This document shows, in pieces, positions 1 to 64,000 of a stretch of 64,000 bases of DNA. The stretch is taken from positions 1 to 64,000 of the forward strand of contig JADGOE010000006.1 in the NCBI GenBank assembly GCA_017883135.1, in the 5' to 3' direction. This stretch comes from Acidimicrobiales bacterium (GTDB taxonomy: Bacteria; Actinomycetota; Acidimicrobiia; Acidimicrobiales; RAAP-2). Under the pieces are notes generated by a model. That model saw only the letters and a program-made list of their open reading frames with translations, did not search any database and had not been told where the DNA came from. How positions within the stretch are numbered: position 1 is the stretch's first letter; each line of letters opens with the position of its first letter. Position numbers and translations under genes: made by a program.

Positions 1-388
1 CCGTACTTCCGTCAACTGTGACCTTCACGAACGTCGGAGCAGGTACAGATTGACCCGAGGGAAGCGTTCCAGTGACCATCGGGTGGCGGCCATCGTGTGT
101 CTTCTGGAATGTCGACACTTCCCCTTGAGACCAGGTCGCATTGGCGATTAGGTAGGTGCCCTTGGTCGATCCGGGGTAGAGGCAGTAGCTCTGGTCGTTC
201 GTCGGAGCCTGCCGCTGCGGACGGTAGCCACTGGCCAGTGCAAAGATCGACGCCGCCTCTGACCTTGACATCAGGGAGCACGCCCTCACCGACTTCGACA
301 GGGTCGCCGTTGTGTTCGATCCGCAGGCCGCCAAGATCCCGATCAAAGCGAATCCCGCCAAGATGCCAATCAGTTTCCGCCGATTCAT
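1..388 (-). CDS. Putative lipoprotein, cut off by the left window edge
   Basis: Reading the minus strand from the ATG at 388 gives an open frame of 129 codons that runs off the window without a stop. The first 22 residues are a lipoprotein signal: MNRRK, a hydrophobic stretch, then a lipobox ending LAAC, so Cys22 would be lipidated and the protein held on the outer face of the membrane. Two more cysteines follow, in a C-S-L-M-S motif (about residue 37) and a Y-C-L-Y motif about 35 residues on. That spacing is reminiscent of DUF3558-type actinobacterial lipoproteins, a weak resemblance only. No clear ribosome-binding site is visible. Base composition is less GC-rich than in the core genes from 1620 onward, consistent with acquired DNA. 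Confidence 0.6.
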   Translation of the reverse strand, partial: MNRRKLIGILAGFALIGILAACGSNTTATLSKSVRACSLMSRSEAASIFALASGYRPQRQAPTNDQSYCLYPGSTKGTYLIANATWSQGEVSTFQKTHDGRHPMVTGTLPSGQSVPAPTFVKVTVDGST

Positions 389-494
389 AGGATCAGCATT
401 CCGCACATTGTGAGATTGAGGGTTGGCCTGGACGACAATGCGAAGACTGGCGAGCCACCCGCCCGGCGGTCTGGGACAGTCTGCTCGGTGATGA

Positions 495-710
495 TCAGGT
501 AATGGTCGATTCGATCTCATCGAGTGTCAGCGGATATGCCGACCCAACTTCTCCGCCCCTGTCGTTGCGCCTATCAGGCTCAACGCACCAATCCAGAAGG
601 GCGACCTGGTCGCCGTCGCAATCGAAGATGTCGTAGAACCCATCCGTACGGGGTTGCAACGTCATGCGGGCAGCTCGGAGGCTTTGTCGTACCTCATCCT
701 CGGTCACCAA
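495..710 (-). CDS. Small acidic hypothetical protein
   Basis: A 71-residue frame starting at TTG 710 (or GTG 707) with a believable acidic composition (VTEDEVRQSL at the start, LTLDEIESTIT at the end). I recognise no family, and there is no signal peptide or membrane segment. Its start abuts the point at which the oppositely oriented recombinase loses similarity to its family, so the two meet at a probable rearrangement junction. No ribosome-binding site is evident. It could be the truncated end of a longer protein or a chance frame. Confidence 0.4.
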   Translation of the reverse strand: MVTEDEVRQSLRAARMTLQPRTDGFYDIFDCDGDQVALLDWCVEPDRRNDRGGEVGSAYPLTLDEIESTIT

Positions 711-1296
711 CAGATTGTGGCTGATTCAACTCGGCCTTGGACTCCGTCCCGGTGAACTGCTGGCGCTTGCATGGGAAGATGTTGTTGGAAGTGACTTGCA
801 CGTCCGTCACAGCCAGCGCCGTGAAGGCGGAGAGCTGCTTCCAAGAGACGTTATGAAGACAGAAGCATCGTTGCGTGTATTGGGAATGCCCAATGCCATC
901 AGAGTGGCACTTGAAGATCGCCGAGCCGGACAAGAAGCGGAACAGGCGGCTGCGGGCGAAGTGTGGGAGAACCCGATGGGTTTGATCTTCACAACGGAGC
1001 GTGGCCTGCCGATGCGTCAGGAGACCTACCGGCGACAGTTCCTCGCACTGCTACGCCGAGCCGGTGTCGATCCAAAGGACGTGACGCCTCATACGTTCCG
1101 ACATACAGCGACATCCCACTTGGTAGATGCCGGAGTCCCGCTCGGAACCATTAGCGACCTACTCGGCCACGTTGATCTGACGATGCTGGTGAAGAACTAT
1201 CGACACAGCACCTCGTCGAAGGTGACCGGGCACGTGGCTGCATTGGACGGTGTCCTAGCTGCCAACAGCGGTCAGGCCCGAAGCGAAAACGAGTAG
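664..1296 (+). pseudogene. Tyrosine recombinase, catalytic domain only (5'-truncated integrase)
   Basis: The frame carries the full catalytic set of a phage-type tyrosine recombinase. There is the first Arg in GLRPGELLAL, the beta-hairpin Lys in VMKTEASL, the H-x-x-R box HTFRHTATSHL, the second His in DLLGH, and the Tyr nucleophile in NYRHSTSS near the C-terminus. Family members are usually 350-400 residues; here the N-terminal arm- and core-binding domains are absent. Similarity starts only at about 712 (RLWLIQLGLG), and the codons before it are antisense to the small ORF at 495-710. The catalytic domain looks intact, but the protein probably cannot bind its att site. The gene points at the broken tRNA 120 bp downstream, the usual integrase-attachment site arrangement. 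Confidence 0.75.
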
Positions 1297-1619
1297 CTAC
1301 CGAAGTAGCAACGCATCGTTGAACACGGTTGACGACATAGGACACCTATGACAAGGAATGGGTCCTGACCAGGTCGTATATGAACGCCAGTGACAACAGT
1401 GGCCAATCGGCGACGGACTGCCAGTCAAGCGCTCTACCAGCTGAGCTACGCCCCCGAAGGCTGGGTCAGGTTATCAGCACGCAACCTTCGGCCCGAATTG
1501 GGCGAACAGCCGGACTGTTGACGGCGAAGACGGGCGAGGGCCCCCGGCGGAGTCTCCATGCGGGCCTGCACTGCCCCCGGGCACGGAGTGTGCTCCGCCC
1601 CCCGGTACGATCGTGATCC
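1297..1619. other. Gap between recombinase and leuS: broken tRNA and leuS promoter
   Basis: This gap holds the half tRNA-Ala (1416-1455). An imperfect inverted repeat (GCCAGTG ... CAGTGGC, 1385-1402) lies on the recombinase side. A TACGAT -10 box at 1606-1611 lies eight bases before the leuS ATG, suggesting a leaderless leuS mRNA. I see no other gene. Confidence 0.5.
1416..1455 (-). tRNA. 5' half of tRNA-Ala(GGC), truncated after the anticodon loop
   Basis: On the minus strand, 1455 to 1416 reads as a canonical tRNA 5' half: 7-nt acceptor strand GGGGGCG, TA, D-arm GCTC-AGCTGGTA-GAGC, G26, anticodon strand CTTGA and loop CTGGCAG with anticodon GGC (alanine, codon GCC). Only the first two bases of the 3' anticodon strand (TC) follow; AAG is expected next but CGT is found. 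No variable region, T-arm (GGTTCGA-type) or 3' acceptor strand appears anywhere between here and 1297. The gene cannot give a functional tRNA as it stands. The break at the anticodon stem, with a recombinase 120 bp away, suggests integration at the anticodon-loop site. Confidence 0.75.
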
Positions 1620-4130
1620 ATGGCACGGGCCTATGAGGTCGTCGAAGTCGAGAAGAAATGGCAGCGGCGCTGGGCCGACGAGGGAACCTATGAGGTGGAT
1701 GCCGACGATCCGCGGCCACCTTGGTACGTGCTCACCATGTATCCGTATCCTTCCGGTCCGGCCCACATGGGGCACGTGCGCAACTACACCTTCGGCGACC
1801 TGTTGGTCCGGCATCGCACCATGCTCGGTCACGCCGTCCTGTCCCCGTTCGGCTTCGACTCGTTCGGGCTTCCGGCCGAAAATGCCGCCATCAAGACGGG
1901 TACTCACCCGCGGATCTTCACCGACGCCCGCATCCTCGAGCTGAAGGAGTCGATCACCTCACTAGGTGCCGTCTACGACTGGCGACGTGAGATCCGCAGT
2001 CACGACCCCGAGTACATCAAGTGGAACCAGGTCATCTTCCAGAAGCTGCTGGCGGCCGGCCTGGCCTATCGGGCCAATGCTCCGGTCAACTGGTGTCCCG
2101 GGTGCCAGACCGTGCTGGCCAACGAGCAGGTGCTGGCCGACGGCACGTGCGAGCGTTCGGGCGACCTGGTGGTAAAGCGCGACCTCGAGCAGTGGTTCTT
2201 CGGGATCACCCGGTACGCCGACGAGCTCCTTTCGGGTCTCGACGACCTCGAGTGGCCCGAGCGGGTCAAGACCATGCAGCGCAACTGGATCGGCCGGTCG
2301 GAAGGTGCCGAGTACGACCTGGTCGTCGAGGGGCGAGACGGCTCGGATGCCGGTGAGCGGCTCTCGCTCCGGGTGTTCACCACCCGGCCGGACACCTCGT
2401 TCGGGATGACCTACGCGGTGGTGGCCCCTGAACACCCGCTGGTCGATGCCCTCACCACTGCGGACCACCTGGACGACGTGGCCGACCTCCGGCTCCGGGC
2501 GGCCGCCAGCACCGAGGTCGAACGGATGTCGGAGAGCGGCGCGGCGAGCTTGGCCAAGCGCGGTGCGTTCACCGGCTCTTCGGTGATCAACCCGTTCACC
2601 GGCCTACCGGTCCCGGTCTATGTGGCCGACTACGTGTTGATGGGGTACGGCACCGGCGCCATCATGGCCGTCCCTGCCGAGGACAACCGTGACTGGGACT
2701 TCGCCCAGGCCTATGGCCTTCCGGTGGTGCGGACCGTCCAGCCACCCGTTGGATGGGACGAGCACGGCGGGCCCGACGGGGGACCGGGGGGTGCCTACAC
2801 CGGCGCCGGCGAGAAGATCAACAGCGAGTGGCTGAACGGCCTCGACATCACCACCGCGAAGGCCCGGGCCATCGAGTGGCTGGAGGCCGAGGGCATCGGC
2901 GAGCGCACGGTGAACTATCGGCTGCGCGATTGGCTGGTGTCGCGCCAACGGTTCTGGGGCTGCCCGATACCGGTCGTCTACTGCCCCGAACACGGCATCG
3001 TCCCGGTGCCGACCGAGGAACTGCCGGTGCTGGCACCCGACGATGTGGAGTTCCAGCCCACCGGCGAGTCCCCCCTGTCCACCAATCTCGAGTTCCTCAA
3101 CACCACCTGTCCGTTGTGCGGAGGTCCGGCCACACGCGAGACGGACACTATGGACACCTTCGTCGACTCGTCCTGGTACTTCCTCCGGTTCACCGACCCG
3201 TGGACGCCAGACCTTCCCTTCGATCCGGAGATCGCCCGCCACTGGATGCCCGTGGACCAGTACATCGGAGGCATCGAGCACGCGATACTCCATCTGCTCT
3301 ACGCACGCTTCTTCACCAAGGCGCTGGTCGATGTCGGCCTGGCCCCCGAGGGGATGCGGGAGCCGTTCGCCCGCCTGTTCACCCAGGGGATGATCAGGAT
3401 GGACGGCAAGAAGATGTCCAAGTCCAAGGGCAACCTCGTGGCGCCGTCGAGCTACCTGACGACCGTCGGGGCCGACGCGCTCCGCCTCTTCCACCTCTTC
3501 GTCGGACCCCCGGCCGACGACGTGGACTGGACCGACCAGACCGACAGTGTGATCGACGGGTGTGGGCGCTTCCTCGATCGAGTGTGGCGCCTGGCAACCA
3601 GCCCGGACGGTGAGCGCCCGCAGGGCCGGACCGGGCCCGCCATGCCCGAAGACCTCGATATCCGCCGGGCCACGCACCGCCTGATCGACCGGGTCAGCCG
3701 CGACTACGAGCGCTGGTCGTACAACACCGCGGTGGCTGCATGCATGGAGTTCGTGAACCTGTTGCACCCCTACGTCCGCGGGGGCGGTCGGCGCGAAGTC
3801 GTCGACGAGGCGGTCGACACCTTGCTGCTGCTGTTGGCCCCGATGACCCCCCATCTGGCGGCCGAGGCGTGGGAGCGGCGCCACGGTGACCACATCCACC
3901 TGCGTGGATGGCCGGTGGCGGATCCGGAGCTGGCCGCAGAGGCGACAGTGACCATGGTCGTCCAGGTCAACGGCAAGGTCCGCGATCGCATCGAGGTGGC
4001 CCCCGATGTCTCCGAGGAGGAGGCCCGGCACCTGGCCCTGGCATCACCCCAGATCATCGAGGCGCTGGCCGGGGCCGAGCCCCGCCGGGTCATCGTGAGA
4101 CCGCCCAAGTTGGTCAACATCGTGCTCTGA
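1620..4130 (+). CDS. leuS: Leucyl-tRNA synthetase
   Basis: Class Ia synthetase that charges tRNA-Leu with leucine in the cytoplasm. The 836-residue length is normal for bacterial LeuRS. The HIGH-type signature appears as PSGPAHMGHVRNYTF near residue 46. The CP1 editing domain follows, with the threonine-rich motif TTRPDTSFGMTY at about 255-266. The KMSKS loop is GKKMSKSKGN near residue 600, followed by the anticodon-binding helical domain and a C-terminal domain ending VNIVL. A TACGAT -10 box eight bases before the ATG, with no Shine-Dalgarno, points to a leaderless transcript. It stands alone, with a convergent oxidoreductase downstream. Confidence 0.97.
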   Translation: MARAYEVVEVEKKWQRRWADEGTYEVDADDPRPPWYVLTMYPYPSGPAHMGHVRNYTFGDLLVRHRTMLGHAVLSPFGFDSFGLPAENAAIKTGTHPRIFTDARILELKESITSLGAVYDWRREIRSHDPEYIKWNQVIFQKLLAAGLAYRANAPVNWCPGCQTVLANEQVLADGTCERSGDLVVKRDLEQWFFGITRYADELLSGLDDLEWPERVKTMQRNWIGRSEGAEYDLVVEGRDGSDAGERLSLRVFTTRPDTSFGMTYAVVAPEHPLVDALTTADHLDDVADLRLRAAASTEVERMSESGAASLAKRGAFTGSSVINPFTGLPVPVYVADYVLMGYGTGAIMAVPAEDNRDWDFAQAYGLPVVRTVQPPVGWDEHGGPDGGPGGAYTGAGEKINSEWLNGLDITTAKARAIEWLEAEGIGERTVNYRLRDWLVSRQRFWGCPIPVVYCPEHGIVPVPTEELPVLAPDDVEFQPTGESPLSTNLEFLNTTCPLCGGPATRETDTMDTFVDSSWYFLRFTDPWTPDLPFDPEIARHWMPVDQYIGGIEHAILHLLYARFFTKALVDVGLAPEGMREPFARLFTQGMIRMDGKKMSKSKGNLVAPSSYLTTVGADALRLFHLFVGPPADDVDWTDQTDSVIDGCGRFLDRVWRLATSPDGERPQGRTGPAMPEDLDIRRATHRLIDRVSRDYERWSYNTAVAACMEFVNLLHPYVRGGGRREVVDEAVDTLLLLLAPMTPHLAAEAWERRHGDHIHLRGWPVADPELAAEATVTMVVQVNGKVRDRIEVAPDVSEEEARHLALASPQIIEALAGAEPRRVIVRPPKLVNIVL

Positions 4131-4189
4131 CGGAACCATGCCCGGGTTGCGCCGGCCCGCCTCCAGCGTCGGGCGTCGCTGCGCCATCG

Positions 4190-5194
4190 CTACTTGAAGC
4201 CGACTAGGACCTCCGCCCACCGGTCGGCGTCCATCTCATAGGGGGTGTAGAAGTTGAACCGATCGACCAGGCCGCCGAACCTGGCGAGGACGACCCGGGC
4301 GATCTCGTCGAGCTCGCCCACCACGGCGAAGGTGTTGAGCATCTCGTCGTCGATGAGCCCCGCCATCTCGCTCCACGCCCCGCGTTTGGAGAGCGTGTTG
4401 AGCTCGGTCTGGAGATCACCCCAGCCGTGCAGCTCCAACACCGCCCGATAGGCGGGAGTCGAGCCGTAGAAGGCGAGCTGCTTCTTGGTGGCCTGCACGG
4501 CCGCGCCCATACCGGCTTCGTCGGTTCCGGTGACCACGATGCCCGGGTAGGAGATCTCCACGTCGGAGCGGACCCGCCCACTGGTGGCGAGGCCGCGCTT
4601 GAGGGCCGGTACGGTCACCTCGCGCAGGTAGCGCTCCGTGGTGAACCCGTGCGCGATTACCCCGTCGGCCACCTCGCCGGCCACCTCGGTCATCAACTCG
4701 CCGACAGCGGCCAGAAAGATCCTCGGGTTGCCGAAGGGATTGGGTCCGGGGTCGAACATCGGGGTCATCAGGGTGTGCCGGTAGAACTCTCCCCGGAACG
4801 CCAGCCGGCTTCCGTCGGACCAACTTGCCCAAATCGCCCGGATCGCAAGGATCAGCTCGCGCATCCTCGGCGCGGGATGGGACCAGGGCATGGAGAACCG
4901 CTTCTCGATGTGCGGCTTGATCTGGGAGCCGAGCCCCAGCATGAACCGGCCCTCGGAGATGGCCTGGAGGTCATTGGCCATCATGGCCAGGGTCATCGGA
5001 TTGCGGGCGAAGGCCACTGCGATGCCGGTACCCAGTTCGAGCCGCTCGGTGTGCTCGGCGGCCAGCACCAGGGGCAGGAAGGGGTCGTGTCCGGTCTCCG
5101 ACGACCAGATGCCGTCGTAGCCGACCCGTTCGGCGTGACGCGCTGCGTCGACCACGCTGCTCGGATCGAAGCCGATGACCCCGTCGATTTGCAT
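4190..5194 (-). CDS. LLM-class (luciferase-like) F420-dependent oxidoreductase
   Basis: TIM-barrel protein of the bacterial luciferase-like superfamily, resembling the MSMEG_2256-type subgroup (TIGR03617). Members are predicted to use coenzyme F420; substrates are unknown. Seen: the DAARHAERVGYDGIWSSE opening, the LELGTGIAVAFARNPM strand and SEGRFMLGLGSQI loop typical of the family, and FLAAVGELMTEVAGEVADG. I chose the ATG at 5194 (MQIDGVIGFD), which gives 334 residues and starts at the first family-like strand; a longer frame to 5266 adds a non-conserved 24-residue leader. It is convergent with leuS and divergent from the DUF1707 gene. Confidence 0.85.
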   Translation of the reverse strand: MQIDGVIGFDPSSVVDAARHAERVGYDGIWSSETGHDPFLPLVLAAEHTERLELGTGIAVAFARNPMTLAMMANDLQAISEGRFMLGLGSQIKPHIEKRFSMPWSHPAPRMRELILAIRAIWASWSDGSRLAFRGEFYRHTLMTPMFDPGPNPFGNPRIFLAAVGELMTEVAGEVADGVIAHGFTTERYLREVTVPALKRGLATSGRVRSDVEISYPGIVVTGTDEAGMGAAVQATKKQLAFYGSTPAYRAVLELHGWGDLQTELNTLSKRGAWSEMAGLIDDEMLNTFAVVGELDEIARVVLARFGGLVDRFNFYTPYEMDADRWAEVLVGFK

Positions 5195-5271
5195 GAACCA
5201 AGGTATCCCGACGGCCGGGACCGGGGCGCTTCGGAGGACCGATCCAATGAGTAGTTGCGTGGCCACTCTCC

Positions 5272-5892
5272 GTGACCCACAATTGGGGGGTGAGCAGCCA
5301 TCAGAACGGTGCCGTCCGCCGGGCGATCGACCCGGGCGGCTCTCCGCCGGGTGCGGGAGGCCCGCGTCCGATACCCGAATTGCTCGCCTACGCGGAGATC
5401 GCTCCGGTCCCGTCCCTCGATCATCGACCGGGTGACGCCGGTGGTCTACCAGCCGGCGACCGGCCGACCGCTGAGGGACCGGTGACCGACGAGGACCGGA
5501 CGCGCTATGGCGTTCTGCTCGACCGTGCCGCCGAGCGCGGGCTGCTCGCGCCCTACGACTACGAGGTCCGACTTCGAGAGCTGGCTGAGGCGATCACCTT
5601 CGACGAGATGCGGCTGATCGTCACCGAGCTTCCGGTGTTCACCGCGCCCCTCCCGACCACGGGGTCCAAGCGGTCACGGCGACCCGGTTCGCAGGCCGGA
5701 CCGACCGACCGCCCCACCCTGGCCGGCACCGGCAGGCGCCGTACCGGCACCTGGGTGGTGCTGGCGGTACTGGTCCTCGTGCTGGTGGTATCGACGGTAT
5801 TCCTGTCGATCTACGTCGAGCACCTGGCGCGTGCCCACCACAGCGGCCTCCGGGCGCCTGGCGCCCCCGGCCTCAGTGCCCTTCGCCTTTGA
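5272..5892 (+). CDS. DUF1707-domain membrane-anchored protein
   Basis: A 206-residue protein starting at GTG 5272 (GTG 5290, after a G-run, is an alternative). Residues 1-70 are Pro/Gly-rich and probably disordered. Residues about 76-121 (RYGVLLDRAAERGLLAPYDY onward, ending VTELP) match the helical DUF1707/SHOCT-like module common in actinobacterial membrane proteins. After a basic linker, residues 161-181 form one transmembrane helix (WVVLAVLVLVLVVSTVFLSI), leaving a short tail. Function is unknown; such proteins usually pair the module with membrane segments. Its last 20 bases overlap the convergent PAC2 gene. Confidence 0.75.
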   Translation: MTHNWGVSSHQNGAVRRAIDPGGSPPGAGGPRPIPELLAYAEIAPVPSLDHRPGDAGGLPAGDRPTAEGPVTDEDRTRYGVLLDRAAERGLLAPYDYEVRLRELAEAITFDEMRLIVTELPVFTAPLPTTGSKRSRRPGSQAGPTDRPTLAGTGRRRTGTWVVLAVLVLVLVVSTVFLSIYVEHLARAHHSGLRAPGAPGLSALRL

Positions 5893-6781
5893 GGAACTGC
5901 TCGAGCTCTGCGGCGATCTCGTCGCCACTGGGCACGTCCATGTCGAGGCCCATCGAACCGATCTCCTCCGAGTCGAGGACTGCCTCCAGGCGACGGACCA
6001 TCTCGAGGTGGTCCGGATTGGTCCCGATCAGGTCGTCGACCTGCACGCGTGTGGCCTCGCCGGCGGTGCGGAGGGACGAGGAGTCCAGCACTGCCCCGGT
6101 CACCGCGCAGAGGCCCTCGACCAGGGCGGCGCTGGCCTCGGGGTAGGGCATGGCCGACACGTAATGGGGGACGCGTGCCCAAAGGTCGATCACCGGAATC
6201 CCGGCGTTTCCGAGGGAGACCTCGAGGGCTGCCTGCACGCCGGCGGGCACTTCGAGGGTGCCGTGCACGGTGCCCACCCTTCCGGCCAGCTCGACCGACT
6301 GGGGAGGCACTGTCGATGCCAGGCGGACCGGCCGGGTGTGGGGCGTCGGCGCCGGAAAGGCCCCGAGACCGACCACGGTGCGCACGTCGAGGTCCCGCAC
6401 CAGTCCGACCACCGCATCGATGAAGGTGGGCCAACGGAAGTCGGGTTCCGGACCGGTCAGGTAGAGGAGGTCGGCACCGACCCGGTCCTTGCCGGCCATC
6501 ACCCGGATGGTCGGCCACGTCAACCCCGTGGTCACCCCATCTTGGAGACGCGCGATCGGGCGACGGGCCCGTTGGTCGATGAGCAACTCGGTGTCGAATG
6601 TGGCAACGACTGCGGTCGGCGATGCGGTCACCAGCTCGGCGATGGCCGCCGACGCGCCCACTCCCGCATCCACCCATCCCTCGAGGGCGACCACCAGTAC
6701 CGGGCGGGACAGGCGCGCGGCCGGAGGTGTTCCCCACTCCGGGTCGAATCGATAGAGCGATGAGGAGTCGCGTTCGTTCAC
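5873..6781 (-). CDS. PAC2 family protein (proteasome-assembly-chaperone-like)
   Basis: A 302-residue protein of the PAC2 family, which in actinobacteria is a soluble protein of unsettled role; the archaeal and eukaryotic relatives assist proteasome assembly. Family features seen are RPVLVVALEGWVDAGVGAS, VATFDTELLIDQRARRP near residues 60-76, the VVGLGAFPAPTPHTRP segment and PYPEASAALVEGL. The start is the GTG at 6781, whose GTGA overlaps the TGA of the upstream phosphotransferase gene, so the two are translationally coupled. The longer frame to 7132 is antisense shadow. The C-terminus is acidic and Glu-rich (IAAELEQFLKGEGH). Confidence 0.85.
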   Translation of the reverse strand: MNERDSSSLYRFDPEWGTPPAARLSRPVLVVALEGWVDAGVGASAAIAELVTASPTAVVATFDTELLIDQRARRPIARLQDGVTTGLTWPTIRVMAGKDRVGADLLYLTGPEPDFRWPTFIDAVVGLVRDLDVRTVVGLGAFPAPTPHTRPVRLASTVPPQSVELAGRVGTVHGTLEVPAGVQAALEVSLGNAGIPVIDLWARVPHYVSAMPYPEASAALVEGLCAVTGAVLDSSSLRTAGEATRVQVDDLIGTNPDHLEMVRRLEAVLDSEEIGSMGLDMDVPSGDEIAAELEQFLKGEGH

Positions 6782-7845
6782 AGGGACTCCACCTCGGCCA
6801 GCGCTCGTTGACCCAGCCGCCCGACGTGGGCTGCGAACTGATCGACGCCGGAACGGTCGCCTGCGGCCGCTCCGCCGGCGTAGCGCACGTAGACCCCTTG
6901 GAGAATGCACGCCAGCTTCCAGAATCCGAATGCGCGGTAGTAGGGGATGGACGACACATCCCGGCCAGATGCCGCTGCGTACCGGGCCAGCAGGTCCGCA
7001 CGTCGCGCGAAGCCCGGCAGGGTGGTTGGCGCCACCCCGAGGAGCGCCTGGTCCCCATCGTCGGGTTCGGCCCAGTAGACCGACAGGAGACCGAGGTCGG
7101 CCAGAGGGTCGCCCAGGGTGCAGATCTCCCAATCCAGGATGGCAAGCACGTTGCCCCCGTCATCCAGCACGGTGTTGTCCAGTCGATAGTCACCGTGGAC
7201 GATGGCCACGCCCTGCTGCTCGGGGATCCGTGCGGCGAGGAGCTCGTGGACGCGGTCGATGATCGCTGGACCCGGCTGGCCGTCGACGGTCGATTGGGTG
7301 AACTGTCCGTGCCACCGCTTGAGCTGGCGAGCGATGTAGCCGTCGCGGCGGGAGAAGTCGCCGAGCCCGACGGCGTCGACGTCGACTGCGTGGAGCTCTG
7401 CCAAGGTGTCGATCAGGGAGTCGCCCGCCCGCGCCCGGCTTGCCTCGCTGAGCTCTGCGGCGGCCCGCTCGTCTCGCAGGATGTGGCCTTCGACGAAGGA
7501 CATCACATAGAACGGGGCACCGTTGACGGCATCGTCGGTGCACAGGCCGAGGGTGCGGGGCACCGGCACCCCGGTGTGACCGAGCGCACTGATCACGGTG
7601 TGCTCGCGCTTCATGTCGTGGGCGGTGGGGAGCACATGGCTGACCGGGGGGCGGCGGAGCGCATAGGCGTGGCCGGCCTGGTCGGTCACCCGGTAGGTGA
7701 GGTTGGACCTGCCCCCGGCGATCAGTTCGAAGTGGAACGGTGGTTCCGCTCCGGCGATGGTGGCAGTCATCCACTCGGTGACCAGGTCGCGATCGATTCC
7801 CTCTACGTCGGCGTCGGCGTCGGCAGTCGGCAGTGCGGCTTCCAT
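6778..7845 (-). CDS. Phosphotransferase family protein (APH/ACAD10-11 kinase-like fold)
   Basis: A 355-residue aminoglycoside-phosphotransferase-fold protein of the kind often found with acyl-CoA dehydrogenases in actinobacteria. Seen: the nucleotide-binding loop IAGGRSNLTYRVTD, the ALRRPP lysine/arginine strand, the catalytic loop IVHGDYRLDN (H-G-D-x-x-x-x-N) and the metal-binding ILDWEICTLGDPLADLG (Asp-Trp-Glu). The substrate cannot be read; it is unlikely to be a resistance gene. A TAGCGT box exactly seven bases before ATG 7845 indicates a leaderless start, so the longer frame to 8076 is rejected. It is co-transcribed with the PAC2 gene and divergent from the thioredoxin-like gene. Confidence 0.85.
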   Translation of the reverse strand: MEAALPTADADADVEGIDRDLVTEWMTATIAGAEPPFHFELIAGGRSNLTYRVTDQAGHAYALRRPPVSHVLPTAHDMKREHTVISALGHTGVPVPRTLGLCTDDAVNGAPFYVMSFVEGHILRDERAAAELSEASRARAGDSLIDTLAELHAVDVDAVGLGDFSRRDGYIARQLKRWHGQFTQSTVDGQPGPAIIDRVHELLAARIPEQQGVAIVHGDYRLDNTVLDDGGNVLAILDWEICTLGDPLADLGLLSVYWAEPDDGDQALLGVAPTTLPGFARRADLLARYAAASGRDVSSIPYYRAFGFWKLACILQGVYVRYAGGAAAGDRSGVDQFAAHVGRLGQRALAEVESL

Positions 7846-7903
7846 GGACACGACGCTACCCGCGGTGGCGCCTCTCCCCGGTTCTCCCGGTATCGTCGAG
7901 ATG

Positions 7904-8623
7904 ATGGTCGACGTCACTGATGCCACGTTCGAGGAGGAGGTGCTCCAGCGCTCCTCCGAGGTCCCGGTGGTGGTGGACCTCTGGGCGCCCTGGTGTGGGC
8001 CGTGCAAGACGCTCGGCCCGATCATCGAGCGGGTGGTGGAGGCCACCGACGGGGCGGTAGCCCTGGCCAAGGTCAATGTGGACGAAAACCCGGCCGTCTC
8101 TGCACGCTTCGCCGTGCAGTCGATCCCCGCCGTTTTTGCCCTGCGGGACGGAAAGATCGTCGATCAGTTCATCGGGGCGCTACCCGAGGACGGGGTTGCC
8201 GAGTTCGTCGCCAGGCTGGCCCCGGCGCCGTCGGAGGCGGACCTGCTGGTGGCCGAGGGAGTGCAGGCGGGCAGCGAGGAGCCGTTGCAGCGGGCACTGG
8301 CCCTGCAGCCCGACCACCAAGGCGCCATCTGCGCCCTGGCGGCAATGCTGATCACCGACCGCAAGCCCGACGACGCCATCGCGCTGCTGAAGAGGATCCC
8401 CGAGACGCCCGAGACGAGGCTCTTGTTCGCCGAGGCCCGCCTGTCGGCCCAAGAGGTCGATGTACGGGGCGTCGATGTCAACGAACTCCTCGACGGACTG
8501 TTGGACCGAGTGCGCGAGGATGCGACGGCCCGCCAAGAGTTCCTCGACCTGCTGGAGACACTGGGTCCGGACGATCCCCGCACCAGCGAGTATCGGAGGG
8601 CGCTGGCCACCAGGCTGTTCTGA
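7904..8623 (+). CDS. Thioredoxin-TPR co-chaperone (YbbN/CnoX-like)
   Basis: A 239-residue protein with an N-terminal thioredoxin domain and a C-terminal TPR-like helical region, the layout of YbbN/CnoX. In E. coli that protein holds unfolded clients for the chaperones. The active site is WCGPC (residues 30-34), so both redox cysteines are present, unlike E. coli YbbN; the cis-Pro loop is QSIPAVFAL. The helical part (SEADLLVAEG through LLDRVREDATARQEFLDLLE) resembles the TPR_20 module. ATG 7904 lies seven bases after a TATCGT box, favouring a leaderless start there over ATG 7901. It is divergent from the phosphotransferase gene. Confidence 0.85.
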   Translation: MVDVTDATFEEEVLQRSSEVPVVVDLWAPWCGPCKTLGPIIERVVEATDGAVALAKVNVDENPAVSARFAVQSIPAVFALRDGKIVDQFIGALPEDGVAEFVARLAPAPSEADLLVAEGVQAGSEEPLQRALALQPDHQGAICALAAMLITDRKPDDAIALLKRIPETPETRLLFAEARLSAQEVDVRGVDVNELLDGLLDRVREDATARQEFLDLLETLGPDDPRTSEYRRALATRLF

Positions 8624-8669
8624 GCGGGGTCGGCATCGCAGGTCGGCTCCGGCGGATAGCGTCACGGCT

Positions 8670-9536
8670 GTGCGCGCCACCAGCCTCACACTCGGGGACC
8701 GGACCTTCGACATCAGTGAACGCTCCCTGGTGATGGGCATCCTCAACCGCACGCCCGACTCGTTCTACGACAAGGGCGCGACCTTCGCCCTGGACGACCT
8801 GGTAGGCCGGGCGGAACTCCTCGTCGAGGACGGTGCCGACCTGCTCGACGTGGGGGGAGTCAAAGCGGGCCCGGGTCCCGAAGTGGGAGAGGCCGAAGAG
8901 CTCGATCGGGTGATCCCGGCCATCGTGGCGCTCCGGTCCCGGTTCGACACGCCCCTCTCGGTCGACACCTGGAGGGCGTCCGTGGCCAAGGAGGCCTACG
9001 CCGCCGGAGCGCTGGTGGGCAACGACATCAGCGGGTTCTCCGACCCCGACTACCTGCCGGTGGCCGCCGCGGCCGGGGCCACGGTGGTGGCCACTCACAT
9101 CCGCCTGGGGCCCCGTATTCCCGATCCCGAACCGGTCTACGACGACGTGGTCGACGAAGTCAGGGCCTATCTGCTCGAACGGGCGGGGTGGGCGCTGGGG
9201 GCCGGCCTGACGCCCGATCGGATCGCTCTCGATGCCGGGCTCGACCTGGGGAAGACGGCGGAGCAGTCGCTCACGTTGTTGCGCGCCTCGGACCAGCTGG
9301 CCGAGCTCGGCTATCCGTTGTTGCTCTCCGCGTCGAACAAGACGTTCCTCGGAGTCGTTCTGGGCCTCGAGATCGGCGATCGGCGGGAGGCTTCGCTGGC
9401 CGCCACTGCACTGGGGGGTGGGCTCGGGTGCCGCATCATGCGGGTGCACGAGGTCGGGGCGCAGCGCCAGGTGTGCCAGGTGCTGGCCTCGATCTGCCGG
9501 GCCCGCGAGTCTGTGTTCGGACCCGGAGGTTCGTGA
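8670..9536 (+). CDS. folP: Dihydropteroate synthase family protein, FolP2-like
   Basis: A TIM-barrel pterin-binding enzyme of 288 residues. Dihydropteroate synthase joins p-aminobenzoate to 6-hydroxymethyl-dihydropterin diphosphate in folate synthesis. Seen: MGILNRTPDSFYDKG, the DVGGVKAGPGPEV loop, the LSVDTWR strand and NDISGF. Two motifs depart from the canonical enzyme: SASNKTFLG replaces the usual S-R-K loop, and the final motif is RVHE rather than RVHD. Such changes recall the actinobacterial FolP2 paralogues, which do not substitute for FolP1, so folate activity is uncertain. GTG 8670 is seven bases after a TAGCGT box (leaderless). holA follows immediately. Confidence 0.8.
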   Translation: MRATSLTLGDRTFDISERSLVMGILNRTPDSFYDKGATFALDDLVGRAELLVEDGADLLDVGGVKAGPGPEVGEAEELDRVIPAIVALRSRFDTPLSVDTWRASVAKEAYAAGALVGNDISGFSDPDYLPVAAAAGATVVATHIRLGPRIPDPEPVYDDVVDEVRAYLLERAGWALGAGLTPDRIALDAGLDLGKTAEQSLTLLRASDQLAELGYPLLLSASNKTFLGVVLGLEIGDRREASLAATALGGGLGCRIMRVHEVGAQRQVCQVLASICRARESVFGPGGS

Positions 9537-9537
9537 T

Positions 9538-10578
9538 GTGGACCCTCCGATGAGCGCCGAGGCAGCTACTGCCGCCCGCACCGCCGGTGCACCGGCCGCC
9601 GCCCGGCCCGCCTACCTGGTCAAGGGAAGTGACCCTTCGCTGGTGGCCCAGGCTGCGCACGCGCTGACCGAGCAGCTTGTGGCCGGCGGCGACCCTTCGA
9701 TGATGATCGAGGAGTTCGGCGGCCCCGGCGTCGACCAGTTCGATATCGGGGTGGTGATCGATGCCTGCACCACCCCCCCGTTCCTGGTCGATCGACGGGT
9801 GGTGGTGGTGCGCGAAGCCGGTCAGCTGTCGGTGGTCGATGCCAAGCGTCTGGTGGCCTACCTCGACGACCCCCTGGAGAGCACGGCACTGGTGTTGGTC
9901 GGCGGGGGGGGCACGGTGCCCCAGGCTCTGACCAAGGCGGTCGGCGCGGTGGGCGACGTGGTGGACACTTCGGTGGGAACCGGCAAGGCACGCTCGCAGT
10001 GGTTGGCCGAACACCTGAAGGGTGGTCCGGTCAGGCTCGAAGGACCTGCGGTGGCCCGCCTCTCCGAGCACCTCGGTGAGGACATGGGACGCCTGGTCGG
10101 CCTGCTCGACACCCTGGCCTCGGCCTATGGGCGGGGCTCCACCATCTCGCTCGACGATCTCGAGCCGTTCTTGGGTGAGGCGGGGGCTCTGGCACCGTGG
10201 GACCTGACCGATGCAGTCGATGCGGGGGACACCGCCAAGGCCCTGACTGTGCTCCACCGGATGGTCACGGCCGGCGAATCGCACCCGTTGGTGGTGCTGT
10301 CCATGCTCCATCGTCACTACCGGCGGATGCTCCAGCTGGACGGTGCCGGGGTGACCTCGCCGGAACAGGCCGCCGAGATCCTCGGCCTGCGCAGCACCTT
10401 TCCGGCAAAGAAGGCCCTCACCCAGGCGCGGCGGATTGGGAGCGCCCGCCTGGCCCGAGCCATCCAGCTACTGGCCGAAGCGGACCTCGATGTGCGGGGC
10501 TCGACGGCGCTGTCGGGGGAGCTGGTGCTCGAGGTGCTGGTGGCCCGGCTCAGCCGACTGGTCCGCCAGGGGAGGTAG
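9538..10578 (+). CDS. holA: DNA polymerase III delta subunit
   Basis: Clamp-loader delta subunit, which opens the beta sliding clamp during DNA replication. The 346 residues have the family layout: an AAA+-like N-terminal fold beginning RPAYLVKGSDPSLVAQ (no Walker A ATPase, as expected for delta), the VVVVREAGQLS strand, a lid region with LGEDMGRLVGLLDTLA, and a C-terminal helical collar ending ELVLEVLVARLSRLVRQG. The start is GTG 9538, eight bases after GGAGG at 9525-9529; ATG 9550 is an alternative. It starts one base after the folP stop, so the two are an operon. Confidence 0.9.
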   Translation: MDPPMSAEAATAARTAGAPAAARPAYLVKGSDPSLVAQAAHALTEQLVAGGDPSMMIEEFGGPGVDQFDIGVVIDACTTPPFLVDRRVVVVREAGQLSVVDAKRLVAYLDDPLESTALVLVGGGGTVPQALTKAVGAVGDVVDTSVGTGKARSQWLAEHLKGGPVRLEGPAVARLSEHLGEDMGRLVGLLDTLASAYGRGSTISLDDLEPFLGEAGALAPWDLTDAVDAGDTAKALTVLHRMVTAGESHPLVVLSMLHRHYRRMLQLDGAGVTSPEQAAEILGLRSTFPAKKALTQARRIGSARLARAIQLLAEADLDVRGSTALSGELVLEVLVARLSRLVRQGR

Positions 10579-10623
10579 GTGGGGGCACCTACGGGCCAGT
10601 CGGCTGGGCGAGCCGGGGGGGTG

Positions 10624-11316
10624 CTACGAGTTGACCGAGTCCCGTGCCTGCACGCCGGCGTCGGCCACGTTCTCGGTCCAGTGCGTCCCGTCCCAGTAAC
10701 GGAACTGGTGCCGGCCGGTGGGATCGGCCTTCCATCCGGCCGGGACCGTCGCGGCGAGCGCCGGGCCCTCGGCTGCCGGCAAGCTGGTTCGTTGCTTCGG
10801 CCGGTAGGCAGTGGCCAAGCCCACCTGGGAGTGGCCGGCGCGAGTGGCGCTCCCACCCGTGCTGAAGAAGTTGCGGCTCCCCCCGTCGGTGCCACCTCCG
10901 CCACCGACCGACACGGTCTCCATGGCCATGACCGCTTCGGGTACCGGCCGCGAGCCGGTCAGGCCGCCGAAGCTGCCCAACCCGACCGGTGGTGCGATCG
11001 TCCCGACGGGCCTGCCGTCGTCCAGCTGCTTGCGCGCTGACTCCTCGCCGAATCGCTCGAAGGGAAGGCTCGCGGCACGGCCGGCCGAGGCGATCTTCAC
11101 CACTTTGGACCGGGCGCCGAAGAGGTACATGCCCAGACCGACCAGTGGCAGCAGGAGGACCAGCACGAGATAGGCGATCTTGGACTCCTCGGCGCTTCTC
11201 CAGGCCCACCCGGGCTGGCGGATCAGATCGACGGCGCCCACGACCATCGAGATTCCGATGATGAACGCCACCAATCCGATGGAAAAGATGCTCGGACTTG
11301 CGATCTGTCCAGTCAT
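10624..11316 (-). CDS. DUF2510 membrane protein with PLDc_N-like N-terminus
   Basis: A 230-residue membrane protein. Two hydrophobic helices lie near residues 10-30 and 47-68. The second (IAYLVLVLLLPLVGLGMYLF) has the look of a PLDc_N domain. A Gly/Ser/Pro-rich linker of about 100 residues follows. The C-terminus (PAGWKADPTGRHQFRYWDG and THWTENVAD) is a DUF2510 module, a tryptophan-rich repeat common in actinobacterial membrane and secreted proteins and of unknown function. An AGGAGG ribosome-binding site precedes ATG 11316. It is convergent with holA. Confidence 0.8.
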   Translation of the reverse strand: MTGQIASPSIFSIGLVAFIIGISMVVGAVDLIRQPGWAWRSAEESKIAYLVLVLLLPLVGLGMYLFGARSKVVKIASAGRAASLPFERFGEESARKQLDDGRPVGTIAPPVGLGSFGGLTGSRPVPEAVMAMETVSVGGGGGTDGGSRNFFSTGGSATRAGHSQVGLATAYRPKQRTSLPAAEGPALAATVPAGWKADPTGRHQFRYWDGTHWTENVADAGVQARDSVNS

Positions 11317-11341
11317 TTAGCCACAGCCTCCTGTTTGTGCC

Positions 11342-11363
11342 GATGTCACTGATGTCACTGATG
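11342..11363. repeat. Short tandem repeat upstream of the DUF2510 gene
   Basis: The nonamer GATGTCACT occurs twice in tandem and starts a third time (GATG), 26 bases outside the DUF2510 start codon. It may be a regulator site or chance slippage; nothing else supports either reading. Confidence 0.4.
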
Positions 11364-11550
11364 CGGTCCGACACCGGAACCGGGGCGACCCGATGGGGGC
11401 GTCCGGTGGTGCCGGCCCTGTACGTCTGCGTCAAGAGTCGACGCCCTGAAATTCAATGACGGTGCGCAGTATGGGAATCATCGGCGCTGCTGTGGCACTT
11501 CATCATCACGCTAAGTGTTATTCATATTACTGAGAGTAGTCAAGAGAAAG

Positions 11551-14500
11551 TTACCGGAAATCTCTCGAGGAAGGGACCGGGCCCAGTTCGAGGGGCTCGA
11601 ATCGCTCGGCCACCAAGGTCATCGACCCTTCCGAGCGCTCGATCCGGCCTCGCACCAGAAGTGCCGGGCACGACCGGGCCACCGCCCTCCAGCGGACCCA
11701 GGCCCCACGGGAGCAGACGATGTTGACCATGCCGGTCTCGTCCTCGAGGTTCAAGAAGACGGCGCCATGGGCGCTCTCGGGTTGTTGACGGTGGGTGACC
11801 ACGCCCCCGACGGTGATCCGGTCCCCGGTCGACCTCGACGCCAATCCACCGGCGGGGAGCACTCCTCGCCGGTGCAGGTCGTTCCGGGCCAACTCCATGG
11901 CCGTGGTGTCCGGTGCCATTCCGAGCGACCACAGGTCGTCGGATACCTCCTCCCACCGGGTGGGGACCGGGAGGGGTGGCGGGTCCGATCCGGTGACCAC
12001 GCCCGGCAGCCGATCCGGAGTGGCCTGTGAGGCTGCCCCCGCCCCCCACACCAGCGACCGCCGGCTGGGGCCCCGGATCGGTCGGTCGGTCTCCGGCAGA
12101 CCGTCACGTCGGGCCGCATGCCCGGGGGTGTCAACGGGGACCAGGCCGTCCAGCGCCCCGGCGGTGGCCAGCGCCTCCAGCTGGGTCCGGGTGACGCCGG
12201 CCCGGCGCACCAGATCCTCCATGTCCGACCACGGGCGTCCTTCCGCAATTCGTGCCGCGGTCTCACCTCCGATGCCACGCACCGAGGTCAGTCCCAGCCG
12301 GACAGCGGCCCGTCCGGTTCTGTCGTCGGTACCATCGCCCTCCCCGGGCTCTCCCTCGACCGGCTCGAGGCCGGCGGTGGCCTGGCCGGCGTTCACATCG
12401 GGGCGCCGGATGGTCACCCCGTGCCGCTTGGCGTCGGCCACCAGGCTCTGGGGAGACCAGAACCCCATGGGCTGGGCCCTCAACAGCCCGGCGGTGAACG
12501 CGGCGGGATAGTGCACCTTGCACCAGGCGGTGGAGTACACCAGGTGGGCGAAGGCCACCGAGTGGCTCTCGGGGAAGCCGAAGTTGGCGAAGGCGGCCAG
12601 TGCCGCATACACCTGCTCGGACACGCTGGTCGGGACCTGTCGGCCGGCCATCCCTGCGAACAGTCGATCGCGGAGCCGGGCCATCCGCTCGCCCGACCGC
12701 TTGGCACTCATCGCCTGGCGCAGTTCGTCCGCCTCGGTCGGGGTGAACCCGGCGACATCGATGGCGATCTGCATTAGCTGCTCCTGGAAGAGGGGCACCC
12801 CGAGGGTCCGCTCCAGGGCAGGTTGCAGCAGCGGGTGCAGGTAGGTGACCGGCTCGGTCCCGTTGCGCCGCCGGATGTAGGGATGGACGGCGTTCCCCTG
12901 GATCGGGCCGGGCCGGATGAGGGCGACCTCGATGGCCAGGTCGTAGAAGCACCGGGGCTGGACGCGGGGGAGGGTGTTCATCTGGGCCCGCGACTCCACC
13001 TGGAACACCCCCACGGTGTCGGCGCGGCACAGCAGGTCGTACACCTCGGGCTCCTGGTCGAGCCGGGCCAGGTCGATCTCGACGTGGTGGAACCCGCGCA
13101 CCAGGTCGACCATGTGGTGCAGCGCGGTCAGCATGCCCAGGCCGAGGAGGTCGAATTTGACCAGCCCGGCCGCGGCACAGTCGTCCTTGTCCCACTGGAG
13201 AACACTGCGACCGGGCATTCGGCCCCACTCCACCGGGCACACCTCTACCACCGGCCGGTCGCAGATGACCATGCCTCCGGAGTGGATGCCGAGGTGGCGG
13301 GGGAAGTCGAGCAACTCGCCGGCCAGGTTCTGCACCAACGGGGGGAGGTCGCTCCTCTCGCACAACGGCTCACCCCGCTCGACCGACTTCGACCAGGTGT
13401 CGACCTCCTCGGCGGTGTGCCCGAGCGCCTTGCCCAAGTCGCGCAGCGCCGAACGGGACCGGTAGGTGATGACGTTGGCCACTTGGGCGGCGTGCAGCCG
13501 GCCGTAGCGCTCGTAGACGTACTGGATGACCTCTTCCCGTCGTCCCGACTCGATATCGATATCGATATCCGGTGGCCCGTCGCGGGCCGGGGAGAGGAAT
13601 CGCTCGAACAGCAGTCCCAGGGAGACCGCGTCGACGTTGGTGATCCCCAGGGCGTAACAGACCGCGGAGGTGGCCGCCGAGCCCCGGCCCTGGCAGAAGA
13701 TGTCCTGGCGCCGGCAGAACACGACGATGTCCCAGACGGTGAGGAAGTAGCCGGCGAACCCGAGCTCGCCGATGACGGTGAGCTCATGGTCGAGCTGGGC
13801 CCATGCCCCCCGTACCCGCTCGGTCTCTCGAGCACCGTACCGCTCGGTCCCCCCCCGGCGGACCAGCTCGGTCAGCCAGGTCTGTTCGGTGTGCCCGTCC
13901 GGTACCGGAAAGTCGGGGAGGCGCGGTGCCACCAGGCGCAGGTCGAACGCGCAGTGGGCGGCGAGGTCGGCCGCCCGTTCGACCACACCGGGCCACCGGG
14001 CGAAACGACGCCGTTGTTCGGCCTCCCCGCGCAGGCAGGCGGTGGCCGACGAGGGGAGCCACCCTTCGAGGTCCTCGAGGGTCCGTCGGGCCCGGACCGC
14101 GGCCAGCGCTGTGGCCAGGGGGAAGCGGGCCGGGGTGCCGTAGTGCACGTTGTTGGTGGCCACCGGGGCCACCCCCCGCTCGGTGGCCAGCAGGGCCAGG
14201 GCATCGTTACGGGTGGCGTCGATCGGATTGCCGTGGTCCCACAGTTCGACTGCCAGGTGGTCGCGGCCGAAGCACCCGATCAGATGGTCGAGTGCCCGGG
14301 CCGCGGCAGTCGGGCCGCCGGTGGTGAGGGCGGTGGCCAGCGCCCCCTTGCGACACCCGGTGAGGATCTGCCAGTGGCCGCCATGACGATCGGCCAGGTT
14401 GTCGAGGGTGATGATCGGGTTCCCCTTCTCGCCGCCTGCCAGGTGGGCCTCGGCGATGGCCCGGCTGAGGCGGGCGTACCCCTCGGGGTCCCGGGCCAGC

Positions 14501-14772
14501 ACGACCAGGTGGGTGCCGGCCGGATCCGGCATGCCGGTACGGGCAGGGGAGACGCCCACCCCGGAGATGGTGAGCTCGGTGCCGAACACGGTGGGCAGGC
14601 CGAAGGCCCGGGCCGCCTCGGCGAAGCGGACCGCCCCGTAGAGGCCGTTGTGGTCGGTCAGGGCGAGGGCGGAGAGGCCGAGCCGGACTGCAACGGCGGC
14701 CAACTCCTCGGGATGGCTGGCACCGTCGAGGAAGGAGAAGTTGGAGTGGGCATGGAGCTCGGCGTAGGCCAT
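11551..14772 (-). CDS. dnaE2: Error-prone DNA polymerase III alpha subunit DnaE2 (ImuC)
   Basis: C-family polymerase of 1073 residues, the usual size for DnaE2/ImuC and shorter than replicative DnaE. It carries out damage-induced mutagenic synthesis with ImuA' and ImuB. The N-terminal PHP domain starts AELHAHSNFSFLDGASHP and continues with ALALTDHNGLYGAVRF. The palm metal-binding motif is PPDIDIDIES near residue 400, with a further Asp in VLQWDKDD. Fingers and helix-hairpin-helix segments follow (LTSVRGIGGETAARIAEG), then an OB-fold that includes ITVGGVVTHRQQ. It is the last gene of a three-gene minus-strand operon: imuB ends 16 bp upstream and imuA' heads the unit under a LexA box. Confidence 0.93.
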   Translation of the reverse strand: MAYAELHAHSNFSFLDGASHPEELAAVAVRLGLSALALTDHNGLYGAVRFAEAARAFGLPTVFGTELTISGVGVSPARTGMPDPAGTHLVVLARDPEGYARLSRAIAEAHLAGGEKGNPIITLDNLADRHGGHWQILTGCRKGALATALTTGGPTAAARALDHLIGCFGRDHLAVELWDHGNPIDATRNDALALLATERGVAPVATNNVHYGTPARFPLATALAAVRARRTLEDLEGWLPSSATACLRGEAEQRRRFARWPGVVERAADLAAHCAFDLRLVAPRLPDFPVPDGHTEQTWLTELVRRGGTERYGARETERVRGAWAQLDHELTVIGELGFAGYFLTVWDIVVFCRRQDIFCQGRGSAATSAVCYALGITNVDAVSLGLLFERFLSPARDGPPDIDIDIESGRREEVIQYVYERYGRLHAAQVANVITYRSRSALRDLGKALGHTAEEVDTWSKSVERGEPLCERSDLPPLVQNLAGELLDFPRHLGIHSGGMVICDRPVVEVCPVEWGRMPGRSVLQWDKDDCAAAGLVKFDLLGLGMLTALHHMVDLVRGFHHVEIDLARLDQEPEVYDLLCRADTVGVFQVESRAQMNTLPRVQPRCFYDLAIEVALIRPGPIQGNAVHPYIRRRNGTEPVTYLHPLLQPALERTLGVPLFQEQLMQIAIDVAGFTPTEADELRQAMSAKRSGERMARLRDRLFAGMAGRQVPTSVSEQVYAALAAFANFGFPESHSVAFAHLVYSTAWCKVHYPAAFTAGLLRAQPMGFWSPQSLVADAKRHGVTIRRPDVNAGQATAGLEPVEGEPGEGDGTDDRTGRAAVRLGLTSVRGIGGETAARIAEGRPWSDMEDLVRRAGVTRTQLEALATAGALDGLVPVDTPGHAARRDGLPETDRPIRGPSRRSLVWGAGAASQATPDRLPGVVTGSDPPPLPVPTRWEEVSDDLWSLGMAPDTTAMELARNDLHRRGVLPAGGLASRSTGDRITVGGVVTHRQQPESAHGAVFLNLEDETGMVNIVCSRGAWVRWRAVARSCPALLVRGRIERSEGSMTLVAERFEPLELGPVPSSRDFR

Positions 14773-14788
14773 GGCGTGGGCGTCCGAC

Positions 14789-15892
14789 CTATCCGTAGGT
14801 CGCTTCGACCCACCACCAGCCCCGCTCGACCAGCAACAGGTAGGCCTCGGCGCCGGCCACCGCCTGCATGCGCGCGCTCCTCCGGCGGGATCGCGACCAC
14901 CACCGTTCGTCCGACGGCCACGGGCCGGCCCAGGCAGTCACCTCTGCCCAGGGGCTCTTCTCCACCGAGAGGCGGCCGGGGGCGGTGGTGAGCAGGCCTC
15001 GGCCGGAGACCCTCACCGGCTCCCCACGCGCGTCGGTCAGTTCGGCACGGAGCGGGGCGGGGTGCACGACCACCGGTGCCGGTGGGGGGATCTGGCCGGG
15101 CCACGGGGCACCGAGGGTGATGTCCACATGGCGCTCCTGGGCGTTCCAAGTGACGAAACGCGCCCGCTGGGCCGGCCCCCGACCTCCTTGGAGGCGGGCG
15201 GTGACCACGCCGTCGGGGCCGAGCAGGTCCTGCACGGCCGCCAGCGATCGAGCGGCTCGGACATCGGCGTCGCTCACCCCACCCCAGAACCCGGGCTCGT
15301 CGACCACTGTGGCTCGGCGCGGGGAGCCGCCGGGCCGGCCGCTCCTGCGCTGCTCGTCGACACGTCGACCGGCAAGCGGTTGGCGCAGTTCGGCCAGTTC
15401 GCCGCTCCGTCCTCCGGCCACCATGTGGCACGTGACGCCGTCGGCTCCGAATCGGCCGAGCACATGGGACTCGGGAAGGGCGGCGAACTCGCCGAGGGTG
15501 CGGATGCCCAGCCGGGTCAACAGCTCGGCCAGCTCGGGGTTCCCGAGGATGCCCACCGGAAGCGGGGCCAGGAAGTCGGGGGTCCCTCCGGATGGGATGA
15601 CCAGGCCACGGTGGGCGGCAAGGAGGCCGGCGAACAGCCCGTCGGCCATGCCGACCTCGACCGGGGTGATGTCGGAGGCTGCATCGAGGATCAATCGGAC
15701 CAGCGTGCCCTCGCCGCCGAAGTAGCGAGCCGGCCCACGGGCGGGAAGCGAGCAGATACCGGGCCGCACGGTGGCCACCCACGGGCAGTACGCCTCGACG
15801 GCATCGACCACCTTGGCGAAGGACCGGAGGGTCGCTCCGTCCTCGTCCTCGTCGAGGAGATCCGGGCAGTGCACAACGAGAAGACGGTCCAT
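14789..15892 (-). CDS. imuB: ImuB-like Y-family polymerase accessory protein
   Basis: A 367-residue protein resembling the inactive Y-family polymerase ImuB, which links the sliding clamp to DnaE2. The N-terminus (MDRLLVVHCPDLLDEDEDGA) and the segment ARYFGGEGTLVRLI match the polymerase-like fold; RLGIRTLGEFAALPESHVLGRFG is the helix-hairpin-helix region. The catalytic acidic pair of active Y polymerases is not evident, as expected for ImuB. It is shorter than the roughly 500-residue mycobacterial protein; the C-terminus is a basic region ending RGWWWVEATYG. It lies between imuA' (1 bp gap) and dnaE2 (16 bp gap), which supports the assignment. Confidence 0.85.
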   Translation of the reverse strand: MDRLLVVHCPDLLDEDEDGATLRSFAKVVDAVEAYCPWVATVRPGICSLPARGPARYFGGEGTLVRLILDAASDITPVEVGMADGLFAGLLAAHRGLVIPSGGTPDFLAPLPVGILGNPELAELLTRLGIRTLGEFAALPESHVLGRFGADGVTCHMVAGGRSGELAELRQPLAGRRVDEQRRSGRPGGSPRRATVVDEPGFWGGVSDADVRAARSLAAVQDLLGPDGVVTARLQGGRGPAQRARFVTWNAQERHVDITLGAPWPGQIPPPAPVVVHPAPLRAELTDARGEPVRVSGRGLLTTAPGRLSVEKSPWAEVTAWAGPWPSDERWWSRSRRRSARMQAVAGAEAYLLLVERGWWWVEATYG

Positions 15893-15893
15893 G

Positions 15894-16679
15894 TCAGCGC
15901 ATGGCCGTGTTGCCGGTGACGTCCGCCGTGTTGCCGGTGACGTCCGCCACTGCCCCGGTCGTCGAGGGCATCCACAGGCGATGGTGTCTGGGACGGACTG
16001 CCGACCGGCGGCCCGTTGCCATCACCGTCATCCGGCGCCCGGACAGGTACCCCTCGCCGGCGCCGACCCCGTCCCAGTGGATGCCGCTGACGCTCAGACG
16101 CAGATCGGGAGGTTCGGGCCACCCGGCTCGTCCCGGCACGACCACCAATACCGACCGGCGCTCCCTGGCTCTGGCCACCAACCTGCGGGCCATGGCAGGG
16201 CGGGGAGGGAAGGGTGGGCAGAGCATCACGAGATCGACGCCCCCGATCAACGTGGCGGTGACTTCGGCCCATGCTGCCCCCGGCCGGGGGACCACCGCCG
16301 ATCGGGCGAGGTCGAGCCCGAGGTCGTGGGCGGCGACGGCGCCAAGGCCAGGAAGGCCGACCAACGCGCACCACGATCCGGTCCCCGAAGCTGCGGCCAG
16401 TAGGGCCAGGGCCATGCTGATTCCGCCGCCGGTCCCATCCGGGCCGGTGCCGGCCAGGCCGGTGACGACGAGCGTGCTCCCGCGGCGCAGGCCACCGTCG
16501 GGAAACAGGTCGGCGAGGGCCGGAAGCAGCGGGAGGAGGCGGGTCTGGCTCGACGAAACGGGCCGCGTGCGCTCGGCCAGCAGCGCCAGGGATTTCGCGG
16601 TCGGCTCGGGGTCCGAGCCCCCGGCCAGTCCCTTGGCCGAAGAGGCGTCACCCTGTTGATCGGCCAGTGATACGAACAT
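15894..16679 (-). CDS. imuA': ImuA'-like RecA-fold protein of the SOS mutasome
   Basis: First gene of the imuA'-imuB-dnaE2 operon. The 261-residue product has a degenerate RecA/SulA-like fold: DLFPDGGLRRGSTLVVTGLA occupies the place of a Walker A strand but lacks the G-K-T/S lysine. ALALLAAASGTGSWCALVGL and DLVMLCPPFPPRPAMARRLV follow. In mycobacteria ImuA' interacts with ImuB and is needed for induced mutagenesis. I chose ATG 16679 because a TAGTGT box (16692-16687) lies exactly seven bases upstream, so the mRNA would be leaderless; ATG 16700 is an alternative. A perfect LexA box covers the transcription start and first codons. The C-terminus contains two copies of a seven-residue unit. Confidence 0.83.
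   Translation of the reverse strand: MFVSLADQQGDASSAKGLAGGSDPEPTAKSLALLAERTRPVSSSQTRLLPLLPALADLFPDGGLRRGSTLVVTGLAGTGPDGTGGGISMALALLAAASGTGSWCALVGLPGLGAVAAHDLGLDLARSAVVPRPGAAWAEVTATLIGGVDLVMLCPPFPPRPAMARRLVARARERRSVLVVVPGRAGWPEPPDLRLSVSGIHWDGVGAGEGYLSGRRMTVMATGRRSAVRPRHHRLWMPSTTGAVADVTGNTADVTGNTAMR
15904..15945. repeat. Two tandem copies of a 21-bp unit inside imuA'
   Basis: Two identical 21-bp units lie side by side, at 15904-15924 and 15925-15945. In the imuA' frame they encode T-A-D-V-T-G-N twice near the C-terminus, so the duplication keeps the frame. It is consistent with replication slippage. Confidence 0.9.
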
Positions 16680-16686
16680 ATGTTCG
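16673..16686. promoter_or_regulatory. LexA (SOS) box over the imuA' start
   Basis: The 14-mer CGAACATATGTTCG is a perfect palindrome and a perfect match to the Gram-positive/actinobacterial LexA consensus CGAACRNRYGTTYG. It begins immediately downstream of the TAGTGT -10 box and includes the proposed imuA' start codon (ATG, 16679-16677). LexA would block the leaderless promoter at +1 until DNA damage removes it, inducing imuA'-imuB-dnaE2. It may also affect the divergent transcript beginning near 16781. Confidence 0.92.
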
Positions 16687-16768
16687 ACACTATCGTCCAT
16701 GGAGCGAGCCTGCCCAGTCGTCCTCGAGGCACCCCCGGAGGTCCACCCAGTGCGCACGAACTGCTCGC

Positions 16769-16774
16769 TAACAT
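16769..16774 (+). promoter_or_regulatory. Candidate -10 box (TAACAT) of a divergent short transcript
   Basis: TAACAT fits the TANNNT form used by other promoters in this window and lies 15 bases before a very strong Shine-Dalgarno sequence, placing the transcription start near 16781-16783. No -35 consensus is obvious. Confidence 0.4.
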
Positions 16775-16804
16775 GTGGGCTACCAGAGGAAGGAGGTGGT
16801 CCAA

Positions 16805-16849
16805 CTGAGCAGTCAACGTTTCGGGACCCTGGAGGTGGCTGGCCGCTGA
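16805..16849 (+). other. Micro-ORF behind a near-perfect Shine-Dalgarno, followed in frame by a second short frame
   Basis: AGGAGG (16791-16796) is eight bases before a CTG that opens a 14-codon frame reading (M)SSQRFGTLEVAGR and ending at TGA 16847-16849. A GTG at 16796 is also in frame but overlaps the Shine-Dalgarno. The frame continues after the TGA as GGSLYHLANPSQTPTG to a second TGA. The composition looks protein-like, but no family is recognised. It could be a regulatory leader peptide, a small protein, or a gene split by the TGA. Confidence 0.3.
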
Positions 16850-16969
16850 GGCGGCTCGCTGTACCACCTGGCGAATCCCAGCCAGACACCCACTGGGTGA
16901 CCTAGCCGGACCCAGGTCCCATCCGGCGCCGCACGGGAACCCCAGTGCACACAGTCAGCAAACTCGTAC

Positions 16970-17001
16970 CTGTAGGGCGTCTCCTCGGAGGCGCCCTACA
17001 G
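16970..17001. terminator. Strong hairpin, probable bidirectional terminator
   Basis: CTGTAGGGCG (16970-16979) pairs perfectly with CGCCCTACAG (16992-17001). A T-G wobble and CTC/GAG extend the stem to 14 bp around a CTCG loop. There is no T-tract on either side, as is common for actinobacterial terminators. It would end the short plus-strand transcript and could also stop the minus-strand operon ending at 17125. Confidence 0.7.
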
Positions 17002-17124
17002 CGTTGCCGGGACCTGGCCGACCGGCATGGCCACGATCACCGCGCAGGTGAGGAAGGACAGGAGGCCCGATGCGGGAACGACCGGGCCGGTACCGGTGCC
17101 ACATGCCGTGACCGCGCCTGGTGG

Positions 17125-17685
17125 CTACACGCCCTCCCACAGGCCGACAGGGGCTTGGCCCACCGGGTAGTGGCCCGGCTGCCTCCCACTGCCCGCAGTC
17201 CGCTCGATGCGTTTCTGCATGCCGGGGCTCAATGCACCGGCGGTGATCATCTCGATGTAGGTGGAAGTGGCGTTGCCGACGTCGAAGAAGTCGCGCTGCC
17301 AGCTCCACTCGAAATTGCCCGCATAGCGGAACCAGCTGCCTCCCAGCCCCGCAATCTCGTAGTGGCTTCCGTCCGGCCTGGTGGCATCGGCCACCTGCTT
17401 CCACAGTCCGAGGATCTCGCCCTGGGTGTCGTCGATGAGTATCCGTTGATAGGGATAGCTCCATCCGCCGAGGCCCTCCATCTCGTAGCCGACGGCGTAC
17501 TCGCGGATCTCCTCCCGACCGATGGCCATGAACTCGTCGTTGGGCCCGACGTTCCATCCGTAGGTGGCATCCTCGGTGTACAGGTCGGCCAGGGGGAGCC
17601 AGTCGAGCTGCTCCTCGCAACGTTGGTTGAGGGCCAACCAACGTTGCATCATCTCTTCGAGCTCACTGCGTGGGAACGACGGCAT
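17125..17685 (-). CDS. NTF2/SnoaL-like protein
   Basis: A 186-residue cystatin-like alpha+beta barrel of the NTF2 superfamily, which includes ketosteroid isomerases and dehydratases. Seen: a helical start (SELEEMMQRWLALNQRCEE), DWLPLADLYTEDATYGWNVG typical of the cone opening, FMAIGREEIREYAVG and GSWFRYAGNFEWSWQRDFFD. The exact reaction is unknown. It is the last gene of the cyp51 operon, and its ATG 17685 lies inside the end of the ferredoxin gene (23-bp overlap). In M. tuberculosis a steroid-isomerase-like NTF2 protein (Rv0760c) is also close to cyp51, which suggests a steroid- or terpenoid-type substrate. Confidence 0.8.
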   Translation of the reverse strand: MPSFPRSELEEMMQRWLALNQRCEEQLDWLPLADLYTEDATYGWNVGPNDEFMAIGREEIREYAVGYEMEGLGGWSYPYQRILIDDTQGEILGLWKQVADATRPDGSHYEIAGLGGSWFRYAGNFEWSWQRDFFDVGNATSTYIEMITAGALSPGMQKRIERTAGSGRQPGHYPVGQAPVGLWEGV

Positions 17686-17887
17686 GGGTCTGGTCCTCCT
17701 CGGTGATGCGTAGTGCGGACGTGGGGCAGTACCGGACCGCTGCCTCCACAGCGGAACGCAGTTCCTCGTTGGGCGTCTCCTCGAGGATGGTCACGGTTCC
17801 ATTGCTCGCCAACTCGAACACGGCCGGCGCCTCGGATTCGCAAACGCCGTGACCCTGGCACAGATCGAGGTCGACTGCGACCCGCAT
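17663..17887 (-). CDS. 3Fe-4S ferredoxin, electron donor to CYP51
   Basis: A 74-residue ferredoxin of the single-cluster type used by bacterial P450s. Cysteines lie in DLCQGHGVCESEAP (C-x5-C) and YCPTSAL (C-P). The usual second cysteine of a 4Fe-4S motif is replaced (Gly-His), giving a 3Fe-4S site. It would pass electrons from a reductase to the upstream P450s. The start ATG overlaps the cyp51 stop (TGATG), indicating coupled translation. M. tuberculosis has the same arrangement (Rv0764c cyp51, Rv0763c ferredoxin). Acidic surface residues (EETPNEELR) fit a redox partner. Confidence 0.9.
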   Translation of the reverse strand: MRVAVDLDLCQGHGVCESEAPAVFELASNGTVTILEETPNEELRSAVEAAVRYCPTSALRITEEDQTHAVVPTQ

Positions 17888-19286
17888 CAGGCCGGCGTCA
17901 CTTCCGGCGCCGCTTCCGGTGTGGTCGTGGCCTTCCGCCGGTACCGGACCACACAGGGCTGCTGCAGCTGGATCACCATCTTCGAGTGGTCGTTGCGGTA
18001 TGTCTCCGGCGGTTGGGCAAGCTCGAACTCCCAGTGCAGGAGCAGCACCGAAAAGATGGCCTTCAGCTGCATCATGGCGAATGCCGCACCGACGCACCGG
18101 TGGCGGCCGGCGCCGAAGGGTATCCACGTCCACGGATTGGCGCGGTCCTCTTCGCGTGGCGCGAGATAGCGGACCGGTCGGAACTCGTCGGCATCGGGGA
18201 AGTCCTCCACGATGCGGTTGGAGACCGACGGACTGGCGCCGACCATCTGGCCGGCCCGGATCGCGAAGCCGTCGACGTCGAGGTCCTCCTTGGCCACTCG
18301 CAGCAGCAAGATGAGCGGGGGATGGAGCCGCAGCGCCTCCTTGATGGCGGACTCCAGGCGGGGCATCTCGCGCAGCGCCTGGTAGCTGACGTCGGCCTCT
18401 CCGGCGTAGAGCTCATCGAGCTCACGGTGCACCGCCTCGAACTCTTCGGGATGCCGGAGCAGTTCGATCAGCGTCCATGCCGCCGTGCCCGACGTCGTGT
18501 GATGGCCGGCGAACATCATCGAGATGAACATCCCGGTGATCTCGTCGGCCAAAAACCGAGGCAACCCATCCTCGTCCTTGATCGACATCAATACGTCGAG
18601 CAGGTCGCGCTCGTCACCCTCGGGAGGGATTGGGTCCTGCGGCGGTCCATGATCGCTTCGACCAGTTGGACCAGCTCGACCCGGGCTGCATCACGGCGCC
18701 GGAAGCTCTCGATCGGGGCGTAGGGATCCACGAAGGCGATGGCATCGGTCCCCTGCTCGAGGTCGTGGTAGAGCTCGGCGAACCGCTTGTCGAGCTCGTT
18801 GCGGAACCGCGTCCCGATCAGGCAGGCCGAGGAGGTGTAGATGGTCAGCTCGGCGAGCCATTCGAGCAGGTCGATCTCCCCGTCATCGTCCCAGGCCGCC
18901 ACCATCTGTTCCACCTCGCGGGCGATGGTGGCGGCGTGCCCCCGCATGAACTTGTCCCGGAGGGCCTGGTTGTGGAGCATCTCGCGGCGGCGTTCGGGAG
19001 GTGCGTCGAAGACGACCCCTTCCCCGAACACCGGGGTCATGAAGGGGTAGGCCTCGGCCTGGTCGAGGATCTCCTCCGGCGTCCGGAAGAAGATCTCGTT
19101 GGCGCTTGCGCCGGTCAGGAGGACCACGTCCCGATCGGCCAGTCGGAAGGTTCCGACGTCGCCGCACTCGTCACGGACCCGATTGAGGAGAGCGATCGGG
19201 TCGACCCGCAGCTCTTCGAGATGCCCGTTCTCTCCCGCTCCACCCGATACCCGTGGTGGTTCCCGTTGCTCCACGGTGGTGCTCAT
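17887..19286 (-). pseudogene. cyp51: Cytochrome P450 CYP51 (sterol 14-alpha-demethylase type), frameshifted
   Basis: Two overlapping frames together make one CYP51 of about 466 residues. The upstream frame ends ...QLVEAIMDRRRTQ and the downstream frame resumes PPEGDERDLLDVLMSIKDE. Restoring one base between about 18625 and 18645 joins them. The downstream half has the I-helix AGHHTTSGT, the ExxR helix KEALRLHPP and the haem loop FGAGRHRCVGAAFA, followed by QPPETYRNDHSKMVIQLQQP. This is very close to my memory of M. tuberculosis CYP51. CYP51 removes the 14-alpha-methyl of sterols; its role in bacteria lacking sterol synthesis is unclear. It is coupled to the ferredoxin (TGATG) and overlaps the SDR stop. 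The lesion may be real or a consensus error. Confidence 0.88.
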
Positions 19287-20083
19287 TGGCTCTCCTCATG
19301 TCCGGTTTGGATCTGGACCGGTGCTTCCGGCTGCAGCTCGATGACGGTGGCGTGGGTGCCGCGGGGAAGGGTTACGGCAGCCACGATGGCCTGGGCCACC
19401 CCGGCAGGACGCATGAAGTTCGAGTGGCGGGCGAATCCCCACGCGGCCCACTGCTCGATCACGTCGGCGGTGACGTCGGGATCCCAATCCATCCCCATGC
19501 CGGTGAGCGTCGGACCGGGCCGCACGATGGAGGCCCGCACACCGGAGCCCTCGAGCTCCATCTGCAGCGATCGCACATAGCCCTCGAGCCCCCACTTCGA
19601 CGTGACGTACGCAGCCATGCCGGGCCTGGGCCGTTCGGCCACGTCGGAGGTGACGAACACGATGTCGCCCCGCCGACGATCGATCATGGCCGGGGCCAGC
19701 GCGCGGATCAACCGGTGGGTTCCGGTGATGTTGACGTCGAGCACCCCGTCGAACACCTCCGCACTGGTGTCCAGCACCGAGCCGGCAAGGTTCTGGGCGG
19801 CATTGGACACCAGTATCTCGACGCTACCGAGGGTTTCGAAGGCCGACCGGGCGAACTGCTCCACCGAGTCGCCGTCAGCCAGGTCGAGGTGGATGGCGAA
19901 GGCGTCACCGCCTTCCTCGCGGACGCCTCGTGCCACTTCCTCGCATACCGACACCCGTCGGGCGCCGAGGACCACCGGGTGCCCCTGGGCAGCAAGGGCC
20001 AGGGCCGTGGCCCGCCCGATGCCCGATGAGGCGCCGGTGACGACGGCCGGCCGTCGCACGGGGTTGGGCTCGAAGCGGGCCAT
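19283..20083 (-). CDS. Short-chain dehydrogenase/reductase
   Basis: Classical SDR of 266 residues. The cofactor motif TGASSGIG lies at residues 17-24, NAAQNLAG stands for the N-N-A-G loop, and the catalytic pair is Y-V-T-S-K (AAYVTSKWG) with an upstream Ser in FVTSDVAE. GARR after the second strand suggests NADP(H). It would oxidise an alcohol or reduce a ketone made by the neighbouring P450s. Its start overlaps the stop of the upstream P450 (TGATG) and its end overlaps the cyp51 start, so the operon is tightly coupled. Position and type match Rv0765c of M. tuberculosis. Confidence 0.9.
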   Translation of the reverse strand: MARFEPNPVRRPAVVTGASSGIGRATALALAAQGHPVVLGARRVSVCEEVARGVREEGGDAFAIHLDLADGDSVEQFARSAFETLGSVEILVSNAAQNLAGSVLDTSAEVFDGVLDVNITGTHRLIRALAPAMIDRRRGDIVFVTSDVAERPRPGMAAYVTSKWGLEGYVRSLQMELEGSGVRASIVRPGPTLTGMGMDWDPDVTADVIEQWAAWGFARHSNFMRPAGVAQAIVAAVTLPRGTHATVIELQPEAPVQIQTGHEESQ

Positions 20084-21288
20084 CAGCGGAGCACCACCGA
20101 GGTCGGGAGTGCTGCGAGCCCCCGGACGTTGATCGAGTGGACGCGCTCGATGCCATCGGGGTCGACGTCGTACGAGGCCACTCCCTTCACCAGCTCGGCC
20201 AGCCCGATGCGCGCCTCCATCCTGGCCAGCGGGGCGCCCATGCAGAAGTGGCGGCCGTTGCCGAAACTGACCAGGCGCGAGGTGTCCCTGTCGAGGTCGT
20301 AGCGATCAGGGTCGGGGAAGACTGTTTCGTCGCGGTTGGCCGAGCCGACGAGGAGGAGCACGCGGTCCCCCTCGGGGATGGTGCAACCGTGCAGCTCGAG
20401 CGGCACGCGTGCCACCCGCAGCAGCATCTGGCTCGAGGCGTCGAAGCGAAGGGTCTCCTCCACCCAGTCGGTCACCCGGGTCACCTCGGCCATCGGCTTG
20501 GCCAGCTCGTCGGGGTTGCGCCAGCCCCAGTATCAGGCGTTGCCGAGGAGCTTGGTGGTCGTCTCGTTTCCGGCCACCACCATCAGGAAGAGAAACGCGA
20601 CGATCTCCTCGTCGGTGAGCTTGTCCCCGTCGATTTCGGCCTTGAGTAGCGCCGAGGTGAGGTCATCGCGCGGCGCGGCGCGCCGGTCGTCCACCATTCC
20701 CTGGTAGTAACCGACCAAGGTCAGCGCGGCGTCCATGCCGGCTTGGGGAACGTCGAACAGGCCGTCCTCCCGGTGCACGACCAGATTGGCCATCCGGCGC
20801 AGCTCGGCCCGATCGACCGGTGGCACGCCGACCAGTTCCGAGATGACGTCCATGGGCAGCTTGCCGGCGAAGTCGGCGATGAAGTCGAACGACCCCTGTT
20901 CGAGGGCGGGCTCGAGGTGCTCGATGGCGATTTCGCGGATCCGATCCTCCATCTGGGCGACCTTCGAGGGAGTGAACCCCTTACCCACCAGCGAGCGCAT
21001 GCGGGTGTGGCGCGGTGGGTCGAGCGCGAGGAACGACATCACCTTGTGAGCGTCCGGCCCGAAGGCGCTTGGGTCGAGAGAGACGCCGTGGGAGTTGGAG
21101 AACGCATCCACGTTGCGGAATGCGGCCAGCACGTCCTGGTGCCGGGACAGCGCCCAGAAGTCGAATTCGTCGTTGCGATAGACAGGCGCCTCGGACCGGA
21201 GCCGGGCGTAGACCGGGTAGGGGTCCTCGTGGATCTCGTAGGCGTACGGGCTGTAGGTGACCGGTCCACCGGCGGATACACCGGTCAT
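20083..21288 (-). pseudogene. Cytochrome P450 (CYP123-like) interrupted by an in-frame TGA
   Basis: One continuous frame of 401 codons apart from a TGA at 20535-20533. It reads ...NETTTKLLGNA, stop, YWGWRNPDELAKPMA, so the stop lies just after the oxygen-binding I-helix (FLMVVAGNETTT). Both halves are otherwise normal: N-terminal YSPYAYEIHEDPYPVYARL, FLALDPPRHTRMRSLVGKGF, the ExxR helix VEETLRFD and the haem loop FGNGRHFCMGAPLARMEA. A TGG-to-TGA change would explain it. By position it corresponds to CYP123 (Rv0766c) beside CYP51 in M. tuberculosis, whose substrate is unknown. ATG 21288 overlaps the TetR stop. Confidence 0.85.
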
Positions 21289-21935
21289 CGGGTCACTCCG
21301 GGTTCCCCGTCGCCGCCCGGCCCGGCGGAACGGTCACCGACCATCAACTCGGCGGCTTCGGCGATGAAGTCGGGAATGTCCATGAACGACATGTGACCGA
21401 TGCCGGCGGTCAGCAGTGCCCCCGAATAGGTGGTCTCCAGTACCCGCACCACCATCGGGTCCACACCAGGGCCCAGTGCCGCAGCCAGACGGCGGCTGGT
21501 CTGTGTGCCGATCCGGTCACGCAGATGCCTGACATCCGGATTGGGGCTCAGGAGCGCCGCCGTACAGGCGTCGACGAGGGCCGGGCTCTCCGTGGCGAAC
21601 AGCACCATGGCCCGGACGGTGTCGCGGATGCGCTCGTGCAGCGGCTGGGTTCGGATGAAAACGACCGTCGGGAGCCCAAGCATGCGCAGCCACAGCACTT
21701 CGGTCAACAGATGGTCCTTGGAGCTGAAGTAGTTGTAGGCCGTTGCCGGGGCCACGCCGGCGCGGCGGGCCACGCTCCGCACGGTCAGCCCTGCGTAGCC
21801 CACCTGTTCGACCTCCGCTTCGGTGGCGCGCACCAGCTGCATGACCACCTCGGCCTGCCGCGGGGTCAATCGGCGACGCGTGGACTCGAACGCCTGGGCT
21901 CCAACGGGTGGGTCGATGGCGGCCGCCTCACTCAT
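21285..21935 (-). CDS. TetR-family transcriptional regulator
   Basis: A 216-residue TetR repressor. The N-terminal HTH reads AGLTVRSVARRAGVAPATAY followed by NYFSSKDHLLTEVLW (residues about 47-81). The all-helical C-terminal ligand domain includes VRAMVLFATESPALVDACTA. It lies between an unknown gene and the P450s on the same strand, and a 22-bp palindrome in the divergent promoter 760 bp upstream is the obvious operator. It probably represses both arms of the cyp51 locus and responds to a pathway intermediate. M. tuberculosis Rv0767c occupies the same position. Confidence 0.9.
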   Translation of the reverse strand: MSEAAAIDPPVGAQAFESTRRRLTPRQAEVVMQLVRATEAEVEQVGYAGLTVRSVARRAGVAPATAYNYFSSKDHLLTEVLWLRMLGLPTVVFIRTQPLHERIRDTVRAMVLFATESPALVDACTAALLSPNPDVRHLRDRIGTQTSRRLAAALGPGVDPMVVRVLETTYSGALLTAGIGHMSFMDIPDFIAEAAELMVGDRSAGPGGDGEPGVTR

Positions 21936-21959
21936 CGCGGGACCGCGATCCGTCCGAGC

Positions 21960-22691
21960 TCAGCCGGCATCGGACCCGACGGGGAGATGAGGTGTCCCGT
22001 CGCGCATGGGCGGGAACTCGAAGTTCGCCGCCGTCGTCATCTTGGTGATGGTGGTGATCTCCGGCTCGGGAAGTGTTTCGTTGTCGTCGTCGATGACGAG
22101 CTCCCACCGGCAGTGGGGGGAGCGGTCGGACGGAACCCGAGGCGGACGATGGACGTGGCGGATGTGCGCCTTGGGGTTGATGGCTTGGGCGGTGAAGTCG
22201 AAGGTCCCATCCTCGATGTGGTGGCACATGCCGGTCACCATCTTGTCTCCCCATGGCTCGGCATCCATCAGGGCACCGCAGTAGGCGAGCTCGAAGAAGC
22301 CGTGGCGCTCGTCGACCACCTCGTAGCGGACATCGAGGTAGTGGTGAGGAAAGCCCGGGTCGAGCTGGAGAACCTTGAAGATGGCCTCGACGTCGTTGCC
22401 CTCGATACCCATGATGCGGCGCAGTCGCTGCCCGTAGACGGGGCTCGCTCCTCGCCACTCCTCGATGGCCAACCGCTGCATCTCCTCCAACCCGTGGGCC
22501 ATTCCGATGGCGGCGCACATCGAACGGTCGAGGATGTGGACGGCTTGCGCGAACTCGCGGACCAGCCGAACCAGTGCTTCACGGGACAGATCCTCATAGC
22601 GGAAGTCGGCCTCGAAGGGGCCGGAGTAGTCGCTGAGCCCGTCATCGTCCCGGCCGGAGCCGGCTGCCTGATCGGTACCGTTGTGGGTCAT
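21960..22691 (-). CDS. Conserved-looking protein of unknown function, first gene of the cyp51 operon
   Basis: A 243-residue soluble protein without signal or membrane segments. I do not recognise the family with confidence. Visible are an acidic N-terminus, a helical stretch LVRLVREFAQAVHILDRSM, and a middle region rich in Cys and His (AYCGALMDAEPWGDKMVTGM then CHHIEDGTFDF). HIRHVHRPPR follows, and the C-terminus is acidic. The Cys/His clustering might bind a metal or form an active site, as in small hydrolase-like families; this is a guess. TATAGT lies eight bases before ATG 22691, so the transcript is probably leaderless, with the palindromic operator directly over the promoter. Confidence 0.7.
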   Translation of the reverse strand: MTHNGTDQAAGSGRDDDGLSDYSGPFEADFRYEDLSREALVRLVREFAQAVHILDRSMCAAIGMAHGLEEMQRLAIEEWRGASPVYGQRLRRIMGIEGNDVEAIFKVLQLDPGFPHHYLDVRYEVVDERHGFFELAYCGALMDAEPWGDKMVTGMCHHIEDGTFDFTAQAINPKAHIRHVHRPPRVPSDRSPHCRWELVIDDDNETLPEPEITTITKMTTAANFEFPPMRDGTPHLPVGSDAG

Positions 22692-22692
22692 G

Positions 22693-22722
22693 TGTCCATA
22701 CTATAGTCTGGACATCTGTCCA
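22693..22722. promoter_or_regulatory. Divergent promoter with TetR-type palindromic operator
   Basis: Half-sites TGTCCA (22693-22698) and TGGACA (22709-22714) flank a perfect palindromic centre ACTATAGT (22700-22707). A further TGTCCA (22717-22722) makes a second inverted pair with the middle half-site. The centre contains TATAGT on both strands, usable as -10 boxes for the leftward and rightward operons. Binding of the nearby TetR protein would therefore shut both arms. I saw no second copy elsewhere in the window. Confidence 0.75.
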
Positions 22723-22745
22723 ACCGAGAGAGGTTCGTGGGGTCG

Positions 22746-22776
22746 ACCGATCGGCTCTGCCCCGGAGCCGATCGGT
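22746..22776 (+). promoter_or_regulatory. Perfect 12-bp hairpin in the 5' leader of the rightward operon
   Basis: ACCGATCGGCTC (22746-22757) and GAGCCGATCGGT (22765-22776) are exact inverted repeats around a seven-base loop, TGCCCCG. The hairpin lies in the roughly 150-base leader between the divergent promoter and GTG 22869. No T-tract follows, so it may stabilise or attenuate the mRNA, or bind a second regulator as DNA. Confidence 0.6.
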
Positions 22777-22868
22777 GGAGCCGGCCGGGTGTGCCCCGGG
22801 ATGGAGCCATGCCTGCGAAGGTGCCATTATCAGCCGGCAGTGTGGACCGATCAACAGGGGGAGACCGA

Positions 22869-23768
22869 GTGCCGAATGACCAGCCCACCGGTGCATCCGA
22901 GGGAGTCGCAGCGCCCGTGGTCGGGGTGATCGGATTGGGGGCCATCGGTGACGGTGTCGCGTCGAGCGTGCTGCGGGCGGGTTTCCCCCTCGTGGTCTGC
23001 GACGTCCGCGCCGAGGCCACCGACCGGTACCAGGGCAGGGCCCACGTGGCTGCATCGCCGACCGAACTGGTCCGGCGCGCGGACATCGTGGTGGTGGCGG
23101 TGGTCAACGACGCCCAGGTCCTCACCGTGCTGTCCGGGCCCGGCGGCGGACTGGCCGCGGCGGGACCGGGTACCACCTTCATCGTGGTGAGCACCATCTC
23201 GCCGTCGTGTGTCGAGGCCGTCGGGGCCGAAGCTGCCGGTATCGGCGTGGCGGTGATCGACTGCGGTGTCAGCGGGGGGCCGAGCGCGGCCGCCAGCGGG
23301 GACCTGGTCTGCATGGTGGGCGGCGACCCCGTGGTGATCGACAGGGTCCGGCCGCTCCTCGACGCCATCGGCTCCCTGACCGTCATCATGGGTCCCTTCG
23401 GTACAGGTCTGGCGGCGAAGCTGGCCCGCAACCTTGTGCAGTACGGATCGTGGCTTGCGGCGTACGAAGGGCAGCTGTTGGCCGAGGCGGCCGGAATCGA
23501 GCTCGGCAAGCTGGCCCAGGTGATCAAGGCCAGTGATGCTCGTATCGGCGGCGCATCGGCCCTGATGTTCCGGTCGACCGTCGCTCCCTTCACCGAGCAG
23601 GACGACCGGGGGCTGGTCGGCGCGATGCAGTCGGCCGCATCGCTGGCCCACAAGGATCTCCACGCTGCGCTGGAGTTGGCGGAGTCGCTCGAGGTGGTGC
23701 TGCCGCTCACCGCGATGACCGAGGAGCACTGTGACGAGATCTTCGGAGTGGGGACGGTGACGCCATGA
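22869..23768 (+). CDS. 3-hydroxyisobutyrate-dehydrogenase-like NAD-binding oxidoreductase
   Basis: A beta-hydroxyacid dehydrogenase of 299 residues that would oxidise a 3-hydroxyacid with NAD(P). The Rossmann motif GVIGLGAIGDGVASS lies near residue 20. The substrate loop is IDCGVSGGPSAAASG, and the catalytic lysine is in GTGLAAKLARNLVQYG (K-x-x-x-N). Residues typical of the C-terminal helical domain follow (AHKDLHAALELAESLEV). GTG 22869 is preceded by a G-rich GGGGGAG ribosome-binding site; longer frames start in a non-conserved leader. It is the first gene of the rightward arm, overlapping the aldehyde dehydrogenase by ATGA. It corresponds to Rv0770 beside cyp51 in M. tuberculosis. Confidence 0.88.
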   Translation: MPNDQPTGASEGVAAPVVGVIGLGAIGDGVASSVLRAGFPLVVCDVRAEATDRYQGRAHVAASPTELVRRADIVVVAVVNDAQVLTVLSGPGGGLAAAGPGTTFIVVSTISPSCVEAVGAEAAGIGVAVIDCGVSGGPSAAASGDLVCMVGGDPVVIDRVRPLLDAIGSLTVIMGPFGTGLAAKLARNLVQYGSWLAAYEGQLLAEAAGIELGKLAQVIKASDARIGGASALMFRSTVAPFTEQDDRGLVGAMQSAASLAHKDLHAALELAESLEVVLPLTAMTEEHCDEIFGVGTVTP

Positions 23769-25243
23769 GCGCGACCGGAGATGTCGTGACCGGAGAGGAG
23801 CGCCTGCTGGTCGATGGCGAGCTCCGGCCCGCACGTTCGTCCCGCACGTTCGAGACAATCAACCCCGCCACCGAGGAGGTCCTCGGTGTGGTGGCCGACG
23901 GTGGGGCGGACGACCTGGACGAAGCCATCGCCGCAGCGCGCCGCGCTTTCGACCACACCGACTGGTCCACCAACGTCGAACGGCGGGTGGCCTGTCTGCG
24001 GCAGTTGCAGCTGGCATTGGTGGCGCACGGCGACGAGTTGCGCGCGATGACCGTGGCGGAGACCGGGTCGCCCCTGTCGCTCACCTACTCGGCGCAGTTG
24101 GACACCCCGGTGGAGTCGTTGGGATGGGTGGCCGATCTGGCCGAGGGCTACCAGTGGGAGTCAGACCTGGGGAAGGCCTCACCGCTCGGCATCCCCTCCC
24201 ACCGGTGGGTTCGGCGCGAGGCCACCGGGGTGGTCGGTGCGATCACCCCGTGGAACGTCCCCCATCAGATCAATCTGGCCAAATTGGGCCCGGCTCTGGC
24301 CGCCGGCAATACGGTGGTGCTCAAGCCGGCACCGGACACGCCGTGGTGTGCCACGGTGCTCGGCCGGGTGATCGCCGAGGAGACCGACATCCCCCCCGGG
24401 GTGGTGAACATCGTTCCCTCGTCCGATCACGCCATCGGTGCCCTGCTGGCCGGTGATCCACGGGTGGACCATGTGAGCTTCACCGGTTCCACGGCGACTG
24501 GCAAGCGGGTGATGGTGTCTGCTGCCGACACTTTGAAGAAGGTCTTCCTCGAGCTCGGGGGCAAGTCGGCGTTCGTGATCCTGGACGATGCCGACCTGCG
24601 CGGGGCGTGTGCGACCGCCGCCTTCACCGTCTGTACCCATGCCGGCCAGGGCTGCGCCATCACCACCCGGCTGATCGTGCCCCGCCGGCAGCTCGACGAG
24701 GCGGTCGAGTCGACGGCCAGGGTCCTGGGCAAGTTGCCGGCGGGGGACCCCACCGACCCCGGCACCATCTGCGGCCCGCTCATCAGTGCCAGGCAGCGTG
24801 ACCGGGTGGAGGGGTACATCCGCCTGGCCGGTGAGGAGGGGGGAACCATCGTCACCGGAGGAGGCCGTCCGGACGGCCTCGAACGCGGCTTCTTCGTCGA
24901 GCCCACGCTCATCGTCGGAGTCGCCAACAACGCACGCGTGGCCCAAGAGGAGATCTTCGGCCCTGTGCTGGTGGTGATCCCCCATGACGGTGACGACGAC
25001 GCGGTGGCCCTGGCGAACGACTCGCTCTACGGGCTGTCCGGGTCGGTGTGGTCGGCGGACCGCGACCGCGCCATCGGGGTGGCCAACCGGATCCGCACGG
25101 GGACCGTCGGGATCAACGGGGGATTGTGGTTCAGCCCTGACATGCCCTTCGGAGGCTATAAACAGTCGGGCGTCGGGCGTGAGTCGGGTGTGGCCGGCTT
25201 CGAGGAGTATCTCGAAACCAAGTCGATCGCGGAGCCGGCATGA
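23765..25243 (+). CDS. Aldehyde dehydrogenase (NAD-dependent)
   Basis: ALDH superfamily enzyme of 492 residues, full length for the family. It would oxidise an aldehyde intermediate to the acid. Seen: GAITPWNVPHQINLAKLGPA, the cofactor motif SFTGSTATGKRV, catalytic Glu in FLELGGKS, and the catalytic Cys in HAGQGCAITTRL. The usual E-E-x-F-G-P (QEEIFGPVL) and FGGYKQSGVGRE C-terminal motifs are also present. It is coupled by ATGA to the upstream dehydrogenase. It is equivalent in position to aldA (Rv0768) in the M. tuberculosis cyp51 region. Confidence 0.93.
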   Translation: MSATGDVVTGEERLLVDGELRPARSSRTFETINPATEEVLGVVADGGADDLDEAIAAARRAFDHTDWSTNVERRVACLRQLQLALVAHGDELRAMTVAETGSPLSLTYSAQLDTPVESLGWVADLAEGYQWESDLGKASPLGIPSHRWVRREATGVVGAITPWNVPHQINLAKLGPALAAGNTVVLKPAPDTPWCATVLGRVIAEETDIPPGVVNIVPSSDHAIGALLAGDPRVDHVSFTGSTATGKRVMVSAADTLKKVFLELGGKSAFVILDDADLRGACATAAFTVCTHAGQGCAITTRLIVPRRQLDEAVESTARVLGKLPAGDPTDPGTICGPLISARQRDRVEGYIRLAGEEGGTIVTGGGRPDGLERGFFVEPTLIVGVANNARVAQEEIFGPVLVVIPHDGDDDAVALANDSLYGLSGSVWSADRDRAIGVANRIRTGTVGINGGLWFSPDMPFGGYKQSGVGRESGVAGFEEYLETKSIAEPA

Positions 25244-25261
25244 GCGAAGAGGTGACCAGCA

Positions 25262-25690
25262 ATGGGTGAGCCCGCAACGAAGGGATCGGCAAGCGGTGGG
25301 CAGGGGTCCGCTCCTGCCGCGGAAACGTCCCGGTCCAAGGGCATCGCGAAGATGCAGGAGGTCTACGGGTTCTCGGTCGACCCCGACCAGATCGCCGGGC
25401 CCTATGTGGCCTTCACCGTCGACCACCTGTTCGGCGAGGTGTGGACGCGCGCCGAGCTCGACATTCGCGACCGCCGTCTGATGACCATCGGCGTGCTCGC
25501 GGCCCTGGGCCAGTCGCAGCTGGTCGAGATCCAATTCCAATCGGCGCTCGATCGTGGTGAGCTAACCGAGGAGCAGGTGCGGGAGACAGTGGTCCACCTG
25601 GCCCACTACATCGGGTGGCCCCTCTCGACCGGGGTGAACGAGGCCGCTGAAAAAGTCATCGCCCGCCGCCATCGGGCGGAGCAGTCATGA
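25262..25690 (+). CDS. Carboxymuconolactone-decarboxylase-family protein
   Basis: A 142-residue all-helical protein of the CMD/AhpD-like family. Residues 1-30 are a low-complexity, Gly/Ala/Ser-rich leader. The conserved core is RAELDIRDRRLMTIGVLAAL, with QLVEIQFQSALDRGELTEEQ and ETVVHLAHYIGWPLSTGVNE. The AhpD C-x-x-C redox pair is absent, so a peroxidase role is unlikely; it may act as a decarboxylase or isomerase on a ring-cleavage-type lactone. It is the counterpart of Rv0771 near M. tuberculosis cyp51. Its TGA overlaps the following SDR start (ATGA). Confidence 0.85.
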   Translation: MGEPATKGSASGGQGSAPAAETSRSKGIAKMQEVYGFSVDPDQIAGPYVAFTVDHLFGEVWTRAELDIRDRRLMTIGVLAALGQSQLVEIQFQSALDRGELTEEQVRETVVHLAHYIGWPLSTGVNEAAEKVIARRHRAEQS

Positions 25691-26496
25691 CCGGTCGACG
25701 CCCTCGCGGGGATGCACCGGCGACCGATCGCGGTCCGATGGTCCGTTTCGACTTCACCGGCAAGGTGGCCATCGTCACCGGCTCCGGCGGCGGCATCGGC
25801 CAGGCCTACGCGGAGGCACTGGCAGATGCGGGTGCTTCGGTGGTGGTCGCCGACATCGATGAGGAGAAGGCCGGCAAGGTGGCCGAAGGCATCCGGTCGA
25901 ACGGCGGGTCCGCCGAATCCGTCCGGGTCGACGTCGCTGATCCGGCGTCGGCGGCGGCAATGGCCCGGACCACCGTTGATCGTTTCGGTGGCATCGACTA
26001 CCTGGTCAACAACGCAGCCATCTTCGGGGGGATGCAGCTCGACCTGTTGCTCACCGTGGACTGGGAGTACCTCAATCGCTTTCTGTCGGTGAACATGCTC
26101 GGCGCTCTGAACTGCGTACGGGCCTGCTACCCCGCGATGAAGGCCCGGGGCGGCGGGGCCATCGTCAATCAGTCGTCGACGGCGGCCTATATGTATGCCG
26201 GGTTCTACGGCTTGGCCAAGGCCGGGGTGAACTCGATCACCCAACAGTTGGCCCACGAGCTCGGCGGCCGGAACATCCGCACCAACGCCATCGCCCCCGG
26301 CCCGATCGACACCGAAGCGTCCCGGACCGTGGTGCCCGATGAATTCATGAAGCCGATCCTGGCCTCACTGGCGATCAAGAGGCAGGGCGAGACGTCGGAC
26401 CTGGTGGGCATGTGCCTGTTCCTGCTCTCCGACGAGGCATCGTGGATCACCGGCCACGTCTTCAACGTGGACGGCGGGCAAGTGGTCCGCCCGTGA
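25687..26496 (+). CDS. Short-chain dehydrogenase/reductase
   Basis: SDR of 269 residues (252 if translation starts at ATG 25738, MVRFDFTGK). It has the cofactor motif TGSGGGIG, VVVADIDEEKA with an acidic residue after strand 2 that favours NAD, NNAAIFGG, catalytic Ser in NQSSTAAY and the Y-G-L-A-K pair. The C-terminus is the usual GHVFNVDGGQVV. It probably oxidises a hydroxyl made by the P450s or by hydratase action. It lies in the same operon by ATGA overlap with the CMD gene and corresponds to Rv0769 in M. tuberculosis. Confidence 0.92.
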   Translation: MTGRRPRGDAPATDRGPMVRFDFTGKVAIVTGSGGGIGQAYAEALADAGASVVVADIDEEKAGKVAEGIRSNGGSAESVRVDVADPASAAAMARTTVDRFGGIDYLVNNAAIFGGMQLDLLLTVDWEYLNRFLSVNMLGALNCVRACYPAMKARGGGAIVNQSSTAAYMYAGFYGLAKAGVNSITQQLAHELGGRNIRTNAIAPGPIDTEASRTVVPDEFMKPILASLAIKRQGETSDLVGMCLFLLSDEASWITGHVFNVDGGQVVRP

Positions 26497-26539
26497 GGGA
26501 GTGGGCAAGTGGTCCGCCTGCCTCGGACACGGCCTGCAG

Positions 26540-27304
26540 ATGACTGAACACCGCGTCGATGTCGAGGACGGTGCGGGGGTCAGGCTGGTGGCCTTCAACC
26601 GGCCCGAGGTCCGCAACGCCTTCGACCTGGCCATGTACCGGGCGGTGAGCGAGGCCCTTGCCGGCGCGGCGGCCGACGACGCCGTCCATGCTGTCGTGCT
26701 GACCGGCAGGGGCCAGGCGTTCACGTCGGGCCAGGATCTGCGTGAGATGGCCGCCATCGCCACCGGCGAAATCGGTGCCGACGCCGGCTCGGGGTTCCAA
26801 GGGCTTCTCGACGTGGTCGTCGACTTCGACAAGCCCCTGCTGGCCGCGGTCCACGGGGTCGGCATGGGCCTGGGCTGCACGCTGCTCGGTCATGTGGACC
26901 TGGTCCTGATGGACCAGGATGCCCGGCTGCGCGCCCCATTTGCCGAAATGGGCGTGCCCCCCGAAGCCGCCAGCAGTTGGCTGCTGCCGGCTCGGATGGG
27001 ATGGCAGCGAGCGGCCGCTGCACTGCTGGCCTCGGAGTGGATCGGTGCCGACCAGGCAGTGGAGTCCGGATTGGCACTGCGGACCTGCCCGTCCGGCACC
27101 GTGTTGGAGGAGACGATGGCACTCGCCCGAAGGATCGCCTCCTTTCCACCTCATGCCACCCGCGAGATCAAGCGCCTGATGATGGTGGCCCGCCGACCCG
27201 AAATTGCCGCAGCCCGGGCACGGGAGGAAGCGGCCTTTGCGGCTCTCTTCGCGGACCCGCGGACCAACCCGGGCACGCAGCTGACCGCCGGCCTCGGGCG
27301 CTGA
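26540..27304 (+). CDS. Enoyl-CoA hydratase/isomerase family protein
   Basis: Crotonase-fold enzyme of 254 residues acting on acyl-CoA thioesters. The oxyanion-hole loops are TGRGQAFTSGQDL and AAVHGVGMGLGCTLLGHVD. A catalytic-type glutamate is in FAEMGVPPEAASSW. The trimerisation helix region is PPHATREIKRLMMVARRP. I chose ATG 26540 (MTEHRVDVEDG), because the longer frame to 26501 starts inside a short duplicated stretch. The M. tuberculosis locus, as I recall it, lacks this gene; its presence suggests a beta-oxidation step after ring or side-chain cleavage. Confidence 0.9.
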   Translation: MTEHRVDVEDGAGVRLVAFNRPEVRNAFDLAMYRAVSEALAGAAADDAVHAVVLTGRGQAFTSGQDLREMAAIATGEIGADAGSGFQGLLDVVVDFDKPLLAAVHGVGMGLGCTLLGHVDLVLMDQDARLRAPFAEMGVPPEAASSWLLPARMGWQRAAAALLASEWIGADQAVESGLALRTCPSGTVLEETMALARRIASFPPHATREIKRLMMVARRPEIAAARAREEAAFAALFADPRTNPGTQLTAGLGR

Positions 27305-27310
27305 CCGGCG

Positions 27311-28168
27311 ATGCGCCTCGGGATCACCGCCTTTCTCACCGACCGGGCCATGGCCCCGGCCGATCTGGCCCGTGCCGCCGAGGACCGTGGGTTCCACTCG
27401 CTCTTCTTCCCCGAGCACACCCACCTTCCGGTGCGGGCCGACACGCCGCCGGCACTTGTCGAAGGTGTACACCTCGACGACTACCGGCGCAGCCTCGATC
27501 CCTTTGTGGCCCTGGCCATGGCGGCAGCGGTCACCGAGCGGATCAGGCTGGGCACCGGAGTGGTGCTGGTTGCCCAACACGACCCGATCGTCCTGGCCAA
27601 GCAGGTTGCCACGCTCGATCACCTGAGCGGCGGGCGAGTGGTCTTCGGCATGGGATTCGGATGGAACCGGGCGGAGGCGGAGGATCACGGGGTGGAGTTC
27701 GGCACCCGCCGCGCCGTCGCACGCGAGCACGTGCTGTGCATGCAGGCACTGTGGTCCGAGGAGCAGGCCGAGTTCCATGGCGACCATGTCTCCCTCGACC
27801 GGTGCTGGAGCTGGCCCAAACCGGTCCAGCAGCCGCGGGTGAACACGCTGGTCGGCGGTGGCGCCGGTCCTTCGGTATTCGCCGCCATCGCCGAGTACGC
27901 CGACGGTTGGATGCCCATCGGCGGGGCGGGCCTGGCTGCGGCCCTGCCCGAGCTTCGTCACGCAGTCGAGGCCCGAGGGCGCGACCCCGAAACCATCGGG
28001 GTGGTCCCCTTCGGGACGGTGCCGACCGACCGGAAGCTTGCGCACTATCAAGAGTTGGGTGTCGCCGAGGTGGTGCTGCGGGTCCCGTCGGGCAGTGCCG
28101 AAGAGATGCTCTCGGTGCTCGACGACCACGCCGCCTTCGTCGAACAGTTCGGTTCCGACGGTGACTGA
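27311..28168 (+). CDS. LLM-class F420-dependent oxidoreductase (Rv2161c-type)
   Basis: Luciferase-like TIM-barrel protein of 285 residues, resembling the TIGR03619 (Rv2161c) subgroup predicted to use F420. Seen: AEDRGFHSLFFPEHTHLPV, RIRLGTGVVLVAQHDPIVLA, LSGGRVVFGMGFGWNRAEAE and the strand VNTLVGGGAGPSVFAAIAEY followed by ADGW. It could reduce or mono-oxygenate a ring intermediate. It is seven bases downstream of the hydratase gene, and its end overlaps the thioesterase start. It is a second LLM protein, distinct from the one at 4190-5194. Confidence 0.88.
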   Translation: MRLGITAFLTDRAMAPADLARAAEDRGFHSLFFPEHTHLPVRADTPPALVEGVHLDDYRRSLDPFVALAMAAAVTERIRLGTGVVLVAQHDPIVLAKQVATLDHLSGGRVVFGMGFGWNRAEAEDHGVEFGTRRAVAREHVLCMQALWSEEQAEFHGDHVSLDRCWSWPKPVQQPRVNTLVGGGAGPSVFAAIAEYADGWMPIGGAGLAAALPELRHAVEARGRDPETIGVVPFGTVPTDRKLAHYQELGVAEVVLRVPSGSAEEMLSVLDDHAAFVEQFGSDGD

Positions 28169-28880
28169 CCAGGCCGCGTCCCGGCCGTCCGGGTCCAAGC
28201 CGTGGAGCGGAGGAGGCCGCGAGGAGCTGGCTGACGCGGTCCGGCGGTTGATGGCACTCACGGTGACGGCCAGCGCTCCTCCTGGGGTGCTTGCTGACGC
28301 CGCAAGGCGCGCCGACGCCCTGGCCGATGAGCTCGACCGGCATGTGCCCGAGCCCGGGCCCGTCCCCACCACCAGGTTTGCCGATCATTCGGTGCAGCCC
28401 GGAGAGATGGCAACGCTGGAAGCGGCCATGCCGTTCGACATGATCATCGGTTCGTGCAACCCGGTTGCCCTGCCGATCACCGTGGAGTTCGAACCGCCCA
28501 AGGCCATCGGAACAGCCGTGTTCACCCCTCCCTACGAGGGTGCGCCCGGCTGCGTGCACGGTGCGGTGCTGGCCGGGGCCTTCGACATCATGCTGACCGC
28601 CGCCAACGTCATCGCCAATGGTGCCGGGCCGACCGTGCAGCTCACCATCCGCTATCTCAAGCCCACCCTGATCGCACAACCGGCGCGCTTCGAGGCCTGG
28701 GTGACCGCGATCGAGGGCCGCCGGACCCACAGCGAGGGGCGGCTCATCCAGGGCGGGGTGATCACGGTCGAGGCCACCGGCGAGTTCGTCAACATGGAAC
28801 GGGCGCGGATCGCCAACATGCATCATCGGGACGGAACTGCAGGGCCGACCGGCACCCAGGGGCTGGACGCGACCACATGA
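28161..28880 (+). CDS. PaaI/hotdog-fold thioesterase
   Basis: A 239-residue protein whose C-terminal half is a hotdog-fold thioesterase, hydrolysing acyl-CoA esters. Seen: EGAPGCVHGAVLAGAFDIML, the helix with the usual H-G-G/A motif, then VQLTIRYLKPTLIAQPARFE and VTAIEGRRTHSEGRLI. The first 90 residues are a helical extension. GTG 28161 (VTDQAAS) is chosen because it overlaps the preceding stop; the longer frame is antisense-like. It is the last enzyme of the operon and may release CoA from an end product. Confidence 0.85.
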   Translation: MTDQAASRPSGSKPWSGGGREELADAVRRLMALTVTASAPPGVLADAARRADALADELDRHVPEPGPVPTTRFADHSVQPGEMATLEAAMPFDMIIGSCNPVALPITVEFEPPKAIGTAVFTPPYEGAPGCVHGAVLAGAFDIMLTAANVIANGAGPTVQLTIRYLKPTLIAQPARFEAWVTAIEGRRTHSEGRLIQGGVITVEATGEFVNMERARIANMHHRDGTAGPTGTQGLDATT

Positions 28881-28999
28881 TTCGCTTCGGACACGCGGGG
28901 AGCGCCGACATTCTCTAGAGTCATACCGACCAGAGCCGCCGGGGGGACAGATCCACGATCTGCCGGTGACGGAGACCAACAGTGGGGGAGAGACCATCG

Positions 29000-30334
29000 A
29001 TGCGTTTCACTCATGACGGAAAGGCAGCGCCGCGACGTGCCGCAAGGCTCGCAGTGGCGTTGAGCGGGGTGGTCATGGCGGCCACCCTGACCGCCTGTAC
29101 GTCGACCCCGTCGCCGGGCGCCGTCACGACTTCGTCGTCTTCGTCATCGTCATCTTCCGCCTCGGCCATCCCGCCGTCGACCTTCAAGGACTACACCGGC
29201 ATCACCTCGTCATCGGTGTCGGTGGGGAATGTCTCGACCCTGTTCGCCGGGCTCTTCAAGGGCGCCGCGATCGGTTCCGAGGCCTACGCCGCCTATGTCA
29301 ACTCACAGGGAGGGGTCAACGGCCGGAAGCTGGTCGTGGACAGTGGCGATGACGGCTTTGCCGGCGCCCCCAACAAGCAGTTGACCGAGGCCGATGTCCA
29401 GAAGGACTTCGCCATGGTGGGGGGTTTCTCCCTGCAGGACAGCTTCGGCGGGGTGGTGGTGGCGGCCAATCCCCAGGTGCCGAATGTCACCGTGTCACTC
29501 GACCCGATCACCAACGCATTGCCCAACACTTTCAGTCCGGCCCCGGCCGCTGGTGGTTGGCAGCTCGGGCCGCTGGTCTACTTCCAGAAGAAGTATCCGA
29601 GCGACGTGCTCCACACCGGGGCCCTGGTCGCCGACCAACCGTCGGCGGTCTCCAAATGGAACGGTGAGAAGGCAGCCATGAACCACCTGGGGTACAAGGT
29701 GGTCTACAGCCCCACCTTCGACATCACCCAGACCAACTTCGACCAGAACGTCATCGCCATGAAGAACGCCGGGGTGAAGATCCTCTTCCTCGAGCAGATG
29801 CCGCAGAACTACGCAGGAGCGGTGGTCAAGGCACTCAACAACCAGAACTTCCATCCGGTGCTGGTACTCGGCGGATCGACCTACAGCGAGAAGTTGGTGG
29901 GCAACTCGGGGGGAGCGTCAGCCATCGACGGCTCCTTCCTCGAGCAGAACACCTCGCTCTACCTGGGGGAGGATTCGGCCGCCATTCCCGCGGTCGGCAC
30001 GTTCCTCACCTGGGTGCAAAAGGTGTCCCCGGGGTTTCCGACCGACCTCTACACCCTCTATGGCTGGCTCTCGGCCGAGCTGTTCTCCCAGGCCCTCCAG
30101 TCGGCCGGGGCGAATCCGAGCCGGGGCTCGGTCCTCCAGGCGCTGCGGGGCATCACCGCGTTCTCGGGTGGCTACCTGACCGGAACCGCCAATCCGGCGA
30201 AGAAGATCCCCAGCAACTGCTACATCATCGCCCAGATCAAGAACGGCCAGTTCACCCGCACCGACGACCCGCCGGTGAACGGCCCGACCCACGGGTACCG
30301 GTGTGACCAGCCCTACTTCACCGTGCCGGCATGA
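29000..30334 (+). CDS. ABC-type branched-chain/aromatic substrate-binding lipoprotein
   Basis: An extracytoplasmic binding protein of 444 residues with the Peripla_BP_6 (LivJ-like) fold. The N-terminus is basic, then hydrophobic, ending in a lipobox LTAC, followed by a low-complexity linker with nine consecutive serines. The fold is recognisable from FKGAAIGSEAYAAYVNSQGG, VNGRKLVVDSGDDGF, NVTVSLDPITNALPNTFSPA and GVKILFLEQMPQNYAGAVVK. No permease or ATPase genes of the Liv type are near, so it is an orphan. ATG 29000 follows GGGGGAG by about nine bases. It probably captures the substrate of the adjacent pathway; the ligand cannot be read. Confidence 0.88.
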   Translation: MRFTHDGKAAPRRAARLAVALSGVVMAATLTACTSTPSPGAVTTSSSSSSSSSASAIPPSTFKDYTGITSSSVSVGNVSTLFAGLFKGAAIGSEAYAAYVNSQGGVNGRKLVVDSGDDGFAGAPNKQLTEADVQKDFAMVGGFSLQDSFGGVVVAANPQVPNVTVSLDPITNALPNTFSPAPAAGGWQLGPLVYFQKKYPSDVLHTGALVADQPSAVSKWNGEKAAMNHLGYKVVYSPTFDITQTNFDQNVIAMKNAGVKILFLEQMPQNYAGAVVKALNNQNFHPVLVLGGSTYSEKLVGNSGGASAIDGSFLEQNTSLYLGEDSAAIPAVGTFLTWVQKVSPGFPTDLYTLYGWLSAELFSQALQSAGANPSRGSVLQALRGITAFSGGYLTGTANPAKKIPSNCYIIAQIKNGQFTRTDDPPVNGPTHGYRCDQPYFTVPA

Positions 30335-30403
30335 GGGACGCCGGGCGGTAGGGGAGAGCGTGGCGGCTCGAGGCAGGCAGGCCCCGTAGGCTGAGGGCCG
30401 ATC

Positions 30404-31138
30404 ATGTGCGGCCGGATTTCCCTCTATTCGACGCCCGAGCGGCTGTCGAGGATCTTCGATGCCGAGTTGAGCCCGGAGGTCGATCGCGACCGTCCGACCG
30501 GATTCAACGTGCCTCCCACCCGGCGCATCCTGGGCATAGCGGCCACCCGTGACGGGGCGCCGCACGAGCCAGGAGGCGAGTTCCGGCGTCGTTTGGGCCG
30601 CTACCGGTGGGGACTGGTCCCTCCGTGGGCTACCGACCTGACGATCGCCAACCGTCTGTTCAACGCCCGCGGGGAGACGGTGGCCACCAAGCCGTCGTTC
30701 CGCGCCGCATTTGCCACGCGCCGCCTGGCGGTGCCGGCCGACGGATTCTACGAGTGGAAGTCCGGGCCGGGGAAGGAGCGGCTGCCCTACTACTTCGAGC
30801 GTTCCGACGGGCAGCCGCTGGCGTTCGCCGGGCTCTGGGAGCAGTGGCAGGGGCCCGGGCCGAACCCTGATCAGGAGGTCCCGCTCCTCACCTGCACCAT
30901 CATCACCACCGAGGCGGGCGCCGATGTGGCCGACGTGCACGATCGAATGCCGGTGATCCTCGAGCGTGATGCCCTCGATGAATGGCTCGACCCGGACAAC
31001 CAGGACCGCCCGGAGTTGGAGTCACTGCTCGTCGCTGCACCGGCGGGCACCCTGGTGCGTCACCGGGTGGACAAGCGGGTGGGCAACGTCAGGAACGACG
31101 ACCCGGGGCTGATGGAGCCGATCGACCAGGCTCAGTGA
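30404..31138 (+). CDS. SRAP (HMCES/YedK) abasic-site-protection protein
   Basis: SOS-response-associated peptidase family protein of 244 residues. HMCES/YedK forms a covalent thiazolidine link to abasic sites in single-stranded DNA through Cys2. Seen: MCGRISLY with Cys2 at the exposed N-terminus, FNVPPTRR (catalytic-type Asn), RWGLVPPWA, NARGETVATKPSFRAAF, the glutamate in ADGFYEW, and the conserved His in VHDRMPVIL. All key residues are present. Initiator Met must be removed to expose Cys2. A TAGGCT box 11 bases before the ATG suggests a very short leader. I see no LexA box nearby. Confidence 0.95.
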   Translation: MCGRISLYSTPERLSRIFDAELSPEVDRDRPTGFNVPPTRRILGIAATRDGAPHEPGGEFRRRLGRYRWGLVPPWATDLTIANRLFNARGETVATKPSFRAAFATRRLAVPADGFYEWKSGPGKERLPYYFERSDGQPLAFAGLWEQWQGPGPNPDQEVPLLTCTIITTEAGADVADVHDRMPVILERDALDEWLDPDNQDRPELESLLVAAPAGTLVRHRVDKRVGNVRNDDPGLMEPIDQAQ

Positions 31139-31162
31139 GGCAGGCGACCGCGGGCCCCGGCG

Positions 31163-31429
31163 TCAGGCGTCGGTGGACCGGGTGGCACGCTTCATCAGGC
31201 GGGACTTCCGGTTGGCCGCCTGGTTCTTGTGGATGACGCCCTTGGCGGCAGCCTTGTCGATTCGCTTGATGGCCAAGCGCAGCGCCTCGCCACTGTTCTC
31301 AGCGCCTTCCTCGATGGCCGTGATCGCCCGCTTGGAACGCGTCCTCAGCTCGGACCGCACCGCCTTGTTGTGGGCCTGGCGCTTGAGTGTCTGGCGGTTG
31401 CGCTTGATCTGACTGCGGATATTTGCCAC
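31163..31429 (-). CDS. rpsT: 30S ribosomal protein bS20
   Basis: An 88-residue, highly basic, all-helical ribosomal protein that binds 16S rRNA. It begins [18 protein letters not shown] and has the family stretch [18 protein letters not shown], then [20 protein letters not shown] and KSRLMKR. Length and sequence are normal. A GAGGA ribosome-binding site lies before the ATG. It is transcribed alone and is convergent with the SRAP gene. Confidence 0.97.
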
Positions 31430-31615
31430 TGCTGGTCCTCATCGTCCTCGGGATATCGGCTCGGTGGGCCGTGCAGCTGCCACCGTCACGTTGGAGATCT
31501 GGCCTCCGGGTGCCTGGCCACAGGCCCTCCACCGGAGACCCATGAGGATAGCAGCCCAACCAAACCTGTCCCCACCGGCCGGGCCGGAGGGCCGGATGCC
31601 GCCGCCCACCTGCGC

Positions 31616-31810
31616 TCAGGACTGTGTTCCGTGCCAATCCTGCCGGGGGTCGGCCGGGGGGAAGGCACCGGGGTTGGCAGCCAACCGCTCCGCCCGCTTG
31701 GTCCGGCCCCTCTTGATCAAGAGGGCGATCACGATCCAGAAGAGGAGGGTCACTGCCGCAATGGCCACCAGCACGCCCACCAGCACACCGACCACGGTGA
31801 CCGCCGTCAA
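31616..31810 (-). CDS. Small single-pass membrane protein
   Basis: A 64-residue protein with one long N-terminal hydrophobic helix (VVGVLVGVLVAIAAVTLLFW and on to ALLI), then a basic cytoplasmic tail (KRGRTKRAERLAANPG) ending DWHGTQS. No family is recognised. The positive-inside rule places the tail in the cytoplasm. It lies between rpsT and lepA, on the rpsT strand. The 186 bases between it and rpsT hold no gene that I can see. Confidence 0.65.
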   Translation of the reverse strand: MTAVTVVGVLVGVLVAIAAVTLLFWIVIALLIKRGRTKRAERLAANPGAFPPADPRQDWHGTQS

Positions 31811-31904
31811 CGGACCGACGCCCCGTCAGGTACCCGACGGGGGAACCGAGCCGCAGTGAATCGCCGAATGGCCATGGCCCCAGCTTAGGTACGCTGGTCC
31901 CTCC

Positions 31905-33692
31905 GTGCTTCCCGTCGACCTCATTCGCAACTTCTCCATCATCAGCCATGTCGATCACGGCAAGTCGACCCTGTCGGACCGGATCCTCGAGCTGACCGGG
32001 GCGGTCGATCCTCGCCAGATGCGCGAGCAGTACCTCGACTCGATGGACATCGAGCGCGAGCGTGGGATCACCATCAAGGCACAGAACGTCCGGGTGCCTT
32101 GGGGGGACCACACCCTCCACCTCATCGACACGCCGGGCCATGTGGACTTCGGGTACGAGGTCAGCCGCTCCTTGGCCGCTTGTGAGGGCGCGGTGCTGCT
32201 GGTCGATGCGTCGCAAGGTATCCAGGCCCAGACGTTGGCCAACTGCTACCAGGCACTCGAGCACGACCTCGAGATCGTCGCAGTCCTCAACAAGATCGAC
32301 CTGCCTGCGGCCGATCCACAACGCTGCGCTGCCGAGATCGAGACGGTCCTCGGCCTCGCCGCCTCGGAGATCCTCCACATCTCAGCGAAGACAGGGGCGG
32401 GTGTGCCCGACCTCATGGATGCCATCGTCGAGCGCATCCCCGCTCCTACCGGCGACCCCCGTGCGCCGCTACGGGCATTGATCTTCGACTCCGCCTACGA
32501 CCAGTACCGAGGGGTGATCAGCTCGATCCGGGTGATGGAGGGGACCTTGGTCGGTACCGACAGGCTCCGGTTCATGCAGGCGGGGAGCAACCACGAGATC
32601 GAGGAGATCGGCATCCGGACCCCGGTGACCGTTCCGGTGGACGAGCTCGGTCCGGGGGAGGTGGGCTATCTCATCGCCGGCATCAAGAACGTCGGCGGAG
32701 CCCGCTCCGGCGAGACGGTCACCACGGCGAGCCACCCGGCCACGGCCGCCCTGGCCGGCTATCGCGATCCCAAGCCGATGGTGTTCTGCGGGCTCTTTCC
32801 CATCGACGGCGACGAGCTGCCCGATCTGCGTGACGCACTGGAGAAGCTCCGCTTGAACGACGCCAGCTTCACCTACGAACCCGAGTCGTCGCGGGCGCTC
32901 GGCTTCGGGTTCCGGTGTGGGTTCCTCGGGTTGCTGCACATGGAGATCGTCCGTGAGCGCCTGGAACGAGAGTTCGATCTGTCCCTGATCGCCACTGCCC
33001 CGTCGGTGGCCTACCGGGCATTCTTGAACAGCGGCACCGAGGTGGACGTGGACAACCCGAGCGAGCTTCCCGAGCCGGGCCATCTCGACCACGTCGACGA
33101 GCCGATGTTGAAGGCCACCATCCTGACACCGGCGGAGTACACCGGCACGGTGATGGACCTGTGCCAGGGCCGCCGGGCCGAGATGATCAAGATGGAGTAC
33201 CTCTCCCCCGAGCGGGTCGAGTTCGTCTACACCATCCCCCTGGCAGAGGTGGTGGTGAACTTCTTCGACCAGTTGAAGAGCCGAACCAAGGGGTACGCAA
33301 GCCTCGACTACGAGCCCGAGGGTTACGCCACCTCCGACCTGGTCAAGGTCGACCTGCTGATCAACCACACCCCGGTGGACGCCTTCTCCACCATCGTCCA
33401 CCGTTCGCAGGCGGACGTCTACGGGCGCCGCATGACCGAAAAACTGCGTGAGCTGATCCCCCGCCAGATGTTCGACGTGCCCATCCAGGCGGCCATCGGC
33501 GGTCGGGTCCTGGCGCGGGAGACGGTCAAGGCCCGGCGCAAGGACGTGCTGGCCAAGTGTTACGGCGGCGACATCACCCGCAAGCGGAAGCTTCTCGAGA
33601 AGCAGAAGGAGGGCAAGAAGAAGATGAAGAACATCGGTCGCGTGGAAGTCCCCCAAGAGGCCTTCGTCTCCGCCCTCCGCCTCGACGACTGA
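31905..33692 (+). CDS. lepA: Elongation factor 4 (LepA), ribosome back-translocase GTPase
   Basis: A 595-residue translational GTPase with all LepA domains. The G domain has [16 protein letters not shown], the effector motif [19 protein letters not shown] and NKIDLP; the domain II and III folds follow, then the LepA-specific C-terminal domain with YSFEYQEKG-like content and the basic end [20 protein letters not shown]. It acts on stalled or mistranslocated ribosomes and is dispensable in many bacteria. The start is GTG 31905; a TACGCT box nine bases upstream fits a leaderless or near-leaderless transcript. Confidence 0.97.
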
Positions 33693-33770
33693 AGCGATGA
33701 CCCGGATCCGCCGGGACTCCACCGTGCAGATGATCCTGACCCCGCGTAGCGGGCGTCTAACGTGTCGGCA

Positions 33771-34985
33771 ATGCCCGACGGTCCGTCCATCACTGTCTCG
33801 CACCTGTCGAAGACATATCGGATCCTCCGGAGCCAGGACCAGGACACCTATGCAGCCGAAGCCCTCCTCAAGAAGCTGAGGCCCGGCAAGGGGAAGAAGA
33901 AGGTCGAGGAGTTCGACGCCCTCCACGACGTGAGCTTCGAGGTGCCATGGGGTGAGGTGGTCGGCATCATCGGTCGGAACGGCGCCGGCAAGAGCACACT
34001 CCTCAAGATCATCAACCGGATCACGGCCCCGACCAAGGGCCGGATCGAGCTCGGGGGTCGGGTGGGCAGCCTGCTCGAGGTGGGAACCGGCTTTCACCCG
34101 GAGCTGACCGGTCGGGAGAACGTGTACCTGAACGGGACCCTGCTCGGGATGCGCCGCAAGGAGATCCGGGAACGCTTCGACGCCATCGTGGACTTCGCCG
34201 GCACGGAGAAGTTCCTCGACACCCAGGTGAAGCGTTACTCGACCGGCATGTACGTCCGCGTGGCCTTCGCGGTCGCCGCCCACTTGGAGAGCGAGATCCT
34301 GGTGGTGGACGAGGTGCTGGCGGTCGGGGACTCGGACTTTCAGGCCAAGTGCCTGCGCAAGATGCGCGAGGTCGCCCGCGACGGACGCACCGTGTTGCTG
34401 GTCAGCCACCAGCTCCAGACGGTGTCCGACCTGTGCAACTCAGCCCTCTACCTCGACAGCAGCCACCTCGTCCCGCACGGCACGGTCGAGGAGGCGATGG
34501 AGGAGTACAAGCGCAGCTTCACCCGCGTCGCGCCGATGCTGAAGGACGCTGCCTTCCGCCCGGGCACCGGTGAGCTCCGGTTCCTCGAGGCCTCGGTCGC
34601 CGACGACATCTCCAAGCCCGGACAGGACGTGGTTGTCGAGTTCACCGTCGGCGCCAACCCGGGCTTCGGCAACAAGTACCACGTCACCTGTTTCGTCAAC
34701 AACGAGGACGGCATGCTCATCGCCCAGTGCGACTCGCGGGTGGTGGACTTCTGGCTCGATCCGGACACCGACGCCTCCGGCCGGCTCGTGCTCAGGACGC
34801 CGTGGCTCAAGCCGGGGGCCTACACGGTCGACCTCTTCGTGCATGCCGCCGGGCATGCCACCGACATCTGGGAGCAGGCCTGTCACTTCCAGGTCCTGCC
34901 CGTGACTCCCTATCCCCATCCGACCACGCCGGACGGCACGGATCGCGGCGTGGTGTTCCCCGACTTCGACTACTCGCAGACCTGA
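33771..34985 (+). CDS. Polysaccharide ABC transporter ATPase with Wzt-type C-terminal domain
   Basis: ATPase of an O-antigen/teichoic-acid-type exporter, 404 residues. Walker A GRNGAGKST, signature YSTGMYVRVAFA, Walker B EILVVDEVLAVGD and switch His in LVSHQ are all present. Residues about 255-395 form a Wzt-C-like beta-sandwich (RFLEASVADDISKPGQDVVV), which in Wzt recognises the modified end of the glycan. ATG 33771 lies seven bases after TAACGT, so a leaderless start is preferred over GTG 33762, which overlaps that box. The permease gene follows after six bases. Confidence 0.9.
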   Translation: MPDGPSITVSHLSKTYRILRSQDQDTYAAEALLKKLRPGKGKKKVEEFDALHDVSFEVPWGEVVGIIGRNGAGKSTLLKIINRITAPTKGRIELGGRVGSLLEVGTGFHPELTGRENVYLNGTLLGMRRKEIRERFDAIVDFAGTEKFLDTQVKRYSTGMYVRVAFAVAAHLESEILVVDEVLAVGDSDFQAKCLRKMREVARDGRTVLLVSHQLQTVSDLCNSALYLDSSHLVPHGTVEEAMEEYKRSFTRVAPMLKDAAFRPGTGELRFLEASVADDISKPGQDVVVEFTVGANPGFGNKYHVTCFVNNEDGMLIAQCDSRVVDFWLDPDTDASGRLVLRTPWLKPGAYTVDLFVHAAGHATDIWEQACHFQVLPVTPYPHPTTPDGTDRGVVFPDFDYSQT

Positions 34986-34991
34986 GGATCA

Positions 34992-35809
34992 ATGGCCACC
35001 ATCGTCATCACCCCGCCCCGGCGGTTCTCCTTCCCCAAGGTCGCCGACCTGTGGGAGGCCCGCGAGGTCCTCTACCGCTTCGGTGCCCGGGACGTGACGC
35101 TGCGCTACCGCCAGACCGCGCTCGGGGTGGTGTGGGTGGTGCTCCAACCGCTGTTGATGGCCCTGGTCTTCGTGCTGGTCTTCTCCAAGGTGGCCAAGCT
35201 CTCGTTCGGCGGCCAGCCGCCCATGGTCTTCATCTTCGTCGGCCTGCTGGCCTGGAACTTGTTCAGTGGGATCATCACCCGCGCCCAGGGCTCCCTGGTG
35301 TCCAACCGGGACCTGGTGTCCAAGGTCTTCTTCCCCGGATGCTGGTGCCCCTGGCCGTCGTCTACTCGTGCATCGTGGACTTTCTGGTGTCGGCCGTCTT
35401 CCTCGGCGTCCTCCTGATCGTGTTCGGGGTCAATCCCGGTGTGGCCGTCCTCCTCGTCCCGGTCTGGACCCTCATGGTCATCCTGCTGGCCTGCGGTGTC
35501 GGCCTGGTGACGTCCGCGCTTACGGTGCGCTATCGCGACGTCAGCTACTTCGTCCCGTTCATGCTGCAGTTCCTCCTCTACGCCAGCCCGATCACCTACT
35601 CCATCGCCAACGTGCCTGCCCAGTACCGGGTGATCTACGACTTGAACCCGCTCACCTGGCTCCTCCAAGAGTTCCAGTGGTCGCTGGTGCGCCAACCGGT
35701 GCCACCCGGCTGGGAGATCGCCCTCTCCATCGTGGTGCCCGTCCTGGCATTCCTCGGGGGGGCGATCATCTTCGAGCAGATGGAACGGGGCTTCGCCGAC
35801 GTGATCTGA
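34992..35809 (+). pseudogene. Polysaccharide ABC transporter permease (Wzm/ABC-2 type), frameshifted
   Basis: A 272-residue ABC-2 permease that would form the glycan channel with the upstream ATPase, but its frame breaks at 35333-35336. The first part (RYRQTALGVVWVVLQPLLMA, FVGLLAWNLFSGIITRAQGS, DLVSKVFFP) is frame 1. Family sequence continues in another frame as RMLVPLAVVYSCIVDFL, through LVPVWTLMVILLACGVGLVT, to the end at 35809. Changing the CCCC run to CCCCC restores one ORF. A homopolymer indel is a typical sequencing error, but a real frameshift is possible. Its stop abuts the convergent hydrolase gene. Confidence 0.85.
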
Positions 35810-37492
35810 TCAGCGGGTGCTCGCCCGTGACCTCCGGCCGCAGTGCGACACCAGCCATGGGGTCAGGACCGAATAGGCCTGGTCCTGCCCGTCCTCGGTG
35901 TAGAGGGAATGGTCGCCGCCGCTCATGATCTCGATGTCCAGCAGCCCGCGCCGTTCCAGCCGCCTGCAGACCACTGACCAGTAGAGCGAGGGCTCGAAGA
36001 ACTGCACCATGTCGCTCTCGCTGGCGATCAACAGCACCGGGGTGCCCCGTCGGCTCACGCCGGTGAGCGAGTCGTAGGGCGAGGCCGTGACCCACACCTG
36101 GAGCGCCGCCCACCACACCAAGCGCGCCGCCCGTGCGTGCTTGACAGCCAGGGTCCGCAGGACCCGGGGCATCGGACGGTAGGCCCGCCGCCGCGTGTCG
36201 ATCGCCCCCTGCTCCATCTCGGCCACCGGGCTGGCAAGTCCGGGGTTGATGGCGCAGACCGCGCTCGGATGCAGGTGCAGGCCGGCCTCGATACCGTGGT
36301 AGGCGCCTGAGGAGAGCCCGATGAAGACCAGGTTGCGTCCGTCGGGATCGCCGAGCGCGGCCGCGAGGTCGGCGAGGTCGTCGATGGACTCGGGCGGCTT
36401 GGGGACCCGGCGTGCCTGTGCAGGCCGGCCGAAGGTCTCACCGATCCCGTCGAGGTCGATCCGGATCGAGCGCATGCCGTCCCCGGCGAGCCGGCGGGCC
36501 AACTCGACCCACATCCGACCGGGACCGGTGTGGTCGAGGGCCCCGGCGGAGAGGAACACCAGGGTGGGGGACGCCTCGGCTCCGGCGCTGCTCGGCTCGG
36601 TGATGATGCCGAACAGTGAGTTCGGCCCCAGCCACACCGAGTGCTCGCTGATCATCCCGCCTCTGGCGTCGTGGCCGACGACGGCTGAGGCCGTCGGCTC
36701 GAACCGGACCGCACCTGCCGGCGCGTCGATGATCCGGTCCACCCGGTCGGTGACCGCCTTGATGGCGGTTGCCGGAACGGTGAGCAGCTCGGGGTACACG
36801 TCGACGAGCTCCGCCTGGCCGTCGATCTCGACCCATTCGACCGGTGCTGACCCAAAGCGGGTGCGAGCCGCAGACACGCCTCGTCCGTTGACCCGAACCA
36901 GAACCACATCGCGCCGTGTCGCCGAGGGTGGGCACGGGTCGAGTGTCATCTCGGTGAGGAGGCGAACCGTCTCTGGGGAGTAGGTGAAGGCCGGCCCGGC
37001 AGCCGAACCGTCTCCCTTCTGCACGCCGCCGTACCCGGTGGCCAGCAGTGTCTGTTCGAGACGGAGGAAGTCACGCCCCGAGGTGCAGGGGTCCCACTGG
37101 ATGAGCCCGCCGACCTCCGCTCCCAGGGCTATGGCCTCGGCGGCCAGAAGCGCCCCCATCCGCATGCCGATGAGGACTACCGGCCCGGCGGTGACCGTCT
37201 GGGCCGAAGCCAGTGCCTCCTCGACGCTGTGCAGCCAGTCGGCCACCCGTTCGGGGTCGTCGAGTCGTCCGGCCGAGTCGCCGGTACCCGCATAGGAGAA
37301 GCGCAGCGCGGCGATGCCGATTGCGGCGAGTCGGTCGCAGGCCTCCTGCAGCGCGGGCAACGCATTGGCTGCCTCTCTCCCGAGGGGCTCGCAGAACACC
37401 GCGACTCCTCGGGCCATGCCGTCCTCCGGCAGGTGGAGCCAACCGAACAGCGGTCGGGTGGACGGACCGAACCAGGTGGGAGTGGCGGTCAC
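35810..37492 (-). CDS. Tandem alpha/beta-hydrolase protein
   Basis: A 560-residue fusion of two alpha/beta-hydrolase domains of the kind seen beside exopolysaccharide genes (exosortase-associated hydrolase type). In domain 1 (about 1-270) the nucleophile elbow reads LIGMRMGALLAA, with Arg where the catalytic Ser should be, so it is probably inactive. Domain 2 (about 280-555) has a proper elbow FIGLSSGAYHG, a downstream acidic residue in IASESDMVQFF and the catalytic His in SGGDHSLYTED. It may deacylate or transfer acyl groups on an exported glycan or lipid. The start is GTG 37492; it is convergent with the permease. Confidence 0.8.
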   Translation of the reverse strand: MTATPTWFGPSTRPLFGWLHLPEDGMARGVAVFCEPLGREAANALPALQEACDRLAAIGIAALRFSYAGTGDSAGRLDDPERVADWLHSVEEALASAQTVTAGPVVLIGMRMGALLAAEAIALGAEVGGLIQWDPCTSGRDFLRLEQTLLATGYGGVQKGDGSAAGPAFTYSPETVRLLTEMTLDPCPPSATRRDVVLVRVNGRGVSAARTRFGSAPVEWVEIDGQAELVDVYPELLTVPATAIKAVTDRVDRIIDAPAGAVRFEPTASAVVGHDARGGMISEHSVWLGPNSLFGIITEPSSAGAEASPTLVFLSAGALDHTGPGRMWVELARRLAGDGMRSIRIDLDGIGETFGRPAQARRVPKPPESIDDLADLAAALGDPDGRNLVFIGLSSGAYHGIEAGLHLHPSAVCAINPGLASPVAEMEQGAIDTRRRAYRPMPRVLRTLAVKHARAARLVWWAALQVWVTASPYDSLTGVSRRGTPVLLIASESDMVQFFEPSLYWSVVCRRLERRGLLDIEIMSGGDHSLYTEDGQDQAYSVLTPWLVSHCGRRSRASTR

Positions 37493-37930
37493 GTCGGCCC
37501 GTCACCGCACGGAGATACCCGATCGGTCACCGTCGGGGCGCAGGCGAAGGTCTCTGGCACGTGGCACCGCGTGTACGTTTGGTCGGGCGATGAGCGAACC
37601 CTCCTCAACTGCCTGCTCCTTCCTCGGTGCACCTCGTCGCCGCACGGCTACCGCGCAGAGCCCAGCAATTCCGGCCATACGGGATCCGCTGAAGGGCGAA
37701 CATCGCTTCCGCCAGGTCCACGTTACCGCCGGGCGTGCCGGTGCCGCCTCGGCACGGGGTCGCGACCGCAGGCACCCGACGGCAGGGTCGGTCTGCCGCG
37801 CCGGCCCGGTGGGCGCAGCCTGTGGTCGCACCGACGATGTCGAACGGTGCCCGAGCGGACGCCACGGGATGATCATGGTCGGGCTCGAATCACCGTCGGC
37901 GGAGGGAAGAGCCAGGTGGAGAGGCGTCCG
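37493..37930. other. Intergenic stretch of 438 bp without a recognisable gene
   Basis: The gap lies between the divergent hydrolase and glycosyltransferase genes. Open frames here are basic, Arg- and Ala-rich translations typical of GC-rich non-coding DNA. I see no tRNA, repeat array or clear terminator. It should contain the promoters of both neighbours, but no TANNNT box at leaderless spacing was found for either. Confidence 0.5.
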
Positions 37931-38899
37931 ATGAGCCCACTCTCCGCCTCGGTCGGGGTCGTGACCTACGAACGGCCCACGTTCGTCGCACGCTGCATCG
38001 AGCACTTGCTGGCTCAGACCCGACCTCCTCTCGAGATCATCGTCGTCGACTCGTCGTCGAGTGATGACACGGAACGAATGGTCCGCGACCGGTTCCCGAT
38101 GGTCCGCTACGAGGTGTGCCCATCGGGTAGGGGAGCCACCGCTACCGCCCGAAACATCTGCTACCGGATCGCGCGTGGTGACGTGATCGCCTTCATCGAC
38201 GACGACGCCTTCGCCGAACCGGAGTGGCTCGAGCGCCTGCTGCCGTCTTTCGGAGACCCGACCGTCGGTGGCGTGGGTGGTCGTCAGATCCGCGGCCAGC
38301 CCGGTGAGACCGACGAGGGTCTGGATGCCATCGGCAAGCTGCTGGCGGACGGCACGCTGACCGCCAACTTCACCGCCGACCCCGGAACCACGGTGGCCGT
38401 CGACCACCTGTTGGGCGCGAACATGGCCATCCGGCGGTCGGTGCTCGACGAGCTCGGTGGCATTCGCGACGGCTATGCCGGAACGTGTATCCGCGAAGAG
38501 ACCGACCTCTGCCTGCGGGTAGCCCATGCCGGGTATCGCCTACTCTACGACCCCGATGCGGTTGTCGAGCACGTGGCCGCGCCCTACGCCAAAGGGAAGC
38601 GGTTCGATCTTCGTTACGCCTACTGGGCTCAAAAGAACCACCTCATCCTGTTGATCAGGAACTTCGGGCTCACCAGGCCGATCGTCCGGAACTACCTCCG
38701 GACGTCGACGCGAGGGGCGCTGGCCGAGTGTTCGGTGCGCATGAGGAGTGCCGGGGGCCGAGTTCGGACCCACGACACGTCGGGCGCACTTCGGTCAGTC
38801 GGAGCGGCCTTCGTGCGTGCGACGATCACCCTCGTGGCGTCGTTATCGGGCGTCTGGGCCGGCGCGGAACTTGCCCGAGCCGATCGCCGGCGCTCCTGA
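37931..38899 (+). CDS. Family 2 glycosyltransferase
   Basis: GT-A-fold glycosyltransferase of 322 residues. Seen: SVGVVTYERPTFVARCIEHL, EIIVVDSSSSDDTERMV, the metal-binding D-D-D motif in VIAFIDDDAFAEPEW, the acceptor-site LLGANMAIRRSVLDELGG, and EETDLCLRVAHAGYRLLYDP. A C-terminal hydrophobic helix (ATITLVASLSGVWAGAEL) may anchor it to the membrane. It would add a sugar to the exported glycan. ATG 37931 follows GGTGGAG by about nine bases. It is convergent with the next glycosyltransferase. Confidence 0.9.
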   Translation: MSPLSASVGVVTYERPTFVARCIEHLLAQTRPPLEIIVVDSSSSDDTERMVRDRFPMVRYEVCPSGRGATATARNICYRIARGDVIAFIDDDAFAEPEWLERLLPSFGDPTVGGVGGRQIRGQPGETDEGLDAIGKLLADGTLTANFTADPGTTVAVDHLLGANMAIRRSVLDELGGIRDGYAGTCIREETDLCLRVAHAGYRLLYDPDAVVEHVAAPYAKGKRFDLRYAYWAQKNHLILLIRNFGLTRPIVRNYLRTSTRGALAECSVRMRSAGGRVRTHDTSGALRSVGAAFVRATITLVASLSGVWAGAELARADRRRS

Positions 38900-38911
38900 C
38901 CGTGCCCGGGG

Positions 38912-40036
38912 TCAGGTGACCGAGCGGAACGCCGCCTCGACCCCGTCCACCATCGTGGCCAAGGTAAACCCTTCTTCCACCCGGTCGGCACAGACCCGGG
39001 CCAGCTCCGGCTCTTCCTCACGCCAACGGATGATCGAGCGCAACTGTTCCGCCAGCCCCGGCACGTCGCCCCGCTCGAACAGAAAGCGTTCCAGGGGCCC
39101 GGCGAGGATCTCTGGTACGCCTCCGACCCGTGAGGCCAGCACCGGGCGACCGGTGGATAGGGCCTCGATGATCACCCGGCCGAACGGCTCGTCGAAGAGC
39201 GACGGCACCACCACGACGTCGGCTGCATGCAGCGGGGTGACGACGTCACGTCGCGCCGGAAGGAAGTGCACGCTGTCGTCGGCCAGTTCCCGCAACTCGT
39301 TCGGGTAGGCCTCCGGTGCGTCGAAGACGGTCGACGAGCCCACCACCAGCAACCTGGCTTTGTCCGGGCCGAGGTTCAAATGACGCCAGGCCCGTAGCAG
39401 GACGTCCACGCCCTTTTCGCGGTCGAGCCGGCCGAAGTAGGTGACCACGAACGGTTCCTCGGGAAGGCCGAGGGCGAGTCGCGCCGCGGTGCGCTCCTCC
39501 AATCCGCCGAAGGGGTACTCCGCCGGGTCGATGCCGTTGAAGACGATGTCGATCTTCGTAGGGTCGAGCCCAGAGCCCAGCCACTGGTCGGCAGTGAACC
39601 GGGAGATGATGACGAACCTGCCCACGTGGCGATTGAGGAAGGCGATCCGCTTGGGATCCAAGTCGGTCCAGCCGTGCAGGTGGTTCACCACCGGTGCCCC
39701 CACGACTCTTCCGGCAGCGATGGCCCACGCCGTGGAGAAGACCCGGTTCCCGTAGATGGCATCGGGTCGACGGCGGATCGTCTCCCACGTGGCGGGTGCC
39801 ACCATCGCCATCTGCCGTGGTCGACCCCGCCGGCCCTGGAGGTACCAGTAGTCGACCGCCGGTACCCTGGTCACCGAGTGGCAGAAGCGCCGGTACTCCA
39901 GTTCGAGCGGACCGGGCTCGACATGCAGGAGATCGACCTGATGCCCTCGACGGACCAGCTCGCGGCTGGTCTGGAACACGTGCAGTTCCACCCCACCCAC
40001 CGGGTCGGTCCGGTAGACGTTGGTCACCAACTTCAT
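38912..40036 (-). CDS. Family 4 glycosyltransferase
   Basis: GT-B-fold retaining glycosyltransferase, 374 residues. The N-terminal acceptor domain begins VYRTDPVGGVELHVFQTSRE. The donor-binding domain starts at about 195 with FVVTYFGRLDREKGVDVLLR and contains LLVVGSSTVFDAPE and the E-x7-E motif DEPFGRVIIEALSTGRPVLA, then RVGGVPEIL. It would transfer a nucleotide-activated sugar onto a lipid-linked glycan. A GGGAGG site precedes ATG 40036. It lies in a row of glycan genes with the broken glycosyltransferase upstream on the same strand. Confidence 0.9.
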   Translation of the reverse strand: MKLVTNVYRTDPVGGVELHVFQTSRELVRRGHQVDLLHVEPGPLELEYRRFCHSVTRVPAVDYWYLQGRRGRPRQMAMVAPATWETIRRRPDAIYGNRVFSTAWAIAAGRVVGAPVVNHLHGWTDLDPKRIAFLNRHVGRFVIISRFTADQWLGSGLDPTKIDIVFNGIDPAEYPFGGLEERTAARLALGLPEEPFVVTYFGRLDREKGVDVLLRAWRHLNLGPDKARLLVVGSSTVFDAPEAYPNELRELADDSVHFLPARRDVVTPLHAADVVVVPSLFDEPFGRVIIEALSTGRPVLASRVGGVPEILAGPLERFLFERGDVPGLAEQLRSIIRWREEEPELARVCADRVEEGFTLATMVDGVEAAFRSVT

Positions 40037-40117
40037 CGATGCGACCTCCCGGTCACGCGCGGTCGGGCGAGGGATCGTGTGCCGGCTCCCGAGCTGCCAG
40101 CGCCGTCGGCGACGCGG

Positions 40118-41167
40118 TCATGGTGCACACGACCGCCAGAGCGTGGCGTGAGCAGTTGCCGACGCCTCCCAGGTGAACTCTGCCGCTCGCCTCCGTCCAC
40201 GTTCGATCATCGCCTCGGTGTCCGCCCCACGTTCGAGGGCCGCCAGCAGTCCTTCGGCCAGACCGGGCCCATCCGGTTCGACCAGGTAGGCCGCATCGCC
40301 GCAGACTTCGGGGAGCGAACTGCGCCGCGCCACCACCACCGGCACCCCGGCTGCCATCCCCTCAAGTGCCGGAAGGCCGAAACCCTCGTAGGTCGAGGGC
40401 ACGACGACAGCAGCGGCCGCGGCCATCACCCCGCGCACCGTCTCGTCATCGACACGACCGGAGCGTACGGTGCCCGGCAGCTCGGCGAAGAGTCGGTCCC
40501 GTCGCTCGTTCGGCGGTCCCATCAGCGCCAGCATGGTGTCGGGACGGGCAGCCCTCACCAGCGGCCAGGCGGCGGCCAGGCCGGCGAGGTTCTTGCGCAG
40601 CGTGCATCCGCCGGCGTGCAGGATGAACGGAACCCGGATTCCCAAATCGTCAAGCTCGTTCTCTGAAAGGGGGGTCGATGCGAAGAACTCGCGGTTCACG
40701 CCCAGGGGGATGACGACCGGATGTGCCACTCCCAACTGCGCGGTGATCTCGCTGGCCGAAAAGTGTGACGGGCAGATCACCACTGCCGCGCGCCGGGCGG
40801 TGGCTGCTGCATCCGACGGCGGGAGGCCCTCGTCAGGGAACCGCCAGGGCACCACGTCGAGCACGGTGAGCACTTCGGGATGCGGTGCCGGCGGGAGCCG
40901 TAGGTCGAGGCGGTGGACGACGTCGTGGCCTCGGTAGATGAACCGTCCTGCTGCCCGACGCAGACCTGGTGACGCCCCGATCAACAGGTGGGAGGGGATC
41001 CGGACGGTGCCGGGCAGCGGGGATCACATCGTCTTGACCACGACCCGGTCCACCGTCCAGGCCTCACCGAGCACGCCTTGGGCAAGCCGGTCCAGCTCTC
41101 GCTCGTACACCTGTTGACCCATGGGCTCGCCCATGGACATGGTCGCCAGTGCCAGCCGCCTGGTCAT
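40118..41167 (-). pseudogene. Family 4 glycosyltransferase interrupted by an in-frame TGA
   Basis: A single frame of 349 codons from ATG 41167, broken only by TGA at 41026-41024: ...WTVDRVVVKTM, stop, SPLPGTVRIPSHLL. The N-terminal part MTRRLALATMSMGEPMGQQV and the remainder (ILHAGGCTLRKNLAGLAAAW, then VVVPSTYEGFGLPALEGMAA and SSLPEVCGDAAYLVEPDG) fit one GT4 enzyme. A CGA-to-TGA change explains it. Reading only from TTG 40984 gives 288 residues, too short for the family. It is the third of four single-base lesions in the window. Confidence 0.82.
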
Positions 41168-41366
41168 GAACGGGGCCCGCTGCGAAGCAGGTCGAGGCCG
41201 GTCGCCACATCGGGACGTAGATCCCAACGCGGTGTCCGGCCGGCTCGAGCATCGGTGAGACGATCGGACGGAAGGAGAATGGGCAACGTTAGCGTTTGAC
41301 GTTCCCCATCCGGCGGCCGGTCCGGCTCTGGCGTGGGAACCGGAGCCGCCCGGTAGCGTTGTGGCG

Positions 41367-42113
41367 GTGATACCGGCCGGACGTGCCGACGATCGAGCGG
41401 TGCCGGACCCCTCGTCCAGGGTCGACTCCGTGTCCGACCCGTGCCCCGGCGGTGCCGGGTGTGCCCACCGCCGGAGGGACGCAGCAACCGAGGTGGTCGT
41501 CGGCTCGCTCCTCGTCCTCGCCATGGCCGTCGGTGGTGTGTACGTCGCCTGCCGACCGGCATCGGGGGCGGTCGACGGGTGGTTCCTGACGGTGATCGGC
41601 GCGAGCAACAGCCCCATCCTCACCGCCGCGACCTCGCTCCGCTATCCCGTCGTCATCATCGTGGGCTCGCTGGTGGCCTCCGGGTTCGCCTTCCGACAGG
41701 GCTGGCCCCGAGCCGTGGCCTGCCTCATCGGACCGCCGTTGGCGTTGTTCCTCTGCGAGGCATTGGTCAAGCCGTGGGTCGGCCGGACCCTCGGAGGAGC
41801 GCTCTCCTATCCGTCCGGCACGGCTGTCGGAGCTGCTGCACTGGCAACGGCCGCGGTCCTGGCCACTCCGTCTCGCTGGCGGCTGGTGACAGTCGCCAGC
41901 GAGACGGCCTACGTCCTATGGGTGTTCACCGCGGTGATCGCCCTCCGGCTGCACTATCCGACCGACGTGGTGGCCGGCGTGGCGTTCGGAGTCGGAGTGG
42001 TTCTGCTCGCCGACGGGCTGGCCCGGTTGGTCGCCGGGCTCGTGCGGCCCGGGGCGATCACGATCCCGACGGCGGTGGGTGGGGAGGATGCTCCGACACC
42101 GGGCCACGGATGA
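41367..42113 (+). CDS. PAP2-family membrane phosphatase
   Basis: A 248-residue type-2 phosphatidic-acid/polyprenyl-diphosphate phosphatase with about six transmembrane helices. The active site is seen as KPWVGRTLGG (first motif), SYPSGTAVGAAAL (P-S-G) and LRLHYPTDVVAGVAFG (R-x3-H with a following Asp). Hydrolysis of undecaprenyl diphosphate would recycle the carrier used by the glycan cluster; other lipid phosphates are possible. GTG 41367 lies seven bases after TAGCGT (leaderless), so it is preferred to GTG 41361. Its 3' end overlaps the convergent gene at 42058 by 56 bp. Confidence 0.88.
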   Translation: MIPAGRADDRAVPDPSSRVDSVSDPCPGGAGCAHRRRDAATEVVVGSLLVLAMAVGGVYVACRPASGAVDGWFLTVIGASNSPILTAATSLRYPVVIIVGSLVASGFAFRQGWPRAVACLIGPPLALFLCEALVKPWVGRTLGGALSYPSGTAVGAAALATAAVLATPSRWRLVTVASETAYVLWVFTAVIALRLHYPTDVVAGVAFGVGVVLLADGLARLVAGLVRPGAITIPTAVGGEDAPTPGHG

Positions 42114-42480
42114 TGGCAACGGTGTTGGCCGGGTTGTCGGGGTCGAATCTCAGGTCGATCGGCGCGTCCGGATCGTCGGGTGCCTCCATGACGAAGGCCG
42201 GCTTCTCCCGGCGCGCCTCGAGCGCGTGCTGGAGCCCGAGGGCGATGCCGGTCATGACCGCTCCGGTGGTGGAGCGCTTCATCCAGTTGTTGAAGCGGAG
42301 AGGATCGTTCCCCCTGGGTGGCTCCCAGTCGGCCCCGCCGCCTTCGTCCGCGGCACGCTGGCCGGTGCTGGTGGCATCACCATCTCCGTCGGGGTCACCA
42401 TCTCCGCCGCCCTCGAGCAGCGGGTGGTTCTCGTCGACGGCCTCATCGTCGACCGGATCCGGTCCCGTGCTGGTGTCCAC
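42058..42480 (-). CDS. Acidic conserved-type actinobacterial protein of unknown function
   Basis: A 140-residue protein. The first 65 residues are disordered and very acidic (DDEAVDENHPLLEGGGDGDP). The second half is ordered: LRFNNWMKRSTTGAVMTGIA followed by LGLQHALEARREKPAFVME and LRFDPDNPANTVAIIRG. I recall similar short proteins next to DtxR/IdeR genes in Acidimicrobiia, but no function. GTG 42480 is seven bases after TACCGT on this strand (leaderless). It is divergent from the DtxR-family gene and convergent with PAP2. Confidence 0.75.
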   Translation of the reverse strand: MDTSTGPDPVDDEAVDENHPLLEGGGDGDPDGDGDATSTGQRAADEGGGADWEPPRGNDPLRFNNWMKRSTTGAVMTGIALGLQHALEARREKPAFVMEAPDDPDAPIDLRFDPDNPANTVAIIRGPVSEHPPHPPPSGS

Positions 42481-42601
42481 GGTGTCCACGGTACCGCTCG
42501 GGCCGTGAACGGCAACCGGGCACAGGCCCCCCGCACCGGCCGGCGACGCCGGTCGGTGCCGACCGACCCGTCGGAGCCCTCGGTGCCGTAGAATCGTCAC
42601 C

Positions 42602-43261
42602 GTGCTCGACCGCTTCCACCCGCCGGTCGAGGAGTACCTCGAGACGATCTTCGCGTTGGAGGAGGAGGGCATACCCGTCATCCAGGCCCGGCTCGCCGAG
42701 CGCCTGGACAAGGCAGCCCCGTCGGTGTCCGAGATGCTCGACCGCCTCGAGGCCGACGATCTGATCGTGCGCAGCTCGCGGCAGATCACCATGACCGAAA
42801 CGGGCGCCGCCCTGGCCCAGGGCGTGGTGCGCAAGCACCGGCTCGCCGAGCGCCTGCTGGTCGACATCATCGGCCTCGATTGGGACAAGGCCCACATCGA
42901 GGCCGGCCGGTGGGAGCACGTGATCTCCGACGACGTGGAGGCACGTCTGGTGGTGCTTCTGGGGAACCCGGCGACCTGCCCCCACGGCAACCCGATTCCC
43001 GGGGCCGAACCGGTCGGGTCCGAGCAGAAACGCCTGGCGGAGGCCCAGCCCGGCGATCGCATCCGCCTGGAGCGCGTCACCGAGAGCGTCGAACACGACA
43101 CGGCTTCCCTCTCCTACCTCGCTGACCACGGCCTCACCCCCGGCACCACCGCACTGGTCCAGGCCAAGGCTCCCGATGGGACCTTGACCCTGGTGGTGGG
43201 GGATGTCACCGTCGCCCTCGGCACGGCAATGACCCAGCGGATGTTCGTGGCCCCAGCCTGA
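42602..43261 (+). CDS. DtxR/MntR-family metal-dependent regulator
   Basis: A 219-residue repressor with the three DtxR domains: N-terminal winged HTH (QARLAERLDKAAPSVSEMLD), dimerisation/metal domain (VRKHRLAERLLVDIIGLDWD, RWEHVISDDVE) and an SH3-like C-terminal domain. Numbering matches DtxR. Secondary-site ligands His79, Glu83 and His98 and primary-site Glu105 and His106 are kept. Met10 is replaced by Glu11 (equivalent position), and Cys102 by Gly. Glu14 sits where MntR has its Glu11. This suggests manganese rather than iron sensing. GTG 42602 is seven bases after TAGAAT (leaderless). Confidence 0.9.
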   Translation: MLDRFHPPVEEYLETIFALEEEGIPVIQARLAERLDKAAPSVSEMLDRLEADDLIVRSSRQITMTETGAALAQGVVRKHRLAERLLVDIIGLDWDKAHIEAGRWEHVISDDVEARLVVLLGNPATCPHGNPIPGAEPVGSEQKRLAEAQPGDRIRLERVTESVEHDTASLSYLADHGLTPGTTALVQAKAPDGTLTLVVGDVTVALGTAMTQRMFVAPA

Positions 43262-43345
43262 TCCGCTCCCGGACCGGGGTCCTGTCCGGCTGCTCGGCAC
43301 CGCCGTGGAACCGGCCCGCCGGGGCCCAGGGCCGTCCGAATTGGT

Positions 43346-43372
43346 TCAGCACTCACTAGAGTGGAGTGCCAA
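43346..43372. promoter_or_regulatory. CIRCE operator upstream of hrcA
   Basis: TCAGCACTC, nine bases, GAGTGCCAA: each arm differs from the CIRCE consensus (TTAGCACTC-N9-GAGTGCTAA) at one symmetric position, so the repeat pairs except for one C/C pair. A TAGAGT -10 box (43357-43362) lies in its spacer. HrcA binding would therefore block its own promoter, releasing on heat shock. Confidence 0.92.
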
Positions 43373-43437
43373 CGTGATGTGCATCAGGCTCCGGTAGCCG
43401 CCCGCAGCCGACAGACCCGATCCAGTGGCGAGAGAAC

Positions 43438-44502
43438 ATGCCGACCATCGACGACAGCCGATCAGAACAGGCCGCACCCGGACCAGGGGAGCTCGACGCC
43501 CGTAAAGCGGCCATTCTCAACGCGGTGGTCGCCGAGTACATCGGCTCGGCCCAGCCGGTCGGATCCCAGCACGTGGTCAACGCCCCCGGTGTGAGCGTGT
43601 CCTCGGCCACGGTGCGCTCGGACATGGCGGCGCTGGAACGAGACGGGTTCCTGGCCCAACCCCACACCAGTGCAGGGCGCATCCCCACCGACAAGGGCTA
43701 TCGCTTCTTCGTCGACCACCTCGGGTACACCGGGTCACTCGATCCGGAGGGGCGCCAACAGGTGCGGCAGTTCTTCGACCACGCCCACGGGGAGATCGAG
43801 TCGATGCTCGAGAGAACCTCAGGGCTGCTGGCCGACCTCACTGACTGCACGGCGATGGTGGTGGGACCCTCCCACGAGGCGGCCGCCATCCGTTCCGTCC
43901 AGCTGGTCCGGCTGGGCCCGCGCCTGGCGCTGCTGGTGGTGGTGCTTGCCGACGGTGCGGTCCAGAAGCAGTCGATCGAGTTCGTCGAGGAGGTGGACGA
44001 GAACCGCCTGTCCGATGCCGCCGCCCGCCTGGCTGCCCATGCGCTCGGCGTCCCGATTGCCCAGGTGGGTCCCACGGCCGCCGGCAGCGGCGATGCGCAG
44101 ACCGATGCGGTGGTCTCGGCAGGCATCATGGCGATGAGGGTGCTCGGCACCGCAGACGGCGGGGACCAGCTCTTTGTCGGCGGCTCCTCGCGGATGGTTG
44201 CGGCATTCGACGCAGTGGACACCGTGCGGTCGGTGCTCAGCATTCTCGAGCAGCAGCTGGTGGTGGTCACACTGCTCCGCGACATTCTCGAAACCGGCCT
44301 GTCGGTGGCCATCGGCACCGAGCATGGCGTGGAGCCACTGGCTTCGTGCGCCATCGTGGTGATGCCCGTCTCCGTCGACGGTGTCGAAGCCGGCACGATC
44401 GGGCTGCTGGGGCCGACACGGATGAACTATCCGCTGGCCCTGGCGGCGGCCCGCCTGGTCGGCGACCGCCTGGGTGAGCGCCTGAGCGAGTCCGGACGAT
44501 GA
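43438..44502 (+). CDS. hrcA: Heat-inducible repressor HrcA
   Basis: A 354-residue repressor that binds CIRCE and is stabilised by GroEL. The N-terminal wHTH reads ARKAAILNAVVAEYIGSAQP, VGSQHVVNAPGVSVSSATVR and SDMAALERDGFLAQPHTSAG. The GAF-like central domain and the C-terminal DRLGERL segment are family-typical. It is preceded by a CIRCE element and followed by dnaJ after 20 bp. The ATG has only a weak ribosome-binding site (GGCGAGAGAAC). Confidence 0.96.
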   Translation: MPTIDDSRSEQAAPGPGELDARKAAILNAVVAEYIGSAQPVGSQHVVNAPGVSVSSATVRSDMAALERDGFLAQPHTSAGRIPTDKGYRFFVDHLGYTGSLDPEGRQQVRQFFDHAHGEIESMLERTSGLLADLTDCTAMVVGPSHEAAAIRSVQLVRLGPRLALLVVVLADGAVQKQSIEFVEEVDENRLSDAAARLAAHALGVPIAQVGPTAAGSGDAQTDAVVSAGIMAMRVLGTADGGDQLFVGGSSRMVAAFDAVDTVRSVLSILEQQLVVVTLLRDILETGLSVAIGTEHGVEPLASCAIVVMPVSVDGVEAGTIGLLGPTRMNYPLALAAARLVGDRLGERLSESGR

Positions 44503-44521
44503 CCGACAGGAGGCAGGGCCG

Positions 44522-45658
44522 GTGACTCCGACCGATCTCTACCAGGTGCTCGGTGTAGGGCGTGACGCTTCCGACGATGAGCTGAAACGCGCCTACCGGT
44601 CGAAGGCGCGGGAGTTCCATCCCGACACCAATCAGGAGGGGTCCGAGTCGGGCGAGCGCTTCAAGGAGATCAGTCAGGCCTACGAGGTCCTGAAGGACCC
44701 AGAGCGCCGGGCCCGCTACGACCGCTTCGGCCCCGAAGGGGTGTTCGGAGCAGGCGCCGGCGGCGCTGCGGGCGACCCGTTCGGCGGCGGTCTGGGGGAC
44801 CTGTTCGATGCGTTCTTCAACGGGTCGGGTGGTGCGGCCGGAGGACGCGGTCGTCGCACCGGTCCCATGCCCGGCCCCGACGCCGAGATGGTCCTCCGAC
44901 TCACCTTCAGGGAGGCCGTCTTCGGCGTGCAGCGCCAGGTGGAGGTGCAGACCCCGGTCCACTGCTCCTCCTGCGAGGGCTCAGGCGCGCGACCGGGCAC
45001 GGCGGCTGTGCGCTGCCCCGATTGCCAGGGTGCCGGCGAGCTCCGCCGGGTGCGACAGTCGATCCTGGGCCAGGTGATCACGGCGATGCCCTGCCAGCGT
45101 TGCCGAGGCACTGGGCAGGCCATCGAAGACCCGTGCCCGGACTGCCGCGGCGAGGGCCGGCGAAACGAGGATCGGACCCTCACCGTGGACATCCCTGCCG
45201 GCGTCGACGACGGATCAACCCTGAGGCTGAACGGGCACGGCCCAGCAGGGTTCCGGGGTGGACCCAACGGTGCGCTCTTCGTCCACGTGTCGGTCCAAGC
45301 GGACGAGGCCTTCGAGCGATCCGGCGTCGACCTCCACGCTCCGGTGCACATCCCGGTGACCATGGCCGCGCTCGGAGGGACCATCGGGTTCGAGACGCTG
45401 GAGGATGTGCGCGACCTCGCGATTGCCGTCGGGACGCAGAGTGGGGCGGTGATCCTTCTGAAGGGCCTGGGTGTCCCCCGCCTGAGGGGACGCGGCCGGG
45501 GGGACCTCTTCGCGCACGTCCAGGTCGACACGCCGACCGGCCTCGACGATGGGCAGCGAGAGCTGCTCCGTGCGCTGGCCGAGGCCAGGGGTGAAGACCT
45601 GGGAAGTGCGCCGGCGGGTGAGGGAATCCTCTCGAAGATCCGTTCGGCCCTCAGCTGA
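44522..45658 (+). CDS. dnaJ: Chaperone DnaJ (Hsp40)
   Basis: A 378-residue co-chaperone that stimulates DnaK ATPase and delivers clients. The J domain (residues 5-70) contains YRSKAREFHPDTNQ with the HPD motif. A Gly-rich linker, then four zinc-finger repeats follow: CSSCEGSG, CPDCQGAG, CQRCRGTG and CPDCRGEG, giving two zinc sites. The client-binding C-terminal domains end with GILSKIRSALS. The start is GTG 44522 after GGAGG-like AGGAGGCAGGGCC. Together with hrcA it forms a heat-shock operon. dnaK and grpE are not in the window, so this may be a second (DnaJ2-type) copy. Confidence 0.95.
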   Translation: MTPTDLYQVLGVGRDASDDELKRAYRSKAREFHPDTNQEGSESGERFKEISQAYEVLKDPERRARYDRFGPEGVFGAGAGGAAGDPFGGGLGDLFDAFFNGSGGAAGGRGRRTGPMPGPDAEMVLRLTFREAVFGVQRQVEVQTPVHCSSCEGSGARPGTAAVRCPDCQGAGELRRVRQSILGQVITAMPCQRCRGTGQAIEDPCPDCRGEGRRNEDRTLTVDIPAGVDDGSTLRLNGHGPAGFRGGPNGALFVHVSVQADEAFERSGVDLHAPVHIPVTMAALGGTIGFETLEDVRDLAIAVGTQSGAVILLKGLGVPRLRGRGRGDLFAHVQVDTPTGLDDGQRELLRALAEARGEDLGSAPAGEGILSKIRSALS

Positions 45659-45660
45659 CC

Positions 45661-46434
45661 GTGGGGCAGGGTCCGGCTGCCTCGACCGGCGGCCCTGATC
45701 CGCTGCTGGTGTCGGCCGCTGCCATGGTCTTCGTCGAAGATCCGGCCGTGCCGGTGCTCACACCGGGCGATGCCCATCACCTCCTCGACGTCCTGCGGTT
45801 ACGCATCGGCGAGTTGGTCGTGGCGTCCGATGGAGCCGGCTCGTGGGTGCCCTGCCGTCTGAGCGCGTCCTCGGCCGGGCAAGGATCCCGTGGCATCGAG
45901 CTCGGTGCGGTGCTCGAGGCCGACGGTGACCTGGTCAGCCAGGCGAAGCTCCGCCCGGAGATCACGGTTGCCTTTGCGCCGACCAAGGGGGACTGGCCCG
46001 AATGGGTCGCCCAGAAGCTGACCGAACTGGGTGTGGACCGGATCGTGCCGATCAGGTCGGCCCGTTCGGTGGTCCGCTGGGACGGCGAGCGGGGGGAGCG
46101 GGCAGTCGAGCGTCTCCGGCGGGTGGCCCGGGAGGCGGCGGCCCAGTGTCGGCGGGCCTGGCTGCCCGAGGTCGCCCCGGTGACGCCGCTGGACGGGCTG
46201 GCCTCCCTGGTGGGCGACCTGCCGGTGCTGGCGCGGCCGGGGGGAGGGCCACCGTCGCTGGCCCATCCGGTCGTCGCGGTCGGGCCCGAGGGCGGGTGGG
46301 ACGACGAGGAACTGGCTTGTTTCGGGGTCGGGGTGGGGCTGGGTCCGACCGTCCTGAGGGCCGAGACGGCGGCCGTGGCCGCCGCCACCGTCCTGTGCGG
46401 TATCCGGGGCGGTGTGGTCGGAGCCCTTGCATAA
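45661..46434 (+). CDS. rsmE: 16S rRNA (uracil1498-N3)-methyltransferase
   Basis: SPOUT-fold methyltransferase of 257 residues that methylates U1498 of 16S rRNA. Seen: DAHHLLDVLRLRIGELVVAS of the N-terminal PUA-like domain, KGDWPEWVAQKLTELGVDRI, REAAAQCRRAWLPEV and the SAM-knot motifs VGPEGGWDDEE and LGPTVLRAETAAVAA. GTG 45661 is two bases after the dnaJ stop, and hrcA-dnaJ-rsmE is a common order. The first 20 residues are a non-conserved extension; ATG 45724 would be nearer the family start. Confidence 0.94.
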   Translation: MGQGPAASTGGPDPLLVSAAAMVFVEDPAVPVLTPGDAHHLLDVLRLRIGELVVASDGAGSWVPCRLSASSAGQGSRGIELGAVLEADGDLVSQAKLRPEITVAFAPTKGDWPEWVAQKLTELGVDRIVPIRSARSVVRWDGERGERAVERLRRVAREAAAQCRRAWLPEVAPVTPLDGLASLVGDLPVLARPGGGPPSLAHPVVAVGPEGGWDDEELACFGVGVGLGPTVLRAETAAVAAATVLCGIRGGVVGALA

Positions 46435-46591
46435 CCACGCTCCGTGAGCAAAACTACACAGAGAGGCAGGGCGCCCTGGTGGGCGGCACGGCTGAGTCCG
46501 TGGAAGTGGAACGGATGGGGTGGCGTGTGCTTCTGGCACATTGGCAGAGCCGGAGCTTGGGGGCGTTCGGTAGGGAGCAGCGGAGGTTGAC

Positions 46592-47188
46592 ATGTCGGTG
46601 ATTGACAAGAGCATCGTGGTCATCGATGACGACGATGAGCAGGAAGAGGCGGCTCGCGTCGCCTATGCGCGAGCGGTCGGCTCGCGGCTGCGGGCGATGC
46701 GCAAGCAGATGCGCCTCTCCTTGCAGGCGGTCGAGGCCATGTCCGAGCAGGAGTTCAAGGCCTCCGTACTGGGGGCCTACGAACGCGGGGAGCGGGCCAT
46801 CTCGGTGCCACGCCTCCAGCGGTTGGCCAAGCTCTACGACGTGCCCGTCGACCAGTTGCTCCCGCCTGACGATGGCTCCACGACTCGATGGGGAGGTTCC
46901 GGAGCCGCCGAGGACGTGGTCCCACTGGCTGCCCGGCGTTCCGTGCAGGCGGGCATCGGCGCGGACAAGGTGGCAATCGACCTGACCAAGCTCCACACGG
47001 TGAGCGGGCCCGAACGGGATCTGCTCCGTCGGTTCCTCAGCATGATCCAGGTGCACCGGCAGGACTTCAACGGTCGGATGATCACCATCAGGGCCGAGGA
47101 CGTGCGGGCCATTGCCTGCTTGTTCGGGGTGACTCCCGACAGCATGGGCGCCCGGCTGGACGAGCTTGGTCTCCTTGTGCACCTCTGA
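46592..47188 (+). CDS. BldD-like transcriptional regulator with c-di-GMP signature
   Basis: A 198-residue regulator. The N-terminal HTH_3 domain (residues 29-90: RLRAMRKQMRLSLQAVEAMS, VLGAYERGERAISVPRLQRL) is followed by a BldD-type C-terminal domain (KLHTVSGPERDLLRRFLSMI). BldD binds tetrameric c-di-GMP through R-x-D, eight residues, R-x-x-D. Here that is Arg156-Gln-Asp158 and Arg167-Ala-Glu-Asp170 with exactly eight between, so the signature is preserved. In Streptomyces BldD represses sporulation genes; here the targets are unknown. GGAGG lies before ATG 46592. A second regulator follows. Confidence 0.9.
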   Translation: MSVIDKSIVVIDDDDEQEEAARVAYARAVGSRLRAMRKQMRLSLQAVEAMSEQEFKASVLGAYERGERAISVPRLQRLAKLYDVPVDQLLPPDDGSTTRWGGSGAAEDVVPLAARRSVQAGIGADKVAIDLTKLHTVSGPERDLLRRFLSMIQVHRQDFNGRMITIRAEDVRAIACLFGVTPDSMGARLDELGLLVHL

Positions 47189-47216
47189 TGGCGCGCCGGG
47201 TGGTGGACCGCCGGCC

Positions 47217-47486
47217 GTGACCGAACCGATCGACTGGCTGAGCACCAAGCAGGCCGCCGAATGCCTCGGCATCACGCTGCGGAGCCTCTATCGCTTCATC
47301 GACGAAGGTGATCTGGTGGCCTACAAGTTCGGCCGGGTCATCAGGATCCAGCAGTCCGACGTCGACCGCTTCATCGAGGCGAGCCGGATCGCACCGGGGA
47401 GCCTCGAGCACCTCTATCCCGAGGCGAAGGGGAACGGGCGTGCCGCCGTCTCGCCGGATGGTCTGCCGGCACCGGCGGGAGGTTGA
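47217..47486 (+). CDS. BldC-like/excisionase-type winged-helix DNA-binding protein
   Basis: An 89-residue protein with a MerR-type winged HTH at residues 6-55: WLSTKQAAECLGITLRSLYR and FIDEGDLVAYKFGRVIRIQQ, then SDVDRFIEA. The C-terminal tail (RIAPGSLEHLYPEAKGN) is disordered. BldC-type proteins bind direct repeats cooperatively as developmental regulators; excisionases use the same fold. There is no recombinase here, and the setting between bldD-like and HIT genes argues for a chromosomal regulator. GTG 47217 is chosen because the preceding codons are non-conserved. Confidence 0.82.
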   Translation: MTEPIDWLSTKQAAECLGITLRSLYRFIDEGDLVAYKFGRVIRIQQSDVDRFIEASRIAPGSLEHLYPEAKGNGRAAVSPDGLPAPAGG

Positions 47487-47492
47487 CGGTCG

Positions 47493-47843
47493 GTGTCCGA
47501 CTGTCTGTTCTGCGGCATCGTCTCCGGTGACATCCCTGCGGAGATCGTCCGATCCGACGATGCAACCGTGGCCTTCCGGGACGTCAACCCTCAGGCACCT
47601 GTGCACATCCTCATCGTCCCGAGGCGCCACATCGTGAACGCCTCGACGGTGGACGGCGGGGACGGTGACGTCGTGGCCCGGATGCTGATGGCAGCCAAGG
47701 CGGTCGCCGACGACGAGGGGATCGGCGGCGAGGACCGTGGGTATCGCCTGGTGTTCAATGTGGGGCCCGATGCGCTCAACTCCGTCGACCACCTTCATCT
47801 CCACCTGGTCGGTGGCCGCGCCTTCGATTGGCCGCCCGGCTGA
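47493..47843 (+). CDS. HIT-family nucleotide hydrolase
   Basis: A 116-residue HINT-type HIT protein, full length. It begins SDCLFCGIVSGDIPAEIV with the family C-x-x-C pair. It contains PVHILIVPRRHI and the catalytic histidine triad in SVDHLHLHLVGGR (H-x-H-x-H). Relatives hydrolyse AMP-lysine or other nucleoside phosphoramidates. GTG 47493 is six bases after the regulator gene stop, probably in the same operon. Confidence 0.93.
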   Translation: MSDCLFCGIVSGDIPAEIVRSDDATVAFRDVNPQAPVHILIVPRRHIVNASTVDGGDGDVVARMLMAAKAVADDEGIGGEDRGYRLVFNVGPDALNSVDHLHLHLVGGRAFDWPPG

Positions 47844-47962
47844 GCACCGTCCGAACCGGGGGTGGGGGCGATCTCCCGCTGATCCGTGCAGACCGTGCGG
47901 CGTCCGATGCCCGATGAGATCGGCGCACCCGGCCCGCTGGTAGGGTCGGGTCCAGAGCGCAC

Positions 47963-48928
47963 GTGGCAGGCACCCAGGTCAAAATTCTCGTTCCCGGCAA
48001 CCACCTCATGGCCGGACTCCTCGGCCAGCGCGACGAGTTGCTGCGCCTGGTCGAAGGGGTGTTCGACGATGTCCGCATCGCCGTCCGGGGGAACGAGATC
48101 TCCATCGAGGGTGATGCCGCGGAACGGGTGGCCGCCCTCTTCGAGGAGCTGATCATCCTCCTCGAGTCCGGGCAGGGTCTCGATGCCGTTCAGGTCAACC
48201 GCACCATCGACATGATGCATGACGACGTGCGGCCGTCCGAGGTCCTCACCTCGGAGCTGCTCCGCTCCTCGCGGGGCCGCGCGGTGCGACCGAAGACCGG
48301 GGGCCAGAAGCAGTACACGGATGCCATCGTCTCCAACATCGTGACCTTCGGGATCGGCCCTGCGGGCACCGGCAAGTCCTACCTGGCCGTCGCACTCGCC
48401 GTCCAGGCGCTCCAGGCCCGCCAGGTCAACCGGATCATCCTGACCCGGCCTGCCGTCGAGGCCGGCGAGCGACTGGGATTCCTCCCCGGCGACCTGATGG
48501 CCAAGGTCGACCCCTACCTCCGTCCCCTCTACGACGCACTCCACGACCTGCTCGAGCCCGAGGGCGCGCAGCGGCTGATCGACCGGGGCGCGGTCGAGGT
48601 GGCTCCCCTGGCCTTCATGAGAGGGCGCACCCTGAACAACAGCTTCATCATCCTCGACGAGGCGCAGAACACCAGCCCGGAGCAGATGAAGATGTTCCTC
48701 ACCCGGATCGGGTTCGGGTCGAAGGCGGTGATCACCGGTGACATCACCCAGATCGACGTGCCCGGCGGTCGGTCCGGCCTGGTCGGCCTCGAACCGGTGC
48801 TGACCGGCGTGCCCGATCTCGCTTTCGTCCATCTGAAACAGCGGGACGTGGTCCGTCACCGCATCGTCGCCGACATCGTCGCCGCCTACGAGCGCCAGAG
48901 CGGACCGGGTGATCCCGATGTCCCTTGA
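47963..48928 (+). CDS. phoH: PhoH-like ATPase (YbeZ)
   Basis: A 321-residue PhoH/YbeZ protein with a KH-like N-terminal segment (residues 1-75) and an ATPase domain. Walker A is GIGPAGTGKSYLA, Walker B is FIILDEAQNTSPEQM; VILTRPAVEAGERLGFLPGD-type sequence lies between them. It works with YbeY in ribosome and rRNA quality control. GTG 47963 is chosen; TAGGGT at 47941-47946 fits a short-leader promoter. The 3' end overlaps ybeY by 20 bp, the usual phoH-ybeY pair. Confidence 0.94.
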   Translation: MAGTQVKILVPGNHLMAGLLGQRDELLRLVEGVFDDVRIAVRGNEISIEGDAAERVAALFEELIILLESGQGLDAVQVNRTIDMMHDDVRPSEVLTSELLRSSRGRAVRPKTGGQKQYTDAIVSNIVTFGIGPAGTGKSYLAVALAVQALQARQVNRIILTRPAVEAGERLGFLPGDLMAKVDPYLRPLYDALHDLLEPEGAQRLIDRGAVEVAPLAFMRGRTLNNSFIILDEAQNTSPEQMKMFLTRIGFGSKAVITGDITQIDVPGGRSGLVGLEPVLTGVPDLAFVHLKQRDVVRHRIVADIVAAYERQSGPGDPDVP

Positions 48929-49424
48929 CGTCTACGCGGCGGACGAGCAGTCCGACCACCCGGTTGCGGTGGATCGCTGGGCGGCCCTGGCCCGATCGGT
49001 CCTCGAGGCCGAGGGGGTCGTCGGCGACACCGAGGTCTCGCTGCTCTTCGTGGACGGGGCCACCATCGCCTCGCTGAACCAGCGCTTCCTCGGGACGGCT
49101 GGCCCGACCGACGTGCTCTCCTTCCCCATCGAGGACGAGGTGGATCGCGGCGGGAGGTCGCCGGACGAGGGGGGGACCGGCCCTGCGTCGATCGAGGTGG
49201 ACACCGAGCGTCGGCTGCTGCTCGGGGACGTGGTGATCTGCCCCGCGGTGGCTGCGGTCAACGCGGTGGACCACGGAGTCACCTTCGATGACGAGATCGC
49301 CCTGTTGGTGGTCCACGGAATCCTCCACCTCCTGGGGATGGACCATGTGGCCGATGACGAGGCCGAGCGGATGGAGCTCCGCGAGCAGCAGTTGCTGGGC
49401 CGGTACTACCGCGTGGCGTCATGA
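48909..49424 (+). CDS. ybeY: Endoribonuclease YbeY
   Basis: Zinc-dependent RNase of 171 residues involved in 16S rRNA 3' maturation and ribosome quality control. The metal-binding motif H-x3-H-x5-H is seen in VVHGILHLLGMDHVADDE. The upstream strand GPTDVLSFPIED is typical. There is a 20-residue Gly/Asp-rich insertion (DRGGRSPDEGGTGP) after it. The start is GTG 48909, or ATG 48918 within the phoH overlap. The TGA overlaps the next start (ATGA). Confidence 0.94.
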   Translation: MIPMSLDVYAADEQSDHPVAVDRWAALARSVLEAEGVVGDTEVSLLFVDGATIASLNQRFLGTAGPTDVLSFPIEDEVDRGGRSPDEGGTGPASIEVDTERRLLLGDVVICPAVAAVNAVDHGVTFDDEIALLVVHGILHLLGMDHVADDEAERMELREQQLLGRYYRVAS

Positions 49425-50734
49425 ATCCGGCCGCCGCCACCCTGGTGGCCACGGCGAACGTCAGCGTGGCCGACGTGGCCCTGCTCGTCGTGGTACTGGT
49501 GCTGTTGGCAGCCTCGGCGATGCTGGCCCTGGCCGAGACCAGCCTGGTCCGGATGAGCAGGGCCAAGGCGTTGGCCCTGGTGGACGACGGGCGGCGCGGG
49601 GCGAAGGTCCTGGTGCGCCTCACCGAGAACCCGCAGGGGTTCCTCAATCCACTGCTCCTGCTGGTGCTGATCTGTCAGCTGGTGGTGGCCACGCTCGTCG
49701 GAATTCTGGCCGCCAGCTGGTTCGGGGCCTGGGGTGTGGCCGCCGCCACCGTGTTCGAGATCGCGGTCATCTTCGTCCTCGGTGAGGCCGTTCCGAAGAA
49801 CTGGGCCGTCCACCACCCCGAGCGCTCCGCGCTGCTCAGCGCGCCACTGGTGGCGGCACTGGTCGGCTTTTGGCCGATCAGAATGGTGTCGGGCGCGCTG
49901 ATCGGCCTGTCCAACCTGCTGATCGGGCAACAGGGTGGGTACCTCGGATCCCATGTGACCGAGTCCGAGCTGCTGGCCATGGCCGACGTGGCCCTCGAGG
50001 GGGACGTGATCGAGACCGAGGAGCGCGCCCTCATCCACTCGATCATCGAGTTCGGCGACACGGTGGTGCGCGAGGTGATGGTCCCGCGCCCCGACATGGT
50101 GACCATCGGTGCCGAGGAGAGTGTCGAATCCGTGCTGGAGCGGGCTCTGGAGGCGGGGTTCAGCCGCATGCCGGCAGTGGAGCAACACGTCGACGACATC
50201 GTCGGGATCGCTTACACCAAGGACATGATCCGCACGGTCCGAATGGGGAAGGGAGGGGACGCGGTGAGGTCCCACCTACGGGTCGCCCACTTCGTACCGG
50301 AGACCAAGCGGGTCTCCGACCTGATGCGGGAGATGCAGGCCGAAAAGTTCCATCTGTCGGTGGTGGTCAACGAGTACGGCGGGACGGCCGGCCTGGTGAC
50401 GCTCGAGGACCTGATCGAGGAATTGGTGGGGGAGATCGTCGACGAGTTCGACGTGGAGGAGGCACCGGTGGAGCAACTGGGGGCGGGCCAGTTGCGGGTG
50501 AGCGCCCGCCTGCCCGTCGACGAGGTCAACGAACTGGTCGATGCCCGTCTCCCCACCGGAGCGTGGGACACGGTCGGAGGGCTGGTGTTCGATCTGCTTG
50601 GGCACGTTCCTGACGCGGGCGAGTCGGTGACCGTGGGTGGCCTGCGCCTGGTTGCCGACCGGGTCAACGGCCGCCGGATCGAACGGGTACGGATCGTGCC
50701 GCTGCCCGAGCCGGCCGGCGGAGAGAGCACATGA
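49421..50734 (+). CDS. CNNM/CorC (HlyC) family membrane transporter
   Basis: A 437-residue membrane protein with a DUF21/CNNM transmembrane domain (about 1-185: four hydrophobic helices, including VALLVVVLVLLAASAMLALA and NPLLLLVLICQLVVATLVGI). Two CBS domains follow (VREVMVPRPDMVTIGAEESV, VVVNEYGGTAGLVTLEDLIE), then a CorC_HlyC C-terminal domain. The family moves or senses Mg2+ and Na+. Residues HHPERSALL of the TM domain are typical. It is coupled by ATGA to both ybeY and era, an operon common in actinobacteria. Confidence 0.92.
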   Translation: MNPAAATLVATANVSVADVALLVVVLVLLAASAMLALAETSLVRMSRAKALALVDDGRRGAKVLVRLTENPQGFLNPLLLLVLICQLVVATLVGILAASWFGAWGVAAATVFEIAVIFVLGEAVPKNWAVHHPERSALLSAPLVAALVGFWPIRMVSGALIGLSNLLIGQQGGYLGSHVTESELLAMADVALEGDVIETEERALIHSIIEFGDTVVREVMVPRPDMVTIGAEESVESVLERALEAGFSRMPAVEQHVDDIVGIAYTKDMIRTVRMGKGGDAVRSHLRVAHFVPETKRVSDLMREMQAEKFHLSVVVNEYGGTAGLVTLEDLIEELVGEIVDEFDVEEAPVEQLGAGQLRVSARLPVDEVNELVDARLPTGAWDTVGGLVFDLLGHVPDAGESVTVGGLRLVADRVNGRRIERVRIVPLPEPAGGEST

Positions 50735-51690
50735 CCGCCTATCGATCGGGGTTCGTCGCCGTGGTGGGCAGGCCCAACGTCGGCAAGTCCACCTTGGTCA
50801 ACTCCATCGTGGGCACCAAGGTCACCATCACCTCCCCGCGGCCCAACACCACTCGTTCGCAGATCCGCGGGGTGCTCAACCGGCCCGACGCCCAAGTGGT
50901 ATTCGTGGACACCCCGGGGCTGCACAAGCCTCGCACAGCACTGGGCGAGCGGATGAACGAGTCGGCCACCTCGTCGCTGGACGACGTCGATGCCGTGGTG
51001 GCCATGGTCGAGGCAACCGGAGCGCTGGGGCCGGGCGATCGCATGGTCCTCGCCCAGTCTGCCCGCCGGGTCAGGGCGATGGCACGTGCTGGCCAGCCGG
51101 AGGAGTTGCCCGGGGGTGGCAAGGCCGGCGAGGCCGGTCGGCCGACCCTGCTGGTGGTGGTCAACAAGATCGATCGGGTCGGCGGCGACGGAGTCCTCAC
51201 CCATCTGACCGGTGCCGCAGAGGTGATCGCCCTGCTCGACGAGGAGCAGGGAGGCTCGCCGGTCCCCGTGGAGTACTTTCCGGTGTCGGCGGCCACCGGC
51301 GAGGGAGTCGGTGCGCTGGTCGACGCGGTGGTGGCACTGATGCCCGAAGGCCCCAGGTACTACCCGGAGGGAATGGTCACCGATGTGGCCGAGGCCTTCT
51401 GGGTGGCCGATCTGGTGCGCGAGGAGCTGCTCCACCGGGTGGAGGACGAGCTCCCGCACAGCATCGCCTGTCGGGTGACCGAGTGGGAGTGGCCCCGGGT
51501 CCGCTGTGAGATCCTCGTCGAACGGGACTCCCAGAAGGGGATCGTCATCGGCAAGGGCGGGGTGACCCTCAAGGAGGTGGGGATCGCAGTTCGCAAGCAG
51601 ATGCCACCCGGCGCCTATCTCGAGTTGTTCGTGCGGGTGGAGAAGCGCTGGCAGCAGCGCGATGACGCCCTCGACCGGTTGGGCTTTTGA
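50731..51690 (+). CDS. era: GTPase Era
   Basis: A 319-residue GTPase for 30S subunit assembly. The G domain has GRPNVGKSTLVNSIVG (G1), TTRSQIRGV (switch), VDTPGLHKP (G3) and VVVNKIDRVG (G4). The C-terminal KH domain binds the 16S 3' end: ILVERDSQKGIVIGKGGVTL then KEVGIAVRKQ. There is an inserted Gly-rich loop (PEELPGGGKAGEAGRP) before G4. It is the last gene of the phoH-ybeY-corC-era operon. Confidence 0.96.
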   Translation: MTAYRSGFVAVVGRPNVGKSTLVNSIVGTKVTITSPRPNTTRSQIRGVLNRPDAQVVFVDTPGLHKPRTALGERMNESATSSLDDVDAVVAMVEATGALGPGDRMVLAQSARRVRAMARAGQPEELPGGGKAGEAGRPTLLVVVNKIDRVGGDGVLTHLTGAAEVIALLDEEQGGSPVPVEYFPVSAATGEGVGALVDAVVALMPEGPRYYPEGMVTDVAEAFWVADLVREELLHRVEDELPHSIACRVTEWEWPRVRCEILVERDSQKGIVIGKGGVTLKEVGIAVRKQMPPGAYLELFVRVEKRWQQRDDALDRLGF

Positions 51691-51729
51691 GCACCGCCAC
51701 GCCTGTCCCACGGGGCGGTTGACGAGCGG

Positions 51730-52665
51730 TCACTGCGTCGTCCGCTCGGGCGAGGTGCCCGACCTCGAGAGTCGCGTGGCGATCAGTCGGAAGGCCGCGC
51801 GGACACCGGTGACCGGATCGTGCCGGATGACGAACGCGGTGTTGCGACCGGCTTCGCCGTACCGGCCAGCGCGAAGTTGTGCCCAGGCGGCCTGCAGTGC
51901 CTGCTCCGTCCAGTAACGGCGGGACTGGCGCAGGCCCACGCGGATGTCCTCGAGGGTGGCAGCCTGGCCCGTGTGGGCCGACCACCACTGCTGAATCCAC
52001 AGCACCCGTCGCGATGCGAGGGCGGCGGCCCGGGTGTCGTTGGTCGCATTGGAGCCGTGCCGGCGGTAGTGCACCAGAACCTCGGGTACGAACACGAAGG
52101 CACCCACCCGGGCGAGGCGGTAGATGAGGTCGAGGTCTTCACCGGGTGGGAGCATCGGGTGGAACCAGCCGATGCGGTCCACGGCGTCACGCGAGGCGAG
52201 AAGGGTCAGGATGGGGGCCTGGCGTTCGTGGCGGAGGAATGCCCGCAGGTCGCCGGGTCCGAGATCGCCGCTCACCACCAGGTCGCCCCGCACGTCGATG
52301 ATGTCCCACTGGCAGTACGACGCCACGGCGGCCGGCTCGCGCTCGAGGGCCTCGACCTGCAAGGTCAGGCGCTCGGGAGCCCACAGGTCGTCGTCATCCA
52401 GGAACGTCAGGTACCTGCCGCGGCTCCGGGCGATCCCGACGTTGCGGGCCATGCTGACCCCGGAGTTGGCCTGGTGCACCACGGTCGAATCTGGAATGCG
52501 GCTCACGGCCGCGTCGATCTCGCCGGGGTCGGGCGAGCCGTCGTCCACCACGATCAACTCCCAATTCGGCCAGGTCTGGGAGGCGAGCGAGTCCAGGGTG
52601 AGATCGAGGAGCGGGCCGCCCCGGTTGGTGGCAAGCACCACACTGACCAACGGAAGGCCGCTCAT
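51730..52665 (-). CDS. Family 2 glycosyltransferase
   Basis: GT-A glycosyltransferase of 311 residues. It contains PLVSVVLATNRGGPLLDLTL, ELIVVDDGSPDPGE, the NVGIARSRGRYLTFLDDDDL nucleotide-binding stretch and EDLDLIYRLARVGAFVFVPE. ATG 52665 (MSGLPLVSVV) is where family sequence begins; the longer frame to 52788 is not. GGAGG lies just upstream. It is convergent with era and separate from the main glycan cluster. The 216 bases upstream, to the dinG stop, hold no gene that I can see. Confidence 0.9.
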   Translation of the reverse strand: MSGLPLVSVVLATNRGGPLLDLTLDSLASQTWPNWELIVVDDGSPDPGEIDAAVSRIPDSTVVHQANSGVSMARNVGIARSRGRYLTFLDDDDLWAPERLTLQVEALEREPAAVASYCQWDIIDVRGDLVVSGDLGPGDLRAFLRHERQAPILTLLASRDAVDRIGWFHPMLPPGEDLDLIYRLARVGAFVFVPEVLVHYRRHGSNATNDTRAAALASRRVLWIQQWWSAHTGQAATLEDIRVGLRQSRRYWTEQALQAAWAQLRAGRYGEAGRNTAFVIRHDPVTGVRAAFRLIATRLSRSGTSPERTTQ

Positions 52666-52881
52666 CACCGGCAAGCCTCCGCAGATGTGGAGGCCCTCGT
52701 GGTCGAGCTCATCGGGGGGCGTTGCCGATCGACGTCGTCTCCAGACCCTCGCCGTGCGTCCGGATGGTCGCACGATGCGGCACCTCACGACCCTAGGAGC
52801 GCGGGTCGGAGCCCGTCAAAGACCGATGCGACCCGATGCGCAGTCGAGAGGGGAGAGGGAGCACCGAGAGCGGACGGAGGA

Positions 52882-55002
52882 TCAAGCGGGAGCGGTGATG
52901 GAGCGGAGGAACGTCTCGACCTCGGAGCGCTCGACCGACCGGCGCATGGGTGGCATCCCGGTCAGCAGCGCGCCGCGGTACTGGGCGGCGGCCAGGCGGC
53001 TGTCGAGCACCGCCACCACGCCGCGGTCCTGCGCCGAACGGATCAGGCGCCCAGCGCCCTGCGCCAGCAGCGTCCCGGCCCGGGGGAGGTCGACGAGGGA
53101 GAACGCGCCCGGGCCCGCGCGTTCCCTTCGGGCCTGAAGGACCGGATCGTCGGGTCGGGGGAACGGGATCCGGTCGATGGTCACCAGCGTGAGGGTGCGG
53201 CCCGGGAGGTCGACCCCTTGCCAGAATCCCATGGTGGCGAAGAGGCAGGTCTCCTCGCTGTCGCGGAACGCTTCGACCAGCGCGGGCTTGGGCAGGTCGG
53301 ACTGGGAGAGCACCGGAAAGGCCAGACGGCCGGACAGAGCCTCGACCGCGGCGTTCATCGCGCGCCAGCTGGTGAACAGCGCCAAGGTGCGACCGCCGGC
53401 TGCGTTGATCAGCTTCTCCATCTCGTCGTGGAGGGCGGGCTCCGACTCGGGGCGCCGCCGGTCGGGCAGCGACTGTGCCACGTAGAGCATGGCGTGTTCC
53501 CGGTAGTCGAACGGGCTTCCCACGTCGAGGGTGTCGGTGCGTTCTTCGGGCATCCCCAGGCGCCCAGCCAGTCCGATGGGCACCGTCGCCGAGGTGAGCA
53601 CGCCGGTCACCGTGCTCCATAGCTGCTCGGACAGGAGCGGCCCGACATCGATGGGGGAGACGCGGAGGCTCGGCGAGCGGGCGCCGCCGTCCACCCAGGC
53701 CACCTCGTCGTCGGTCACCGTGGCCAGGCGTGCCAGGTCCGCGGCCAGGTGGCCGGCCGCCAGCAGGACCCGATCCCTCCGTGCCCGAGTCGCCGGCGCC
53801 TCGTCGTCACCGGCTTCCCGGGCGGCACGGCGCAGGTTGTCGATCAACCGGCCGACCCGTCCGGCGGCCAGGGTCGTGACCTCCCCGAGATCTCGGTCGC
53901 TGCCACGGGACTGCCGATCGGAGCGTTCCTGTGCGCGTTCCTGTGTGGGCTCCTCGCCGGGCTTGAGCCCGAGCTCGAGCCCGAGCGGCTCTGCGTCCGC
54001 GGTGGCCCCGTCACCGATCGGAGCGTCCACCTCCGGTCCGCTGATCGTGCGACGCGGAACACGGAGACCGGCCAGCGGACGCAAGGCGTGTTGGAAGATC
54101 GCGGCGAGATCGCCCACCGCCTCGGCTGCCTCGGTGGCAGCCGAGGAGCGTGCGTCGAGCACCGGCCGGGCTGCGGTGGCAAGGGCACGGAAGCGGCCGG
54201 GGCCGATCTCCACGCCCAGACTGTCGGTCATCACGTCCTCGACCTCGTGGGCCTCGTCGAAGATGACCACCCGGTGCGGGGGGAGCACCGCACCGCCACT
54301 GGCCAGGTGTGCGCCGTACAGGTGGGTGTTGACCACGACCACGTCGGCCTCGGCGGCTCGGGCCCGTGCCGCTTCGGCGAAGCAGTCCCGCCCGGACGGG
54401 CACCGGAAGGCCCCCGGGCACTCGCGAGCGGTCGTCGAGACCGTGGACCAGGCCCGGAAGTGCGGTTCGAACTCCAGCTCGGCCCGATCGCCGGTGAGGG
54501 TGCCCTCGCCCCACCTGAGGAGCCGTTTGACCTGCTCGCCCAGCGTCCCGATGTCGGCGGGACCCTCGCCTCGGTCCGGGGTCAGCGTGTCGTCGGCGTC
54601 GGGCGGGTCGGCAGTGCCGGGCTGCAGGTCGAGCTGATCACCTCCGGCACCCATCTCGGAGACACGTTGCCGGCACAGGTAGTTGCTGCGCCCCTTCAGC
54701 ACGGCGAAGGAGAGGCCGCCGTCGATGGCGCCGGCCAGCAAGGGGAGATCCTTGTGGGCCAGCTGGTCCTGGAGGGCTTTGGTGGCCGTGGCGACCACGA
54801 TCCTCTGGTCCGAGAGCGCCACCGGCACCAGGTAGGCCAGGGACTTGCCGGTTCCGGTACCGGCCTGGACGATCAGGTGGCGTTCCGCAGCAATCGACCG
54901 GGCCACCGCAGAGGCCATCGCTGACTGGCCGTCGCGGGCCTCACCGCCCCCGGGGAGCGCTGCGGCGACCAGTGCGAGCGTCCCGGTCACCTCGTCGGCC
55001 AT
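52882..55002 (-). CDS. dinG: ATP-dependent DNA helicase DinG (XPD-like)
   Basis: Superfamily 2 Fe-S helicase of 706 residues that unwinds DNA/RNA and damaged structures. Walker A is LIVQAGTGTGKSLAYLVP, the DEAH box is VVIFDEAHEVED, and the C-terminal motifs include LFATMGFWQGVDLPG and QGAGRLIRSAQDRG. The Fe-S cysteines are seen in SNYLCRQRV and ECPGAFRCPSGRDCF. A 60-residue Glu/Pro-rich insertion (LGLELGLKPGEEPTQERAQE) is unusual. TAGTGT lies six bases before ATG 55002, suggesting a leaderless transcript; I see no LexA box. Confidence 0.94.
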   Translation of the reverse strand: MADEVTGTLALVAAALPGGGEARDGQSAMASAVARSIAAERHLIVQAGTGTGKSLAYLVPVALSDQRIVVATATKALQDQLAHKDLPLLAGAIDGGLSFAVLKGRSNYLCRQRVSEMGAGGDQLDLQPGTADPPDADDTLTPDRGEGPADIGTLGEQVKRLLRWGEGTLTGDRAELEFEPHFRAWSTVSTTARECPGAFRCPSGRDCFAEAARARAAEADVVVVNTHLYGAHLASGGAVLPPHRVVIFDEAHEVEDVMTDSLGVEIGPGRFRALATAARPVLDARSSAATEAAEAVGDLAAIFQHALRPLAGLRVPRRTISGPEVDAPIGDGATADAEPLGLELGLKPGEEPTQERAQERSDRQSRGSDRDLGEVTTLAAGRVGRLIDNLRRAAREAGDDEAPATRARRDRVLLAAGHLAADLARLATVTDDEVAWVDGGARSPSLRVSPIDVGPLLSEQLWSTVTGVLTSATVPIGLAGRLGMPEERTDTLDVGSPFDYREHAMLYVAQSLPDRRRPESEPALHDEMEKLINAAGGRTLALFTSWRAMNAAVEALSGRLAFPVLSQSDLPKPALVEAFRDSEETCLFATMGFWQGVDLPGRTLTLVTIDRIPFPRPDDPVLQARRERAGPGAFSLVDLPRAGTLLAQGAGRLIRSAQDRGVVAVLDSRLAAAQYRGALLTGMPPMRRSVERSEVETFLRSITAPA

Positions 55003-55034
55003 CCGCCGACACTACCGGGCGACCCCGATCCGGG

Positions 55035-55793
55035 TCAGTGCCACTCGAAGGCCAGGCCGACCGCCACGGCGAGGCCGACGGCCACGATGGTCCATCGCAG
55101 GATCGGTGCCGGCAGGCGTCGACCAATGTGTCCACCGACCTGGCCGCCGATGATCGATCCCGCGGCGATCAGCCCCGCGACGGGCCATTCGATGTGGGTG
55201 GTGACGATGAACAGGAGCCCGGCCACGAGGTTGACCACGAGGGCCAGTGCGTTCTTCGTCCCGTTGAGGCGCTGGAGGTCGTCGTCGATGAAGGTGGCGA
55301 GGAGGGCGATCAGGATGACCCCCTGGGCGGCGCCGAAGTAGCCGCCGTAGACGCCGGTCAGGAAGACGCCGGCCAGCAGTGGCGCACCTCCGTGCAGTCG
55401 GCGGAAGCCTCGTGACTCGAGGATGGGGCTCATTCGGGGTTGTGCCGCCATCAGCAGGGCTGCCACACCGATCAGCATCGGGACCGCCGCTTTGAACACG
55501 CCGGCGGGCAGTCCGAGGAGCAGGGCGGCACCGACCAGGCCCCCGGCCAGCGAGGCCGAACCCAGCTTGACCAGGCGGCTGCGCTGGCCGGTCAGCTCGT
55601 GCCGGTAGGCCACGACAGCGCTCACGCTGCCGGGGACGAGACCCACGGTATTGGTCACGTTTGCCAGCACCGGCGGGTAGCCGAGCGCCAGAAGCGTGGG
55701 AAAGGTGATCAGCGAACCCGATCCTACGATGACGTTCACCGTTCCGGCAGCCAGACCGGCGGCGAAGATCGCCAGTGCAGCGAGCGGTGACAT
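55035..55793 (-). CDS. TauE/SafE-family sulfite/anion permease
   Basis: A 252-residue integral membrane protein with about seven to eight helices and the TauE/SafE repeat pattern: GSGSLITFPTLLALGYPPVL, ANVTNTVGLVPGSVSAVVAY and the second-half equivalents GVYGGYFGAAQGVILIALLA and NALALVVNLVAGLLFI. Members export sulfite, sulfoacetate or other organosulfur anions. The substrate cannot be read. It lies 32 bp upstream of dinG on the same strand. Confidence 0.9.
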   Translation of the reverse strand: MSPLAALAIFAAGLAAGTVNVIVGSGSLITFPTLLALGYPPVLANVTNTVGLVPGSVSAVVAYRHELTGQRSRLVKLGSASLAGGLVGAALLLGLPAGVFKAAVPMLIGVAALLMAAQPRMSPILESRGFRRLHGGAPLLAGVFLTGVYGGYFGAAQGVILIALLATFIDDDLQRLNGTKNALALVVNLVAGLLFIVTTHIEWPVAGLIAAGSIIGGQVGGHIGRRLPAPILRWTIVAVGLAVAVGLAFEWH

Positions 55794-55925
55794 GGGGAGG
55801 GTCTAGCGCCCCGAGACCGATGGCTCAAGAATGCTCGGGAGGGGCGACCGGCAGGTCGGGTCGTTCCGGGCTGTCGGATCGGGCGCCAGGCACAGGCCCT
55901 GCAGCCGAGAGGATAGGTTCGCAGG

Positions 55926-56696
55926 GTGCAACCGGACCGGTACGCCGCCGACGACGACGAGAGCCCGGCCTCCGGTGTCCCGTCGTCCTCCGACCTGACC
56001 GGCGGTCTGATTCCGGCCCACGTGGCCTGCGTCATGGACGGGAACGGCCGGTGGGCCGCCCGCAGGGGCCTGCCCCGGACCGAGGGGCACGCCGCCGGTG
56101 AGGCGGCCCTGCTCGACGCGGTGGAGGGAGCGCTCGAGCTGGGCATCCCCTGGATCACCATGTACGCGTTCTCCACCGAGAACTGGCGCCGTCCTGCCGA
56201 CGAGGTGCGGTACCTGATGGGGTTCAACGAGAGCCTCCTGGCCCGGCGCCGCGACGAGCTGCACGAGAAGGGGGTCCGGATCCGCTTCGCCGGCCGGCGC
56301 GACTGGCGGGTCCCCAAGCGCGTCCTGAAGCGGATGGACGAATCGATCGAGATGACCGCCGGCAATCGCCGCTGCACGCTGACCATGGCCTTCAACTACG
56401 GGGGTCGGGCCGAGATCGTCGACGCGGTGCGCAGGCTGATCGCCGACGGAGTGGCTCCGGAAAAGGTGGACGAAAAGGCGATCCGGTCCCGCCTCTACTA
56501 CCCGGACCAACCCGACCCCGACCTGGTCATCCGCACCTCGGGTGAGCATCGGATCTCCAACTTCCTCCTCTGGCAGTTGGCCTACAGCGAGCTGGTCTTC
56601 GACGAGGTCCTCTGGCCCGACTTCCGGCGGTCCCACCTGTTCGCCGCTGTGCGGGACTTCCAGCAGCGCCAGCGCCGCTACGGGGGTGTGACCTGA
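55926..56696 (+). CDS. uppS: Isoprenyl (undecaprenyl) diphosphate synthase
   Basis: Cis-prenyltransferase of 256 residues that makes the polyprenyl carrier for cell-wall and glycan synthesis. Conserved regions are CVMDGNGRWAARRGL, TMYAFSTENWRRPADEV, LTMAFNYGGRAEI and DLVIRTSGEHRISNFLLWQL. The first 25 residues are an acidic, non-conserved extension. GTG 55926 lies six bases after TAGGTT (leaderless). Chain length (C50 or C55) cannot be read. It forms an operon by overlap with the next two genes. Confidence 0.95.
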   Translation: MQPDRYAADDDESPASGVPSSSDLTGGLIPAHVACVMDGNGRWAARRGLPRTEGHAAGEAALLDAVEGALELGIPWITMYAFSTENWRRPADEVRYLMGFNESLLARRRDELHEKGVRIRFAGRRDWRVPKRVLKRMDESIEMTAGNRRCTLTMAFNYGGRAEIVDAVRRLIADGVAPEKVDEKAIRSRLYYPDQPDPDLVIRTSGEHRISNFLLWQLAYSELVFDEVLWPDFRRSHLFAAVRDFQQRQRRYGGVT

Positions 56697-57055
56697 TGGG
56701 AACGAGCGCCGACATCGGTACGCGCACCACCCGGCGGCGACCGGACGACACCGGCGGGGTGTGGATCGCCACCGGGGTGGTGCTCGGTGCGCTGTTCTAC
56801 GCGGGCATCGTGGTGATGGCCATTGCCGGGTTCACCGTCGTGGTCCCCCTGGTGGTCATCCCCCCGGTGATGATCGCCCTGATTGCCGCCAACAGCCTGC
56901 TGGGAGGGGGCCGGGGCAGCGGACGGCCCACCGGGCGCCCGACCGCGAACCCGAAGGCCCCGCACCCGTCGGGCGAACCGAACGGCCGGGTCGAGCGCGG
57001 TGCCGTCAGACCCGCAGGGGGTCCGGGAGTCGGGGAGGCCGGCGGGCCGCAATGA
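56696..57055 (+). CDS. Small membrane protein between uppS and recO
   Basis: A 119-residue protein with two adjacent hydrophobic helices (GVWIATGVVLGALFYAGIVV and VVVPLVVIPPVMIALIAANS, about residues 22-70). A disordered Gly/Pro/Arg-rich tail follows. No family is recognised. It overlaps uppS by one base and recO by ATGA, so all three are coupled. It may be a membrane partner of UppS; this is only positional inference. Confidence 0.75.
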   Translation: MGTSADIGTRTTRRRPDDTGGVWIATGVVLGALFYAGIVVMAIAGFTVVVPLVVIPPVMIALIAANSLLGGGRGSGRPTGRPTANPKAPHPSGEPNGRVERGAVRPAGGPGVGEAGGPQ

Positions 57056-57777
57056 CCCAGTTTCGCGACCGAGGAGTGGTGTTGCGCACCATCCGGCTCG
57101 GCGAGGCGGACCGGATCGTGACCGTCATGACCCGGGAGCACGGCAAGGTGCGCGCGGTGGCCAAGGGCGTGCGGCGTACCAAGTCCAAGTTCGGCTCGCG
57201 GCTGGAGCCACTCAGCCACGTCGCCCTGCTGGGTTGGCAGGGCCGGGGCGATCTGGACACCATCGATCAGGTGGAGGTGATCGACACCTTCAGACCGGTA
57301 CGCGAGGACCTCGACCGGATGTCCTCGGCCATGTCGATGCTCGAGGTGGTCGACCAGATCGGCCAGGAGCGGCACGGCAATCCCCGCCTCTACGAGATGC
57401 TGGTCGGCGCCCTGAGCGCGCTCTCCGACCACGACTCGCCGATGGTGACTCCGGCCTTCTTCCTCAAGGTGCTGGCCCTCGAGGGTTCGGCCCCGGTGCT
57501 GGAGGCCTGCGCAGCTTGCGGCGAGGGTGAGGCGGAGGTGCTGGTGGCCTTCGATCTGTTGGAGGGCGGGGTGCTCTGCCGGAACTGCCGCAGGGGACGC
57601 CCGCTGTCGGCCGAGGGTCTCTCGTTGTTGCGCCGCACCCTGGGCGGCGGCCTGGCCGGGGTGTTGGCCGAGCCCCGATCGCCGACCACGGACGAGATCA
57701 CGACCCTGGCCACCGAGGCCATCGAGGTCCACTTGGACCGACGTCTCCGTTCGGTGCGCTCGGGACAGGTGCCGTGA
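57052..57777 (+). CDS. recO: DNA repair protein RecO
   Basis: Recombination mediator of 241 residues that loads RecA with RecR. The N-terminal OB-fold begins FRDRGVVLRTIRLGEADRIV and contains AVAKGVRRTKSKFGSRLEPL. The helical domain has YEMLVGALSAL. A zinc ribbon is seen at CAACGEG and CRNCRRG (C-x2-C ... C-x2-C). ATG 57052 overlaps the upstream stop. hemW starts one base after its stop. Confidence 0.95.
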   Translation: MTQFRDRGVVLRTIRLGEADRIVTVMTREHGKVRAVAKGVRRTKSKFGSRLEPLSHVALLGWQGRGDLDTIDQVEVIDTFRPVREDLDRMSSAMSMLEVVDQIGQERHGNPRLYEMLVGALSALSDHDSPMVTPAFFLKVLALEGSAPVLEACAACGEGEAEVLVAFDLLEGGVLCRNCRRGRPLSAEGLSLLRRTLGGGLAGVLAEPRSPTTDEITTLATEAIEVHLDRRLRSVRSGQVP

Positions 57778-57778
57778 G

Positions 57779-58909
57779 GTGACCGGTGCGACGGCCCCGT
57801 TCGGGGTCTACGTCCACGTGCCGTTCTGCCGTTCCCGCTGCGACTACTGCGCCTTTGCCACCTACACCGACCGCGACCACCTGATGGGGGCCTACGGGTC
57901 GGCATGCGTCAGCGAGCTCGAGTGGGCCGTAGCCGACGAGGGGGTGCCGCCGGCCACATCGGTCTTCTTCGGTGGGGGCACCCCGTCGCGTCTGCCTGCC
58001 GACCTGCTGGTCGAGATCCTCGCTGCCGTGCCCCGAACGGCCGGTGCGGAGGTGACCGTCGAATGCAATCCCGAGGACGCCCGGCCCGACCGACTGGCCA
58101 CCTACCGGGACGGCGGGGTGACCCGGATCTCGCTGGGAGTGCAGTCCACCGTGCCTCACGTGCTGGCCGGACTCGGGCGGCGCCACGGTGAGCGGGAGGC
58201 GGTCGACGCTGCCGCGGCGGTGGCCGAGGCGGGGTTCGCCTCGTGGAACATGGACCTCATCATGGGTGGCGCCGGGGAGAGCGATGCGGACTGGGCCCGG
58301 AGCCTGACCGGGGTGATCGGCTTGGCCGAGCCTCCCCCCCACATCAGCGCCTACGCGTTGACGGTCGAACCGGGGACCCCGTTGGCCGCGGCGCCCGACC
58401 GCCAGCCCGATGACGACGAGCTGGCCGACCGGTACGAGCAGGCCGACCGGATCCTCGAACATGCCGGGTACCGATGGGAGGAGATCTCCAACTGGGCCCG
58501 ACCCGGCCACGGGTGCCGGCACAATCGGCTCTACTGGGACCAAGGCGAGTACCGGGGCATCGGATCGGCCGCCCACTCGCATCGGGCGGGGCGGCGGTGG
58601 TGGAACGTCCGCACGCCGGACCGCTATGTGAGGATGATCGGCGACGACCGGCGCGCGACGGCCGGCGAGGAGGTCCTCACCGACCGGCAGCGGAGGTTCG
58701 AGGCCCTGGCGCTCCGGCTCCGGACACCGGTCGGGGTGCCGGCCGACGCCCTCCCTGATGACGGGGAGCTCGACGGGCTGGTCACACGAGTCGACGGGAC
58801 CGCGGTACTCACCGTCCGGGGCCGCCTGCTGGCCAACGCGGTCACCGCCCGGCTGGCGGTCGGGGACGAGGGCCTGGTACCAGCCGGTACCATTCCCCCT
58901 TATGCCTGA
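57779..58909 (+). CDS. hemW: Radical SAM haem chaperone HemW
   Basis: A 376-residue HemN-like radical SAM protein. The cluster motif is C-x3-C-x2-C in VPFCRSRCDYCAFATY. GGGTPSRLPADLL, RISLGVQST, MDLIMGGAGESD and HISAYALTVEPGTPLA are the expected SAM-barrel segments, and HNRLYWDQGEYRGIGSAAHS is the HemW/HemN stretch. HemW transfers haem and lacks the fourth cysteine of coproporphyrinogen oxidases, as here. GTG 57779 is the start; the end overlaps the glyS start by 8 bp. Confidence 0.93.
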   Translation: MTGATAPFGVYVHVPFCRSRCDYCAFATYTDRDHLMGAYGSACVSELEWAVADEGVPPATSVFFGGGTPSRLPADLLVEILAAVPRTAGAEVTVECNPEDARPDRLATYRDGGVTRISLGVQSTVPHVLAGLGRRHGEREAVDAAAAVAEAGFASWNMDLIMGGAGESDADWARSLTGVIGLAEPPPHISAYALTVEPGTPLAAAPDRQPDDDELADRYEQADRILEHAGYRWEEISNWARPGHGCRHNRLYWDQGEYRGIGSAAHSHRAGRRWWNVRTPDRYVRMIGDDRRATAGEEVLTDRQRRFEALALRLRTPVGVPADALPDDGELDGLVTRVDGTAVLTVRGRLLANAVTARLAVGDEGLVPAGTIPPYA

Positions 58910-60260
58910 GCCGGAGGATGCCGTGGACGTGCACGTCGGAGGGGATGCTCCGACCGGGGCCGCCGATCTCATGGAGAAAGTGGTGGGCCTGTGCAAGCGG
59001 CGCGGGTTCATCTTCCAGTCGGCGGAGATCTACGGCGGTTTTCGCTCAACTTACGACTACGGCCCCCTCGGTGTGAACCTTCTGCGCAATGTGAAGAATG
59101 CCTGGTGGGAGGCGATGGTCCAGCGGAGGGACGATGTCGTCGGCCTCGATGCAGCGGTCCTCTCGCCGCCGGCGGTGTGGGAGGCCTCGGGCCACCTGTC
59201 CAACTTCTCGGATCCCCTGGTGGACTGCCGTAGCTGCCACCAGCGGTGGAGGGAGGACAAGATCGGCGGGGTGTGCCCGACCTGTGGATCGACCGAGTTC
59301 ACCGAGGCCCGCGCGTTCAACCTGATGTTCAAGACCCAGGCCGGCCCGCTCGAGGACGAAGGCGCGGTCGCGTACCTCCGTCCCGAAACCGCCCAGGGGA
59401 TGTTCATCAACTTCGCCAACGTGCTGCAGACCACCAGGAAGAAGCCGCCGTTCGGGATCGCTCAGGTGGGGAAGTCCTTCCGGAACGAGATCACCCCGCA
59501 GAACTTCGTCTTCCGGACCCGGGAGTTCGAGCAGATGGAGATGGAGTACTTCGTCCCACCGGCCGAGGCCCAGCACTGGTTCGAGTACTGGTTGGAGGAG
59601 CGGTACCGGTGGTACATCGGACTGGGCATCCCCGAGGAGCAGTTGCGGCTGCGGCACCACGACGCCGGCGAGCTGTCCCACTACTCGGCGGGCACCGCCG
59701 ATGTGGAGTTCCTCTTCCCGTGGGGGTGGGACGAGCTCGAGGGCATCGCCAACCGGACCGACTTCGATCTCAAGGCCCACGCCGCGGCATCGGGGGAGCG
59801 CCTCGAGTTCTTCGACCAACCGAGCGGCGAGCGCTATGTGCCCTACGTCATCGAGCCCGCGGCCGGCGCCACCCGGACGATGATGGCCTTTCTGCTCGCC
59901 TCCTACAGCGAGGACGAGGTCGGTGGTGAGTCCCGCACCGTGCTCCGGCTCCACCCCCGCCTGGCCCCGTACCAGGTCGGCGTGCTGCCCCTGTCGAAGA
60001 AGGAGAGCCTCGAACCGTTGGCCCGGCAGGTGCTGGCCTCGCTCCAGCCCCACTTCATGTGCGACTACGACGTGACCCAGTCCATCGGCAAGCGCTACCG
60101 GCGCCAGGACGAGGTCGGCACCCCGTGGTGCGTGACCGTCGACTTCGACTCCCTCGACGACCGTGCGGTGACCGTGCGGGACCGCGACAGTACCGAGCAG
60201 GTCCGGGTCCCCGTCGACGGGTTGGTGGCGGAATTGCGCCGCAGGCTGGATCAGGTCTGA
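58902..60260 (+). CDS. glyS: Glycyl-tRNA synthetase (single-chain, alpha2 type)
   Basis: Class II synthetase of 452 residues, of the single-subunit type usual in actinobacteria. It begins LCKRRGFIFQSAEIYGGFRS with TYDYGPLGVNLLRNVKNAWW. A zinc-binding knuckle is CRSCHQRWREDK with CPTCG. Motif 2 is FGIAQVGKSFRNEITPQNFV, FRTREFEQMEMEYF follows, and motif 3 is TMMAFLLASY. The anticodon-binding domain ends RRRLDQV. ATG 58902 overlaps the hemW stop; GTG 58922 is an alternative. A terminator follows. Confidence 0.95.
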   Translation: MPEPEDAVDVHVGGDAPTGAADLMEKVVGLCKRRGFIFQSAEIYGGFRSTYDYGPLGVNLLRNVKNAWWEAMVQRRDDVVGLDAAVLSPPAVWEASGHLSNFSDPLVDCRSCHQRWREDKIGGVCPTCGSTEFTEARAFNLMFKTQAGPLEDEGAVAYLRPETAQGMFINFANVLQTTRKKPPFGIAQVGKSFRNEITPQNFVFRTREFEQMEMEYFVPPAEAQHWFEYWLEERYRWYIGLGIPEEQLRLRHHDAGELSHYSAGTADVEFLFPWGWDELEGIANRTDFDLKAHAAASGERLEFFDQPSGERYVPYVIEPAAGATRTMMAFLLASYSEDEVGGESRTVLRLHPRLAPYQVGVLPLSKKESLEPLARQVLASLQPHFMCDYDVTQSIGKRYRRQDEVGTPWCVTVDFDSLDDRAVTVRDRDSTEQVRVPVDGLVAELRRRLDQV

Positions 60261-60294
60261 GCCGTTCGCGGCCGGCCGATCACCATCCTGGGAT

Positions 60295-60333
60295 GATCCG
60301 GTCCGGAGGCGGCCCGGGCCCGGGATCGTTTTT
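60295..60333 (+). terminator. Rho-independent terminator after glyS
   Basis: GATCC-GG-CCGG (60295-60306, with one unpaired T) pairs with CCGG-CC-GGATC (60314-60327, with unpaired bases), followed by GTTTTT. It ends the uppS-glyS operon ahead of ppdK. Confidence 0.7.
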
Positions 60334-60427
60334 GGAGGAGATGGCTGCCGGGTAGGATGACGGGTCGGCACCCAGCCCGTTTGCCGATCGAGCTCCCACT
60401 CCACACCCCGTCAGGAGACCCTTTCCG

Positions 60428-63196
60428 ATGCCGTTCGTCTTCGACTTCGACCACACACACCGGAAGCCGCCGATGGAGATGAAGGACCTCCTCGGCGGCA
60501 AGGGTGCCAATCTGGCCGAGATGACATCGGTGCTCGAGCTGCCGGTGCCGCCGGGTTTCACCATCGCCACCACCGCCTGTCGGGCGTACATGGAAGGCGG
60601 CTGGCCCGACGGCCTGACCGCGGAGATCGCCAAGGCGCGGGTCCGCCTCGAGAAGAAGATGGGGAAGCGCATCGGCGACCCGAGCGATCCGTTGCTGGTC
60701 TCGGTGCGGTCGGGGGCCAAGTTCTCGATGCCCGGCATGATGGACACCGTCCTCAACCTGGGTCTGAACGACCGCTCGGTGGAGGGCCTGGCCAAACAGA
60801 CCGACGACGAGCGCTTCGCCTACGACTCGTACCGGCGCTTCGTCGCCATGTACGGACGCATCGTGCTGGGCATCGCAGGCGACGAGTTCGATTCGCTGCT
60901 CGACGCGGCCAAGGAGCTGGCCGGGACGACCTCGGATGCCGGCATCCCCATCGAGCTCCTGCGCTACCTGGTCGACGCCTATCAGCAGATCGTCGAGCGA
61001 CACACCGGCAAGCCGTTCCCCCAGGATCCCGACGAGCAGCTCCGAGGCGCCATCGAGGCGGTCTTCGCCTCGTGGAACGGGTCCCGGGCCATCGCCTACC
61101 GGGTCCGGGAGCGGATCGCCCACGACTTGGGAACCGCTGTCAACGTGCAGGCCATGGTGTTCGGCAATCGTGACGACGGCTCGGGTACCGGGGTGGGCTT
61201 CACCCGCGACCCTGCCACCGGTGCCGTGGGCGAGTACGGCGACTTTCTGGTGAACGCCCAGGGCGAGGACGTCGTCGCCGGTATCCGCAACACCGAGCCC
61301 CTCTCCGCGCTGCGGGACCAGTTCCCGAAGATCCACCGCCAGCTGCTGGCCATCTTCGCCCGTCTCGAGGCCCACTACCGGGACATGTGCGACACCGAGT
61401 TCACCATCGAACAGGGCAAGCTGTGGATGCTCCAGACCCGGGTGGGCAAGCGGACCGGGCGGGCCGCCCTGCGGATGGCGGTCGACATGGTGGGGGAGCG
61501 GGCCATCCGCCTGACCAAGGACGAGGCGCTCGGCCGGATCACCGGCGAGCACCTCGGGCAGGTCCTCCACCCCCAGTTCTCCGCCACCGGGCACAGCGTG
61601 CTGGTCAGGGGGCTCGGTGCGTCCCCGGGGGCTGCGGTGGGCCGTGTCTACCTCACCGCCGACGACGCCCAGGCCGCCGCCGAGCGGGGCGAGTCGGTGG
61701 TCCTGGTCCGAAGCGAGACCTCCCCCGAGGACGTGCACGGGATGTTGGCGGCAGAGGGAATACTCACCGCCCGGGGCGGCCTGGTGAGCCATGCAGCGGT
61801 GGTGGCCCGCGGTTGGGGCAAGCCGGCGGTCGTGGGCGCGGAGGCGTTGCGCATCTCGGCTGCCTCGTTTTCGGTCGGGGACACCGTGGTCAACGAGGGC
61901 GACTGGATCTCGGTGGACGGGACCAACGGGACGGTGGTGCTCGGCCAGGTCCCGGTGTCCGCAGGCGAGATGCCGCCAGAGTTCGAGACCATCCTGGGCT
62001 GGGCCGACGAGGTCCGTGCCGGCCACCTCGGCGTCCGGGCAAATGCCGACAACGGGCCCGACGCCGCCAACGCCCGCCGGCACGGTGCCGAGGGGATCGG
62101 GCTGTGCCGGACCGAGCACATGTTCCTCGCCGAGGACCGCCTGCCCATCGTGCGCCAGATGATCCTGGCCTCGAACCCGGCCGAGGAGGTGCTGGCCTTG
62201 GAGGCTCTGCGGGTCGCCCAGCGGTCCGATTTCGTGGAGATCCTCGAGGCGATGGACGGCCTTCCGGTCACCATCAGGCTGCTCGACCCTCCCCTCCACG
62301 AGTTCCTGCCCGATACCGAGGAGATGGCGGTCAAGGAGGCGACGGTCGGATTGACGGTCGAGGAGGGTCGGCTCTACGAGGCGGCCAAGGCGTGGCACGA
62401 GTACAACCCGATGCTGGGGACACGTGGGGTGCGCCTCGGCGTGATCAAACCGGGCCTCTACGCCATGCAGGTTCGGGCACTGATGGAGGCCGCCATCGAT
62501 CGGGTGGCCGCGGGTGGCCATCCCATCGTGGAGATCATGGTTCCGCTCACCGTCTCCCGCGAGGAGATGGCCCTGGCCCGCTCGTGGGTCGAGGCTGCCA
62601 TCGCCGAGGCCACGTCGGCGGCCACCTCGGCACCTTCCGGCCCGCGGACCAAGGGGGCCAAGGCGTCCACGCCCGGAACCGGCACGATGAAGGTGCTGAT
62701 CGGGACGATGATCGAGACGCCCCGGGCGGCACTGCTGGCCGCGGAGATCGCCGAGGAGGCTGACTTCTTCTCGTTCGGCACCAACGACCTCACCCAGATG
62801 ACGTTCGGGTTCAGCCGCGACGACGTGGAGGGCCGGATGATGTCCGCCTACCTCGAAGGGGGCCTGTTGAAGCGCAACCCGTTCGAGGTGGTCGATCCCG
62901 ACGGTGTGGGCGAGCTGGTCCGGCTGGGCGTCGAGCGCGGCCGTTCCACCCGGCCGTCGCTGAAGATCGGCGTCTGCGGGGAGCACGGAGGTGACCCCGA
63001 GTCGATCGCCACCTTCGCCAAGGCCGGCCTCGACTATGTGAGCTGCTCGCCCTTCCGGGTGCCGATCGCCAGGTTGGCCGCGGCCCAGGCCGTGCTGGCC
63101 GGCCACACCGGCTCCGGTCGCGGGGCTGGCGCGAAGTCGAAGCCGAAGCCGGTGGCCAAGGCGGCGGCGAAGAGCCGGCCCAGGCCCAAACGGTAG
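60428..63196 (+). CDS. ppdK: Pyruvate, phosphate dikinase
   Basis: A 922-residue enzyme that interconverts ATP + Pi + pyruvate and AMP + PPi + phosphoenolpyruvate. The ATP-grasp N-terminal domain has LLGGKGANLAEM and SVRSGAKFSMPGMMDTVLNL. The phosphohistidine is in ARGGLVSHAAVVARG. The PEP-binding TIM barrel ends with the catalytic Cys in IGVCGEHGGDPES. Two oddities: an insert of about 25 residues rich in Ala/Ser/Lys around residues 730-757, and a Lys/Pro/Ala-rich tail of about 35 residues. GGAGA lies before ATG 60428. Confidence 0.96.
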   Translation: MPFVFDFDHTHRKPPMEMKDLLGGKGANLAEMTSVLELPVPPGFTIATTACRAYMEGGWPDGLTAEIAKARVRLEKKMGKRIGDPSDPLLVSVRSGAKFSMPGMMDTVLNLGLNDRSVEGLAKQTDDERFAYDSYRRFVAMYGRIVLGIAGDEFDSLLDAAKELAGTTSDAGIPIELLRYLVDAYQQIVERHTGKPFPQDPDEQLRGAIEAVFASWNGSRAIAYRVRERIAHDLGTAVNVQAMVFGNRDDGSGTGVGFTRDPATGAVGEYGDFLVNAQGEDVVAGIRNTEPLSALRDQFPKIHRQLLAIFARLEAHYRDMCDTEFTIEQGKLWMLQTRVGKRTGRAALRMAVDMVGERAIRLTKDEALGRITGEHLGQVLHPQFSATGHSVLVRGLGASPGAAVGRVYLTADDAQAAAERGESVVLVRSETSPEDVHGMLAAEGILTARGGLVSHAAVVARGWGKPAVVGAEALRISAASFSVGDTVVNEGDWISVDGTNGTVVLGQVPVSAGEMPPEFETILGWADEVRAGHLGVRANADNGPDAANARRHGAEGIGLCRTEHMFLAEDRLPIVRQMILASNPAEEVLALEALRVAQRSDFVEILEAMDGLPVTIRLLDPPLHEFLPDTEEMAVKEATVGLTVEEGRLYEAAKAWHEYNPMLGTRGVRLGVIKPGLYAMQVRALMEAAIDRVAAGGHPIVEIMVPLTVSREEMALARSWVEAAIAEATSAATSAPSGPRTKGAKASTPGTGTMKVLIGTMIETPRAALLAAEIAEEADFFSFGTNDLTQMTFGFSRDDVEGRMMSAYLEGGLLKRNPFEVVDPDGVGELVRLGVERGRSTRPSLKIGVCGEHGGDPESIATFAKAGLDYVSCSPFRVPIARLAAAQAVLAGHTGSGRGAGAKSKPKPVAKAAAKSRPRPKR

Positions 63197-63277
63197 GGGA
63201 GCCGGCCCGCACCTGATCCGCTCCGCCGGCGTACGGGCGGGACGGAGTGGTGCATCGACGCGGTACCGTCGTCCTCT

Positions 63278-64000
63278 ATGGGCATCCCCGACGAGGACGT
63301 GGCCCGGGTCAGGGCGGCAACGGACATCGTGGCCCTGGTCGGGGAGCATGCCGCACTGAAGCGACAGGGGCAGCGGTGGGTCGGCCTGTGCCCCTTCCAC
63401 GGCGAGAAGACCCCCTCGTTCAGTGTCAACGCCGAGGTGGGCGTCTACTACTGCTTCGGTTGCCAGGCCAAGGGCGATGCCATCAGCTTCGTCCGGGAGA
63501 TGGAGCACCTGGACTTCGTCGACGCGGTGCGCCGGTTGGCCGACAAGGCGGGCATCGCCATCCATGAGGATGGCGCAGGCGGCAAGGACAATCAGCGGCG
63601 CAAGATCTTTCTCGACGCCATGGAGCAGGCCACCGACTGGTACCACCACCGGCTGCTCACCGGTGACGACGCAGGTCAGGCCCGCGACTACCTGAGGAGC
63701 CGCGGCTACGACGGCGAGGTGGTCCGACGGTTCCGGTTGGGGTGGGCGCCCGATGGCTGGGATGAGCTCTGCTCGGCCCTCCGCTTGAGCGAGGAGCTCG
63801 CTGTCGGCTCCGGCCTCGGATTCGTCAACCGACGAGGCCGGCTTCAGGACTCCTTCCGTGCGCGGATCCTCTTTCCCATCTGTGACCCCTCCGGCCACCC
63901 GGTGGCCCTGGGGGGCCGCGTTCTGCCCGGTAGTCCTGACCCGGCCAAGTACAAGAACTCCACCGAAACGCCCATCTACTCCAAGCGGCGCACGCTGTAT
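63278..64000 (+). CDS. dnaG: DNA primase, 5' part (runs off the right edge)
   Basis: The frame from ATG 63278 is open to the end of the window (241 codons). It starts MGIPDEDVARVRAATDIVAL, has the zinc-ribbon residues GLCPFHGEKTPSFSVN and YYCFGCQAKGD (C-x2-H ... C-x2-C), and enters the catalytic core with RILFPICDPSGHPVALGGRV and KYKNSTETPIYSK. It makes RNA primers for replication. TACCGT is eight bases before the ATG (leaderless). The TOPRIM centre and helicase-binding domain lie outside the window. Confidence 0.96.
   Translation, partial: MGIPDEDVARVRAATDIVALVGEHAALKRQGQRWVGLCPFHGEKTPSFSVNAEVGVYYCFGCQAKGDAISFVREMEHLDFVDAVRRLADKAGIAIHEDGAGGKDNQRRKIFLDAMEQATDWYHHRLLTGDDAGQARDYLRSRGYDGEVVRRFRLGWAPDGWDELCSALRLSEELAVGSGLGFVNRRGRLQDSFRARILFPICDPSGHPVALGGRVLPGSPDPAKYKNSTETPIYSKRRTLY

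Follow-up and report, generated by a model that had tools for sequence, protein, structure and literature searches.

A pair of integration junctions at the anticodon loops of tRNA-Ala(GGC) and tRNA-Pro(GGG) in an uncultured Acidimicrobiales genome fits tRNA-disrupting integration

Near the start of the analysed window, a stretch of 64,000 nucleotides starting at the first base of contig C92, the 5' half of an alanine tRNA gene breaks off at its anticodon loop and faces a recombinase gene. The locus raises the question of whether this cut is a genuine integration junction and, if so, where the cell obtains the tRNA. The genome to which it belongs is represented by 126 contigs, with an estimated completeness of 98%.

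The reverse complement of positions 1416-1455, GGGGGCGTAGCTCAGCTGGTAGAGCGCTTGACTGGCAGTC, corresponds to tRNA-Ala(GGC) from G1 to C40 and ends in T39-C40, its anticodon loop occupying positions 1418-1424. Many relatives have intact tRNA-Ala(GGC) genes that contain these 40 bases without a mismatch (40/40) and continue with AAGAGGTTCG and the remainder of a normal 3' half, in agreement with the preliminary description of the sequence as a tRNA-Ala(GGC) 5' half cut at the anticodon loop. No complete tRNA was detected anywhere in the window using ARAGORN and Rfam. The conserved host neighbour leuS (1620-4130, forward strand) fixes the identity of the locus: in most relatives checked, tRNA-Ala(GGC) is divergent from leuS at a distance of about 90-360 bp, the distance here being 164 bp, and this synteny identifies 1416-1455 as the ordinary tRNA-Ala(GGC) locus. 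An ORF at 4190-5266 on the reverse strand presumably encodes a luciferase-like oxidoreductase, possibly F420-dependent. A self-splicing intron or split-gene RNA was also considered and rejected, as the window has no Rfam match and no visible intron-like feature, and the integrase is encoded on the opposite strand.

Within the family, the tRNA-Ala(GGC)/leuS locus (L042-L070 and L112-L118) is an integration hotspot, in which the leuS side is conserved and the flank opposite leuS differs in nearly every genome; the contigs of several relatives stop 14-250 bp beyond the tRNA. A search for the contig carrying the tRNA-Ala 3' flank, based on the flank of one relative, returned no match, this being the flank that varies among nearly all of them.

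The sequence on the other side of the cut (positions 1-1415) has a GC content of 58.4%, compared with 68.9% on the host side. The ORF at 664-1296 (forward strand) encodes a tyrosine recombinase (PF00589, E = 2.6e-21; matching phrog_1) reduced to its catalytic domain: in alignments with integrases that are 37-43% identical, homology begins only at about position 715, the conserved catalytic motifs are present, and the N-terminal half is missing. The ORF points at the tRNA cut and ends 119 bp from it, which bears out the recombinase aimed at the cut from about 120 bp away in less GC-rich DNA. Positions 1297-1415, from the integrase stop to the core, form the attachment arm, in which GAGTAGCTACCGAAGTAGC and CATAGG repeats are candidate arm-type integrase sites. 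The truncated integrase is abutted by a small ORF of 70 amino acids with a GTG start (495-707, reverse strand), for which no family was found. The remaining element DNA contains the 5' part of a predicted lipoprotein gene (1-388, reverse strand), cut by the contig end, with a weak match to phrog_8870 (E = 0.0017) and none in a Pfam search. No plasmid or phage record matched the 1415 element bases, and no close phage relative of the partial integrase was found, the best reaching 36%. Since the integrase lacks its N-terminal half, the element is probably a remnant, unless the truncation is an assembly effect; if it is not, the element can no longer move unaided.

A search with the window junction revealed a second junction in the same genome, on contig C2 (L033, about 5554-5594, forward strand). 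Here about 480 bp of homologous element DNA is joined to GGGCTGTGGCGCAGCTTGGTTAGCGCGCTTGACTGGGGGT, the 5' half of tRNA-Pro(GGG), and this tRNA is cut at the same anticodon-loop base as tRNA-Ala(GGC). The C-terminus of the C2 integrase shows 60% protein identity to that of C92. Between cut and integrase end, a gap-free alignment of the two elements spans 140/140 bp at about 72-74% identity, with divergence greatest over the 40 bp nearest the core. In the assembled pieces of the two elements (1415 and about 480 bp), no phage structural gene was seen. An initial suggestion that the C2 integrase is dead, based on the replacement of the box II histidine by methionine, was dropped, since this position varies among H, R, Y, N and M in relatives.

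Different tRNAs, a single cut position and homologous ends are, as far as sequence comparison goes, the pattern predicted by site-specific recombination and not by an assembly accident. It could be argued that the junctions come from minor-strain or chimeric metagenome contigs and that most cells are intact at both places, given that each element contig stops a short way past the cut, that both integrases are partial, and that the locus is a strain-variable hotspot at which the contigs of relatives often end. However, chance joining is not expected to place homologous ends on two separate contigs at the same base of different tRNAs, and a minor strain would still leave the non-restoring junctions real; this explanation is regarded as improbable. 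The C2 copy likewise largely excludes the assembly join that had been listed among the possible origins of the locus, and it strengthens the proposal of an integration junction with the tRNA unrestored on the integrase side.

On the integrase side of both elements, identity to the tRNA ends 1-2 bases past the anticodon loop. Comparison of the C92 and C2 junctions leads us to infer a core, CTGGCAGTC (1416-1424, reverse strand), comprising the anticodon loop plus T39 and C40, with CTGGGGGT as its equivalent in C2. Recombination would then leave the loop plus one or two bases, as read from the integrase side, the far ends being unassembled. The 11-bp 'symmetric' sequence GACTGGCAGTC (1416-1426) had been put forward as a candidate crossover core, but it is the anticodon arm of the tRNA itself and is present in every relative. 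The overall interpretation of the preliminary description is thus supported for the junction and for non-restoration on the integrase side, and fails for the palindrome as an element-specific mark of crossover. Its options also included a gene split across the element, a reading that turns on DNA beyond the first base of the contig, but not replacement by an element-borne tRNA.

The nearest integrases (37-43% identical to that of C92) were sought in the order and family. They adjoin, in the same orientation, tRNA-Pro(GGG) in genome G389 and tRNA-Val(GAC) in G056 and G184, and the one in G527 adjoins a tRNA-Ala(GGC) 3' half. The distance from stop codon to core is 122 bp in C92 and 149 bp in C2, compared with 134-154 bp for these sister integrases, and TAGCTnCC-like repeats just past the stop, candidate arm sites, are common to C92, C2, G389 and G056. 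The two elements therefore resemble the ordinary anticodon-loop islands of G389, G056 and G184 in integrase relationship, orientation, spacing to the core and class of tRNA target, and those of G389 and G056 also in the repeats. They differ in the sequence next to the core. At all four sister loci, the core is flanked by 36-37 bases of tRNA 3' half, able to rebuild the gene, whereas the corresponding bases match the 3' half at only 10/34 positions in C92 and 10/37 in C2, values equalled by shuffled sequence in 40% and 48% of trials, respectively. By this comparison, no tRNA 3' half is found on the element side of either junction. Given the sister-like layout and the missing 3' half, the C92/C2 integrase branch is best described, at the sequence level, as the usual architecture minus its tRNA-restoring part.

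The locus in G527 (L158, contig C522), where the integrase is followed by the tRNA-Ala(GGC) 3' half without a 5' half, has the look of a free attP or a far end. Neither a free attP nor a whole element was recovered from IMG/VR, plasmids or phages by exact pattern matching or by similarity searching. Viral integrases found by profile are 25-48% identical, and no non-restoring Ala or Pro site was present among those examined.

The main rival to a non-restoring integration is that an element-borne 5' half rebuilds tRNA-Ala(GGC) at the far end, in the order 5' half - CTGGCAGTCAAG - host 3' half, so that the visible 5' half is a displaced fragment. Islands leaving a 5' tDNA fragment make up about 4% (159/3919) of those catalogued by Islander (PMC4383910), and it is the 5' half that serves the archaeal pTN3-like integrases (PMC8371274); a rebuilt tRNA would account for how the cell remains viable, and neither 5' half has departed from a perfect sequence. 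The present elements share with both systems the host-side 5' tRNA fragment and the anticodon-centred crossover. In those systems, however, an intact tRNA stands at the far end, while here the far end is unassembled and the assembly contains no intact tRNA-Ala(GGC) or tRNA-Pro(GGG). Moreover, in the closest integrases the 3' half lies on the integrase side, and far-end rebuilding would therefore require a reorganised attachment site. It is considered the less likely of the two readings, with a minor but appreciable probability.

One candidate far end for the C2 element, a tRNA-Pro 3' half on contig C59 (L113, 10265-10312, reverse strand), was rejected. In its favour, C2 and C59 flank tRNA-Pro by synteny in G017 and G018. 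Other genomes of the genus, however, have an intact tRNA-Pro and, about 0.5-1.7 kb downstream of it, a copy of the 3' half, which counts against C59 as the far end. The C59 side of the 3' half has host-like GC. Its inner side contains GTGGTCACAGGATGGTCACAAGCG, a 24-bp motif that also occurs in the G013 island of a different integrase and probably represents an arm-type integrase site, and has no 9-mers in common with the C92 and C2 arms. The tRNA-Pro(GGG) 3' half on C59 more likely terminates a separate, ordinary island within this hotspot.

As for the tRNA complement of the genome, two pattern searches covering the whole assembly did not find the tRNA-Ala 3' half, and neither an intact GGC alanine tRNA nor any intact tRNA-Pro(GGG) was found in the 98%-complete assembly. 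No element-borne cognate tRNA was detected, either in the element portions that are assembled (1415 bp and about 480 bp) or in any other part of the assembly. A near-full match to the tRNA-Ala 5' half is also missing from 4 of the 13 other genomes of the genus, so that absence from a draft genome is weak evidence. The assembly does contain tRNA-Ala(TGC), tRNA-Pro(TGG) and tRNA-Pro(CGG), and it might be supposed that the GGC and GGG genes, not found here, are truly lost, that these three tRNAs decode everything, and that the 5' halves are decaying relics. Against this, GCC accounts for 65% of alanine codons and CCC for 42% of proline codons in the four genes counted, most genomes of the family keep the GGC gene, and neither 5' half shows any decay. 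Both tRNAs should, from this codon usage, matter to the cell; true loss is considered very improbable, and a tolerated loss of the tRNA-Ala, one of the options raised earlier, unlikely. As lasting loss would be costly, a working copy of each tRNA most likely resides in unassembled DNA.

The assembly also contains four tRNA 3'-half relics: L194 (C10, 1550-1604), L195 (C66, 578-649), L196 (C95, 7375-7447) and L197 (C117, 3966-3987). They are read as tRNA-Thr(CGT), Gly(GCC), Gly-like and Met/Ile(CAT) types, respectively, and start near the anticodon loop; for the Thr(CGT), Gly(GCC) and Met/Ile(CAT) types, in contrast to Ala(GGC) and Pro(GGG), intact tRNAs of the same anticodons are present in the assembly. 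From these relics, ordinary restoring islands appear to be common in this genome. A further candidate, C34:1025, examined as a tRNA-Ala 3' end, was rejected as a 3' fragment of tmRNA (L190, 1022-1094, reverse strand; RF00023, E = 1e-6). This fragment probably marks where a tmRNA-gene island has its displaced end, and the reading frame beside it looks transposase-like.

The best reading, to which we assign a probability of roughly 0.55, is non-restoring integration of two related elements, compensated by element-borne cognate tRNAs. The elements would be prophages or islands, at least partly decayed, whose tyrosine integrases targeted the anticodon loop in two single-copy genes, those for tRNA-Ala(GGC) in the window and tRNA-Pro(GGG) on C2. 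On the integrase side, as the sequence shows, the host 5' half is joined to element DNA lacking a tRNA 3' half, so that no tRNA is rebuilt there, in contrast to the closest related integrases. The element-borne tRNA and a short outer core are inferred parts of the model. For these tRNAs the cell probably relies on a replacement that each element either encodes or has rebuilt at its far end, and the host would then be unable to lose the element, even once the integrase decays. The second junction, the spacing shared with the sister integrases, the missing intact tRNAs, the codon usage and the published precedent (PMC10865867) together make this model somewhat better than an even bet. More speculatively, and with less than even confidence, an integrase family in uncultured high-GC bacteria may have dropped tRNA reconstruction and may disrupt tRNAs for major codons (Ala-GGC and Pro-GGG), twice in one chromosome, the element-borne tRNAs being the only copies in the cell and fixing the elements in place after integrase decay.

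The precedent is tRNA-dependent lysogeny, described in 2024 in the actinobacteriophages Fionnbharth, LeBron, Gaia, BrutonGaster and Mollymur, in which integration through a core of 8-17 bp does not reconstruct the tRNA and the phage supplies the cognate one; sister integrases with and without reconstruction are known, and the reported targets are Lys-TTT, Ile2-CAT and Leu-CAA (PMC10865867). A similar tRNA replacement has been reported in Sinorhizobium prophages (PMC11476347). The present elements are alike in having a tyrosine integrase, an attB at the anticodon loop, what is probably a short core, sister integrases that rebuild the tRNA, and a tRNA that is not rebuilt at the junction examined, here the integrase side of both elements. 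They differ in their targets, Ala-GGC and Pro-GGG, and in coming from an uncultured genome and not a phage; they are known here from their integrase-side ends alone, without an element-borne tRNA or a far end. The junction in the window is thus, on its sequence, real, somewhat unusual and one of a pair, and it fits tRNA-disrupting integration of this recently described kind.

If confirmed, these findings would carry the replacement of tRNAs by mobile elements beyond cultured actinobacteriophages: it would also occur in an uncultured lineage, affect tRNAs that decode very common codons, and have taken place twice in one genome. The arrangement itself, an integrase flanked by a tRNA 5' half that lacks the 3' half, provides a simple signature by which such elements may be recognised in metagenomes. 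Confirmation would also open the question of how integrases gain and lose tRNA reconstruction, and of how mobile elements become indispensable to their hosts.

Follow-up and report, generated by a model that had tools for sequence, protein, structure and literature searches.

Positions 16782 to 17001 (forward strand) of the window, i.e., of the whole stretch of 64,000 nucleotides that was analysed, carry a single-copy, apparently free-standing sRNA gene that, judged by covariance models, almost certainly belongs to the Ms_IGR-5 RNA family as a divergent Acidimicrobiia branch. Its 5' domain combines an extended Shine-Dalgarno (SD) sequence, which by base complementarity can pair with essentially the whole 16S tail, with a micro-ORF that is very probably translated. 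We favour, with some reserve, the view that the RNA is a translation-gated switch, a stand-alone sRNA whose 5' domain would serve as a ribosome-docking module. New here are the 16S-tail complement, the micro-ORF, the fold formed by P1, P2 and a pseudoknot, and a second SD-like element; the parts of the locus are arranged as follows.

16673–16686 (no strand assigned): LexA-type box CGAACATATGTTCG of the divergent imuA', outside the sRNA in most relatives
16769–16774 (forward strand): predicted −10 element TAACAT, the TANNNT spacing being kept among homologues
about 16781/16782 (forward strand): predicted transcription start site of the sRNA
16782–17001 (forward strand): sRNA gene, in all likelihood a divergent Ms_IGR-5 homologue (RF02471 match at 16782–16922 and our own model R1)
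16783–16786 (forward strand): P1 5' strand CCAG, partner 16829–16832, from covariation
16788–16802 (forward strand): extended SD GGAAGGAGGTGGTCC, complementary to the 16S 3' tail
16805–16849 (forward strand): micro-ORF with CTG start, 14 codons and TGA stop; start and stop are kept in homologues
16823–16828 (forward strand): pseudoknot 5' strand GGGACC, within the ORF, from covariation
16829–16832 (forward strand): P1 3' strand CUGG, from covariation
16831–16837 (forward strand): internal SD-like element GGAGGTG, from invariant columns and a spacing of 8 nt from GGAGG to the last sense codon
16834–16842 (forward strand): P2 5' strand GGTGGCTGG, partner 16882–16890, from double changes
16844–16847 (forward strand): P3 5' strand CGCU, extending into the stop codon, partner 16870–16873, from double changes
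16870–16873 (forward strand): P3 3' strand GGCG, from double changes
16882–16890 (forward strand): P2 3' strand CCAGACACC, from double changes
16892–16946 (forward strand): P5 outer stem, ACTGG 16892–16896 with CCAGT 16942–16946, from double changes
16906–16926 (forward strand): P4 hairpin, CCGGA with TCCGG, displaying the pseudoknot loop, from double changes
16915–16920 (forward strand): pseudoknot 3' strand GGTCCC, in the P4 loop, from covariation
16970–17001 (forward strand): probable terminator hairpin without a U-tail, from arm complementarity and a similar stem in many relatives

The sRNA is predicted to be expressed at this locus; its homologues are transcribed. Of 191 distinct homologues, 138 have a TANNNT motif at −22/−23 from GGAGG, and this fixed distance places the predicted RNA start at the first base of P1; a −35 consensus was not found in front of the sRNA at this locus. 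At the other end of the gene, the terminator-like stem recognised in the initial annotation is present as a hairpin with arms of 15 nt that are 93% complementary, but it lacks a T-run; a resembling stem with changed base pairs is found 3' of the RNA in many relatives.

When the window was scanned against Rfam at the gathering threshold, no match was obtained; a permissive scan matched RF02471 (Ms_IGR-5) to positions 16782–16922 over the full model (1–184) with 39.1 bits (E 1.2e-7), a score that stays below the gathering cut-off of this family (45 bits). Four relatives pass this cut-off (L015 with 53.1, L006 with 47.9, L022 with 47.8 and L028 with 45.6 bits). R1, a covariance model built in this analysis from 40 mostly Acidimicrobiia sequences, gives the window copy, which is itself within the training set, a score of 185 bits; furthermore, it recovers the high-scoring RF02471 loci L031–L042, none of which was used for training, at E values between 6e-18 and 2e-7, and the loci recovered in this way reach up to 176 bits against RF02471. 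The motif order, the ORF frame and the helices of L031–L042 are the same as those of the window branch, in keeping with common descent. Hence, the recovery of the top RF02471 loci and their identical layout led us to treat the window copy as a divergent branch of Ms_IGR-5. It shares with the family the 5' ACxxx-AGGAGGUGGUCC motif, GGAC, GAGGUGGCUG, GGCGAAUCC and the 3' hairpin with the GUCC loop, as well as its single-copy state; expressed homologues are known from Mycobacterium and Streptomyces. It departs from the family in that its score stays below the cut-off, its P5 stem is shorter, its CTG start follows at a spacing of 8 nt, and its terminator hairpin is a separate one.

In a DNA search, 42 of 61 genomes (its own and those of relatives) gave a match, a degree of conservation far beyond chance, and the core from about 16782 to 16936, in contrast to its flanks, is common to genomes beyond the family. 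RF02471 is present in 58 of the 246 Actinomycetota genomes scanned, 24 of them above the cut-off, while R1 detects the RNA in 146 of 248 genomes of the order and in 97 of 298 genomes of the Actinomycetota, nearly always as one copy per genome; named carriers include Mycobacterium, Nocardioides, Cellulomonas, Salinispora, Rhodococcus and Candidatus Microthrix. In the R1 scan of the order, the RNA was absent from the streamlined genomes of its own family and is therefore dispensable. Transcripts of Ms_IGR-5 homologues have been reported from S. lividans (PMC8079986), S. avermitilis (PMC8780764) and M. smegmatis (PMC10454040), and in M. abscessus and M. smegmatis the homologue bears ribosome-protected reads, the authors themselves cautioning that ribosome footprints are common on ncRNAs (PMC4974804). 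The literature searched, in which few subscription papers were covered, contained no function for Ms_IGR-5 or its M. tuberculosis counterpart. Ms_IGR-5 is widely conserved (mycobacteria, Streptomyces, Nocardioides, Cellulomonas and others), and the comparison presented here gives it a testable identity, that of a translated RNA in which translation as such, rather than the peptide, looks selected, with a corrected secondary structure that includes a pseudoknot. Should this be confirmed, Ms_IGR-5 would be an sRNA built around 30S engagement, in organisms for which the control of translation under dormancy and stress is still an open matter.

The extreme SD sequence that first drew attention to this stretch is borne out. 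No site in the window other than AAGGAGGTGGTCC at 16790–16802 matches AAGGAGGTGRTCC exactly (10 matches versus 3.5 expected when up to two mismatches are allowed), and the duplex calculated for the site and the 16S tail GGAUCACCUCCUUUCU (−29.4 kcal/mol) ranks first among 31,990 20-mers sampled from both strands, with 14–16 nt of the site being complementary to the tail. Because a pattern search did not recover the 16S end of the window's own assembly, we took the tail from relatives, where it was read in 7 of the 12 genomes searched, one of them of the same genus. At alignment columns 19 and 21, the variants seen (G to A and C to U, respectively) preserve the pairing with the 16S rRNA. The next-best matches to the 16S tail, at 27129 and 27317 (reverse strand), run antisense to ORFs that are likely to be coding and were put down to chance.

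The frame of 14 codons behind this SD, running from CTG at 16805 to CGC at 16846 and ending with TGA at 16847–16849, is likewise real: among the 191 distinct sequences that contain the SD as well as GAGGTG (both motifs were required by the script), none lacks the start or the stop, and the length of the ORF ranges between 10 and 17 codons. Start codons are ATG, GTG or TTG, or else CTG, ATC, ATT, ACG or ATA, and in many Acidimicrobiia copies CTG, ATC or ATT is the sole available start. Canonical starts are mostly positioned 9–12 nt from GGAGG, and where a sequence has no canonical start, the near-cognate codons counted lie at 8–9 nt in 78 of 83 cases; a Fisher test of near-cognate starts against spacing was partly circular, as the spacing had been pre-restricted to 8–9 nt, and the unrestricted count was used instead. 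Within the ORF, the GAGGTG columns of the internal SD-like element are invariant in 92 of 92 aligned sequences, a figure that has to be read with the choice of loci by similarity in mind, which biases the set towards an invariant SD and GAGGUG. The distance from this element to the last sense codon is 8 nt (7 nt in a clade that uses another frame) and is the same as that between the first SD and the CTG start.

The RNA fold was assessed by covariation in an alignment of 93 homologues. P1 joins the 5' end of the RNA to the part of the ORF just 5' of GAGGTG; it is paired in 98.9% of the cells, with 95 double-change cells, and its covariation score was reached by none of 500 shuffles. The pseudoknot between GGGACC in the ORF and GGUCCC in the P4 loop, which was absent from the model used for aligning, is paired in 93.2% of the cells, with 27 double-change cells and again 0 of 500 shuffles reaching its score. 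Double changes occur in five of the nine pairs of P2, in two of the four pairs of P3 (97% paired), and in all five pairs of both P4 (96% paired) and P5 (82% paired); these four helices were part of the alignment model, and the alignment consequently leans towards them. Two further helices were rejected: a stem GGUCC:GGACC that would hide the SD shows no double change, nor does helix 1 of the Rfam consensus (the SD with GCUGCC), of which one pair is broken in 69 of 91 sequences. The alignment thus supports P1, P2 and the pseudoknot and leaves helix 1 of the Rfam structure unsupported, and it looks as if this helix is at fault rather than the family membership of the window copy. Family, ORF, helices and 16S complementarity are, within the reach of sequence comparison, established.

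From this arrangement, we infer that a 30S subunit would be captured through an SD duplex of 14–16 bp and would then initiate; the ribosome would translate the short dummy frame and might be slowed or held at the stop codon by the second SD, provided that this element indeed engages the ribosome. Loading of the ribosome would have to melt P1, the pseudoknot and P2, so that the folded and the ribosome-held forms of the RNA should be mutually exclusive, and the same should apply to P2 and a ribosome contact at the second SD, since GAGGUG also lies within the P2 5' strand. RNA stability, or the exposure of 3' segments, might then track the translation-initiation capacity of the cell, with the peptide as a by-product; we infer this output step because neither a base-pairing target nor a conserved neighbour of the sRNA was found. 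Among the three ideas considered in the initial annotation (a small-protein gene, a ribosome-sequestering RNA and a recoded ORF), a ribosome-binding RNA is the one best supported. A more far-reaching proposal, which we offer tentatively and would not expect to hold in full, is a phylum-wide ribosome-parking sRNA that selects mature 30S subunits by whole-tail pairing, has them read a dummy ORF of 10–17 codons with an irrelevant peptide, and uses a second, correctly spaced SD to detain them at the stop; initiation-competent ribosomes would in this way be sensed or kept in reserve.

A conventional trans-acting antisense sRNA, the exposed loops of which would pair with mRNAs while the micro-ORF and its SD provide ribosome coating and protection or a secondary role of the dual-function type, is a possibility that we regard with doubt. 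The conserved promoter element, the single copy, the structured 3' half and the annotation of the family as sRNA all agree with it, as does the finding that an all-against-all blastp of flanking ORFs, many clusters of which are frame-shadow ORFs, revealed no phylum-wide conserved neighbour gene; however, the strongest conservation falls on the SD, the start and stop codons and the 5' fold, and the GUCC loop is occupied by the internal pseudoknot.

That the locus is a small-protein gene, with a peptide of 10–17 amino acids ending in EVA(A/G)R as its product, is unlikely. Start, stop and frame are indeed kept in 191/191 sequences, and in the main clade the C-terminal EVA(A/G)R hardly varies, but the N-terminal residues vary freely and the codons of the constant residues belong to P1, P2 and the internal SD. 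Moreover, a clade that includes L069, L075, L080 and L240–L246 reads the invariant GGAGGUGG in another frame, with start and stop still kept, and the same RNA motif there yields SGGGSS in place of EVAAR; by eye, this clade appears to be without the pseudoknot. With a whole clade using a different frame, a conserved small protein is not supported, and the retention of start and stop in that frame suggests that it is the act of translation, and not the peptide, that is selected.

A purely non-coding structured RNA, in which the ORF would be an accident of the fixed spacing between RNA motifs, is in our view very unlikely. The stop codon does sit at a fixed distance from GAGGTG (the triplet five codons past the GAGGTG start is a stop in 82 of 85 distinct homologues: TAG 48, TGA 25, TAA 9) and could be a structural element, and folding energy, taken alone, places this region as a whole only mildly ahead of shuffles (z −1.7). 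Yet TAA, TAG or TGA is used in all 191 sequences and TGG was never seen, and canonical starts located 5–14 nt after GGAGG are in frame in 42 of the 85 homologues, with the other two frames accounting for 1 and 0. A second collection of 108 sequences, drawn from named genomes that partly overlap those of the first set, has the stop in 108/108 and an in-frame start in 108/108, the latter being the cleaner test since the first T of the stop was already prescribed by the search pattern; the spacers in this set measure 31–44 nt and fall into all three classes modulo 3, and still an in-frame start is present, mostly 8–12 nt after GGAGG.

Dual-function sRNAs are typified by SgrS/SgrT. In common with this type and with peptide-coding sRNAs, in which a small ORF is carried by an sRNA (PMC5521070), the window RNA has a small ORF whose start and stop are conserved; in contrast to them, its peptide is not conserved across clades, one of which has another frame and another peptide, and the ORF is a strand of the RNA's own fold. 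Extended SD sequences joined to non-canonical start codons are known from S. aureus, where those of infC (AUA), cvfC1 (AUU) and ccpN (AUA) are read as strongly regulated initiation sites (PMC13009471). These sites resemble the window copy in the very long pairing of SD and anti-SD and in the near-cognate start, but they head protein genes or operons, whereas the frame studied here has 10–17 codons and ends inside a structured sRNA. Leader-peptide attenuators also possess a short ORF that overlaps alternative helices and a downstream hairpin; the window RNA differs from them in lacking a regulated downstream gene and in standing alone in varied contexts. The initial remark that this is not an ordinary attenuator is therefore upheld, as no conserved regulated gene follows immediately on the strand of the sRNA and the next gene is convergent.

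The sRNA is divergent from ImuA' (NCBIfam NF058630, 146 bits), the divergence from an SOS operon having been recognised at the outset, and a LexA-type box lies about 80 nt from the predicted −10 element; the suspected link to LexA is not supported, with such a box being found at most 400 nt upstream of the RNA in just 8 of 88 loci, so that the promoter carries no conserved LexA box. A cis-acting leader or an SOS-controlled element of the imuA'-imuB-dnaE2 region, or a recoded ORF, is mostly refuted already and scarcely credible, since, despite the divergent ImuA' and the nearby box, neighbour genes differ from clade to clade, the next downstream gene is convergent, and the 16-codon in-frame continuation, which does exist in the window (16850–16897, TGA 16898–16900), lies behind a codon that is TAA, TAG or TGA in 191/191 sequences and is not conserved, its frame being broken by indels of 1–2 nt just past the stop in five relatives (L013, L015, L024, L025 and L026).

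The mutagenesis cluster ImuA'-(ImuB-like)-DnaE2 occupies 11551–16700 (reverse strand), with ImuA' and DnaE2 backed by NCBIfam; its middle gene (14789–15892) matches no Pfam or NCBIfam family at 1e-3 and owes its ImuB label to its position only. The convergent gene 3' of the sRNA (17125–17685, reverse strand) appears SnoaL-like by eye and has no Pfam or NCBIfam family at 1e-3. Beyond it, two abutting ORFs (17887–18591 and 18588–19286, reverse strand) look by eye like halves of one cytochrome P450 in different frames, for which a frameshift or an assembly error within 17887–19286 is possible, and another pair (20083–20493 and 20533–21288, reverse strand) resembles, again by eye, a further split P450. 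In one clade (L052, L056, L063 and L071–L073), the sRNA is situated near a gene that by eye resembles that of an NAD-dependent DNA ligase.
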